Made by a program: the position numbers and the translations under genes. Positions 1-42,997 of a stretch of DNA of 42,997 bases are shown here, in pieces. The notes beneath the pieces are model-generated. The model saw only the letters and a program-made list of their open reading frames with translations, had not been told where the DNA came from and did no database searches. How positions within the stretch are numbered: position 1 is the stretch's first letter; each line of letters opens with the position of its first letter. The DNA lies in NCBI GenBank assembly GCA_024279685.1, contig JAJRRI010000074.1:1-42997 (forward strand). Reading direction: 5' to 3'. Origin of the DNA: Verrucomicrobiota bacterium. Its GTDB lineage: Bacteria; Verrucomicrobiota; Kiritimatiellia; Kiritimatiellales; Pontiellaceae.

Positions 1-287
1 CCGCCATAGCGGCAGACGATGTCGGCCTCGCGCGCGGATTTCTTTAATAGGTCGGCGAACTTCTGCAAGGCCTCATCGCCCGCACGGTGTCCATGGGTAT
101 CATTGATGGATTTAAAATTATCGATATCGAAGAGGACGAGGCTGAGTTCGCGCTGATAGCGGGAGGCGGCCGCCAGGTGGTCGGCGAGGGTTTCGTCGAA
201 GTAGCGGCGGTTGTAGAGCCCTGTTAATCCATCGCGAGTGGCTTGTTCGTTCAGGGAAAGAAAGGCGAGCCAGAGGGGAATGTTCAT
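1..287 (-). CDS. GGDEF-domain protein (probable diguanylate cyclase), 3' end outside window
   Basis: The visible part is the N-terminal 95 residues of a GGDEF domain; the rest lies beyond the left edge. The characteristic entry motif DGLTGLYNRR is followed by the metal- and substrate-binding stretch LFDIDNFKSINDTHGHRAGDEAL, and the sequence runs to CRYGG, the start of the GGDEF/GGEEF loop, exactly at the edge. Such domains make cyclic di-GMP from two GTP. The ATG at 287 leaves only about 16 residues before the domain, so the protein has no sensor domain at its N-terminus unless translation begins further upstream, where I see no start. Whether the catalytic loop is intact cannot be judged. 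It lies 35 bp after the DUF218 gene on the same strand and may be co-transcribed with it. Confidence 0.85.
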   Translation of the reverse strand, partial: MNIPLWLAFLSLNEQATRDGLTGLYNRRYFDETLADHLAAASRYQRELSLVLFDIDNFKSINDTHGHRAGDEALQKFADLLKKSAREADIVCRYG

Positions 288-322
288 TTCCGATTTCCGA
301 TTTTTGATTTGAGAAATTAGAT

Positions 323-973
323 TCAGGGGTAGAAGAAGAGTCTAGCGTAGGTGTAGGCAATGAGCTCGCCAAGAACGGAACGAACGCCTTCGCTATAGGT
401 GTACCAGTTATGGGCATTGTATGAATAGGGTTCAAGGCTGGTTACGCCGACCGAATAGTCGGAACCGAGCGCTTTTTGAAATAGCATACGACTCCGCCGC
501 CCATGAGGGCCTACCGTAACGAGGTGGATATTGGTTTCCTGTAGATTGAAGGTCATGAAGCTTTGCCGCAAGGCCACGGCCGCGAGATAGGTCCGGTCCT
601 TTTTGGTTTCATCGGCGACGGTGACTCTAATTTGCGCATCGGGGATGCCCATGGCGCGTAGTCGGTGGGCGGTCATTTCGGGATACGATTTAAATTGCTG
701 GATGTAGCTTCCCGTTTCAATGGGAACTCCGGTGCAGATAATTTTCGAATAGGTTCCTGCTTTATAAAGCGTCACCGCTTCGTCGAGGGCGAAGTCGTGG
801 ATCCATCCTTCGATCACCATCAGGCCGTGGTGTGGCGGAGCTTTCGGCGCGAGAAAGGGATAGAGATTGATTAGAAAAGTGAAGGCGGAACCTACGATAA
901 GGATTGCCATGAAGAGCCCGCCCCGCCAAGTTAATCGCTTTCCGTGATGAGGCTGGGTCAGTGCAAATTTCAT
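323..973 (-). CDS. DUF218 (YdcF/SanA/ElyC-like) membrane-anchored protein
   Basis: A 216-residue protein with one N-terminal membrane segment (about residues 15-37, FMAILIVGSAFTFLINLYPF) and a soluble domain resembling DUF218 (SanA/YdcF/ElyC) proteins. Supporting stretches are VIEGWIHDFALDEAVTLY, a possible strand-turn IICTGVPIE, the arginine-rich TAHRLRAMGIP, and a late VTVGPHGRRSRMLFQKALG. Family members are linked to envelope integrity; the exact reaction is not settled. The frame stays open to 1459, but that extension runs antisense through rplM and is not protein-like, so I chose the ATG at 973, just before the hydrophobic segment. The gene is divergent from rplM with about 135 bp between starts. 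Confidence 0.7.
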   Translation of the reverse strand: MKFALTQPHHGKRLTWRGGLFMAILIVGSAFTFLINLYPFLAPKAPPHHGLMVIEGWIHDFALDEAVTLYKAGTYSKIICTGVPIETGSYIQQFKSYPEMTAHRLRAMGIPDAQIRVTVADETKKDRTYLAAVALRQSFMTFNLQETNIHLVTVGPHGRRSRMLFQKALGSDYSVGVTSLEPYSYNAHNWYTYSEGVRSVLGELIAYTYARLFFYP

Positions 974-1032
974 CCGATCTATATAGCATGGGCAAGGGGG
1001 CTGAAAAACAAGAAACTTCTTTCGCGAAGGGG

Positions 1033-1059
1033 TTGACACACCTATTCGGCTACTATAAC
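1033..1059 (+). promoter_or_regulatory. Putative sigma-70 promoter of rplM-rpsI
   Basis: A perfect -35 box TTGACA (1033-1038) is followed after 15 bp by TATAAC (1054-1059). Transcription would start near 1066, about 43 bp upstream of the rplM start. The spacer is short, so the -10 may be shifted by a base. No L13 autoregulatory structure is evident in the short leader. Confidence 0.55.
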
Positions 1060-1108
1060 TTCCCGCCCTTGTACTTTTTATCGAAATCCATTGAGAGGAC
1101 GTTTTACA

Positions 1109-1543
1109 ATGAAAACTTTTGTGCCCAAAGAGGCTGATATTGTACGTGAGTGGTTCGTGGTTGATGCCGCAGGAAAAACGACGGGTCGTTTGGCGGTTGT
1201 GATTGCGAATACGTTGCGCGGACGCAACAAGCCCACCTATACGCCGCACGTTGATGTCGGTGCGTTTGTAATCGTGCTTAATGCCGAAAAAATTAAACTG
1301 ACCGGAAATAAAGAAGAAAAGAAGATCTACCAGGACTACTCCGGGTATTCCAGTGGTCGCACCGAAACCAAGGCAAAGGATATCCGCGCCAAGAATCCGG
1401 AGCGGATCATCACCCAGGCGGTCAAAGGCATGTTGCCGGTCAATCGCCAGAGTCGCCAAATCCTAACCCGTCTGAAGGTCTACGCCGGTGCCGAGCACCC
1501 GCATGCCGCACAGCAGGTTAAGGAATTAGAATTTAACGGATAA
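1109..1543 (+). CDS. rplM: 50S ribosomal protein L13
   Basis: Ribosomal protein L13, an early-assembly component of the large subunit. The 144 residues match the usual length of about 142. Recognisable family stretches are VVDAAGKTTGRLAVVIAN, LRGRNKPTYTPHVDVGAFVIVLNAEKI and the late KGMLPVNRQSRQILTRLKVY, GAEHPH. The frame is open from a TTG at 1091, but the ATG at 1109 is preceded by GAGAGGA at 1093-1099 with good spacing and gives the normal N-terminus, so it is taken as the start. It forms the classic rplM-rpsI operon with the next gene 15 bp downstream. Confidence 0.97.
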   Translation: MKTFVPKEADIVREWFVVDAAGKTTGRLAVVIANTLRGRNKPTYTPHVDVGAFVIVLNAEKIKLTGNKEEKKIYQDYSGYSSGRTETKAKDIRAKNPERIITQAVKGMLPVNRQSRQILTRLKVYAGAEHPHAAQQVKELEFNG

Positions 1544-1558
1544 GACAGGAAAACGATC

Positions 1559-1960
1559 ATGGCTAAGAAAGATACCTTAGAACTCGCCGCAACCGGCCGC
1601 CGTAAAACCTCCATCGCACGCGTGCGTATGCGGGAAGGTACCGGAAAAATGACCATCAATGGGCTGGAAACGGACGCCTACTTCCAAACGGCCATGCAGC
1701 GGGAATTGCTCAAGAAGCCATTCATCACTGCGGATGTGGTTGGTAAATTTGATGTGATTGCCACCGTGAAAGGCGGCGGAAAATCTGGACAGTGCGGCGC
1801 AATCGTTCACGGGGTTTCCCGTGCATTAGCCGGTTCCGACGAGGAATTGCGCGACGTACTTAAGAAAGCCGGTTTCCTGACCCGCGATGCTCGCGTGAAA
1901 GAACGTAAAAAGCCGGGTCAGCCGGGTGCACGTAAACGGTTCCAGTTCTCCAAGCGTTAA
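1559..1960 (+). CDS. rpsI: 30S ribosomal protein S9
   Basis: Ribosomal protein S9 of the small subunit, whose C-terminal tail reaches the P-site tRNA. The protein has 133 residues with the hallmark TGRRKTSIARVRMREGTGK near the N-terminus, VKGGGKSGQCGAIVHGVSRAL in the middle and the basic C-terminus KKPGQPGARKRFQFSKR, ending in the conserved SKR. It is the second gene of the rplM-rpsI operon and is followed directly by an intrinsic terminator. Confidence 0.97.
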   Translation: MAKKDTLELAATGRRKTSIARVRMREGTGKMTINGLETDAYFQTAMQRELLKKPFITADVVGKFDVIATVKGGGKSGQCGAIVHGVSRALAGSDEELRDVLKKAGFLTRDARVKERKKPGQPGARKRFQFSKR

Positions 1961-1982
1961 CCGCTCGGAGCAACCCCGTTGC

Positions 1983-2013
1983 AAAAGCCTCCCGGATTCG
2001 GGGGGCTTTTTTT
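1983..2013 (+). terminator. Rho-independent terminator of rplM-rpsI
   Basis: An inverted repeat AAAAGCCTCCC / GGGGGGCTTTT around a short loop GGATTC, ending in a run of seven T, lies 22 bp after the rpsI stop. One wobble pair interrupts an otherwise complete 11-bp stem. Confidence 0.9.
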
Positions 2014-2029
2014 ATGATCGAATATAAAT

Positions 2030-2092
2030 GTAGCTTCCAGTTCCGTTGTTCCGGTTCCGTTCTGTCGCAACGGAGCTGGAAGCTCCGTCTAC
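2030..2092. repeat. Family I palindromic element, short copy
   Basis: A 63-bp imperfect palindrome. The left arm GTAGCTTCCAGTTCCGTTG pairs with the right arm CAACGGAGCTGGAAGCTCCGTCTAC. It is the same element as the ones at 13479-13566 and 34848-35661, but it lacks the outer GACG on the left arm and has a shorter centre. It sits 17 bp past the rpsI terminator. Confidence 0.75.
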
Positions 2093-2208
2093 GTTCGCTC
2101 AATCTGAACTACCGCCTGAAGTTGGAATCCAAAGGGAGCGTTCTAGGCGGTCTATGTTTATGTTGTTATGGAGTTGAACTCCTGAATTACATAAGTTAAA
2201 CTTGCCAG

Positions 2209-3396
2209 ATGATCAAGCGCGACATCGAACGAGAGTTGAAAGTTTTGGCTGGGGAATATCCGGTTGTGACTCTTCTGGGCCCGCGGCAGGCAGGAAAGAC
2301 CACGCTGGCGAAAATGGTTTTTCCGGACTATGCCTATTCAAATTTGGAGATTCCCGAGGTGCGGGAGCGAGCAATTTTGGATCCAAAAGCCTATTTGTCT
2401 GGGTTTTCCGGGCCGGTGGTGTTGGATGAGATTCAGCGGGCTCCCGAGTTGTTAAGCTATATTCAAGCCATAGTGGATGAGGACGAGCAAGCGGGGCAGT
2501 TTATTCTGATGGGTTCGCATCAGTTGCGGGTTCGCGAAGCGGTTTCCCAGTCTTTGGCGGGTCGCACCGCAATTTTAAACCTGCTTCCGCTCTCTATTTC
2601 CGAACTGACGGGGGCGGGGTTCGAATTCACGGGGTTTGAGGAATATGCCTTTCGCGGATTTCTGCCCCGTGTTTATGCGCGGTCGTTGCGTCCCGCAACG
2701 GCCTACTCGAATTATTACCAAACCTATGTGGAACGCGATGTGCGCCAATTGATTCACTTGAAGGATGTGTCGCTGTTTGAAAAATTGCTTAAGCTGATGG
2801 CTGGGCGTGCGGGGCAGTTGGTGGATTATGGGTCGTTGGCGAACGATGTAGGGGTGGACTCGAAAACCATTCGAAATTGGCTTTCGATTCTTGAGGCTTC
2901 ATTCGTTTTATTTAAACTACCTGCTTATTTTGAGAATTTTGGGAAGCGGGTTATCAAGGCTCCCAAATATTATTTTATCGATGTGGGGTTGCTCTGTTTT
3001 CTATTGGGGATTCGCAAGGCGGAGCAGATTGTCCGTGATCCGCTGGTTGGCTCCATTTTTGAGAATTTGATGGTCATGGAATGCCTCAAAAGCCGGACGA
3101 ATCAAGGCCGTTTGCCGGATCTGTATTATTTCCGGGATAGCAATGGAAATGAAGGGGATGTAGTTTTGCAGAACGGACGAACGCTTAGTGCGATTGAAAT
3201 TAAATCGGCCTCGACGTTTTCTGCGGCGCAGTGGAAAGGACTTCGCCAGTTTAAAAAAATAGCTCCGAATGTAGGAGAATCCTATCTGGTCTATAATGGG
3301 GATTCCTATGCGTTGGGCGATGGTATTGAGGCGGTTCACTATAAAGAGGTCGGCCCAATCTTCAATCCTTCTGAACCGTTAAAAATCAAAAAATAG
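2209..3396 (+). CDS. AAA+ ATPase with DUF4143 C-terminal domain
   Basis: A 395-residue ATP-binding protein of the widespread AAA_14/DUF4143 family. The Walker A motif GPRQAGKTT is at about residues 24-32, Walker B is VVLDEIQRAPELL near 70-82, and a sensor-like stretch LMGSHQLRVREAVSQSLAGR follows. The C-terminal half carries the DUF4143 features: a helix-turn-helix-like segment DYGSLANDVGVDSKTIRNWLSILEASF, then KAPKYYFIDVGLLCFLL, and a nuclease-like fold ending DVVLQNGRTLSAIEIKSASTF. Function in the cell is unknown; members are often accessory genes. It lies only 10 bp before argJ, so it may share the arginine transcript or be a recent insertion upstream of it. Confidence 0.9.
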   Translation: MIKRDIERELKVLAGEYPVVTLLGPRQAGKTTLAKMVFPDYAYSNLEIPEVRERAILDPKAYLSGFSGPVVLDEIQRAPELLSYIQAIVDEDEQAGQFILMGSHQLRVREAVSQSLAGRTAILNLLPLSISELTGAGFEFTGFEEYAFRGFLPRVYARSLRPATAYSNYYQTYVERDVRQLIHLKDVSLFEKLLKLMAGRAGQLVDYGSLANDVGVDSKTIRNWLSILEASFVLFKLPAYFENFGKRVIKAPKYYFIDVGLLCFLLGIRKAEQIVRDPLVGSIFENLMVMECLKSRTNQGRLPDLYYFRDSNGNEGDVVLQNGRTLSAIEIKSASTFSAAQWKGLRQFKKIAPNVGESYLVYNGDSYALGDGIEAVHYKEVGPIFNPSEPLKIKK

Positions 3397-3406
3397 GACC
3401 CCTAAT

Positions 3407-4591
3407 ATGTATTCAAATCTAAAATTACCACAAGGCTTCAAATGCGCCGGGATCGCGGTCGGGATTAAATCCGCCGGCGTCAAAGATATGGCGCTCATTC
3501 TTTCAGAAACATCGGCCTCTGCTGCCGGGGTCTTTACTACGAACCAGGTTTGCGCCGCACCGGTTAAAGTGTGCCGTGAACACCTCAAGCACGGAACGGC
3601 GCGGGCGATCGTGATGAATTCAGGCATTGCTAATGCCTGCACGGGTGCGGCGGGAATGGTGGCCGCGCGGAGCATGGCGCTCGAGAGCGCCAACGTGATC
3701 GGTTGCGAGCCGCAGGAAATCTTTGTCTGCTCCACGGGGCGGATCGGGCCGGAGTTGCCGCTCGATAAAATCTCCAAAGGGGTCGAACTATTATTTAATG
3801 TTGCGACGGGCGAGCAGGTACAAGAAACCGCCGAGGCGATGATGACGACGGATACGCGCCCGAAGGTGACGACCGCCGAAGTACAGATCGAGGGGAAATC
3901 GATCCAGATTGTTGGCTTTGCCAAGGGCGCGGGCATGATTGAACCGAATATGGCGACGATGCTTTCGTTTATCACTACCGATGCAGCGGTCGATCCGCAA
4001 GCGTTGCAGACGGCCCTGAAAAAAGCGGTTGATCTGAGTTTTAATCGGATCTCCGTCGACGGCGACCAAAGTACAAACGATACCGTGCTCGCGCTGGCCA
4101 ATGGTGCGTCGGGCAATGCAGTGCTTACTTCCGCTTCGGCAGATTGGGATGTATTTTCTTTAGCACTGAACAATGTCTGTCACGAGCTGGCGATGATGAT
4201 TGTGCACGACGGTGAGGGCGCGGATAAATTTGTGACCGTGAATGTGACGGGAGCCCGTTCCGATGAAGAAGCCAACCTTGCGGCGCGGGCAGTGGCCAAC
4301 TCGTTGCTGAATAAAACGGCCTGGGCGGGGAGCTATCCCAATTGGGGGCGGGTGATGGATTCGGTCGGCTATTCCCAGGCGAAGGTGGATGAGGACCAAG
4401 TTTCCATTCACTACGACGAGGTGCAAGCGGTGGCCCATGGCATGCGGTCGAACGTTCCGCAAGAGGAATTGATTAAGGTGGTTTCCCAAACTGATTTTGC
4501 TATAAACATTGATCTGCATCTCGGCGAGGGGAAGGCCACCGTCTATACCTGCAACTGTACCGAGGAGTATGTGCGTATTAACGTGACGTAA
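3407..4591 (+). CDS. argJ: Bifunctional glutamate N-acetyltransferase / ornithine acetyltransferase ArgJ
   Basis: ArgJ moves the acetyl group from N-acetylornithine to glutamate, closing the acetyl cycle of arginine synthesis; bifunctional forms also use acetyl-CoA. The 394 residues match the family. The autocleavage and nucleophile site is KGAGMIEPNMATMLSF with Thr184 in the ATML motif. An oxyanion-type STGRIG is at 109-114, and FNRISVDGDQSTNDT and the late WGRVMDSVGYS are also present. The usual NSGNANA motif reads NSGIANA here, a small departure. The start is an ATG with AGGA upstream. A nucleotidyltransferase gene follows at 7 bp, before argB. Confidence 0.95.
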   Translation: MYSNLKLPQGFKCAGIAVGIKSAGVKDMALILSETSASAAGVFTTNQVCAAPVKVCREHLKHGTARAIVMNSGIANACTGAAGMVAARSMALESANVIGCEPQEIFVCSTGRIGPELPLDKISKGVELLFNVATGEQVQETAEAMMTTDTRPKVTTAEVQIEGKSIQIVGFAKGAGMIEPNMATMLSFITTDAAVDPQALQTALKKAVDLSFNRISVDGDQSTNDTVLALANGASGNAVLTSASADWDVFSLALNNVCHELAMMIVHDGEGADKFVTVNVTGARSDEEANLAARAVANSLLNKTAWAGSYPNWGRVMDSVGYSQAKVDEDQVSIHYDEVQAVAHGMRSNVPQEELIKVVSQTDFAINIDLHLGEGKATVYTCNCTEEYVRINVT

Positions 4592-4598
4592 ATGATCA

Positions 4599-5057
4599 AT
4601 GAACGTTTTTTTTGAATTTCACAAGGTAGTGAGAGGATTGCAGGATCGGAAGGTCAAGTATGCCGTTATTGGCGGTGTGGCGATGGCATTTCATTCCTAT
4701 GCGCGGTTTACCAAGGATATTGATATTTTGACGGCAGCGAGCGAGCTGGATGCGATTAGTGAAATATTGGAGACGGAAGGGTATAGGCCTTCAGGCGAGC
4801 CTTGGTCATTTAAAAACCAGCTGACATTACACCGTTTTTGGAAGATTGATGAGAGCGATGAAATGGTTGTGGATATTCTCGTTGCAGGTTGCGAGCGGCA
4901 CGATCAAATTATTAATGAGGCACTGAAAGCCTATTCGAAACATACGGGATCGGTTTTTGTGGCAAAGAAAGAGGATTTGATTTGGCTGAAAGAGCAACGG
5001 AACTCCCCGTTGGATAAGGCGGATATTGAGATATTGAAAAATAAAGACGATGAGTGA
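4599..5057 (+). CDS. Nucleotidyltransferase-fold protein (AbiEii/DUF6036-like)
   Basis: A 152-residue protein with the core of a minimal nucleotidyltransferase: AVIGGVAMAFHSYARFTKDIDIL carries the GG motif and a D-x-D pair, and MVVDILVAG supplies the third acidic position. A later segment KKEDLIWLKEQRNSPLDKADIEIL is typical of AbiEii/DUF6036-type accessory proteins. Some relatives act as toxins or antitoxins by modifying RNA or protein; the substrate here is unknown. It starts 7 bp after argJ and overlaps the next small gene by 8 bp, so the two are translationally coupled. The pair sits between argJ and argB, an unusual place. Confidence 0.75.
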   Translation: MNVFFEFHKVVRGLQDRKVKYAVIGGVAMAFHSYARFTKDIDILTAASELDAISEILETEGYRPSGEPWSFKNQLTLHRFWKIDESDEMVVDILVAGCERHDQIINEALKAYSKHTGSVFVAKKEDLIWLKEQRNSPLDKADIEILKNKDDE

Positions 5058-5214
5058 TTTTGACCATATATTGAAGGAGTTGGGCGAACTCTATGAGTTT
5101 AATCGCGAGATTCAAAAATTTAAATTTTTGAACAAGGCGGCCTATGAGGCGATTGATTCGGTCGGTCTGGTAGCAGAAGAGTCGCCAGAATACAAAACAG
5201 GAAATGATAGATGA
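5050..5214 (+). CDS. Small 54-residue protein coupled to the nucleotidyltransferase
   Basis: A short open frame beginning MSDFDHILKELGELYEFNRE. It is acidic at its ends and is predicted to be mostly helical. It overlaps the nucleotidyltransferase by 8 bp (ATGAGTGA), and its TGA overlaps the argB ATG (ATGA), so its coding space is framed exactly by coupled neighbours, which argues that it is translated. A purine-rich GAAAAATAAAGACG precedes the ATG. I do not recognise a family. Given the pairing, a partner or neutraliser of the nucleotidyltransferase is possible, but that is inference from position only. Confidence 0.6.
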   Translation: MSDFDHILKELGELYEFNREIQKFKFLNKAAYEAIDSVGLVAEESPEYKTGNDR

Positions 5215-6083
5215 ACAAGTTTATTGAAAAGGCCGCCGCGCTGACCGAAGCACTCCCTTTCATTCAGCAGTTCCGCGGTGAGATCGTGGTGGTGAAGCTG
5301 GGGGGCAGCATTATGGAACACGAAGAGGGCTACCGACGGATCATGCAGGACATTGCCTTCATGGAATGCGTCGGGCTACTTCCGGTGGTGGTGCATGGCG
5401 GCGGAAAGGCGATTTCGCGGTCGATGAAGGCGGCTAATATTGCGCCCAACTTTGTACACGGTCTACGCGTAACCGACGACGCAACCACTCGCGTGGTGGA
5501 GCAGGTGCTCAATCACGAGGTGAATCCTCGTTTGGTGGAGATTATCCAGCAGTCCCACGGGAAGGCGCGTGGGATCCACGGCGAAGATATTCTTCGAGTG
5601 GATAAGATGACGGGAAAAGATCCGGTAACTGCAGAGCCGTTGGATTGGGGCTATGTTGGAAAAATAAACCACGTGGATGTTGAGCCGATTAAAGCCTACT
5701 TAAAGTCGGAGATCGTTCCGGTGATCACGCCGTTGGGGCGGGGGGCGGACGGTCATCTTTACAATATTAATGCCGACGATGCCGCCACGGCGGTGGCCTG
5801 TGCGCTGAACGCGCGCAAGCTGGTCTTTTTAACGGATGTGCCCGGTGTATTACTCGATTTGGAGGACAAGACGTCCTTGATTTCATCGCTCCATTTGAGC
5901 GAGGTGAATGAATTAATGGATCGCGGGGTGATTACCGGCGGGATGTTGCCGAAGATTAAGGGCATGATGAGTGCCGTCGAGTCTGGCATCAGAAAAGTGC
6001 ATATTATCGATGCCTCGATGCCGCATTCACTCCTGTTGGAATTGTTCACGAGTGAAGGGGTTGGAACAGAGATTACAAAGTAG
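5211..6083 (+). CDS. argB: Acetylglutamate kinase
   Basis: ArgB phosphorylates N-acetylglutamate with ATP, the second step of arginine synthesis and commonly the feedback-controlled one. The 290 residues show the amino-acid-kinase fold: VVVKLGGSIM near residue 27 (ATP phosphate lysine), VVVHGGGKAISRSM (acetylglutamate site), GLRVTDDAT, then INADDAATAVACAL and VFLTDVPGVL, and GGMLPKIKGMMSAVESG near the C-terminus. The N-terminal helix KFIEKAAALTEALPFIQQF resembles that of arginine-sensitive hexameric enzymes, so inhibition by arginine is plausible. The start overlaps the stop of the 54-residue gene. Confidence 0.96.
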   Translation: MNKFIEKAAALTEALPFIQQFRGEIVVVKLGGSIMEHEEGYRRIMQDIAFMECVGLLPVVVHGGGKAISRSMKAANIAPNFVHGLRVTDDATTRVVEQVLNHEVNPRLVEIIQQSHGKARGIHGEDILRVDKMTGKDPVTAEPLDWGYVGKINHVDVEPIKAYLKSEIVPVITPLGRGADGHLYNINADDAATAVACALNARKLVFLTDVPGVLLDLEDKTSLISSLHLSEVNELMDRGVITGGMLPKIKGMMSAVESGIRKVHIIDASMPHSLLLELFTSEGVGTEITK

Positions 6084-6120
6084 AACCCTAGAATAGGAGC
6101 CCTGAAACGGGGAATTTGAA

Positions 6121-7329
6121 ATGAAAACAGCAGAGATTTCCGACTTACAAAAAGAGTACCTCATGCCAACCTATGCCCCGGGCATTGCCTTGGTGAAAGG
6201 GCTAGGTTCCTCTGTTTGGGATGCGGAGGGAAACGAATATCTCGATTTTGTGTCGGGCATTGCCGTAACCAATATTGGCCATAGCCACCCGGCTCTGGTG
6301 CAGGCCGTTCAGGATCAGGTTGAGACGCTCGTGCATGTCTCCAACCTCTACTATAATGAGAAGCAACCGCAGCTCGCCCAGGCATTGGCCGAACACTCGG
6401 GACTGCCGGGTGCAAAATGTTTTTTCTGCAACTCGGGAGCGGAGGCCAACGAGGGCTTGATTAAATTGGTACGGTTGTGGGGGAGCGACCAAGGCAAGTA
6501 TGAAATCATCACCATGCAGCAGTCATTCCACGGGCGGACGCTCGCCACGCTGACCGCGACGGGTCAGGAAAAGGTGAAGACCGGCTTCGGTCCACTCCCG
6601 GAAGGATTCGTCCACGCAAACTTCAACGACCTTCAATCCATCAAAGAGGCGATTACACCCAAGACTGCTGCGGTGTTGGTGGAAGCCCTGCAAGGCGAAG
6701 GCGGAGTGATTCCGGCCGACCCCGAGTTTATGTCTGGCCTGCGGACGCTGTGTGATGAACAGGGAATTTTACTCCTGTGCGATGAAGTGCAGACCGGAAT
6801 GGGACGGACGGGAAAATGGTTTGGTTTCCAAAACTACGGAGTCCAGCCCGATGCCTTTTCGTTAGCGAAAGGGCTCGGCAACGGCTTCCCGATCGGTGCG
6901 ATTGTGGCCGGTGAGACGTTGGCCAATACCTTCCAAGTGGGGCATCATGCCACGACCTTTGGCGGCACGCCACTGGCCTGTGCGGCGGCTCTTGCGGTGA
7001 TTAAGGTGGTGGAAGAAGAGGCTCTGCTGGAAAATACGCTGCAAAAAGGGGCCTGTTTGGTGGACGGGCTGTGCGAAATTGCGGTGAAACATAAGTCATG
7101 GATTTCTGAGGTTCGCGGGCTGGGCTTGCTACTTGGACTTGTGCTGGATGTCTCGGCCCTACCCCTCCAGAAAAAATTGCAGGAAAAAGGTCTACTTGCG
7201 CTGGCCACAGCAGGTAATGTCCTCCGGTTATTGCCCCCGCTCAATGTCTCGCAGGAGGAGATCGATCAGGCTTTGGCGTTGATTGGCGAAGCCTGCGAAG
7301 AACTGGAAATGAAACAGGTGCGAGCGTAA
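6121..7329 (+). CDS. argD: Acetylornithine aminotransferase
   Basis: ArgD is a class III PLP transaminase that converts N-acetylglutamate semialdehyde to N-acetylornithine; family members may also serve in DAP synthesis as succinyl-DAP transaminase. The 402 residues contain the cofactor site CNSGAEANEGLIKL, LLCDEVQTGMGRTGKWF with Asp221, and the Schiff-base lysine Lys250 in SLAKGLGNGFPIGA, followed by TTFGGTPLACAAAL. It follows argB by 37 bp and completes the argJ-argB-argD run; argC is not in the window. Confidence 0.94.
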   Translation: MKTAEISDLQKEYLMPTYAPGIALVKGLGSSVWDAEGNEYLDFVSGIAVTNIGHSHPALVQAVQDQVETLVHVSNLYYNEKQPQLAQALAEHSGLPGAKCFFCNSGAEANEGLIKLVRLWGSDQGKYEIITMQQSFHGRTLATLTATGQEKVKTGFGPLPEGFVHANFNDLQSIKEAITPKTAAVLVEALQGEGGVIPADPEFMSGLRTLCDEQGILLLCDEVQTGMGRTGKWFGFQNYGVQPDAFSLAKGLGNGFPIGAIVAGETLANTFQVGHHATTFGGTPLACAAALAVIKVVEEEALLENTLQKGACLVDGLCEIAVKHKSWISEVRGLGLLLGLVLDVSALPLQKKLQEKGLLALATAGNVLRLLPPLNVSQEEIDQALALIGEACEELEMKQVRA

Positions 7330-7363
7330 ATTTTAAATTTTTAAAACTAAAGGAGAATAAAAA

Positions 7364-7735
7364 ATGGCTTATGATTTAACAGGGAAAGTAAAGCTGGTTC
7401 AGGACGCACAGACCTTTGGTAGTGGGTTCACGAAGCGCGAAATGGTTGTGATTGTTGAAGACGGAAAATATCCGCAGGAAATTAATCTGGAATTCATTCA
7501 GGACAAGGTCAGCCTGCTCGATCAAATTGAAGTAGGGCAGGAAGTAACCGTTACCTTCGATATCCGTGGGCGCGAATACAACGGCCGCTATTTCAACAAC
7601 CTCCAAGGCTGGAAAATCCAGGCCAACGGAGCCGCCGCTCCTGCGCCAACGGCCGCCGCGGCCGATAAACCCCCGGTTTCGGATAAAGATGTCCCTGCCG
7701 ATTTTAATGACTACGAAGACGATATTCCCTTTTAG
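7364..7735 (+). CDS. DUF3127 protein with SSB-like acidic tail
   Basis: A 123-residue protein of the DUF3127 family, an OB-fold-like domain (about residues 1-85, with LTGKVKLVQDAQTFGSGFTKREMVV and VTVTFDIRGREYNGRYFNNLQGWKI). It is followed by an Ala/Pro-rich linker and the acidic C-terminus NDYEDDIPF. That tail matches the protein-interaction tip of bacterial single-stranded DNA-binding protein (DDIPF), so a role in single-stranded nucleic acid binding is a reasonable inference. A strong ribosome site AAAGGAG precedes the ATG. It lies 34 bp after argD and is probably not part of arginine synthesis. Confidence 0.8.
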   Translation: MAYDLTGKVKLVQDAQTFGSGFTKREMVVIVEDGKYPQEINLEFIQDKVSLLDQIEVGQEVTVTFDIRGREYNGRYFNNLQGWKIQANGAAAPAPTAAAADKPPVSDKDVPADFNDYEDDIPF

Positions 7736-7829
7736 TCCAGCGGTATGGAACCGGCAGTAGCCCAAAGTAAAGAGGTTATAATTCCAGCAGTCAGGGCTTC
7801 ACCCTGAGAAATCATACGAGGAGTTAGCG

Positions 7830-8249
7830 ATGAAAAAGCAAGCGGGCTGATGCGGTTGTGGGAAGATTGAATATACGATCGAAGGCGAGCCGATCAATAC
7901 GGCCTTTTGCTATTGCAATGAATGTCAAAAACACACCGGCTCTGATAAATGGTTCGGTCTTTGGATCCCCGTGGATCGATTTGAATTCACCCAAGGTAAC
8001 CCGGTTACTTTTACTCGAAAGGGCGACTCGGGTCACGATATGAACCATCAGTTTTGTGGGGATTGCGGCTGCACGTTGGCGATCGAAGTCACGTTTGGAA
8101 ACTTTTATTCTGTGGCTGCTTCCACGCTAATGGAAGGGTCATTTTCCCCCAACATGGCGATCTACACGGGGTCGGCTCCCGACTGGGCCGTATTCCCTGA
8201 CGGAGTTCCTCGGTTTGATGTGCTACCACCTGAAATAACTACGGAATGA
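7830..8249 (+). pseudogene. GFA-family (CENP-V/Gfa) zinc protein with an in-frame TGA at codon 7
   Basis: From the ATG at 7830 (good AGGAG at 7818-7822) the frame reads MKKQAG, stop TGA at 7848-7850, then CGCGKIEYTIEGEP, FCYCNECQKHTGS, and the second zinc motif FCGDCGCTLAIEV. This is a GFA-fold protein of about 139 codons, whose relatives are glutathione-dependent formaldehyde-activating or similar zinc proteins. The TGA stands where the family usually has Gly or Ser in the GGCxCG motif, which fits a one-base change from GGA. Translation from downstream ATGs would lose the first zinc cysteines. I see no convincing reason for selenocysteine. The adjoining fragment is also decayed. Confidence 0.7.
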
Positions 8250-8279
8250 TACCGCTCTGGCGCAGTTTGGCTTTATCCA

Positions 8280-8474
8280 AGCAAGGCTTGGATTCGCCGA
8301 CTTCAATCAGTGCCCACTCCTCGATGCGAGCGTGATGACTGCGATGAAAGAAGAAAAGCAACTGGCGTAATTATTTCTTTCTATTTCAGAGATCCAGACG
8401 GTATCTTAATCGAAGTGGTGAATCTGACTCCCGCGCATTTCGTTCCCGAAGGTTGCGTTGAGAGGTTGGATTGA
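8280..8474 (+). pseudogene. Remnant of a glyoxalase/VOC-fold gene
   Basis: Only the C-terminal end is recognisable: the frame ending at the TGA at 8472 reads IISFYFRDPDGILIEVVNLTP, which matches the last strand of glyoxalase/bleomycin-resistance (VOC) proteins with the metal-binding glutamate. Upstream the reading is not protein-like and no start or intact N-terminal half is present. It follows the broken GFA gene directly. Confidence 0.6.
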
Positions 8475-8517
8475 AACATGACTTCCCTATCTAACAGATG
8501 AAAACGGAGATTCTAAA

Positions 8518-9726
8518 ATGAAAGTGATACTCGCCTATTCCGGTGGACTTGATACCACCGTGCTACTCACCTGGTTGCAGGAAAAATATGACGCCGAAGT
8601 GATCTGCTATTGCGCCAATGTCGGGCAAGAAGAGGAGCTGGACGGCCTCGAAGAAAAAGCGCTTAAACACGGTGCGGTGAAGTGTTATGTGGACGATGTG
8701 CAGGACGAATTTGCTGCCGACTATATTTTCCCGATCATGCAGGCTAACGCAATTTACGAAGGGACGTACTTGCTCGGCACTTCGATTGCCCGCCCGCTGA
8801 TTGCTAAGCGTATGATTGATATCGCCATTGCAGAAGGCGCGGAAGCGATCTGCCACGGCGCCACCGGCAAGGGCAACGATCAGGTTCGCTTCGAGCTGAC
8901 GGCGTATGCACTCAAGCCCGATGTAAAAGTTATTGCCCCTTGGCGCATGCCGGATGAGTTTGCCTTTGAAGGTCGGCCCGACATGATTAAATATTTGGAA
9001 GAGCGGGGCATTCCCACCTCCGTCTCCGCCGCGAAGCCTTACAGCATGGATCGTAATATGTTGCACATCAGCTTCGAAGGTGGGATTCTGGAAGATCCGT
9101 GGAATGAGCCGGATGAAGCCATGTGGTGCATGACCAAGCCGCTCAGCCAAGCTGCCGACGAACCTGAAACGATCGAGGTCCGTTTTGAGAAGGGGATTCC
9201 CGTGGCCGTGAATGGCGAAAAACTCAGCCCGGCCACCCTGCTTAAAAAGCTCAATGCGTTGGGTTGCGAGCATGCGGTGGGTCGCATCGATATTGTTGAA
9301 AATCGCTTCACAGGAATGAAAGATCGCGGGGTATATGAAACGCCCGGCGGAACGATCCTTCATCACGCTCACCGCGCGCTCGAATCGATTACGATGGATC
9401 GCGAAGTGATGCATCTACGCGACTCGCTCATTCCTAAATATGCGGAGCTCGTCTACAATGGATTTTGGTTTGCGCCCGAGCGTGAAATGCTTCAGGCCGC
9501 GATTTTACAGAGTCAAGAAACGGCCTCCGGCGATGTTCGCCTGAAGCTCTACAAAGGCGGGGTGCATGTGTGTGGCCGTCGCTCACCTTACTCGCTCTAT
9601 AGCCCCGAGTTGGTTAGCTTCGATGAAGCGGGCGGGTATGATCAGTCCGACGCGACCGGTTTTATTAAGCTTAACGCTCTGCGCCTGCGAGTCGGCGCTA
9701 CGATGAAAGCTCAAAATAAGGCCTAA
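8518..9726 (+). CDS. argG: Argininosuccinate synthase
   Basis: ArgG joins citrulline and aspartate using ATP, the penultimate step of arginine synthesis. The 402 residues match the type I enzyme: the N-type ATP pyrophosphatase P-loop [16 protein letters not shown] at residues 4-19, [14 protein letters not shown], the [13 protein letters not shown] loop near 120, then APWR and [15 protein letters not shown] in the multimerisation domain. The ribosome site is GGAG at 8503-8506. argH and argF are not in the window. A family II repeat follows it. Confidence 0.97.
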
Positions 9727-9744
9727 TGTTAAGAGCATTCGAAT

Positions 9745-9896
9745 CCGGTAGGGACGGCTCTCCGAGCGGTCCGCCCGCTCGAACGGCATTCCAGTAAAGC
9801 TCGGATAGCGTGGCTTGTCCACCGAGGGCGCGCTCGCCACGTGAGCCGAGTTGGCCTCGGCAACGTGGCCTCACTCGGGCGATCGAGCTCTACCTT
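9745..9896. repeat. Family II dispersed repeat, copy A
   Basis: About 150 bp starting CCGGTAGGGACGGCTC and containing CACGTGAGCCGAGTTGGCC / TCGGCAACGTGGCCTCACT, a block of over 40 bp nearly identical to one in 40661-40815. It is rich in short inverted repeats (GCCGAG...CTCGGC). It fills the gap between argG and the convergent mscS gene and runs right up to the mscS stop codon. Confidence 0.8.
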
Positions 9897-10850
9897 TTAT
9901 TTTTCGGAGGGGCTGGGTGATGAGGGTTGTGGTCCACCGGCATTGGGTTTTCCCTCGACGGAATTATTATAAAATCGCTGGGTGGGGTAGGCGAGGTCGA
10001 TGTTCGTGGTGGCGGCAAAGGCGGTGAGAATATCCTTCCAAATCTGGCTTTCGGAGCTGCGTCGTTTCCGAGGATCGCAGAGATAGCGGATGGTGAGGGT
10101 GACGCCGTGGTCGGCGACGGAGGTCCAGACGATGGGTGTGAGGTGGCGGAAGTAGATCAGGAATTTACGGGCGGCTTTTCGGACTTCTTTTTCGGCCTGT
10201 TTGTTGTGGATGGCGGAGTGCTGCTCCGCGATTTTATTGAGCAATTGTTCCGCATCTTCCCAGTTGCTTTCAAAGGTGATGGTGATGGGGATTTCGTTCC
10301 AGATAAAGTTAAACCCTTGTGCGTAGTTGGCTACGGCGCGGGTGAAGACCAGACCGTTTGGAATGTGGATGATCCGTCCGGTGCTTTGGTCGGCATCGAC
10401 CCAGTTTCCGATTTCTAATAGGGTAAATGCGAAGGGTCGCAAGTCGATGACATCGCCGGCATGGTCGCCGATTTGGATACGGTCGCCCATGACAAAGGGT
10501 TGTCGTCCGGCAATAAAAAGCCACGCAGCGAGGTTGGTCAATGGATCTTTGAGCGCAATGGCCAGACCAGCCGAGACTAGTCCCAAATAGGCGCCGATCC
10601 CTGTTTTTTCTTCGATCCAAATGGCGAGTAGAACAATCGCGCTGAGGGTGATTATGGTGTAGGTATAGCTTTTGCGCGCCAGATACCGTTTCGCGGGGTC
10701 TTCAATCCGTTGTTCCGTAATTTTTGAAAGGATCCGGAGAAGGGCTGCGGTGGCCAAAATAGTCAGTAGCGAAAGTATGGTGTTGAAATGCAGGGGCGAG
10801 CCTAACTCTAGGTTCTTAAGCCAATCAATGAGTTGATGCCAATATTCCAT
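9897..10850 (-). CDS. Small-conductance mechanosensitive channel (MscS family)
   Basis: A 317-residue inner-membrane protein with three membrane segments (about residues 20-40, 62-80, 85-105), then the MscS pore and beta-domain signature: GLVSAGLAIALKDPLTNLAAWLFIAGRQPFVMGDRIQIGDHAGDV and IHIPNGLVFTRAVANY. Channels of this family open under hypo-osmotic stress. The C-terminal domain ends in a Pro/Ser-rich tail PSSPSPSEK. AAGGAG stands 10 bp before the ATG. The stop codon abuts the family II repeat, so the tail may have been reshaped by it. The gene is divergent from lysA. Confidence 0.88.
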   Translation of the reverse strand: MEYWHQLIDWLKNLELGSPLHFNTILSLLTILATAALLRILSKITEQRIEDPAKRYLARKSYTYTIITLSAIVLLAIWIEEKTGIGAYLGLVSAGLAIALKDPLTNLAAWLFIAGRQPFVMGDRIQIGDHAGDVIDLRPFAFTLLEIGNWVDADQSTGRIIHIPNGLVFTRAVANYAQGFNFIWNEIPITITFESNWEDAEQLLNKIAEQHSAIHNKQAEKEVRKAARKFLIYFRHLTPIVWTSVADHGVTLTIRYLCDPRKRRSSESQIWKDILTAFAATTNIDLAYPTQRFYNNSVEGKPNAGGPQPSSPSPSEK

Positions 10851-10979
10851 GGTGAGGGCTCCTTTTAAACCAATATGCCACGCTAGAAATAATTTAGCAC
10901 GAAACGTTTCCTTTGCAAGGGCTGGCTCCTTTCCTTTGCTTTTTACCTACAAGTAGACTGCAAATTATCGGTTCAACCG

Positions 10980-11007
10980 TTGGAAATACAAGGGGGTTGT
11001 GTATAGT
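10980..11007 (+). promoter_or_regulatory. Putative promoter of lysA
   Basis: TTGGAA (10980-10985) and TATAGT (11002-11007), 16 bp apart, place a start about 20 bp before the lysA ATG. No riboswitch-sized leader would be transcribed from here. Confidence 0.4.
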
Positions 11008-11033
11008 CGCGCGCATTGATTTTAGGAGTGGCT

Positions 11034-12299
11034 ATGTCTGATAAAACTTTTCCATTGAACAAAGAGCAATTGAAAGCGCTGACCGAGCGTTTCCCGACGC
11101 CGTTCCATATCTATGACGAAAAGGGGATTCGTGAGAATGCCCGGCAGTTGAGGGCGGCATTTTCGTGGAATGCGGGCTTTAAGGAATATTTTGCGGTGAA
11201 GGCCGCTCCGAATCCATACCTGATGAAGATTCTCAAGGCCGAGGGGTTTGGGTCGGATTGCTCGTCGTATCCGGAGCTGTTGCTTTCGGAGAGCGTCGGT
11301 GTGGTGGGTGAGAATATTATCTTCACTTCGAACGACACGCCCGCTTACGAATATAAAAAGGCCAAAGAACTCGGTGCGATCATCAATCTCGATGATCTCT
11401 CGCACATCCAATATCTGGAAGACGAAGTTGGTCTTCCGGAACTGATTTGCTGTCGCTATAACCCCGGGCCACTCAAGGGCGGCAATGCTATTATTGGGCA
11501 CCCGGAGGAGGCGAAGTATGGCTTTACCCGCGCGCAATTATTCGAGGGTTATCGCCTATTGCGCGATAAGGGTGTGAAGCGTTTTGGCCTGCATACGATG
11601 GTGGCGTCGAATGAATTAGACGGGGCCTATTTTGTGGAAACGGCGCAGTTGTTATTTGAACTCGTGGGGGAACTCTCTGCCGAACTGGGTATTGAATTTG
11701 AATTTGTGAACATTGGCGGCGGGATTGGTATTCCGTATAAACCGGAAGAACAGGCCGTTGATCTTGAGGCGGTAGGCGAAGGCATCCGCAAGCTCTACGA
11801 AAAGTGGATTGTGGACAAAGGACTGAAGCCGCTCGACCTGCGTATGGAATGCGGGCGGATGGTAACGGGGCCGTATGGCTATCTCGTCAGCCGTGTATTG
11901 CACAAGAAGAATACCTACAAGCAGTTTGTTGGACTGGATTCCTGTATGGTGGACCTCATGCGGCCGGGAATGTATGGGGCCTATCACCACATTACCGTCG
12001 TTGGAAAAGAGGAAGCTCCGTGCGATTTTGTCTGCGATGTCACCGGTTCGCTCTGTGAAAACAACGACAAGTTTGCGATTGATCGGGCGATCCCTCAGGT
12101 AGATATTGGCGATTGGGTCGTCATTCATGATGCGGGTGCGCATGGCCATTCCATGGGCTTTAACTACAACGCCAAGCTACGATCGGCGGAACTGTTGCTC
12201 CGCGAAAATGGCGAGGTCATTAAAATTCGCCGCGCGGAAACCGTGGAAGACCATTTTGCGACATTGGATTTTGAAGGGTTAAGAGGGTTTCAGGCATAA
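11034..12299 (+). CDS. lysA: Diaminopimelate decarboxylase (lysA-like PLP decarboxylase)
   Basis: A fold-III PLP enzyme that decarboxylates meso-diaminopimelate to lysine. In 421 residues it has the Schiff-base lysine Lys56 in YFAVKAAPNP, the glycine-rich phosphate site VNIGGGIGIPY, ECGRMVTGPYGY, a CDVTGSLCENND motif with the catalytic cysteine from the partner subunit, and DAGAHGHSMGFNYN near the end. The sequence is of the divergent subgroup in which GAHGHSMGFNYN replaces the usual GAYGxxMxSxYN, so a related amino-acid decarboxylase is a lesser alternative. The start at 11034 has TTAGGAG upstream; an earlier in-frame start at 11016 lacks one. dapA and dapB downstream support the assignment. 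Confidence 0.88.
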   Translation: MSDKTFPLNKEQLKALTERFPTPFHIYDEKGIRENARQLRAAFSWNAGFKEYFAVKAAPNPYLMKILKAEGFGSDCSSYPELLLSESVGVVGENIIFTSNDTPAYEYKKAKELGAIINLDDLSHIQYLEDEVGLPELICCRYNPGPLKGGNAIIGHPEEAKYGFTRAQLFEGYRLLRDKGVKRFGLHTMVASNELDGAYFVETAQLLFELVGELSAELGIEFEFVNIGGGIGIPYKPEEQAVDLEAVGEGIRKLYEKWIVDKGLKPLDLRMECGRMVTGPYGYLVSRVLHKKNTYKQFVGLDSCMVDLMRPGMYGAYHHITVVGKEEAPCDFVCDVTGSLCENNDKFAIDRAIPQVDIGDWVVIHDAGAHGHSMGFNYNAKLRSAELLLRENGEVIKIRRAETVEDHFATLDFEGLRGFQA

Positions 12300-12601
12300 G
12301 GCCACTAGGCGCTAGGGAATAGCATGAGCGTGCAGATAGGATGATGTAAGGGATACGTATAAGGTATGTATCGAAATTGAAAAAATGCTTATAACGTTAA
12401 TCATGAAGTTGCGAGTGAAGATTAAAAAATAGCACTTGTGCTTAATAGCCGATTGCCTTCTTCCCTCAAGATACGCTTGAACTTTGCGCAGAAATCTAAA
12501 AGATGCTCATTACGTTGCCTTCAAAGTTTCACACCAAGACAGCAGACTAGTCCACTAGTGCCCATGGCCTAGTGCCTATTGCCTTTAAATAATCGGAGAT
12601 T
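12300..12601. other. 300-bp gap between lysA and dapA bounded by related CTAG-rich ends
   Basis: No coding frame is supported. The left end GGCCACTAGGCGCTAGGGA and, inverted, the right end GGCAATAGGCACTAGGCCA (near 12564-12583) match at roughly 13 of 19 positions, as if the gap held a small decayed inverted-repeat element. I looked for a lysine riboswitch and did not find its conserved core. Confidence 0.35.
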
Positions 12602-12607
12602 ATGATC

Positions 12608-13477
12608 ATGTATTTTACAGGAGTATACACCGCATTGGTGACGCCATTTAGACCGAATGGAGATATTGATTTTGAGAAGTTGGAAGAGCTGGTTGAATTT
12701 AATATTGCAGGTGGAGTCGCGGGTCTTGTGCCGGTCGGAACGACGGGCGAATCACCGACTCTGGATGCCGATGAGCATCTGAAGGTGATTGAAACCGTGG
12801 CCATGACGGTAGCGGGACGTTGCAAAATTATCGCGGGTACTGGGGCAAACTCAACCGCGGAGGCGGTCGATCTGACGGCGGCGGCAAAAGAATATAAAGT
12901 CGATGGCACCCTGCAAGTGACCCCCTACTACAACAAGCCGAATAACTCGGGCTTGATACAGCACTTTTCTGCGGTGGCTGATTTAGGGGTTCCGGTCGTA
13001 CTCTATAATGTACCGGGACGCGCCGCCTGCGAAATCCCGTTGGAGGTCGTCGCTGAACTGTCGCAACATGAACACATTGTTTCCGTGAAGGAAGCGGCGG
13101 GGTCCGTTCAGCGCGTCACAGACATTAAGAAGCTTTGCGATATTGAGGTACTTTCGGGCGACGATTCGCTCGCCTTACCCATGATTAAGGAAGGCGCATT
13201 AGGTGTTATTTCCGTTGCTTCGAATCTTATCCCCGCTGAAGTGGTGGCTCTAACCCAAGCCGCACTGGACGGGAATAGTGCTTTGGCTGAAGAGCTAGAT
13301 CAAAAATACGCCCAACTTTTCGCTGATCTATTTATTGATACCAATCCGATTCCCATCAAAGCCGCGATGGCGATGAAAGGGATGCTCGAAGAAACCTATC
13401 GCCTGCCGATGTGTTCGATGACGGCGGATAAAAAAGTTATTTTACGCGCCTCATTGGAAGCCGTTGGCGTGTTGTAA
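12608..13477 (+). CDS. dapA: 4-hydroxy-tetrahydrodipicolinate synthase
   Basis: DapA condenses pyruvate with aspartate semialdehyde, the first committed step to diaminopimelate and lysine. It is a TIM-barrel protein with Lys161 (VSVKEAAGS) as the Schiff-base residue, Tyr133 and Arg138 (LYNVPGRAA) and Thr45/Thr46 (GTTGES); from the ATG at 12608 these numbers coincide with the E. coli enzyme. That and the 9-bp spacing from GGAG favour 12608 over the ATG at 12602. 289 residues. A palindromic repeat separates it from dapB. Confidence 0.95.
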   Translation: MYFTGVYTALVTPFRPNGDIDFEKLEELVEFNIAGGVAGLVPVGTTGESPTLDADEHLKVIETVAMTVAGRCKIIAGTGANSTAEAVDLTAAAKEYKVDGTLQVTPYYNKPNNSGLIQHFSAVADLGVPVVLYNVPGRAACEIPLEVVAELSQHEHIVSVKEAAGSVQRVTDIKKLCDIEVLSGDDSLALPMIKEGALGVISVASNLIPAEVVALTQAALDGNSALAEELDQKYAQLFADLFIDTNPIPIKAAMAMKGMLEETYRLPMCSMTADKKVILRASLEAVGVL

Positions 13478-13478
13478 T

Positions 13479-13566
13479 GTAGACGGAGCTTCTAGCTCCG
13501 TTGCGAAAGAAAGGCCGCATACGCAGTGAACGCTGCATGTGCAACGGAGCGAGACGTTCCGTCTAC
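13479..13566. repeat. Family I palindromic element between dapA and dapB
   Basis: An 88-bp element whose ends GTAGACGGAGCTTCTAGCTC and, inverted, GTAGACGGAACGTCTCGCTC form long imperfect arms, followed inward by CGTTGC / GCAACG. It begins one base after the dapA stop codon. In the transcript it would fold into a large hairpin between the two genes and could lower dapB expression or protect an mRNA end. Confidence 0.8.
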
Positions 13567-13582
13567 GTTGGAGAGAAAAATC

Positions 13583-14395
13583 ATGAGTATTAAAGTTGTA
13601 GTTCTCGGAGCCGGCGGGCGCATGGGCAAGGCCCTGATTCGATGCATCATGGAAGAAAAAGTGCCGGGCTTGATGCTCCATGGAGCGGTCGATCTTTGGG
13701 ATGTTCCTGAGCTTGGAAAAGATGCGGGGCTGACGGCGGGTACAAAAGAATCCGGCGTGAATTTGATCAATAATCTCGAAGAGGTCGGGCCGTCCGCCGA
13801 TGTGATCGTTGATTTTTCATCGCACTTTGGAACGGCTGGAAATGCGCCGCGTATTGCGGAGTGGGGCACCGCTTGGGTGATTGGAACCACCGGCCTAAAT
13901 GAAGAAGAGCTGGGGGCCATTGATGCGGCCGCAGAAAAAACGGCGGTGGTCCTTTCAGGAAATATGAGCCTCGGCGTGAATCTGTTGTGCAATTTAATTG
14001 AGGCCGGAGCACGCGCGCTTAAGGGCAAGGGCTATGATATTGAAGTGATCGAACGCCACCATAATATGAAAAAGGATTCGCCGAGCGGAACGGCTCTCAT
14101 GCTCGGCCGCGCGGCGGCCGATGGCTATGGCTGGAATTTAGACGACGTGCAGGTGGATGGCCGTACCGGCCTCCCTGGCGAACGCCCTGAAAAGGAGATT
14201 GCCTTCCACGCCATTCGTGGTGGCGATATTGTGGGCGACCACACCGTTATGCTTGCGGGCATGGGCGAGCTGCTCGAATTGTCGCACCGCGCCACCAGCC
14301 GCGATGTCTTCGCGATCGGCGCCTTACAGGCCGCCGCATGGGTGGCCAGAAAAGATGCAAAGCGCTACAGCATGAAGGATGTGCTCGGGCTTTAA
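13583..14395 (+). CDS. dapB: 4-hydroxy-tetrahydrodipicolinate reductase
   Basis: DapB reduces the DapA product with NAD(P)H. The 270 residues show the nucleotide-binding GAGGRMGKAL at the N-terminus, IVDFSSHFGT, TTGLNEEE, the catalytic histidine stretch VIERHHNMKKDSPSGTAL and the C-terminal FHAIRGGDIVGDHTVML. The frame is open from 13526, but the ATG at 13583 has GGAGAG 8 bp upstream and gives the family N-terminus; the earlier part is the repeat element. No terminator is evident; the rearranged subtilase block follows. Confidence 0.95.
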   Translation: MSIKVVVLGAGGRMGKALIRCIMEEKVPGLMLHGAVDLWDVPELGKDAGLTAGTKESGVNLINNLEEVGPSADVIVDFSSHFGTAGNAPRIAEWGTAWVIGTTGLNEEELGAIDAAAEKTAVVLSGNMSLGVNLLCNLIEAGARALKGKGYDIEVIERHHNMKKDSPSGTALMLGRAAADGYGWNLDDVQVDGRTGLPGERPEKEIAFHAIRGGDIVGDHTVMLAGMGELLELSHRATSRDVFAIGALQAAAWVARKDAKRYSMKDVLGL

Positions 14396-14490
14396 TCAAC
14401 ATCTCGCGCACGACGGGAACCACTATTTGGATGGGATCGTCCGCTATTCTCGTTGGAACGCCTGGTAAATCGCTCCAGTCAATCGTTTCG

Positions 14491-14506
14491 CCGATGGATA
14501 ATCCGC
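14491..14506. repeat. 16-bp direct repeat flanking the duplicated segment (left copy)
   Basis: CCGATGGATAATCCGC occurs here and again at 14960-14975, exactly bounding the 450-bp copy of the subtilase C-terminus. The parental gene has only the inner part (CTAATCCGC) at the matching place. It looks like the footprint of the duplication. Confidence 0.7.
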
Positions 14507-14959
14507 CAAAAACGGGTATCCGTAGTGGAGCTCACAAAAATGGAATTCGTATTCCCCGCGCTCGTGAAGGTGCCGTTAGTTTGCCAATTATTGGAGGTTA
14601 AATCAGTAGTTGATTCCACCAACAAATAAGCTCCCGGATCACACGCCACGCTCAGTACAAAGGTGCCGTTGGTGGGGGTGTGCTCAAACTCCGCAATCAC
14701 CGGGCTGAGTGGCGTATCGCCCGAAGTCAGGATCGAAACCTGTTGGATTCCGGGAGTTTGTCCTCCGCTCACGCCACCGGCGTGGGTGATGCAAATCTTA
14801 TAATACCCCGGTGCAGGCGATGTAATCGACACTTGCTCCACATTATTGCGATCATCGTAGCCGGTGGTGGCCGGCGTATTGCGTACAGATTCCCGTTCTT
14901 GCTGGAGATCAGGATCGAGCACCCACGGAAGAAACGTTTGTGTGCCCGCTTCAATTTTT

Positions 14960-14975
14960 CCGATGGATAATCCGC
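14960..14975. repeat. 16-bp direct repeat flanking the duplicated segment (right copy)
   Basis: Second copy of CCGATGGATAATCCGC; see the left copy at 14491-14506. Confidence 0.7.
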
Positions 14976-14978
14976 AGA

Positions 14979-15657
14979 TCATAAGTTGTTTTCTATTTCA
15001 CGGAGGGAAGGTCGGCGGAAGGGCTGATTTTCCTCGATATTATGCCTGCGCCGTCGCGCCAGCCAGATCGCGCCACCGCCGAGCATCACCAATCCCACCG
15101 ACGAGGGTTCGGGAATCGCGCCGGCCACAATGCCAACACCGGGCGTGGTTTCATACGCCCAGCCACGGATTCGAAGTTGCGAACTACCCGATAATCCTTC
15201 TAAATCCAGCCAGCCGTAATGGATGCCATCCGATGATTCGAACTCCAATCCAACAAAGCCACGATTACTCAAAAATTCACCTGAAGTACCGGTTGATAGA
15301 ATCCTAATCAAGGTGCTGTAACTATTTGATCCGAACCATTCTAGGCTATTGTCATTATTTGAATCAATAAAATACCCCGTATTCAACGCAGCAACTCTTC
15401 CTCCGATATTCGGGGGGGGGGGCCGGGTGGATGAGATATTTGTTTTGAGCTTCAGGAGAGATCCCTGAGAAAATATTTAGGCTGGCTACTAAAGAGAAGT
15501 CAATCGTTCCATTGGAATCCACATCCAAATCAAAAAACTCTTCGCCTAACCAGACATCGCCCAATATGAAATTGGTTGAGCTGTAGATAATATCAGCAGA
15601 GGATGTGACCGCCCCCGCAAGGAGGGCGACACAAATTATGAAGCATCGAGAAATCAC
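14979..15657 (-). pseudogene. PEP-CTERM protein split by a frameshift at an 11-G tract
   Basis: Two frames join into one exported protein of about 225 residues. The first (GTG at 15657) has a signal peptide CFIICVALLAGAVTSSAD and the stretch FFDLDVDSNGTIDFSLV, then enters a run of proline codons and stops shortly after. The second continues NIGGRVAALNTGYFIDSNND and ends in the sorting tail IPEPSSVGLVMLGGGAIWLARRRR. Removing one base from the 11-base run at 15412-15422 restores the full frame. The tail would anchor the protein for processing by an exosortase/archaeosortase-type system, not seen here. The GTG overlaps the protease stop (TAGTG) with GGAG upstream. Slipped-strand switching or an assembly error are both possible. 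Confidence 0.75.
15412..15422. repeat. 11-base G homopolymer inside the PEP-CTERM gene
   Basis: Eleven consecutive G on the plus strand (C in the gene) within proline codons. The present length puts the gene out of frame; 10 or 13 would be in frame. This is the typical length range of slippage-prone tracts. Confidence 0.85.
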
Positions 15658-18146
15658 TACTCGACTCCAGTTTCACGGCTAATCCGCCAAAAACGGGTGT
15701 CGGTAGTAGAGTTCACGAAAATAGAATTCGTATTCCCCGCGCTCGTGAAGGTTCCGTTGGTTTGCCAATTATTGGAGGTTAGATCGGTGGTTGATTCCAC
15801 CAACAAATAAGCCCCCGGATCACATGCTACGCTCAGCACAAAGGTGCCGTTAGTGGGGGTTTGTTCAAACTCCGCAATCACCGGGCTGAGCGGCGTGTCG
15901 CCCGAAGTCAGGATTGAAACCTGTTGGATTCCGGGGGGTTGTCCTCCGCTTACGCCACCCGCGTGGGTGATGCAAATTTTATAATATCCCGGTGCAGGCG
16001 ATGTAATCGACACTTGCTCCACATTATTGCGATCATCGTAGCCGGTGGTGGCCGGCGTATTGCGTACAGATTCCCGTTCTTGCTGGAGATCAGGATCGAG
16101 CACCCACGGAAGAAACGTTTGTGTGCCAGTTTCGTTTTCAACCCAAAGGTCTAGATTGTTGACTAACATTCGGGTGGGATCGTCCGCTATTCCCGTTGGT
16201 GCTCCGGGTAAATCGCTCCATGCAATCGTGGCTTTAAAGGGAGCGCCATCCAGATAAACCATCCAGGAGTTTGTTTCACCCACCGAAAACTCAAGTTCCT
16301 TGACGTGCGTTCCCCGGCCGTCTTGAGCATCTAACTCAATTTGTTCAACCGCAGAAACGGCATTGAATATTCCCCAGCCCGTCAGATAGTCGGGGCCGAT
16401 ATTCAACACATCGTCAGCGGTGTGGATCGCGAGTGCTTTAAGTGACGAGTTAAGCCAGTCATCTGTTTCAGGATCGAGGTTGGGAAAGAGTTGCACTCTA
16501 CGTTCCTGACAAAGCCCGATTCCTCCCGTTACCGCGGGCGCCGAAAAACTGGTTCCTGAATAGTCGGTTTTATAGCTATCGGTGGTGGTTGAAACCGAAG
16601 TAACAAGTCCATAAGAGCGAACGGATGAATCCGCTTCGCCGACCGCCATCACATCAGGTTTAATGCGGCCATCATCCGTCGGGCCACAGTTGCTGAAATC
16701 GGAAACCGTGATCGTTGAATTGGAAGCATAGCCCCAGATCAACTGCCCGCCGACATCGTGGTAAACATCTTTTACGGAACCCACGGTCAGTACATTTTTT
16801 GCCGTTCCCGGCGCCATCACCGTATCAAACCCATAGGTATCGCCATCGCCTAAAGACCAGTCCTTACTGTTGGCAGGCGGGTTGTTTACTAACGCCCAAT
16901 TTCCCTGATAACGGTAAAAATAAAATGTTGGTTGTTGTGGCCCGAAAAATCGATTGTTTCCAGCCGCATAAATTAACAAATGACGAGGGGCATTGGTGGA
17001 CATAAGTGCATCAATCTCGGCGCAACCTGTTCCATCAGATGAAGAGATATATCGCCCGCAATTAGGATCTTCCACAAAATTTGGATTGTTTTCCCATACG
17101 ATACGAGCATTTCCATCCTGATACCACTGCCCATTGTACCAATAATAATCAACCACCTTGACATCCCACGCCGGAGAAAGCCCCCATGAGTGGTTGGATG
17201 TTCGTATGCCGGTAATGTTGATGGTTCCCGCAGATGCATCAGCCATTTCTGAATTAAATTCGTCAATATCGTATGCATCGACAAAAGTGTTGAAGGCCAC
17301 CCCCCGAGCCACCTCGCCGGCGGGAATGCCGGGGAGACTAATGAAAGCGCCAGAGGCCGCCATGGTTCCGGCCACGCCCGTTGCATGATCGGCCTGATTG
17401 AGAGGAATATCCTGCTGAAGCACCCGACCGCCAAATTCTTGATGGTTGGTGTTTACGCCGCCACCCACTTCCCACATGCCGAGCACTACATTGGTTCCCG
17501 TTAGGTTCCGTCCGGTGGAAGAGGAGGGCCACGGGGCGGAATTGGTCGGCCAAAGCTCGTCGGCGCTGATTCCGGCCGCCGCAATTTGGTTGTAGCTTTG
17601 AAGCCACGTTGGATATCCGTTCAGTTCGCCCGCCAGCACCTGAGTTTTTCCATCGGCGTTTTCCGTCCGCCGTTCCACGCCGTGTTTGGCAGCAATGGCA
17701 TCCAATTCGCTCTCAATCTCCGGCTGTTTGTACCACGCCGCTTCTGCCTCGGCCAGCAAGTGGGCCTTTTCGGGGCTTATTTTTCCGGTACGAATCCGTT
17801 TGCCCCGTGCATCTACAGGAGCCACGGAACAGAGTTGGGGGCGGATTTTTTCCATTTTTATCGCCCATCGTTCCTCCGCGTTTCGCTTTTTTTCAAGCGA
17901 AGAAATGGGGGTGATTTGAACTTTCTCGGCCTCCAGCTTCTCCCATTCCTTAAAGGAGAGGATTGGCATTTCGGGCATGCCCGCTTCTCGCTGAATTTTA
18001 TTGAAGCTTTCCTGCGATGTTATTGCGGTGTTGTATTTTTCCAACTCCGTCGCGGTTTGTGCCTGTGCCGATAGGCTGAGGCTCGTACATGCGATTAACG
18101 CAAGCAGGCTCTTTGTCACGGTTCCGATCTTTCTTTTATGGGCCAT
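15657..18146 (-). CDS. Secreted S8 (subtilisin-like) serine peptidase
   Basis: An 829-residue exported protease. Residues 1-29 are a signal peptide (KSLLALIACTSLSLSAQA), followed by a charged pro-region to about 200, the S8 domain to about 610 and two beta-rich C-terminal parts. Catalytic His254 is in DHATGVAGT, the oxyanion Asn397 in YAAGNN and Ser533 in SGTSFSAPAVTGG. At the position of the catalytic Asp the sequence reads GMWEVGGGVNTNHQEFGGR, with Glu226; close relatives have GMWD. The enzyme may be weakened or altered. The C-terminus has no sorting tail. RBS AGAGAA lies 5-10 bp before the ATG. Its stop overlaps the start of the PEP-CTERM gene, and its C-terminal segment is duplicated downstream. 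Confidence 0.9.
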   Translation of the reverse strand: MAHKRKIGTVTKSLLALIACTSLSLSAQAQTATELEKYNTAITSQESFNKIQREAGMPEMPILSFKEWEKLEAEKVQITPISSLEKKRNAEERWAIKMEKIRPQLCSVAPVDARGKRIRTGKISPEKAHLLAEAEAAWYKQPEIESELDAIAAKHGVERRTENADGKTQVLAGELNGYPTWLQSYNQIAAAGISADELWPTNSAPWPSSSTGRNLTGTNVVLGMWEVGGGVNTNHQEFGGRVLQQDIPLNQADHATGVAGTMAASGAFISLPGIPAGEVARGVAFNTFVDAYDIDEFNSEMADASAGTINITGIRTSNHSWGLSPAWDVKVVDYYWYNGQWYQDGNARIVWENNPNFVEDPNCGRYISSSDGTGCAEIDALMSTNAPRHLLIYAAGNNRFFGPQQPTFYFYRYQGNWALVNNPPANSKDWSLGDGDTYGFDTVMAPGTAKNVLTVGSVKDVYHDVGGQLIWGYASNSTITVSDFSNCGPTDDGRIKPDVMAVGEADSSVRSYGLVTSVSTTTDSYKTDYSGTSFSAPAVTGGIGLCQERRVQLFPNLDPETDDWLNSSLKALAIHTADDVLNIGPDYLTGWGIFNAVSAVEQIELDAQDGRGTHVKELEFSVGETNSWMVYLDGAPFKATIAWSDLPGAPTGIADDPTRMLVNNLDLWVENETGTQTFLPWVLDPDLQQERESVRNTPATTGYDDRNNVEQVSITSPAPGYYKICITHAGGVSGGQPPGIQQVSILTSGDTPLSPVIAEFEQTPTNGTFVLSVACDPGAYLLVESTTDLTSNNWQTNGTFTSAGNTNSIFVNSTTDTRFWRISRETGVE

Positions 18147-18197
18147 TGTGGTTCTCTTTATAGTTTGGGTTGGCCTTTACATATACGTCTCCCAAAA

Positions 18198-18228
18198 CAA
18201 AAAAAGGGGGCCGCTTCGACATGCCCCC
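18198..18228 (-). terminator. Minus-strand intrinsic terminator upstream of the subtilase gene
   Basis: Read on the minus strand, GGGGGC and GCCCCC pair around an 11-base loop and are followed by TTTTTTTG. It would end transcripts from the FGE gene, whose stop is 270 bp upstream, and isolates the protease gene. Confidence 0.65.
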
Positions 18229-18498
18229 AAACCAGGCACCTTCAAGAGCCTTCCCAGAAACACGAAGAAGCAGCCCCGGGTGTGGGGCGGTTCAACGAGT
18301 TGTTTCTGGTAATTCAAAAATTGAAGGTTTTGAGACGAAACAAACTGCGTCTACACGCAAAAATATTTAGATGGCTTTAATAAAATTCCATAGGGAGCAG
18401 TGTATCCTGTAACTTTTACGGGTCAAGAAAAACGGGGCACAAGCGGGCGATTGGAAAATGGAGGCGACGAGTCGGAATCTATACGGAGCGTATCCGTA
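18229..18498. other. Non-coding gap between FGE gene and terminator
   Basis: No supported gene. It holds a 23-bp inverted repeat GAGACG...CGTCTAC (18332-18354) that resembles the bare ends of the family I element. Confidence 0.4.
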
Positions 18499-19473
18499 TT
18501 ATTCCACATCCCGCACGCAACGAAAACCAAGGTTTCCGGCGGAGGAGTCGGGCGTGTTGGAGGTTCGAGCGGCGACGCGATAGCGGTTGCAATAGGAGTC
18601 GTGGCAGAGATACGACCCGCCGCGATTAAGCCGCCGGTCGCCGGTGGATGGCCCCGTTGGATTTTTGCGATGGCCGGCGGTACGATGAAAATCGGGGCTC
18701 CACCAATCGAACGCCCACTCCCAAATATTTCCAGCCATGTTGTATAGTCCGTAGCCATTGGGTGCAAAGGCATCCACGGGCGCCGTGCCCACAAAACCAT
18801 CTTCGGCGGAGTTGTGATGAGGAAATTGACCTTGGAAAATATTACAGCGGTGTTTTCCGCCGGGCAAAAGGTCGTTGCCCCAAACAAAACGCTTTTGTTT
18901 TAACCCGCCGCGCGCGGCATATTCCACTTCCGCTTCGGTGGGCAGTCGCTTCCCGGCCCATTCGCAATAGGCCAGTGCATCGCGATAAGACACATGGGTC
19001 ACGGGATGGCTCGCCAATCCGTCCAGGTGGGTGTCGGGACCAAATGGATGCGCCCAATCGGCTCCGGGAACACTATACCACGATTCTAGCCCTAATACGG
19101 TGCGCCCGAGACCCTGCAAAATAAATTTACTGGCGGGCGGAAGCAAGGCGTGAAAAACATGCGACTCGCCAAAGAATTCCGCATCGGTTTGATAGCCCGT
19201 GGTGTTCACGAAAACCGTGAAGTCGGCATTCGACACGGCATACGGATCGATAAAAAAAGGGCTGAGCGTAATTTCCCGAATGGGACCTTCGCCATCCGCA
19301 GGATAGCCCACTTTATCGTCGGTCCCCATCAAAAAGAGGCCCCCCTTAAGAAGGATCATCCCCGCGGCGGATCCGGCCGTCATCCGCTCAAAGGGCTTTC
19401 CTTGCTGGTTCTGTTCGGGGCCCACTCGGGGCGAATCTGGGGTACAACAGCTTCCTTTTTTCATAGCGCGCAT
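18499..19473 (-). CDS. Formylglycine-generating enzyme (sulfatase-activating, SUMF1 type)
   Basis: FGE oxidises a Cys in sulfatases to formylglycine. The 324 residues carry the full family signature: GGLFLMGTDD near 44, SNADFTVFVNTTGYQTDAE, VSYRDALAYCEWAGKRLPTEAEVEYAARGG, NMAGNIWEWAFDW, and the active-site pair Cys290 and Cys295 in GGSYLCHDSYCNRYRVAAR, which bind copper in aerobic FGE. LGFRC ends the fold. Both cysteines being present marks a true FGE, not one of the many inactive relatives. No sulfatase lies in the window, so substrates are elsewhere. The start could also be the ATG at 19464; no clear ribosome site decides. Confidence 0.92.
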   Translation of the reverse strand: MRAMKKGSCCTPDSPRVGPEQNQQGKPFERMTAGSAAGMILLKGGLFLMGTDDKVGYPADGEGPIREITLSPFFIDPYAVSNADFTVFVNTTGYQTDAEFFGESHVFHALLPPASKFILQGLGRTVLGLESWYSVPGADWAHPFGPDTHLDGLASHPVTHVSYRDALAYCEWAGKRLPTEAEVEYAARGGLKQKRFVWGNDLLPGGKHRCNIFQGQFPHHNSAEDGFVGTAPVDAFAPNGYGLYNMAGNIWEWAFDWWSPDFHRTAGHRKNPTGPSTGDRRLNRGGSYLCHDSYCNRYRVAARTSNTPDSSAGNLGFRCVRDVE

Positions 19474-19590
19474 CCGTATATAAGTATAAAAAGATCATCT
19501 AAGCGACCGGCGAGCGGAGTGGCCAGAAAAAAGAGAGTTATTTCGGTCAGCGATTGTCTCCCGCCGATCCATCGTTTATGGTTTGGCGCT

Positions 19591-20325
19591 ATGGAAAATT
19601 CGAGTCAATCATTAAGCAGTCAGTTTGCCCGAGTGTATGGCAGTCCCGGGGAAGCCCCACGGGTGCTGGGCTTATTAAGGGCCTTTTGGCCCCTCTTGTT
19701 CATCTGCCTGATCACCGGCTATTTACTCCGTGCCCTCTTCCCTGTTCCGACCCTCAGTTTGTCGCAGGTAGGGATCCTCTTTTTTCTTGTTGCCGTGGTG
19801 GCGGGGCTTTTGCTCGCATGGGGCGACCGCCGTTTAGGAAACTTTCTCAAAGGCGCCAAAGGGGAGGAGTGGGTGGCTCACGAACTCGCCTTTCTTTCCG
19901 ACGAATACACCGTCTTTAATGGGCTTCGACTGGGCGGCGGCAAGGAAAACTTCGACCATATCGTCGTGGGGCCGTCCAGTGTCTTTGTGGTAGAAACCAA
20001 AAACTGGAAAGGGGCCGTCGAATTCCGCAGCGGCAAACTGTATGCTGGTGGCAAAGAGCCCTCGCGCCCGCCGCTCAAGCAGGTCAAGGCGGCCACCGCC
20101 GAACTGATCCGTTTTTTGGATCACGCTCAAGCTGGAGAAATTCCCGTTCACTCCGTCCTGTGCTTTATATCCACCCAACTGCCCGAAGAAATCATGAACG
20201 TCAACGGGGTCGTCGTATGCAACGGCCACCGCTTGGTCGAGGTCCTGCAGGAAACCTTTGACAAACCGCTTGCCACCCCGCTCCGCGAACTGATGGTTAA
20301 TGAACTAAAAAATGTAATTGAGTGA
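19591..20325 (+). CDS. Membrane-anchored NERD-domain (nuclease-related) protein
   Basis: A 244-residue protein with two N-terminal membrane helices (about residues 28-49 and 58-77) and a cytoplasmic NERD domain. The domain shows GAKGEEWVAHEL, then Asp122 in ENFDHIVVGPSSVFVVETKNWKG with Glu135 and Lys137, the D...ExK pattern of restriction-like nucleases. NERD proteins are presumed nucleases of unknown role. The frame is open from 19150 across the FGE gene; the ATG at 19591 is the first one that gives a protein-like N-terminus. It is divergent from the FGE gene. Confidence 0.85.
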   Translation: MENSSQSLSSQFARVYGSPGEAPRVLGLLRAFWPLLFICLITGYLLRALFPVPTLSLSQVGILFFLVAVVAGLLLAWGDRRLGNFLKGAKGEEWVAHELAFLSDEYTVFNGLRLGGGKENFDHIVVGPSSVFVVETKNWKGAVEFRSGKLYAGGKEPSRPPLKQVKAATAELIRFLDHAQAGEIPVHSVLCFISTQLPEEIMNVNGVVVCNGHRLVEVLQETFDKPLATPLRELMVNELKNVIE

Positions 20326-20353
20326 TGCACCCCCTACCCTTGGAGATTAAACG

Positions 20354-20896
20354 ATGAACGCATTAGTACCCCTCGCGAACGGCTGCGAAGAAATGGAAGC
20401 CGTGATCATCATCGACACCCTGCGCCGCGCCGGATTCAACGTCACAACCGCAGGACTCACCGCCGGAACCATCGAAGCGGCCAACGGCGTAAAGCTGGTT
20501 CCCGACACCCCGTGGGATGAACTCGACCCCAACGACTTTGATCTCTTACTCACGCCGGGTGGGTTTGACGGAACCCTGGCGCTCTGTGCACACGCGGGGG
20601 TGCAACAAGCCCTGCGCGATTTTAACGCTCAAGGGAAGTGGATCGGCGCCATCTGCGCCTCCCCGCTCGCCCTGCATGCCGCTGGAATCCTCGCAGGCAA
20701 ACGCTTTACCTGCTACCCCGGGGGCGAAGAACAACTCCCGCCCAACGTGCAACCGATTCAGGAGGCCGTCGTCGTCGACGGCCATCTCATCACCAGCCGC
20801 GGTCCCGGCACCGCCTTTGAGTTTGCCCTGCGCGTCATCGCCGAGTGCGACAGCCCGAACACCGCCGCCGAAGTCCGCGCCGGATTATTGCTTTAA
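20354..20896 (+). CDS. DJ-1/PfpI family protein (YajL-like)
   Basis: A 180-residue DJ-1 superfamily member. The nucleophile is Cys101 in the elbow GAICASPLAL, and the partner acid is Glu15 in NGCEEMEAVI, the arrangement of YajL and human DJ-1. The C-terminus has ITSRGPGTAFEFAL, also a family mark. Members act in protection against oxidative and carbonyl stress; claims of deglycase activity are debated. GGAG stands 9 bp before the ATG. It lies 28 bp after the NERD gene and could be co-transcribed. Confidence 0.92.
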   Translation: MNALVPLANGCEEMEAVIIIDTLRRAGFNVTTAGLTAGTIEAANGVKLVPDTPWDELDPNDFDLLLTPGGFDGTLALCAHAGVQQALRDFNAQGKWIGAICASPLALHAAGILAGKRFTCYPGGEEQLPPNVQPIQEAVVVDGHLITSRGPGTAFEFALRVIAECDSPNTAAEVRAGLLL

Positions 20897-21217
20897 GCCC
20901 CATCCAAAGGGACCCGATGAATGAGATCACACAACATATGTTAACCGTATTCTTTGGTTTTTTTTCATCATGAATACGGCGGTCATGGGAGCCCAAATGC
21001 TGATTGAAGGCATCGCCGGCGCGATTGAAGCGCAGCTTTAATGGATGATTCAAAAATCCCTTCGGTTTTTGCGGTGTTTTATTTCTAAGGGAATCTAGTT
21101 CCAAAAACGGGGGTTACTTCAGTCTACCCACACTCCATTAGCGCACACTATGGGATGACCGTGTAAAAATTACATGATGCCGCACAATTTTTAGTCCACC
21201 TGCACGTTATTTACGGT
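20897..21217. other. 320-bp gap between DJ-1 and M23 genes
   Basis: The only frame of note is a 23-codon one at 20970-21041 (MNTAVMGAQMLIEGIAGAIE...) with no ribosome site; it may be a gene-end remnant. No terminator or RNA gene is convincing. Confidence 0.35.
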
Positions 21218-21919
21218 ATGAAACTAAAAATACTTCTTCTCCTATTGCTCCCGCTGGTCGGCTTTGGTGCCGATATGATGACTCCTGCTTATTACAACGG
21301 CGGGTTGACGGCCGAGGCGGACGCCTTCCTTGCCGCGTGCCAAAAAATTAAATTTCATCACCCGCTGAAAAATGAGCACGGGAAAGCGCCTTCGTTCAAA
21401 GCACCCGGCTGGGGTGAATTTGGTGCGGGCAAAGGGCCTACCAAAACCGAGCAGCATCATCCCGCAACTGATTTCAAGGTGGGGCATCGGGAAACCAAAG
21501 TGGAGCTGTATGCCGCGCACGATGGAGTGGTCGCAACCATCCGAAATGCCCGGAAGTACCGGGAATATGTCTCGATCACCAAAATCATCACGGACGCAGA
21601 CGGCATGGAACTGGGCAAGCTGGTAACGCTCTACGCGCACGTCGATCTGGATATCGATGAAGCGGATGGTTTATTGGTGGATGGCATACAGGTCCAAGCG
21701 GGCGATTTGATTTCGAAAAACCTCTGGTCGGGTACGCAAGGTGGCCCGCACCTTCATTTTGAAATCCGCTACTACCGTCCGTCCGATAACGGCACCGAAG
21801 AGTTTTACGGATTTCGGGAGTCCGTGCCCAGCGCAGGCGGCTGGCCGTATGGAAATTGGAATCCAGATGTGGGCTACGGCTACGGCAATCCAAAAAGTCA
21901 CGGCCTTTTCTTCCACTAG
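21218..21919 (+). CDS. Exported M23-family peptidase
   Basis: A 233-residue protein with a signal peptide (KILLLLLLPLVGFGA) and a single LytM-type M23 metallopeptidase domain. The zinc ligands appear as HHPATDFKV (H-x3-D) and GGPHLHFEIRYYR (H-x-H), with the family strand LYAAHDGVVATIR and VTLYAHVD between them. M23 enzymes cut peptidoglycan cross-links or peptides in the periplasm. There is no coiled-coil or LysM part, so it looks like a free-standing hydrolase. It is convergent with tex. Confidence 0.9.
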   Translation: MKLKILLLLLLPLVGFGADMMTPAYYNGGLTAEADAFLAACQKIKFHHPLKNEHGKAPSFKAPGWGEFGAGKGPTKTEQHHPATDFKVGHRETKVELYAAHDGVVATIRNARKYREYVSITKIITDADGMELGKLVTLYAHVDLDIDEADGLLVDGIQVQAGDLISKNLWSGTQGGPHLHFEIRYYRPSDNGTEEFYGFRESVPSAGGWPYGNWNPDVGYGYGNPKSHGLFFH

Positions 21920-22017
21920 GATGCAACGCTTGAGTCCCGCCTATACTTTTAAAATAACGAATTAAGCGGGCGACTTGAACGCGACGAACTCAACGCACCG
22001 GATCCATCGCAGCGCAG

Positions 22018-24291
<2,274 letters not shown>

Positions 24292-24459
24292 ACAAGGTTT
24301 TTTCCGGTGAATGAATGTACGCAAAAAAGAGTCTTAAAACCGCACGGATTCGTCAAGCTTGCTTCTATATGGATCGGCTGAGTGGATTGGAATAGACTGT
24401 AGATAATTATATATAATACTATATCATAAGGGCGATAAAAGCGTATATATGGACTATAA

Positions 24460-24479
24460 AAATATAGTATACTATATTT
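24460..24479. promoter_or_regulatory. 20-bp perfect palindrome, probable operator of the HTH-SNase gene
   Basis: AAATATAGTA and its exact inverse TACTATATTT join without a spacer, ending one base before the AAGGAG ribosome site. A related half (ATAATACTATAT) lies at about 24413-24424 in the same AT-rich leader. Position and symmetry suit autorepression by the XRE-type domain encoded just downstream. Confidence 0.55.
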
Positions 24480-24492
24480 AAAGGAGTGGATG

Positions 24493-25050
24493 ATGAAGGT
24501 TAAAAATAGACGGAATATGGGGGAATTGTTAAAGTTGGAACGGCGTAAGGCGGGGTTTTCACAAGCTGAAATGGCTCAGAAGTCGGGGCTCACACAAACG
24601 ACGATCAGTCATCTTGAGAGTGGTCTTTCCGATTTTCGGATCAAGACGCTCGAAAGCTATGTCGATGCGCTCGGACAAAAGCTGAACCTTATCTCCAAGG
24701 AGGCCGAACTCTTGCACTATAACGCCGTCGTGCAATCCGTATATGACGGCGACACCTGCCGCGTGGATATTGATCTGGGTCTCGGTATTTGGATCCGAAA
24801 TGAAACGCTGCGGCTCGTGCGCATTAACGCTCCCGAAATGACGGGGGGCGACAAACCGCTCGGAACGGCGGCGCGCGATTTCCTGCGTGAACTCATTGAG
24901 GGTCAGGAAATCATTATTGAAAGCGTTAAGGATCGGCGCGGAAAGTATGGCCGCTATCTCGCCGATATTTGGATTCAGCAGGCCGAGAGCTGGATCAATG
25001 TTAACGATGCCCTCGTCACTGCCGGTCATGCCGTCTATCAGGAGTATTAA
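24493..25050 (+). CDS. XRE helix-turn-helix fused to a staphylococcal-nuclease-like domain
   Basis: A 185-residue two-domain protein. Residues ~8-70 are a HipB/XRE-type DNA-binding domain (LLKLERRKAGFSQAEMAQKSGLTQTTISHLESG), and ~77-185 form an SNase domain. Counting from the ATG at 24490, the nuclease residues are all present: Asp86 and Asp88 in YDGDTCRV, Arg108 and Glu116 in LRLVRINAPE, Arg155 in KYGRYLADIW, matching Asp21, Arg35, Glu43 and Arg87 of S. aureus nuclease. There is no signal peptide, so the nuclease is cytoplasmic. Spacing from AAGGAG favours the second ATG (24493). A palindrome upstream suggests self-regulation. The AT-rich leader differs from neighbours and suggests acquisition. 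Its role could be a self-regulated toxin or defence nuclease, which is inference. Confidence 0.85.
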   Translation: MKVKNRRNMGELLKLERRKAGFSQAEMAQKSGLTQTTISHLESGLSDFRIKTLESYVDALGQKLNLISKEAELLHYNAVVQSVYDGDTCRVDIDLGLGIWIRNETLRLVRINAPEMTGGDKPLGTAARDFLRELIEGQEIIIESVKDRRGKYGRYLADIWIQQAESWINVNDALVTAGHAVYQEY

Positions 25051-25099
25051 GTGTGATCCGCGTTGGATGGTGCAACCCGAGATCGCCTTTTTTTGATCC

Positions 25100-25810
25100 C
25101 TACTGAAGTTTTTTCAGCACATGTTCCTCTATCCATACCGGAACATGTTCAGTCTTGAAAGTAAGCCGTTTTTTATCTGACATTTCCGCCACCATTTTCA
25201 TGCTCTGAGAATTGTCAAAAAGATACGCTCGGTATGAAAGAAGCATGGCCTCATATAGATTATCTAATGTGCGGGAATAACGTTGCCTGATTTTATCTTC
25301 TGGAACGCCGTGCCCTCCTAGTTGCTTTCTTTGTCGCACGCGATCAACACTGATATGTGGGGAACTGACCGCGGCGAAATATAGGTAGCATTTATAACCT
25401 TCGGACTTCGCCTTTTCCATGAAGTCTAGTTTAGATGGGTGGGAAAAGACGCTTTCAAATGAGAATGTATGGCCAGTTTTCAAAAGCTGATGTCGTAGAA
25501 AATCTGCCAGAATGGAAGATTCGTATGACTTAGGTTTCTCGGAAAAGATCAGCGAGTTATTCTCAATTCGGCTCTCATTAAGCACAGGGGATTTTTCTGC
25601 TAAACCATGTTTTTCCCAGAATCTCGTCCATTCGGATTGGTTGCACTCAATACCATAGGTATCGAGATCAAGGGTCATATTTTTACTGATTTGCTGATGC
25701 AATTCGTCTGGATTAAGATATTGCCCAAGGTTAAATTGACCTTGTAGTTTTTGGTATAGGGATGATTTCCCAGAGCCATTTGGTCCGGCAAAAATACGAA
25801 GGCGGTGCAT
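25100..25810 (-). CDS. Zeta-toxin-like P-loop kinase (COG4185-type)
   Basis: A 236-residue P-loop protein. Walker A is GPNGSGKSS at residues 9-17, followed by YLNPDELHQQIS as in zeta-like kinases that recognise a small substrate. FSFESVFSHPSKLDFMEKAKSEGY and VDRVRQRKQLGGHGVPEDKIRQRYSRTLDNL give the lid with the conserved arginines. Zeta toxins phosphorylate UDP-N-acetyl sugars; the substrate of this branch is not established. It starts 2 bp after the 72-residue gene on the same strand, the usual layout of a toxin with its antitoxin first. It converges on the HTH-SNase gene. Confidence 0.8.
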   Translation of the reverse strand: MHRLRIFAGPNGSGKSSLYQKLQGQFNLGQYLNPDELHQQISKNMTLDLDTYGIECNQSEWTRFWEKHGLAEKSPVLNESRIENNSLIFSEKPKSYESSILADFLRHQLLKTGHTFSFESVFSHPSKLDFMEKAKSEGYKCYLYFAAVSSPHISVDRVRQRKQLGGHGVPEDKIRQRYSRTLDNLYEAMLLSYRAYLFDNSQSMKMVAEMSDKKRLTFKTEHVPVWIEEHVLKKLQ

Positions 25811-25812
25811 TT

Positions 25813-26031
25813 TTAGGCCATGCTATAATGCTTTATAGCAGGTTTGATATACGCTTTTTCGAGGGTTCCAATAATTTCTTTAGTGCCATCCGAGCTATGC
25901 CGCACAATTTTACGTCCTTCCTGTACCGTATAATCAACATTATTTGCTTTAGCAGTTTTTACAGCCTGTGTAGATGCAGCTTTTGCACATGCACTCAGCG
26001 CTTTACTTGAAATAGTGGTGTCCGTGCTCAT
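25813..26031 (-). CDS. Small protein upstream of the zeta-like kinase, putative antitoxin
   Basis: A 72-residue protein beginning MSTDTTISSKALSACAKAAS, with a helical, Ala/Lys-rich N-terminal half and a C-terminal strand-rich part (KIVRHSSDGTKEIIGTLEKAYI). I recognise no DNA-binding motif. Its size, order and 2-bp spacing before the kinase gene are what would be expected of an antitoxin; this is inference from arrangement. Ribosome site GGGAGCC lies about 8 bp before the ATG. Confidence 0.6.
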   Translation of the reverse strand: MSTDTTISSKALSACAKAASTQAVKTAKANNVDYTVQEGRKIVRHSSDGTKEIIGTLEKAYIKPAIKHYSMA

Positions 26032-26227
26032 CTCTTGGCTCCCGTGTTTATGCGCCCTATTAATACTCCTCAGATCTCTAGTTGTCTATATCGGATCTTT
26101 AGCAGTCTCTTTTGGAAGTGGATCCGATTTCTAAATCCGTCAGCCGTCCGTTTAAGTTATGCCGCAGAGATTCTGATTCCTTTGATTTTCTTCCTCTTGA
26201 GCTGATCCCTTTGATTGGTATTGAATA

Positions 26228-26725
26228 TCACCCCGCCGGATATTGGCGGCAGTATTCGTAGAGGGCCATGGAGGTGGCGGTGGCGACGTTGTAGGAAAAG
26301 GGCATGCCCCAAACGGGAATTTCCACTACGGCGTCGAGCTGGATCAGGCAGTCGTCTGAAAGGCCTTCGCGTTCTGAACCGATCACGAGTGCGGTTTTTT
26401 TCAGGAAGGCATAGTCGGCGAGTCGGGTGGAGTGGGTGGTTTGTTCGAGTCCCACTAGCGTATAGCCTTCTTGCTTAAGTTTCTTCAGCACGGGCGGCAG
26501 GCTGTTTTTCACGGTGAGGGTCACATGCTCCGCACCATCGCGGGCGATCTTGTTCACGAGTTTAACGTTGCCGGTGGCTATGATCTCTTTAACGCCGCAG
26601 CACCCCGCCGTCCGAAAGATGGTGGAAAGGTTTACGTTGCTGCGCAAGGGACTGATCGCGATTAATAAGGCGCGGTCCTTGGTGAGTTCGGTCGGGGGTT
26701 TGTGGCGTACGTGTTCAAATTTCAA
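26228..26725 (-). CDS. TrmH/SpoU-family RNA 2'-O-methyltransferase
   Basis: A 165-residue SPOUT methyltransferase without an extra N-terminal domain. Motif 1 is SNVNLSTIFRTAGCCGVKEI, motif 2 LVIGSEREGLSDDC and motif 3 IPVWGMPFSYNVATATSMALYE, which together form the knotted SAM site. It would methylate a ribose in tRNA or rRNA; the site cannot be told from sequence. Motif 3 reads MPFSYNVATATSMA where MxSLNVSVAxxI is usual, typical of the smaller eukaryote-like and Bacteroidetes forms. Confidence 0.88.
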   Translation of the reverse strand: MKFEHVRHKPPTELTKDRALLIAISPLRSNVNLSTIFRTAGCCGVKEIIATGNVKLVNKIARDGAEHVTLTVKNSLPPVLKKLKQEGYTLVGLEQTTHSTRLADYAFLKKTALVIGSEREGLSDDCLIQLDAVVEIPVWGMPFSYNVATATSMALYEYCRQYPAG

Positions 26726-26899
26726 AATGCACCTTTAATCATAGGATGGGTTTGATAAATTCTGAGTTTATGCAAAGGCGGGTGCGGGGTAAACCTCATT
26801 TCATGGAGAGCGCCTTCGATCGTTCGAAAAGCATATAAAATTCCTCGTTCCTATCTTTTTGGATTCCAGCTATTCTAGCCCCGTCTTATTGGAGAATGA

Positions 26900-28594
26900 A
26901 TGATGAAGTATTTGTATCTGACTTTATGGCTGTTAATTTCCGTTCCTGTCTTGGGGGCCGAATCGGAGCATCCGTTACTTCCGGCGGATATATCAAGCCC
27001 GCGTGCCACGCTGAATAGTTTCATGGAAAACTGCGAGAAGGCCTATAGGTTACTTCAGGAGCAGGGGCGTGATACGGATGACGAGCAAGCTCAGAGTGAG
27101 ATTCATGAAATTATTCGCAATATAGCGCACTGTATGGATCTGAGCGAAATTGCGGAATTTCGGAGGGAAAGTTCCGCGAAAGAGGCGGCCGTGGCGCTCA
27201 AAGAGGTGCTGGACCGGATAGAGCTTCCTAAGGAAAAACGCATTCCTGACCTTGAAATGATGACCAACAAGGACGGGTCGCTTATTGAGCGGTGGACGAT
27301 CCCTAATACGGAAATCACGTTTCATCTCATCCAAGAAGGGCCGTTCGAAGGTTCATATCCATTCAGTTCAGCCACCGTAAATCGAGCCCATGAATTTTTT
27401 CAGCGGGTGACGCATCTGCCGTACAAAAAAGGGGCCACGGAGGGCTTTGCTACGGCCTACCTCACTTCACCCGGTAGTGTATGGCTATCTGAAATCGTTA
27501 GCCGCCTTCCCGCTGCCGCGCAAGAGCGAAAAAATGGACAGGCGGTATGGCAGTGGGTGGGGCTTGGGGTTGTCTTATTTTTGGCCGCACTTCTGATGGC
27601 TATAATCTACTCCATCGGCCGCCGCGTTTCGAAGGGTGGAGCTGCCGCAGGAATGACTAAATATTTGCTCGGCCTTGTCTTCCCAATCCTAGCCGTATTT
27701 GTCCCCTTCAAAACGATAGGCATCGTTACCGACCAACTGGTGATTTCTGGGACGACCCTCTACATCCTTAAATTCAATCTGTCGTTGCTGATCCTCTTTT
27801 GTAGCATGGTGGTTGTGCTGGGCATCGGGCGGCGGGTGGGCGAGGTCATTGCTTCTGCTTCTCACCTTCAAGCGCAGAGCGTTGATGCACAGTTGATTCG
27901 TATCATGAGCCGTCTCATGGGTTTCATCTTTGCGATGGTTCTGTTGCTTCAAGGCGGGCAGCATCTGGGCGTTCCGCTCTCCTCGCTTCTGGCCGGTGCC
28001 GGGGTGGTGGGTATGGCGCTGGCGCTCTCCGCGCAGGATGTGCTTAAAAATGTGTTTGGCAGCATCATGTTGGTGATGGATAAGCCCTTCCGAATCGGGG
28101 AGCGCATTAAAGTCAAAAAATACGACGGCATCGTTGAGGAAATCGGCCTGCGCTCCACCAAACTCCGCCTGCTCAATGGGCACCAAGCTATTATTCCTAA
28201 CGAAGACATGGCGCGCAGCGATATTGAAAACATTGCCCGCCGCCCTTTCATTCGGCGGGTCACCGACATTCCATTATCGATCGGGATCTCCGCCGCCGAG
28301 GCCAAAAAGTCGGTCGAAATTGTGCAGGAGCTATTGAAGGATCACGAAGGATTCAACCCTGAGTTTCCGCCGCGCGTCTGGCTGAACGACTTCGAGCGCG
28401 ACCACCTTGAACTCAAAATGATCTACTGGTATCACCCGCCGGATTACTGGAAATATACCGAGCACGCAGATGTCGTGAACCGTCAGATTCTCGAAGCCTT
28501 TGAGGGGGCAGGCATTCAGATGGCGCTCCCGACCTTCACGACCCGTATAGACAAATCGTCCGGAGGAGCCATTCCCGCCCCGGAGTCTACTTAA
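26900..28594 (+). CDS. Large MscS-family mechanosensitive channel with exported N-terminal domain
   Basis: A 564-residue membrane protein. A signal peptide (YLYLTLWLLISVPVLGA) precedes a periplasmic helical domain of about 190 residues. Five membrane segments follow (about 215-238, 253-275, 285-308, 333-352, 360-380). The MscS core shows AGAGVVGMALALSAQDVLKNVFGSIMLVMDKPFRIGERIKVKKYDGIVEEIGLRSTKLRLLNGHQAIIPNEDM. The family opens on membrane tension. It is a second MscS protein, unrelated in architecture to the short one at 9897. GGAGA lies before paired ATGs at 26900 and 26903; either may be used. Confidence 0.9.
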   Translation: MMKYLYLTLWLLISVPVLGAESEHPLLPADISSPRATLNSFMENCEKAYRLLQEQGRDTDDEQAQSEIHEIIRNIAHCMDLSEIAEFRRESSAKEAAVALKEVLDRIELPKEKRIPDLEMMTNKDGSLIERWTIPNTEITFHLIQEGPFEGSYPFSSATVNRAHEFFQRVTHLPYKKGATEGFATAYLTSPGSVWLSEIVSRLPAAAQERKNGQAVWQWVGLGVVLFLAALLMAIIYSIGRRVSKGGAAAGMTKYLLGLVFPILAVFVPFKTIGIVTDQLVISGTTLYILKFNLSLLILFCSMVVVLGIGRRVGEVIASASHLQAQSVDAQLIRIMSRLMGFIFAMVLLLQGGQHLGVPLSSLLAGAGVVGMALALSAQDVLKNVFGSIMLVMDKPFRIGERIKVKKYDGIVEEIGLRSTKLRLLNGHQAIIPNEDMARSDIENIARRPFIRRVTDIPLSIGISAAEAKKSVEIVQELLKDHEGFNPEFPPRVWLNDFERDHLELKMIYWYHPPDYWKYTEHADVVNRQILEAFEGAGIQMALPTFTTRIDKSSGGAIPAPEST

Positions 28595-28628
28595 TTTTTT
28601 TTACGACAAAGAGCGGGTGAATTTCCCA

Positions 28629-29864
28629 CTAGGCATGCTCTCCCGCGACCCAGCCGGTGGTCCAGCACAGTTGCAGGGAGTAGCCGCCGGACGGGCGGCT
28701 GATGTGGAGTAGGTCGCCGATAATATATAGATTGGGATGCAACCGCGAACGCATCGTTCGCGTATCGATCTCGGCCAAATCAACCCCCCCGTCACACACC
28801 ACCGCCCAGTCGTAACCCATGGTTCCTGTAATGGTCAGCGGCATGCTCTTGAGGCATTGAACCAGTTGCTTGCGCTCCTCCTGAGTCACACCATTGATTT
28901 TCTTTTCCAGTAGTTCTTGCGGGAGATGAGCCATCAGCGCCCGTGCCATTCCGAAAGGAGCGAGCTGTTTGGCGACGTTGCGCACCATTTTGTTCATGGA
29001 ATCTCCGAAGACCTCCAGAACATGACGATCGAGCAGATAGGGTTCGGTGCCGGGGAACAGATCGATGGTGGCGCTAACGGGGCCCTGCTTGAGCAGTTTT
29101 TTCACGGCGTTCGCGCTGTTGAGGATTAAGGGTCCGGAGAGCCCAAAGTGCGTGAAGAGAATGTTTCCTTGGCGAGAGATCGTCTCGCCGGTGACGGCGG
29201 TAAAGGTGATCTTCATCGGGTCAAGCGCGGTGCCGGACAGGTCCTTTACCCACGCCTCTTTCACGCGCAAGGGCACAATATCGGGGGTGGCTTCGCAGAC
29301 GGTATGCCCGATCTCTCGTAGCCAGTTCAAACCGTCCCCCGTTGAACCGGTCGCTTTATAAGAAGCTCCTCCCGTGGCCAGCACGAGGCTTTCGGCCCGG
29401 AAGGTACCGCGATTGGTTTCAATACCCACTACCGCACCGTTTTCGAGAAGCAGGTGCTTAACCTCGATACCGCAGCGGATGTCCACGTCGGCTGTATGCA
29501 TATATTCGGTCAACACGCGGGTGACATCGGAGGCCCGTTCTGTTTTTGGGAACGCCCGTTTGCGAGCCTCGATTTTCAAAGGCAATCCGCGCTCTTCGAA
29601 GAAATCAAAGGCCTCTTGTACTGCAAAGCGAGAGCAGGGCGAGAAAAGAAATTTTCCTTTATCCCCAAAGAAGGAGAGGAAGGTACGGGTATCAAATTCC
29701 GCATTGGTAATATTGCAACGTCCGCCCCCGGTCAGGTTTAGCTTTTCGCCCACCGCCCGATTTTTCTCCACCAAAAGCACGCGCCGCCCGCATTCTGCCG
29801 CATGCCCTGCGGCCATCATGCCTGCTGGTCCTCCGCCCACCACGATTACATCGAATTTTTCCAT
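28629..29864 (-). CDS. BaiN/RdsA-family FAD-dependent oxidoreductase (HI0933-like)
   Basis: A 411-residue flavoprotein. The FAD dinucleotide-binding motif VVGGGPAGMMAAGHAAECG is at the N-terminus, followed by EKLNLTGGGRCNITN, the family hallmark. LVLATGGASYKATGSTGDG, THFGLSGPLILNSA and a C-terminal YDWAVVCDGGVDLAEIDTRTMRS...LYIIGDLLHISRPSGGYSLQLCWTTGWVAG complete the fold. The substrate of most members is unknown; gut relatives reduce bile-acid intermediates, but that is not implied here. It converges on the MscS gene with 34 bp between stops. Confidence 0.9.
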   Translation of the reverse strand: MEKFDVIVVGGGPAGMMAAGHAAECGRRVLLVEKNRAVGEKLNLTGGGRCNITNAEFDTRTFLSFFGDKGKFLFSPCSRFAVQEAFDFFEERGLPLKIEARKRAFPKTERASDVTRVLTEYMHTADVDIRCGIEVKHLLLENGAVVGIETNRGTFRAESLVLATGGASYKATGSTGDGLNWLREIGHTVCEATPDIVPLRVKEAWVKDLSGTALDPMKITFTAVTGETISRQGNILFTHFGLSGPLILNSANAVKKLLKQGPVSATIDLFPGTEPYLLDRHVLEVFGDSMNKMVRNVAKQLAPFGMARALMAHLPQELLEKKINGVTQEERKQLVQCLKSMPLTITGTMGYDWAVVCDGGVDLAEIDTRTMRSRLHPNLYIIGDLLHISRPSGGYSLQLCWTTGWVAGEHA

Positions 29865-29975
29865 GCGGAGGAATCTAGCAGATGAACGTTTCGCGGCGAT
29901 TCAATTTAGTTCCCGTTCGAGCGTACTTTAGCCGACTCCATTTGTATGTTGTTCTACTAACAAGAGGGGATACAG

Positions 29976-30509
29976 ATGAAACAAAGAGGTTTTATGGGAC
30001 TGGCTTTGGGGTTGGTTTTTTCAGTACTGGCTGAGCCTGCCGTAGTGGATTTTGAGCAGAAGTGGATTTTTCCAAAAGAACTGGGCGGGTTGGAGTACGA
30101 GGCTTCGGAAAAATACGAGGTGGCTGATTTTGGCTATCGTATTCTCTATCGGAAGGGCGATTCCTTTGATGCTGAAGTGAATATATATGACTTCGGGCAG
30201 GATGAAATTCCTGACGGATATAAAGGAAAAGGCATCGATCTCATTTTTGAAAGTGTGGAGGCTGATTTAAAATTACGCCTGAAGCGCGGGGAAGTGGATG
30301 CCCTCAAAAAGCTACATAGCCGTGTCATATCAAAAGAAGGAATGCTTCAATTTGCGACCGTGGTCTCCAGCTACACGGAAACCGATCTTCCGAATGAAAG
30401 AAAAATTCAGGCCACCTATCTGACCGCTGTCGAAGGGCAGTTTATCCGACTTCGTTTTACCTTTGATTTAAAAAAAGAGAACAAGCCGGAAAAATGGCCA
30501 ATGAGATGA
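29976..30509 (+). CDS. Exported protein of unknown function, first part of a probable split gene
   Basis: A 177-residue reading frame with a signal peptide (GFMGLALGLVFSVLAEPA) and a beta-rich domain (EYEASEKYEVADFGYRILYRK, AEVNIYDFG) ending QFIRLRFTFDLKKENKPEKW. I do not recognise a named family. It stops 16 bp into the next frame, which is open back to the A7 run at 30470-30476; adding one A there would join the two into a protein of about 321 residues, DLKKREQAGKMANEMM at the seam. A split gene, an assembly error, or -1 frameshifting at T TTA AAA (30467-30473) are the options. Confidence 0.7.
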   Translation: MKQRGFMGLALGLVFSVLAEPAVVDFEQKWIFPKELGGLEYEASEKYEVADFGYRILYRKGDSFDAEVNIYDFGQDEIPDGYKGKGIDLIFESVEADLKLRLKRGEVDALKKLHSRVISKEGMLQFATVVSSYTETDLPNERKIQATYLTAVEGQFIRLRFTFDLKKENKPEKWPMR

Positions 30510-30940
30510 TGGTTCAGTTGAGCCAAATGGTTAAAGCCGCGCCGAGCGATGATGACCTTTTGATGGCCGCTTGTTCGGTATTCTTGAACGACCCTTACAG
30601 TTTTGGAGGCCTCTCTTCGGCAAAGTATTTGATGGATAAAGCGGGCGCGATGGATGAACTCAGTGTCTATTCCCATCTGTTTATCTGGCCAACCGGCTAC
30701 TGGGGCAAGCCCAAGAATGCGGATCTACTCATTGCCGCTTACTTTGCCGGTATGCTACAGGTGGTCATTCCACAACAACTGGAAGAGGGGGGCGACTTTG
30801 AAGCGTTTATAGCGATGCTTGAGGTCTACGAAAAACTTCGTTCCAAGGATCAAATCGGCGAAATTTCCAAGGTAGGCGAGTGGGCAAAAACCTCGGACAA
30901 GCGAGCTTTATACGATCAGTTGTTAATCGTGGAAGAGTAA
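30494..30940 (+). CDS. Second part of the split exported protein
   Basis: A 148-residue frame starting MANEMMVQLSQMVKAAPSDD, mostly helical, with no signal peptide and no recognised family. No ribosome site precedes its ATG, and its first helix continues naturally from the end of the upstream frame, so it is better read as the C-terminal half of one protein than as a separate cytoplasmic one. See 29976-30509 for the shift. It converges on prfA. Confidence 0.6.
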   Translation: MANEMMVQLSQMVKAAPSDDDLLMAACSVFLNDPYSFGGLSSAKYLMDKAGAMDELSVYSHLFIWPTGYWGKPKNADLLIAAYFAGMLQVVIPQQLEEGGDFEAFIAMLEVYEKLRSKDQIGEISKVGEWAKTSDKRALYDQLLIVEE

Positions 30941-31020
30941 ACTAAAAAAGGATATCACTCACTCCACCCGAACATTTGCCGCAGCTCTCCAGCGCTTATA
31001 TGAAAACCCGCCACTGTTTT

Positions 31021-32103
31021 TTAGCGCGCCATCTGCGCTTTAATGCGGACTTCGACATCGTGTTCGTAGAGCGCAGTGAGCGTCTCTTCGAGGTCGCCTT
31101 CCATCACGCGATCGAGCTTGTAGATCGTTAAGCCGATACGGTGGTCGGTGAGGCGGTTTTGCGGGAAGTTATAGGTGCGGATTTTTTCGGAGCGGTCGCC
31201 CGAGCCGACCATAGATTTTCGTTCGGAAGCCTGTGCCTCTTCATTTTCGCGCCGCTGATTATCGTAGATTCTGGCCCGCAGAACTTTTAGCGCGGCCGCC
31301 TGGTTCTTATGCTGTGAACGCTCATCCTGGCACTGAACCACAGTGCCGGTTGGAATGTGGGTGATGCGGATCGCGGAGTCGGTGGTGTTGACGTGCTGTC
31401 CGCCCGCCCCTTGGGCGCGGTAGGTATCGATGCGTAGGTCTTCATTACGAATCTCAATATCGACTTCTTCAACTTCGGCCAACACAGCGACAGTCGCCGC
31501 GGAGGTATGCACACGGCCTTGCGTTTCGGTCTGGGGAACACGCTGTACGCGGTGAGTGCCCCCTTCATGCTTGAGGACCTTGTATACATCCTCGCCTTCG
31601 ACTGAAAAGGAGACTTCTTTATAGCCCCCAGATTCGGAGGGGCTGACGTCCATGACGCGATGCTTCCAGCCTTTTGTGTCAAAGTAGCGGGTATACATGC
31701 GATAGAGATCGCCACAGAAAATGCCCGCTTCATCGCCCCCGGTTCCTGCCCGAATTTCTAGGATCACGTTCCGGCTGTCGGTGGGGTCGGCCGGGAGTAA
31801 AGAAACCATCATTTTACGTTCGGCGATGGGTAGCTTTTCCTCCGTTTCGGCCAGTTCCATTTCGGCGATCTCGCGCAATTCAGCGTCAGATGCTGAGTCG
31901 GCCAGAATAGTTTCGCTTTCGGTTTTGGTGTCTACTAGGTTCAGATAGTGGGTGGCACACTCGGCCAGCTTCTTTTTATGCGAGTACTCCTGCATAGACT
32001 CTTTCATCTTGTTCTGATCCGCAGAAATCTCCGGTTGCGACATCCGCGTTTCGAGATCGCCGATCTGAGTCTTGAGCTGTTCGAGATAGCTGTGATCAAT
32101 CAT
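31021..32103 (-). CDS. prfA: Peptide chain release factor 1
   Basis: RF1 ends translation at UAA and UAG. The 360 residues carry [14 protein letters not shown], the GGQ peptidyl-hydrolysis loop in [22 protein letters not shown], and [24 protein letters not shown] at the C-terminus. The stop-codon reading tripeptide is PQT ([14 protein letters not shown]), a P-x-T form of RF1 and not the SPF of RF2. Downstream of rpmE on the same strand, but separated from it by a terminator hairpin. Confidence 0.96.
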
Positions 32104-32202
32104 GACAGAACCTTTTTGTCCATAGATGTAGACGGACGTTCAGAATGTAATCGGTGGAGATCGGTACCGTACAAGGGCTTTGGGTAAATCTCCTATAGAC
32201 AC

Positions 32203-32239
32203 AAAAAGGCCGAACATGCTTTCGCAGGCTCGGCCTTTT
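32203..32239. terminator. Terminator hairpin between rpmE and prfA
   Basis: AAAAGGCCGA pairs with TCGGCCTTTT across a 16-base loop (ACATGCTTTCGCAGGC-like). It has A- and T-runs on both sides, so it can work in either direction; it lies 12 bp beyond the rpmE stop. Confidence 0.85.
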
Positions 32240-32250
32240 GGGGTCGATCG

Positions 32251-32457
32251 CTAGTAAGTGCCTTCTGCGAAACGCTTGTTGAAGCGGTCCACGCGGCCTT
32301 CCGTATCGATCAACTTGGCGCTACCCGTAAAGAACGGGTGGCAACTCGAGCAGGTGTTCACATGCATAGCCTTAACGGTTGAATTCGTCTTGATCTCGTT
32401 TCCGCAGGCACACCGAACGGTTGCTTCTCCATAATTTGGGTGAATATCTGTTTTCAT
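32251..32457 (-). CDS. rpmE: 50S ribosomal protein L31 (zinc-binding form)
   Basis: A 68-residue L31 with the zinc cysteines of the C+ form: RCACGNE (two Cys) and [12 protein letters not shown] (two Cys). Start [14 protein letters not shown] at 32457 has GAGGA about 9 bp upstream; the open frame extends to 32478 but without a matching N-terminus. L31 bridges the two ribosomal subunits. The presence of the zinc form suggests the genome may hold a zinc-free paralogue for starvation, not visible here. Confidence 0.95.
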
Positions 32458-32681
32458 GACTAAAATCCTCGTGTTCAATTGAGAGCGTGGTTTTTAAACA
32501 AAGCGCCCCAGCGACGCAAGGCTTGTTTCCTGTTTTTTTGTAAAGCGCTTGGAGGGGTTGACCCTTTGCACGCAGGCTCTTTTGCGGGTTATTGGTTGTA
32601 CCCATAGAATATTTTAGGCTATAACCTGTCTTTTGATTTGAAGAAAGGCCACTCAGGCACCAATGGATAAGGAGTTTTTAA

Positions 32682-33353
32682 ATGAATGTTTTGCACGTAT
32701 GCGCCAACCCGAAGCCGACCGAGGAGTCCGTTTCTAAACAGCTCGCAGCCGCTTTTTTTGGTAAGTTGATCGAGCTTCGCCCGGATGTTGAGCTAGTGAA
32801 TACCGATCTCTACGACGAGAAACCGCCGTTTTACTCCTATGAACTCTACAAAAGCGTTTGGTATCCCGTCTTCGACGAAACCTATACCCCTTCCAAGGCC
32901 GAAGAAATGGCGCAAAATTATGCCGTTAAGCAGGCTGAAGCCTTCAACGCGGCGGATGTGGTTGTGCTTACCATGCCGATGTGGAACTTCTCAGTTCCGG
33001 CCATCATGAAAGCGTGGATGGATCAAATTCTCTGCCCCAACCTAACCTTTACCGGCCACCCAGCAGAGGGTGTTAAGCCGCTGCATAAAGTAAAAAGCGT
33101 CGTGCTACTTGTCGCTTCGGGCGGGGTGTACAAGGAAGACGACGAACGGGATGCGCTCAGCCGCCAAGTTCGTGCCGCGTTCGGATTTATTGGCATCGAT
33201 AGCCTCGAAATTGTCTGGGCCGATGGCCAGAATGCGCTTTTCAACATGGATAGCGATGTCCGTAAGGAAATGGCGATGGAAGCGGCGATCGAAACCGCCG
33301 AAGATATTGCCGAACTTGAAATTGAAGCAGTGGCCGAGGCCGTTGCTGAATAG
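32682..33353 (+). CDS. NAD(P)H-dependent FMN oxidoreductase (AzoR/MdaB flavodoxin-like)
   Basis: A 223-residue flavodoxin-fold protein. VLHVCANPKPTEESVSKQLAAAFFGKL near the N-terminus binds FMN phosphate; VVLTMPMWNFSVPAIMKAWMDQIL is the AzoR-type stacking loop with the conserved PMWNFSxP motif. LLVASGGVYK supplies the third loop. AzoR enzymes reduce quinones and azo compounds. The C-terminus is unusually acidic and repetitive (AEDIAELEIEAVAEAVAE). AAGGAG precedes the ATG. trpF follows after 5 bp, so the two are likely co-transcribed. Confidence 0.88.
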   Translation: MNVLHVCANPKPTEESVSKQLAAAFFGKLIELRPDVELVNTDLYDEKPPFYSYELYKSVWYPVFDETYTPSKAEEMAQNYAVKQAEAFNAADVVVLTMPMWNFSVPAIMKAWMDQILCPNLTFTGHPAEGVKPLHKVKSVVLLVASGGVYKEDDERDALSRQVRAAFGFIGIDSLEIVWADGQNALFNMDSDVRKEMAMEAAIETAEDIAELEIEAVAEAVAE

Positions 33354-33358
33354 AGTCC

Positions 33359-33976
33359 ATGGCTGTATTTGTTAAAATTTGTGGAATCTGCTCCAGGTCT
33401 GACCTCGAGCAGGTTTCTGCTTTTCAGCCCGATGCGCTCGGCTTTATCCAGTGGCCGAAATCAAAGCGTTATGTCGATCCAGAAACCGTCGGCCAATGGA
33501 ATACCCCTGCGGGCATCCGTCGCGTCGGCGTATTCGTCGACCCGGTGGAATCCGAACTCGCACACGCCGCACAATATGGAAGGTTCGATGTGCTGCAAGT
33601 GCATCGAGTATCCAGCGGCTGGACTCTAGATCGGGATCTATTTCAAGGCGTGGAGGTCTGGCGTGCGCTCAATCCTTCGGAGCTTTACTTCGATGAATCC
33701 CGTTTTGAATACGATCGCTATCTGCTCGATTCCTACGATCCAAAAACAGTAGGTGGAACGGGGCAGGTCTGCGATTGGGATAAAGCTCAAGCGTTGATCA
33801 AGGCGTTAAAAACACCGATTTTATTGGCAGGCGGTCTCGCGCCCGACAATGTGGCCGCGGCCATCAAACACGTCCAGCCGTGGGGGATTGATGTCAGTTC
33901 CGGCGTCGAAATCGAACCCGGCGTGAAGGATATGAACAAGGTCGAAGCCTTTATTTCCACCTGCCGCGAATCATGA
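33359..33976 (+). CDS. trpF: Phosphoribosylanthranilate isomerase
   Basis: TrpF carries out the Amadori rearrangement in tryptophan synthesis. The 205-residue TIM barrel has the catalytic Cys in VKICGI (residue 8), ALGFIQWPKSKRYV, GVFVD, the catalytic Asp in YDPKTVGGTGQVCDW, LLAGGLAPDNV and the phosphate-binding GIDVSSGVEIEPGVKD. No other trp gene is in the window. Its stop overlaps the gluQ start (ATGA). Confidence 0.94.
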   Translation: MAVFVKICGICSRSDLEQVSAFQPDALGFIQWPKSKRYVDPETVGQWNTPAGIRRVGVFVDPVESELAHAAQYGRFDVLQVHRVSSGWTLDRDLFQGVEVWRALNPSELYFDESRFEYDRYLLDSYDPKTVGGTGQVCDWDKAQALIKALKTPILLAGGLAPDNVAAAIKHVQPWGIDVSSGVEIEPGVKDMNKVEAFISTCRES

Positions 33977-34851
33977 ATACACTCACTCGATTTGCGCCCA
34001 GCCTGACGGGCTACCTGCATCTCGGCCATGTCCTTCACATGATCCACGTCTGGGGGGTTGCTCGCGCTCAAGGCGGCAGGGTACTCTCGCGAATCGAAGA
34101 CCACGATCTCGCTCGTAATCGCCCCGAATACGAACCGGCCATCCTCGCCGACCTGCAGTGGCTGGGATTTGTTCCCGACCTCGGAATTTCAGCTGAAAAC
34201 TCACCGAAGCCATCGAACTATCGCCAAAGCGACTGCGCCCTTCACTATGAAGAGGCCCTGAATTTTCTCGTGAAAAAAAAGAAAGTCTACGGCTGCGAAT
34301 GCTCCCGCAAGGAGATTCTTGCCAAGCAGTCGGGCGGACAAGGCGAACTGTGTTATTCAGGAACCTGCGCGGAAAAGAACCTTCCGCTCGAAGGCCACAC
34401 CGTGCGCTTCCGTGTTCCGCTCGGTGACATCGACTTTCACGATGTAGCGTTGGGCGATCGCCGCCAAACCCCTGCGACCCAATGCGGCGATTTTTCACTC
34501 CGCGATCGAAACGGCCAATGGACCTATCAGTTTTGTTGCGTGTGCGACGACATCCGGCACGGCATTACCCTCGTCGTGCGTGGTGAGGATATTCTGGACA
34601 GCACCGCTCGTCAGCTTCAACTTTTTCATGCCCTGGAGTACGAACCTCCACATTATTATCACCATCCGCTCCTTACCACCGATTCTGGTGAAAAACTCAG
34701 CAAGCGCCAGCGCCCTGAAAGTATCACCCAATTGCGCGAAGAAGGCCTTCTTGCCGAAAAAATAATCGGCCGTGCGGCCTTTTTCGGCGGTCTCATTCCC
34801 GAACCAGCCCTCCTGTCCGCCCAAGCGGCCGGTGCGATGGTAAAAACGTAG
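33973..34851 (+). CDS. gluQ: Glutamyl-Q tRNA(Asp) synthetase
   Basis: A GluRS-like protein of 292 residues that lacks the anticodon-binding half and so glutamylates queuosine in tRNA-Asp. It shows RFAPSLTGYLHLGHVLH with the HLGH form of the HIGH motif, RIEDHD, the zinc cysteines CECS...CYSGTC, and KLSKR near residue 237 as the KMSKS equivalent. It is translationally coupled to trpF by ATGA. Its stop codon TAG and the preceding base are part of the first repeat of the adjacent array, so the last residue is repeat-encoded. Confidence 0.9.
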   Translation: MNTLTRFAPSLTGYLHLGHVLHMIHVWGVARAQGGRVLSRIEDHDLARNRPEYEPAILADLQWLGFVPDLGISAENSPKPSNYRQSDCALHYEEALNFLVKKKKVYGCECSRKEILAKQSGGQGELCYSGTCAEKNLPLEGHTVRFRVPLGDIDFHDVALGDRRQTPATQCGDFSLRDRNGQWTYQFCCVCDDIRHGITLVVRGEDILDSTARQLQLFHALEYEPPHYYHHPLLTTDSGEKLSKRQRPESITQLREEGLLAEKIIGRAAFFGGLIPEPALLSAQAAGAMVKT

Positions 34852-35661
34852 ACGTAGCTTCCAGCTCCGTTGCACACGCACGGTGCGTCAGCCCGGATTC
34901 TCCGTAACGAAGCTGGAAGCGTCGTCTACACAAGCTCCGGCAGTTCATTCGCGAGCGGCTCCAACGTAGACGTAGCTTCCAGCTCCGTTGCACACGCACG
35001 GTGCGTCAGCCCGGATTCTCCGTAACGAAGCTGGAAGCGTCGTCTACACAAGCTCCTGTAGTTCATTCGCGAGCGGCTCCAACGTAGACGTAGCTTCCAG
35101 CTCCGTTGCGCACGCACGGTGCGCCAGCTCGGATTCTCCGTAACGCAGCTGGAAGCGTCGTCTACATAAGCTCCTGTAGTTCATTCGTGAGCGGCTCCAA
35201 CGTAGACGTAGCTTCCAGCTCCGTTGCACACGCACGGTGCGTCAGCCCGGATTCTCCGTAACGAAGCTGGAAGCGTCGTCTACACAAGCTCCGGCAGTTC
35301 ATTCGTGAGCGACCCGCGCGATGCTCAGAACGTAGACGTAGCTTCCAGCTCCGTTGCACACGCACGGTGCGCCAGCTCGGATTCTCCGTAACGAAGCTGG
35401 AAGCGTCGTCTACACAAGCTCCTGTAGTTCATTCGCGAGCGGCTCCAACGTAGACGTAGCTTCCAGCTCCGTTGCGCACGCACGGTGCGCCAGCTCGGAT
35501 TCTCCATAACGAAGCTGGAAGCGTCGTCTACATAAGCTTCGGTGGCATACGTCCGAGCGGCCCGCGTGATGTTCAGAACGTAGACGTAGCTTCCAGCTCC
35601 GTTGCACACGCACGGTGCGCCAGCTCGGATTCTCCGTAACGCAGCTGGAAGCGTCGTCTAC
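34848..35661. repeat. Tandem array of seven family I palindromic elements
   Basis: Seven 82-bp elements begin at 34848, 34966, 35084, 35202, 35332, 35450 and 35580, giving unit lengths of 118, 118, 118, 130, 118 and 130 bp. Each has arms GTAGACGTAGCTTCCAGCTC and (inverted) GTAGACGACGCTTCCAGCTT around a centre with CACGGTGCG. The 36- or 48-bp spacers resemble the last codons of the DUF2851 gene (inverted: NELQELV, then TAG). The array lies between gluQ and that gene and supplies the stop codon of each. Copies differ by scattered bases. Confidence 0.9.
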
Positions 35662-36992
35662 ACCAGTTCCTGTAGTTCATCCAACCGATGTGTAATTACG
35701 TAGTCGTGGAAGATTTGCATGAGGCCTTGGCGGGCGAGGGCGGAGCGATAGACTTTGGGGGTGTGGTCGGGGCCGAAGAGGCGGTAGGCGGTTTGTCGAA
35801 TAATGTGGTTGATGGGTTCTACGGGTAGGCGGTCTAGATGGAGTTCGGTGGATCCTGTCGCCGCCCGCCACGGCACGAAAATATTGGTGACGATGGCGTT
35901 GGCGCGGGCCGTGCCGACGAGTGCAGTGGGCTTACATACGGTTTGCCAATTGAGGTGTGTATTCCAATAGTTCGGCTGGAATTCGGTGAGTGCAGGTTCG
36001 GGGAGTTGGAAGGCATAGTGTGCGGCTGCCATTAGGCGGCGGGTGGGGTGGTTGGTGGGGCGGAGGCCGGCGAGGGTCCAGTCGGATTTTTCCAACGCCT
36101 GATCCTTGAGTTCCGTGCTTTGTTTCCACCAAATGTCCCAAAGGGTGCGGGTAAAGGTTCGGGTCGTTGTATCCCATGCAGAGTCGGAGTGGGATGGCAG
36201 CAGGCCGGAAAGTCCGAGCAGTAGCGCGTAGGCCTCAGTGGGGGTTGTTACGAGATCTCGTAGTCGGATGAGCGGCAGAAGGGCGGCGATCCGGCGGAAG
36301 GGTCCCTTGTTGTTTTTGTAGCCGAGCGCGGCCATGAGTTCTTCCCATAACAATTGCTCGGAATCCTTGCCTTGCAGTGCGAAAGCGAAGCGTTCGGCTT
36401 TGAGTCGCAATCGTTCTTCGCCCGCGCTTTCTAACCAGTGGGTCTTTTGATCGGGATGCATGCTGAGCAACGGAAAGGGGCCGGATGGGATGGAGTAGGG
36501 ATAGGCGGTGAGATCGATGTTCTCAAATGAAAAGCGGGGGTTGCGGGCAAGGGCCTCCTGCAATGGGATCTGAATCAGTCCGGGAATTTCTAGGCCTTCA
36601 AAATAGACAATATGGAAGCGGACATGGGCAAAGCGCGGATCGCCGCCGTGGCCATGCTGTTTCCATCCTGCGGGGTGGATATGGATTTCAAGATCGCCGG
36701 AAATACGGCGTTGTTCCGTTCCAATCCGCAGGACGGCGTTGAGAAAGTCAGGGCCCGCTTCGAGATTCCAATCGCCCGGGTGCTCGACGGATACGGGCTC
36801 ACCTTCAGAGGTCTTTAATTCGGTGGGTCGGAGTCGAGGGTTGGCCCATAGGCACTGGATATGTCGCTCTCGATAGGGGAAATACCGGAAGGGAGTTGTG
36901 GACTCGTGGACCGCGGTTTTTGAATCCCCGTTACGGTACCGTGAGGCGCGCGGAAAGCAGGATTCTATAGACTGAAAAAAATTAGAATGCAT
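35658..36992 (-). CDS. DUF2851 family protein
   Basis: A protein of about 444 residues. The family's N-terminal signature is clear: ERHIQCLWANPRLRPTELKTSEGEPVSVEHPGDWNLEAGPDFLNAVL and ISGDLEIHIHPAGWKQHGHGGDPRFAHVRFHIVYFEG. The acidic and histidine residues here (EAGPDF, GDLEIHI, HGH, HVRFHIV) suggest a nuclease-like or metal site, but function is unknown. The start is uncertain: ATG at 36992 or GTG at 36998, both without a clear ribosome site; homology begins about 38 residues in. The last codons DELQELV resemble the spacers of the adjacent array, whose first bases provide the stop. Confidence 0.85.
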   Translation of the reverse strand: MHSNFFQSIESCFPRASRYRNGDSKTAVHESTTPFRYFPYRERHIQCLWANPRLRPTELKTSEGEPVSVEHPGDWNLEAGPDFLNAVLRIGTEQRRISGDLEIHIHPAGWKQHGHGGDPRFAHVRFHIVYFEGLEIPGLIQIPLQEALARNPRFSFENIDLTAYPYSIPSGPFPLLSMHPDQKTHWLESAGEERLRLKAERFAFALQGKDSEQLLWEELMAALGYKNNKGPFRRIAALLPLIRLRDLVTTPTEAYALLLGLSGLLPSHSDSAWDTTTRTFTRTLWDIWWKQSTELKDQALEKSDWTLAGLRPTNHPTRRLMAAAHYAFQLPEPALTEFQPNYWNTHLNWQTVCKPTALVGTARANAIVTNIFVPWRAATGSTELHLDRLPVEPINHIIRQTAYRLFGPDHTPKVYRSALARQGLMQIFHDYVITHRLDELQELV

Positions 36993-37091
36993 ACACACAG
37001 AATAATATAAACTTATTAAAATACAATGTGCGAATTATGCCAGATACTTTTCTGTTGCGTACGGAAGGAGGGTGGATAGTATCGGCGCTTT

Positions 37092-37789
37092 ATGGAAACC
37101 ATCAACGACATCCGACAGTTGCCCGAATTGGGTATAGATACGGTTCATATTTGGGGCGTGCACCTGCCCGATGTGCTCGGCCGGATTGATGCCTTGCATG
37201 TGGTACTCTCCGACAAAGAACAGACGAAGGCCGCTCGATTCCGGCGCGAGGCGGATCGCCAATCCTCTATCGCCGCGCGTGGGGCATTACGAACCTTACT
37301 TTCAGGCTACACCGCCGTTCCCGCCGCCGAGATCAAATTTAACTATTCGGAAAATGGAAAGCCGAGCATGGCCGATTCCGACGTCGAGTTCAACGTCTCG
37401 CACTCCGGCGAGTGGGTGGTGCTGGGCTTCGGGCGCAACCGGAATATTGGGGTGGATGTCGAACAGATCAAGTGGGATATGGATGTGATTGGGGTTGCCG
37501 ACCGTTTTTTACGCCGGAAGAAAGGGCCTTCATCAAAAACGCAACCGATCCGCATACCGCTTTTTTTCAACTATGGGCCCGCAAGGAAGCCTATGTGAAA
37601 GCCTGTGGTTCGACACTTTTTACGGAGCTCTCCAGTTTAACCGTTCCGCTTACGGAATGCGGGGAGAAGAACGAATGGATTTTTCAGCGGTTGGAAGCGG
37701 GCTCAAAATATGCCGCCGCCGTGGTCACCGACCAACCGCTGACCGACGTACCATGTTATGATTTTGGAGGATTAAAATGGCAGGATTAA
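37092..37789 (+). pseudogene. 4'-phosphopantetheinyl transferase (Sfp type), split by a frameshift at T6
   Basis: Two frames make one Sfp-type enzyme that would load the phosphopantetheine arm onto carrier proteins. Frame 1 gives EQTKAARFRREADRQSSIAARGALRTLLSGY, ENGKPSM, FNVSHSGEWVVLGF and IGVDVEQI (metal-binding Asp and Glu), up to GVADRF. Frame 2 continues FTPEERAFI and LWARKEAYVKACG, the second motif. The break is in the T run 37505-37510; one more T would restore about 232 residues. As written, frame 1 ends at 37598. A real mutation would remove the WARKEAYVK motif needed for catalysis. A GGAGGG stands 20 bp upstream. The nuclease gene overlaps its end by 13 bp. Confidence 0.8.
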
Positions 37790-38736
37790 AAAATACATTT
37801 TCATGGTCATTCAGCGCCTCGGAGGATTTCGAGGCCTGCCGTCGTCGCCGCTACTGGAGCAAGTATGGCATGTGGAACGGCTGGGCCCGCAACGCATCGC
37901 CCGAGCAAAAATCGGCCTACCGTCTGTGCAAGATGGACAACCGCTGGGGGCTGATGGGGCAGGCGGCGGAAAACGCCATCATGTGGGTGCTTCGACAGCA
38001 TCAGCAGGGCGCTCCGGTCAATGCTGAAACAGCGTGGAAAACCATCGCCCGCCCCTTCATGACAAAAAAATGGAAAGAGTCCACCGAAGGCAACTGGCGG
38101 AATTCGCCGAAGCGATTTTGCTGTCTCCGCGGGCACTATTATAAAACCCTCGACGGCGAAGAAGAGAAAGAAGCCAAGCGTCAGCTCGCCGCACAAATCC
38201 AAAACTGTATTGCTAACTTTATCGAAAAGGTGCTGCCCCGGGTAAGCGACATTAAGCCGGCTCAGGAATTCCAGATTGCCACGCCGGAGACGGGCGGCGA
38301 TGTGGAGCACTTTATCTACGAAGGCGTGAAGATCTACTCCATTCCCGACTATGCGTATAAACTCGGCGATGAGGTACATATTCACGATTGGAAGGCGGGC
38401 AAAATCAAGGCCGAACAACACCGGACGCAACTCTCACTCTATGCACTGTGGGCGATGGTCAAATACGGAACCAAACTTGAAAATATTTTCCTCTACGTTG
38501 AATATCTCAACGAAGGGCAAGTGCTTCCCTTCCAGCTGAAGGAAGAGGAAATGGAGGCAACCAAGAGGCTGATGAGCGATTCGGTGGGCGAAATGACCGA
38601 ATATCTCGTCGACCACGATCGAGCCAAAAACGAGCCACTCCCGAAGGAAGAATGGGAGTTGACGACCGATCCGCATAACTGCGGCCAGTGCAACTTCTAC
38701 GAGCTATGCAAGCCGGAATTGAATGCACAAGATTAA
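37777..38736 (+). CDS. PD-(D/E)XK nuclease with Fe-S cluster cysteines (Cas4/RecB-like)
   Basis: A 319-residue nuclease of the RecB/Cas4/PDDEXK_1 group. One cysteine near the N-terminus (Cys21 in FEACRRRRYW) and three at the C-terminus (Cys302, Cys305, Cys311 in NCGQCNFYELC) form the typical four-cysteine set for a 4Fe-4S clasp. Between them, YSIPDYAYKLGDEVHIHDWKAGK holds the D...DxK catalytic pattern, followed by QLSLYALW, the QxxxY motif. It follows the phosphopantetheinyl transferase with a 13-bp overlap and GGAGG upstream of the ATG. No cas genes are near, so a CRISPR role is not suggested. Confidence 0.85.
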   Translation: MAGLKNTFSWSFSASEDFEACRRRRYWSKYGMWNGWARNASPEQKSAYRLCKMDNRWGLMGQAAENAIMWVLRQHQQGAPVNAETAWKTIARPFMTKKWKESTEGNWRNSPKRFCCLRGHYYKTLDGEEEKEAKRQLAAQIQNCIANFIEKVLPRVSDIKPAQEFQIATPETGGDVEHFIYEGVKIYSIPDYAYKLGDEVHIHDWKAGKIKAEQHRTQLSLYALWAMVKYGTKLENIFLYVEYLNEGQVLPFQLKEEEMEATKRLMSDSVGEMTEYLVDHDRAKNEPLPKEEWELTTDPHNCGQCNFYELCKPELNAQD

Positions 38737-38760
38737 ACGTATATTTTCGGGATTTTCCCG

Positions 38761-38787
38761 TTGACCGTATAAAGGCTTCTCTATACA
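38761..38787 (+). promoter_or_regulatory. Putative promoter of the tRNA-Arg gene
   Basis: TTGACC (38761-38766) and TATACA (38782-38787), 15 bp apart, end 17 bp before the tRNA. The sequence just before the -35 box (CGGGATTTTCCCG) is a small inverted repeat. Confidence 0.45.
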
Positions 38788-38804
38788 TTCCCGACTTCTT
38801 CAGC

Positions 38805-38881
38805 GCACCCATAGCTCAATTGGATAGAGCACCTGACTACGAATCAGGAGGTTAGGAGTTCGACTCTCTTTGGGTGCACCA
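38805..38881 (+). tRNA. tRNA-Arg (anticodon ACG)
   Basis: A full cloverleaf can be drawn: acceptor GCACCCA with TGGGTGC, D stem GCTC/GAGC, anticodon stem CCTGA/TCAGG with loop CTACGAA (anticodon ACG, read as ICG), T arm AGGAG-TTCGACT-CTCTT, discriminator A and encoded CCA. It would read CGU, CGC and CGA codons after deamination by TadA. Confidence 0.97.
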
Positions 38882-38888
38882 TTTATTA

Positions 38889-38919
38889 GCCCCGCAGAGT
38901 CATTCCTGCGGGGTTTTTT
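38889..38919 (+). terminator. Intrinsic terminator of tRNA-Arg
   Basis: CCCCGCAG pairs with CTGCGGGG around an 8-base loop and is followed by six T, 8 bp after the tRNA CCA. Confidence 0.92.
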
Positions 38920-39665
38920 CGTTTTAGGTAGTGTTGGCGGGGAAATATGTGATTCATGTTGGGCATGAATCGGCAGGTGTAGAGATCGCTTACCCGCTGC
39001 GCAGCAAGGGAAGCGATGCTACGGAGTAAAAGGGCTCTTCGAATATGTTTAGGGTAGCTCTATACCTACTTTTCTTTTGACGGGATTAACAGGATCTACA
39101 GGATGCGGTTGAATAATTCGGTTCCATACACAGCCTAATTCCTGCGATTTTCTTTGAATTTACTGCTTTATGGTCCTGTAGTTATTCTCTGTCAGAGCCT
39201 TATTTTTTATGAGATTAGCAAGATATCCATCCTGTAGATTCTGTTCATCCTGTCTAAAAACTCTCCTGCTACGTGCTCTCCACCACAAAATTCTACGTAG
39301 AACCAGTAAAAGGAGGCATGTTGAAGTGGAGAAGGAAAAGGGACCGCCCGTGAATTGTAGTATTTTAGGAGAGCGAGGTTTAAAATTCGGTTTATATGTG
39401 CCGCGCTGATGATTGGGTTCATGGGTTCCTTTCCGACGTTCGGATAGGGCATCCAAACCGTGGGAAATAGATCTATCCTAATTCCCATCCCTTGGAATTG
39501 CACTTACAACTTGAATTCACGCAGTGAGTCGGGCTATAAGATTTATAGGATCGGGTGGAGGGAGAGTGGGTAAAGGAAAAAAGGAAGATTCTAAAATTCA
39601 TCGGCTGACCCCTTCTCTGCCCCCTTTTATTTTCAGGAAGTCTCATCACAAAGAGGTATAAAAAC
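38920..39665. other. Gene-poor 750-bp region with inverted short repeats
   Basis: No frame here looks like a protein. An imperfect palindrome CGCTTACCC...GGGAAGCG lies at about 38987-39014. ATTAACAGGATCTACAGGATG (39083-39104) recurs inverted at about 39228-39250 (CATCCTGTAGATTCTGTTCATCC). The region separates the tRNA from a PEP-CTERM gene of different base composition and is a likely insertion hotspot. No att duplication of the tRNA end was found by eye. Confidence 0.4.
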
Positions 39666-40535
39666 ATGAAAAAAGCAGCATTAACAATGGGTTCATTAGC
39701 GGCGGCGTTACTTACATATGTGACTCCAGCTCAAGCAAACATTGCTAATTTTGTTCCGACTCAAACTTCATTGACGACAAGTCCTATTGCAGGAATGTCT
39801 CAAACCTCTTCGGATTATGTGTTGACATCTAAAAATTCAGCACACGCATTAGATAAATCATATTCAGGTGACTTTCAAGAAGTTGGTTCTTGGAATAACT
39901 TCACAAGTATGAATGATGCAGCCTCATTAGGTGACACTCATACCTTACAATTAGGAAATGATGATGCGATTTACAAGGTAAATAATAGTACGGGTGACAT
40001 TGAGTTATTTAATGGTGATTCTGCACTTGGCGCAGATAATAATTCATTTGGTTTAGCTGCTTTAGCAAGTGAAAATCGAGCTTATTCATTCGCTGTGAAT
40101 GGGAGTGGTGATGTTATTTTAAAAGAATTCAATTTATTAGATAATTCCGTTGTTGGAACAAAAAATTTCGGTGATTTATCACTTTATGGTACTTTAACAG
40201 GTGCTGAAGCGTATAAAACTGACGCGGGTCATATTGGTTTTTTACTGACTACAAAAAATGATCCGAGTAATAATGATAATTTCATTCTAGACTTCAATAC
40301 AGATGGGAGCTTTACCGGTAATGGGTTGAAGTATAGTGGTAGTTTTGGTGATTTTAGTGATGTTACATATAATGTTGGCGAGTTGGCAGTTGGCTTTAAT
40401 ATAGGTAATGATTTAGGGGAAGTTCGAACAACAAACTATGTTGGAACCGCAATACCTGAACCAGCTGCTTTGGGATTACTAGCTGGAATGGGTGGGGCAT
40501 TAATGTATCTTAATCATAAATTCAGGAAAGATTAG
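39666..40535 (+). CDS. PEP-CTERM sorting-domain protein, AT-rich
   Basis: A 289-residue exported protein with signal peptide (ALTMGSLAAALLTYVTPAQA) and the C-terminal tail IPEPAALGLLAGMGGALMYLNHKFRKD, that is, PEP motif, membrane helix and basic end. The body is beta-rich and low in charge, with Asn/Gly/Asp repeats such as TLQLGNDDAIYKVNNSTGDIELF; I recognise no enzyme domain. Codon usage is visibly AT-richer than the rest of the window (TTA, ACA, AAT, GAT dominate), a sign of recent transfer. AGAGGT precedes the ATG. An IS110 remnant lies directly downstream. Confidence 0.85.
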   Translation: MKKAALTMGSLAAALLTYVTPAQANIANFVPTQTSLTTSPIAGMSQTSSDYVLTSKNSAHALDKSYSGDFQEVGSWNNFTSMNDAASLGDTHTLQLGNDDAIYKVNNSTGDIELFNGDSALGADNNSFGLAALASENRAYSFAVNGSGDVILKEFNLLDNSVVGTKNFGDLSLYGTLTGAEAYKTDAGHIGFLLTTKNDPSNNDNFILDFNTDGSFTGNGLKYSGSFGDFSDVTYNVGELAVGFNIGNDLGEVRTTNYVGTAIPEPAALGLLAGMGGALMYLNHKFRKD

Positions 40536-40540
40536 TTTTT

Positions 40541-40651
40541 GGGTGGGATGCGCCAGAACGAGTTCGCGCAAGTAGTGCATATGCGCCTGAGTCCAGTGCG
40601 CCTTTCCGGTATATCGATAGCCGTTGCGGAGCAGAAAGGAGAGCAACGGTT
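40541..40651 (-). pseudogene. Remnant of an IS110-family transposase
   Basis: Minus-strand frame reading SFLLRNGYRYTGKAHWTQAH then MHYLRELVLAHPTQK. The pattern G-x-x-Y-x-GK-x-WTQAHxxxLRxLxLxHPxQ is characteristic of the middle of IS110-type (DEDD) transposases. Only about 37 codons survive; family II repeat sequence replaces the rest on one side and the PEP-CTERM gene end on the other. Confidence 0.6.
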
Positions 40652-40657
40652 TTTTTG
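40621..40657 (+). terminator. Possible terminator downstream of the AT-rich PEP-CTERM gene
   Basis: CCGTTGC and GCAACGG pair around a 15-base loop followed by seven T. It lies inside the IS110 remnant and may be fortuitous, but it is well placed to end the PEP-CTERM transcript. Confidence 0.45.
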
Positions 40658-40660
40658 AAC

Positions 40661-40815
40661 CCGGTAGGGACGGCTCGCCGAGCCGTCCGTCCGCCCGAAC
40701 GGCACTCCAGCAAAGCTCGACTAGCATGGCTTCTCCACCGATCGGCACGCCCGCCACGTGAGCCGAGTTGGCCTCGGCAACGTGGCCTCACTCGGGCGGT
40801 CGAGCCCGACCTTTT
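40661..40815. repeat. Family II dispersed repeat, copy B
   Basis: About 155 bp, beginning CCGGTAGGGACGGCTCGCC and containing the same CACGTGAGCCGAGTTGGCC / TCGGCAACGTGGCCTCACT block as copy A at 9745. It ends GAGCCCGACCTTTT, the counterpart of GAGCTCTACCTTTT in copy A. Confidence 0.8.
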
Positions 40816-40889
40816 CTAGCCAAGGTTTTATCGACCTCAAAAAGTACTTTAACATAGCGCCATTCCGGACGGCCTTTTTTTTTCCGAGC

Positions 40890-41010
40890 CCGGTAGGGAC
40901 GGCACTCCGATCCGTCCGCCTATTCGAGCGGCACTCCAGTAAAGCTCGTCTAACGTGGCCTGTCTACCGACTGCTCGCCTGGGACGCCCGGCACTCCAAC
41001 AACGTTAAGT
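40890..41010. repeat. Family II dispersed repeat, diverged copy C
   Basis: Starts CCGGTAGGGACGGCACTCC and continues CGAGCGGCACTCCAGTAAAGCTCG as in copy A, then diverges in the second half, where the CACGTGAGCC block is missing. Confidence 0.65.
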
Positions 41011-41311
41011 AGACTTCGATGGATTGAGATTACGGGCGTATGGGTTCCGCCAGATGGAGCGTTCCACGTCTTCCAGCTGAATCCTGCCTCTACCCCGGGG
41101 CCACATTTAAAGCGGATTATATTCTCGGTGGGTAAAAGGCTCTGTCATGACGAAAATTAAGATGAATTGTTCAACAAATAACTTGCACTGCCATTTAAAT
41201 GCAGTACCTTCGATCGTAGTTGCTTGAATTATATGCCGTGGGTGCGGTGTTAACGTGGATTGTTCCTGGTTCGGCAATGGAAGTAATAAATAAACAAAAA
41301 GGAAAAATAAG
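41011..41311. other. Leader region of the second PEP-CTERM gene
   Basis: No complete gene. 41187-41206 holds a near-palindrome around ATTTAAAT (ACTGCC...GCAGT) that could be an operator. Part of 41030-41110 reads like a gene tail in two frames (PPDGAFHVFQLNPAS; ATFKADYILGG) and may be a decayed coding end. Confidence 0.3.
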
Positions 41312-42115
41312 ATGAAAAAGAGGCATATAGTGATAGCTATGGTGGCGTTGTGTGGCGCCGCCTTCGGACAATTGATCAACGATGCGCAGTTTATCGATAA
41401 TGATTGGTCGGTGAGTAGAAATAATACAATGGATCTAATCGCCGGCGGGACAGGTCCTGCCAATTTTGGTGTCCCTGATCCTATTACACAAGGACCCGCT
41501 CCCGTGTTGGATGCTGGGGCGGGAACGGTAACGTTTTCGATGACTGGAGCTACAAGCGGGTTCACTCGATATTCTACGGGTAACCTGAACGCTTATACGT
41601 TTGCTGCGGCGGATAACTATATTATCACCACTCGGGTGAGGGTGGATACATTTGCCGATACGTCTAGCACCCCTGCCAGCTTCGGGACTAGCCTTTTTGA
41701 TATCCGGGACGGAGTGAATCGTACCTATATTAATGTGGAGGCTGATAAACTATGGATTTCTGGTGACGGGAATACATGGTCAGAGATTGGTACTTCGGTT
41801 GCCACCGCCGCAAGCCAGTACTACACGTGGCAGTTCGAGGTGGATAAGGTAAATAATACGGTGGATATCTATCGCCGGGACTTAGATGCGGACGCTTTTA
41901 CAGCGATTGCAACGGGCGTGGGTACCCGAGTTCAAACTACTCCTACTCAAATACTTTTGAATCCCATCTATTACAACGGGGAAGGTTCTGAAATACAGGG
42001 TGTTATGACGAGCGACTACTTTCAGCTTGGTGTAGCGATTCCTGAGCCGGCTACCTTGGGATTGGTTGCTGGGGCGGGGCTCTTGCTTCTGGCTGTTCGA
42101 CGTTTTAGAATATAG
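41312..42115 (+). CDS. PEP-CTERM sorting-domain protein, LamG-like
   Basis: A 267-residue exported protein with signal peptide (HIVIAMVALCGAAFG) and tail IPEPATLGLVAGAGLLLLAVRRFRI. The body resembles a concanavalin/LamG-like beta-sandwich (FAAADNYIITTRVRVDTFAD, YYTWQFEVDKVNNTVDIYRRD), a fold that often binds glycans; that is inference from pattern. Ribosome site AAAGGA. It is followed by its own terminator and a glycosidase-like gene, so a role at the cell surface in polysaccharide use would fit. Confidence 0.88.
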   Translation: MKKRHIVIAMVALCGAAFGQLINDAQFIDNDWSVSRNNTMDLIAGGTGPANFGVPDPITQGPAPVLDAGAGTVTFSMTGATSGFTRYSTGNLNAYTFAAADNYIITTRVRVDTFADTSSTPASFGTSLFDIRDGVNRTYINVEADKLWISGDGNTWSEIGTSVATAASQYYTWQFEVDKVNNTVDIYRRDLDADAFTAIATGVGTRVQTTPTQILLNPIYYNGEGSEIQGVMTSDYFQLGVAIPEPATLGLVAGAGLLLLAVRRFRI

Positions 42116-42136
42116 GTTGGATTAAGAAAGAATGCC

Positions 42137-42172
42137 AAGCGGGTTGCCCTTTCGGGTGACCCGCTTTTTTTT
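42137..42172 (+). terminator. Intrinsic terminator of the second PEP-CTERM gene
   Basis: AAGCGGGT pairs with ACCCGCTT around an inner GCCC-TTT-CGGG hairpin; eight T follow. It lies 22 bp after the stop. Confidence 0.9.
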
Positions 42173-42201
42173 CACCAAAATTACAGGGCAGGTAAGGAGT
42201 A

Positions 42202-42997
42202 ATGATGTGGAAATCAAAATGGATTTGGAATACGGCCCGCGTTAAAAAACCGGTGCAACGCTGTTTTTTTCGGTATCGTTTTGCGCTAGACCAACCGGGT
42301 TTCTTGCAGTTGATGGTCTCGGCGGACAGCCGGTATAAGTTGCATCTGGATGGCCAGTGGATCGGAGAGGGCCCTGCCGCTGGGGCTTTGATGAACTACC
42401 GCTATGAGTCGTATGGCCACGACGACCGCGTTGAACTGGCGCCGGGCGAGCATGTGGTGGCGATCGAAGTGCTTTCGTACGGCCGGCTTGGACCCGTGAA
42501 CGAAATCCACGAACGCGGCGGACTAATCGTCGAGGGTGGGGTATTGAATGAACAGGGCGATTCGCTGGTGGATCTTGCGACACTGGGGCACTGGCGGGTG
42601 CATGAAGACCGTTCGTTTGAGGTTGATTTTGAGTTGGGAGGCCTCCCTTTTTATTGCGCATTTGGTTTTACCGAAACGATTGATTTTCGCCAATCCGTTG
42701 GAGATTGGTCGGCGGTGGATTTTGAGGATCAGGATTGGGCCGCTCCAGTTCCGATTGACGAAGGGGGCGGAATGCCGGTCTTTGCCGATCCGCCCACGTT
42801 TACAACGACCCCTTGGCTCTTAACTCCGCGCGAGATTCCGCCGATGGAACGAATTTCTCAGGCCTTTTCTCGGATCGCAACGTGCGGCGACGAGACGGAT
42901 GAATCCGCTTGGAATGAGCTGCTGGCAGGGAATTCGACGTTAACGATTCCGGCTGGAGTCGCTACATCCATCGTGCTTGAACCGGGGACGTATGTAA
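42202..42997 (+). CDS. Alpha-L-rhamnosidase-like (GH78-type) N-terminal part, 3' end outside window
   Basis: An open frame of 265 codons runs from the ATG at 42202 (AAGGAG 3-8 bp upstream; ATG 42205 is the alternative) through the right edge. It begins MMWKSKWIWN and has FRYRFALDQPG, LMVSADSRYKLHLDGQWIGEGPA and VVAIEVLSYG, the carbohydrate-binding N-terminal domain typical of GH78 and related bacterial rhamnosidases, followed by DDWSAVDFEDQDWAAP-like stretches (VGDWSAVDFEDQDW). No signal peptide is visible, so the enzyme would be cytoplasmic or exported differently. The catalytic barrel is not in the window, so specificity is open. Confidence 0.75.
   Translation, partial: MMWKSKWIWNTARVKKPVQRCFFRYRFALDQPGFLQLMVSADSRYKLHLDGQWIGEGPAAGALMNYRYESYGHDDRVELAPGEHVVAIEVLSYGRLGPVNEIHERGGLIVEGGVLNEQGDSLVDLATLGHWRVHEDRSFEVDFELGGLPFYCAFGFTETIDFRQSVGDWSAVDFEDQDWAAPVPIDEGGGMPVFADPPTFTTTPWLLTPREIPPMERISQAFSRIATCGDETDESAWNELLAGNSTLTIPAGVATSIVLEPGTYV

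Follow-up and report, generated by a model that had tools for sequence, protein, structure and literature searches.

The window analysed here, a stretch of 42,997 nucleotides from a contig of a Verrucomicrobiota bacterium of the family Pontiellaceae (JAJRRI010000074.1), contains an array of palindromic elements between the 3' ends of two convergent genes (Table 1). The name gluQ of the left-hand gene comes from an earlier reading of the sequence, and its class I synthetase domain was confirmed by Pfam; the right-hand neighbour is a DUF2851 gene. Mapping of the units confirmed a preliminary description of this locus, which had reported seven 82-bp palindromic elements separated by spacers of 36 or 48 nt, and moved the end of the array from 35665 to 35661. 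The seven units are identical to one another at 78 to 82 of the 82 positions in pairwise comparison, with five variable columns, and this copy number was read from one draft assembly of 178 contigs. TRF detected the array with a period of 118, and a period of 248 scored higher. The longest exact repeat within the array measures 128 nt and recurs at a distance of 366 nt, which corresponds to three units.

Table 1. Coordinates of the array, its neighbouring genes and other elements of the same family in the window.
Feature	Position	Strand	Remarks
REPIN remnant	2030..2094	-	same family
Second REPIN	13476..13570	+	same family; between dapA-like and dapB-like genes
gluQ	33973..34851	+	glutamyl-queuosine tRNA(Asp) synthetase-like, tRNA-synt_1c; convergent neighbour
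REPIN unit 1	34848..34929	+	82 bp, two inverted GTAG-tagged arms; identical to units 2 and 4
Spacer 1	34930..34965	.	36 nt; DUF2851 tail 16 of first 22 nt
REPIN unit 2	34966..35047	+	identical to units 1 and 4
Spacer 2	35048..35083	.	36 nt; DUF2851 tail 18 of 22
REPIN unit 3	35084..35165	+	
Spacer 3	35166..35201	.	36 nt; DUF2851 tail 17 of 22
REPIN unit 4	35202..35283	+	identical to units 1 and 2
Spacer 4 (long)	35284..35331	.	48 nt; DUF2851 tail 16 of 22; gluQ tail 16 of last 22
REPIN unit 5	35332..35413	+	
Spacer 5	35414..35449	.	36 nt; DUF2851 tail 18 of 22
REPIN unit 6	35450..35531	+	
Spacer 6 (long)	35532..35579	.	48 nt; gluQ tail 22 of last 30; DUF2851 side 9 of 22
REPIN unit 7	35580..35661	+	DUF2851 stop codon within its last GTAG (35661-35658, minus strand)
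DUF2851 gene	35658..36998	-	convergent neighbour

Each of the seven units is a REP doublet (REPIN or BIME) made of two inverted, head-to-head arms that are themselves palindromic and tagged with GTAG. The arms share the hallmarks of the GTAG REP super-family, namely a GTAG at the 5' end and, behind it, a short palindrome whose loop has 2-4 nt. Their hairpins covary: 139 of 174 cells at variable positions were paired, compared with a shuffle mean of 83, and none of 2000 shuffles scored as high. The units fold strongly, with z-scores from -5.9 to -8.3 in four folds (three units, one of them folded on both strands). When a hairpin followed by a T tract was sought inside the array, no such intrinsic terminator site was found. 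The outermost GTAGs of the array supply the TAG stop codons of both neighbouring genes, that of gluQ (34849-34851) lying in the first GTAG of unit 1.

The proposal that the spacers copy the tail of the DUF2851 gene held for spacers 1 to 5, which agree with it at 16 to 18 of their first 22 nt, but not for spacer 6, with only 9 of 22. For each of the first five spacers, none of 83,986 other placements within the window gave a match as good. In addition, the opposite ends of the long spacers 4 and 6 resemble the tail of gluQ (16 of 22 positions each, a level reached elsewhere 2 and 1 times, respectively), and over 30 nt the match of spacer 6 (22 positions) was reached nowhere else. Most relatives have a DUF2851 protein ending in HRLDEL or a close variant, so the source of the spacer is the gene and not the array. 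When the genome was searched for the spacer motif, all matches outside the array and the gene tail had two or three mismatches, and the totals were 25 for the motif and 24 for its reversed control. Away from the array, a piece of it with a long-type spacer is located at C104; the 5' part of that spacer shares ten bases with the DUF2851 tail, which are partly absent from the spacers of the array.

The amplified unit would most likely comprise the gluQ end, the REPIN and the DUF2851 end. Since spacer 6 is without similarity to DUF2851 and the short spacers are without similarity to gluQ, this two-tail unit is put together from its parts. The earlier idea of a unit made of element plus gene tail was thus right about the DUF2851 tail but incomplete, as the gluQ tail is also present (spacers 4 and 6). 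The suggested amplification toward gluQ was not supported because both gene ends are in the unit.

The array belongs to a REPIN family that is dispersed across the genome and the genus. The further genomic copies expected from the preliminary description were found: the organism's own genome gave 46 arm matches, 14 of which form the array, and the reversed pattern gave none. Within the window there were 16 arm matches, 14 of them in the array, compared with 0.07 expected from shuffled sequences. Eight further head-to-head doublets were present among 37 arms in 20 stretches, and in a set of 35 arms several lie at most 80 nt from the 3' ends of ORFs and several lie inside ORFs. Other REP arrays that include flanking sequences occur in G014 (C51, seven single REPs with a period of 50-51 nt) and in G000 (C43 and C124).

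The preliminary description regarded the array as unlike ordinary REP clusters. This view was not upheld, as Bertels and Rainey (2011; PMC3116915) describe tandem REPINs including flanking sequences in Pseudomonas fluorescens SBW25; according to the parts of that paper considered here, the largest cluster contains four REPINs and one REP. Like the array, the SBW25 clusters consist of near-identical REP doublets in tandem with flanking sequences, whereas the array has seven units, readable tails of both convergent genes and a different arm sequence. GTAG REP families, including families in the verrucomicrobium Opitutus terrae, are described by Di Nocera et al. (2013; PMC3733652). Judging from the portions of the text compared, these REPs share with the array the GTAG tag, the short stem-loop, the head-head dimers and the location at convergent gene ends, as well as REP-supplied TAG stops, in-frame intragenic copies and clusters with flanking DNA; the sequence family of the array and its host group, Kiritimatiellia, are not named in those portions, and the comparison is one of text, not of consensus sequences. 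As far as these sources go, the literature already contains REPINs clustered in tandem together with their flanks, as well as stop codons supplied by GTAG, and the array therefore adds a new member to a known kind.

The preliminary description also envisaged a linked Y1-type (TnpA_REP/RAYT) transposase. Neither a cognate RAYT nor priA was found in the organism's own genome, the priA region being missing from the assembly, but in seven relatives of the same genus the REP family of the array flanks a RAYT transposase that lies in frame inside priA. These RAYTs form one clade, all seven members of which are flanked on either side by arms of this family, and arms are more numerous in the genomes of the clade than in 14 others (p=0.0003). 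In ten further relatives priA also contains a RAYT, there together with other REPs, and RAYTs were also found in frame inside xseA (exonuclease VII), cca and other genes. The dN/dS of the priA-embedded RAYT resembles that of the PriA helicase. Two other candidates for the cognate transposase were rejected: 340-aa Y1_Tnp proteins (C30 type) had one weak REP match in 34 loci, the reversed control also giving one, and the RAYTs on C7 are, by eye, flanked by other REP types.

We consider it very probable that the array represents a BIME-type cluster of tandem REPINs from a genus-wide GTAG-tagged REP family. The missing cognate RAYT in the organism's own genome, the one-sided similarity of spacer 6 and of the short spacers, and the array piece at C104 count against this account. 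A RAYT-type (TnpA-REP) transposase would have placed one REPIN into the gluQ/DUF2851 junction. A tandem duplication whose breakpoints lay within the ends of the two genes would then have created the unit of gluQ tail, REPIN and DUF2851 tail, and a change in the part derived from gluQ may explain why the spacers have two lengths. The increase to seven copies could be due to unequal exchange or slippage involving blocks of several units (366 bp, three units); the exact repeat of 128 nt appears to support such a three-unit exchange. The preliminary description had already suggested that an element inserted at the end of a gene was duplicated in tandem along with the adjoining gene tail, and this is supported here. 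The hairpins, which are not classical intrinsic terminators, may mark or protect the 3' ends of both convergent mRNAs.

It is possible, but rather unlikely, that the array has been kept for its function, as a selected 3' structure for the two convergent genes and not as a mere leftover of mobility. Such a structure might act as a barrier to read-through, as protection of mRNA ends or as a gyrase/IHF site; sites of the latter kind are found in enterobacterial BIMEs. Apart from the strength of the hairpins, this is favoured by the relatives in which gluQ and DUF2851 are visibly adjacent, since in three of three the gap is filled by other GTAG REPINs, and by the presence of a REPIN between dapA and dapB both in the window and in the relative G023. 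GTAG hairpins were also more frequent at DUF2851 ends than at control ends (8 of 19 versus 6 of 48, p=0.016), an exploratory count for which the search range was widened after a stricter and unconvincing first count had given 5 of 19 versus 9 of 83. However, the same pattern would be expected if the elements preferentially insert at the ends of genes.

There is a small probability that the spacers came from another locus, such as the C104 copy, and that their likeness to the gene tails is due to chance or later gene conversion. The long-type spacer of C104 and its ten shared bases speak for this, whereas the match levels of spacers 1 to 5 within the window, the agreement with two different gene tails in the right orientation and at the right ends, and the absence of the spacer from any other genome among the matches listed speak against it. 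Slightly less probable still is an assembly artefact in copy number or tandem order; near-identical units in a single draft assembly invite the suspicion, but units and spacers differ among themselves, no exact repeat exceeds 128 nt, and similar tandem REP arrays exist at other loci and in another genome. The small size and the inverted ends would also fit a MITE-like element that has terminal inverted repeats of 24 bp, is mobilised by a DDE transposase and was amplified in tandem. This reading is very unlikely: behind its GTAG, every arm forms a covarying hairpin of its own, inspection by eye of the copies compared showed no consistent target-site duplication, and what these arms flank are RAYT (HUH) domains and not DDE transposases. 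Finally, a CRISPR array, already disfavoured in the preliminary description, is practically negligible: repeats and spacers are regular, but the spacers closely resemble one another and the neighbouring genes and are not unique foreign sequences, the repeat is dispersed in the genome, and the only Rfam match of the region, a sub-threshold CRISPR-DR, lies outside the array.

What appears to be new is not the REPIN cluster but a REPtron with its RAYT inside priA, known from the sequences of the relatives and not from the genome of the window. In the open-licence PMC literature, nothing was found on RAYT together with PriA or on Kiritimatiell- together with 'repetitive extragenic palindromic'; for RAYT and in-frame, such a fusion was absent from titles and abstract beginnings among the matches listed, and the only match for PriA, IS200 and in-frame concerns, by its title, Helicobacter secretion systems. 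The RAYT of the relatives shares with TnpA-REP subclass 2.4 (Quentin et al. 2018; PMC6006769), as far as that paper was compared, the HUH motif NHVH, WQ and the YI..NP signature, and in the REPtrons described there, too, REPs lie in frame within the RAYT gene or next to it. The relatives differ from these in that a whole RAYT lies in frame inside priA (also xseA, cca and others); that study, in the part considered, discarded unexpectedly long proteins. Rickettsia palindromic elements, as cited in PMC3733652, are also palindromic elements in frame in ORFs, whereas a transposase inside a host gene is not mentioned in the portions of that paper compared.

RAYTs are described in parts of two papers (PMC6006769, PMC8266576) as behaving like housekeeping genes. 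We suggest, as a conjecture not yet to be called probable, that the RAYT which writes this REPIN family has become a working domain of the replication-restart helicase PriA, in frame in a linker of that protein, with translated REPINs on both sides and under purifying selection; this would couple the spread of REPINs to single-stranded DNA at restarting forks, and other RAYT lineages, each having a REP type of its own, would be placed in an intein-like manner in xseA, cca and additional genes.

The array itself represents a clear fossil of REPIN cluster growth, and because both gene ends are readable in its spacers, it is possible to locate the breakpoints of the duplication that founded it. 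Inside priA, a RAYT would be shielded from frameshift and nonsense mutations by an important host gene and be under selection at the amino-acid level, which offers a concrete route to persistence as well as a testable link between the spread of REPINs and replication forks.

The array between the convergent genes gluQ and DUF2851 is built of 82-bp units, of which units 1, 2 and 4 are identical, every pair having 78-82 of the 82 bases in common and the variable columns numbering five. Both ends of the unit are inverted copies of the arm GTAG-ACGnnGCT-TCC-AGCnnCGT, which by itself forms a hairpin behind GTAG. The two variable stem positions were paired in 139 of 174 cells (87 distinct sequence contexts, array copies included), whereas shuffling gave a mean of 83 and none of the 2000 shuffles scored as high; the fold z-scores were -5.9 to -8.3 (three units, one on both strands). 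By its anatomy the unit is a head-to-head REP doublet, i.e., a REPIN. The longest exact repeat in the array (128 nt) recurs at a distance of 366, which equals three units, and the periods found by TRF include 248 and 366, which points to the exchange of multi-unit blocks. Since no exact repeat exceeds 128 nt, the assembled tandem array is plausibly correct, though not proven.

The spacers resemble the ends of both neighbouring genes. In spacers 1-5 the first 22 nt matched the DUF2851 tail adjoining unit 7 at 16, 18, 17, 16 and 18 positions, and for each of them 0 of the 83,986 alternative placements across the window gave an equal match; spacer 6 did not show this likeness (9/22). The last 22 nt of the long spacers 4 and 6 matched the gluQ tail adjoining unit 1 at 16 positions each (attained elsewhere 2 and 1 times, respectively), and over 30 nt spacer 6 matched at 22 (0 times elsewhere in the window), while the short spacers lacked gluQ-tail likeness (5/22). 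In the DUF2851 frame spacers 2 and 5 read ...LANELQELV-stop and the gene itself ...HRLDELQELV-stop; in the gluQ frame spacer 6 reads ...AARVMFRT-stop and gluQ ...AAGAMVKT-stop. Because most of the DUF2851 tails read in relatives end in HRLDEL or a near variant of it, the gene is the source of the spacer sequence, and the presence of both gene tails suggests that the founding unit was most likely a gluQ end, a REPIN and a DUF2851 end. The outermost GTAG supplies the TAG stop to both genes. A further array piece on another contig of the same genome adjoins a 340-aa-type Y1 transposase fragment and ORFs that, judged by eye, resemble group-II-intron reverse transcriptases; in other genomes the array spacer was not found among the matches listed. 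Tandem REPIN clusters that include flanking DNA, TAG stops supplied by GTAG, REPs at convergent junctions and intragenic REPs are all known from PMC3733652 and PMC3116915. The array belongs to this already described kind of cluster, but is longer than the largest SBW25 cluster. Elsewhere in the window, a 4'-phosphopantetheinyl transferase seems to be split over two overlapping frames, likely by a frameshift or sequence error.

Coordinates of repeats, transposase loci and related features (positions without a locus are those of the window)
Feature	Locus	Position	Remarks
Array, gluQ/DUF2851		34848 to 35661	seven 82-bp units, six spacers
Spacers 1-6			36, 36, 36, 48, 36, 48 nt
REPIN, dapA/dapB		13476-13570	
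REPIN, dapA/dapB, relative G023	L167	4270-4345	
Seemingly split 4'-phosphopantetheinyl transferase		37092-37789	frames 37092-37598, 37412-37789
Array piece, own genome (G000)	L061	C104:7729-7876	47-nt long-type spacer
Single-REP head-to-tail array, G014 C51	L168	922-1241	period 50-51 nt
Single-REP head-to-tail array, G000 C43	L067	1526-1780	period about 59 nt
Arms in Rhs-looking ORF, C84	L073	29 and 2165	
Arm in Rhs-looking ORF, C165	L074	1484	
Arms in Rhs-looking ORF, G013	L176	718 and 1285	
Free-standing RAYT-like Y1_Tnp, G000	L085	C7:18547	
Free-standing RAYT-like Y1_Tnp, G000	L088	C7:15749	
RAYT in frame within priA, G006 C120	L165	1137-4151	
priA-RAYT loci	L165, L166, L191, L196, L207-L215, L217, L225, L226, L228, L229		17 relatives
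RAYT in xseA	L185, L189, L193, L194, L199, L200, L204		
RAYT in cca	L188, L202		
RAYT in DUF4080 protein	L184, L203		
RAYT in methylase	L205		

The REP family of the array arms is dispersed. Across the 2.69 Mb and 178 contigs of the own genome, the arm pattern with at most one mismatch gave 46 matches, 14 of them in the array, against 0 for the reversed control, and a narrower pattern with at most three mismatches gave 59 matches against 12 in the control. In the 20 stretches examined, 37 arms were counted, along with 8 doublets in head-to-head orientation (69-95 bp). Matches occurred in 32 of the 58 genomes searched (own included); these belong to the genus of the own genome, to one other genus in its family or to one other family in its order, and the pattern was absent from 15 genomes of other families of the class (0/15). 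The family also forms two single-REP head-to-tail arrays, each closed by one inverted arm. Single arms also lie within long Rhs-looking ORFs, all in the frame GTA-GAC-G (VD.ASS.V).

Among 29 relative loci, gluQ and DUF2851 adjoin in three (L092, L095 and L109), many loci stopping short of gluQ, and all three gaps are filled by GTAG hairpins with a different sequence (GTAGCrGCG-, GTAGTTCCGCC- and GTAGTGGTG-types). Counting the window, 8 of 19 3' ends of DUF2851 had a GTAG hairpin, compared with 6 of 48 among the control ends (p=0.016); an earlier, stricter count gave 5/19 against 9/83. A second shared slot is dapA/dapB, with REPINs of differing arm subtypes in the window and in G023. Such shared slots could be explained either by repeated insertion at gene ends or by selection for these structures.

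Several Y1_Tnp loci are present in the own genome. The 340-aa type was rejected as the partner transposase, window-family REPs being absent nearby. Two free-standing RAYT-like genes, about 3 kb apart, are, as judged by eye, each flanked by their own, other REP type (GTAGGACGCGG- tandem repeats and GTAGCTCGAAATTCCGTTTCGAG doublets). In the relative G006 a RAYT lies in frame within priA, the replication-restart helicase gene, bracketed by two REPINs of the array's family. The 1005-aa product scored above the cut-off of the primosomal protein N' model NF004066 (894 bits), contains the PriA 3'BD, helicase, zinc-ribbon and C-terminal domains, and was above the cut-off for Y1_Tnp PF01797 and below it for the RAYT model NF047646. 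RAYTs in frame with priA were found in 10 of the 28 further genomes from the own family and, in the second family of this order, in 7 of 14 genomes. One of the 17 is G023, where the frame runs through the RAYT and into the following PriA domain before a contig end cuts it. In 7 of these 17 fusions the RAYT is flanked by REPINs of the array's family, translated as VDGASSSV...NGAGSSVY-like linkers. The fusion occurred in 0 of the 15 genomes that represent the rest of the class, and only in these two families among the rows listed (roughly 155) of a 387-genome phylum search; no second PriA helicase was found in the fusion genomes among the matches listed. Between two PriA landmarks 121 residues were counted in G008, G010, G019, G024 and G027, and 340-430 in RAYT carriers. 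The G005 priA (L216) has a family REPIN at the insertion site without a RAYT; this could be an ancestor-like state or, alternatively, the scar of a loss.

RAYTs in long frames were also detected in xseA (7 loci, two tested with TIGR00237 and the rest assigned by eye), cca (2), a B12/radical-SAM DUF4080 protein (2) and an Eco57I-type methylase (1), among 30 loci. Some come with a translated REP type of their own, such as GTAGGACAGGCTTCCAGC around 4 of the 7 xseA inserts. The own-genome search gave no PriA match. pheS is the neighbour of the fusion in G006 and G021; in G000 a contig end truncates this gene, leaving only its last 50 codons. Therefore, the priA region is missing from the G000 assembly, and the fusion, documented in the relatives, may or may not occur in G000. 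REPs in frame inside RAYT genes (subclass 2.4) are reported in PMC6006769, a study that left out proteins longer than expected as being fusions or annotation errors; in the open-licence literature we found no papers on RAYTs inside priA.

The RAYT tree (37 rows) groups by host gene: the 17 priA rows represent one change, with weak support (46/39), cca has 2 rows, and the 7 xseA rows fall into two lineages. Seven priA rows form a clade (support 100/98) with arms of the array's family on both sides in 7/7; the other 10, among them L214, whose contig starts inside the RAYT, showed none, except for a GTGG-tagged relative in three. Genomes of the clade carried 49, 37, 34, 31, 22, 21 and 10 family arms against 0-17 in 14 other genomes of the family (p=0.0003, kinship uncorrected, resolved-priA genomes only, with 7 unresolved ones and the own genome left out). 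In six clade sequences dN/dS was 0.065-0.112 for the RAYT (8 of 15 pairs computable, 7 saturated) and 0.047-0.110 for the PriA helicase (15/15 pairs). Because a frame kept for PriA would not alone preserve the RAYT amino acids, the RAYT lodged in priA appears to be under selection itself.
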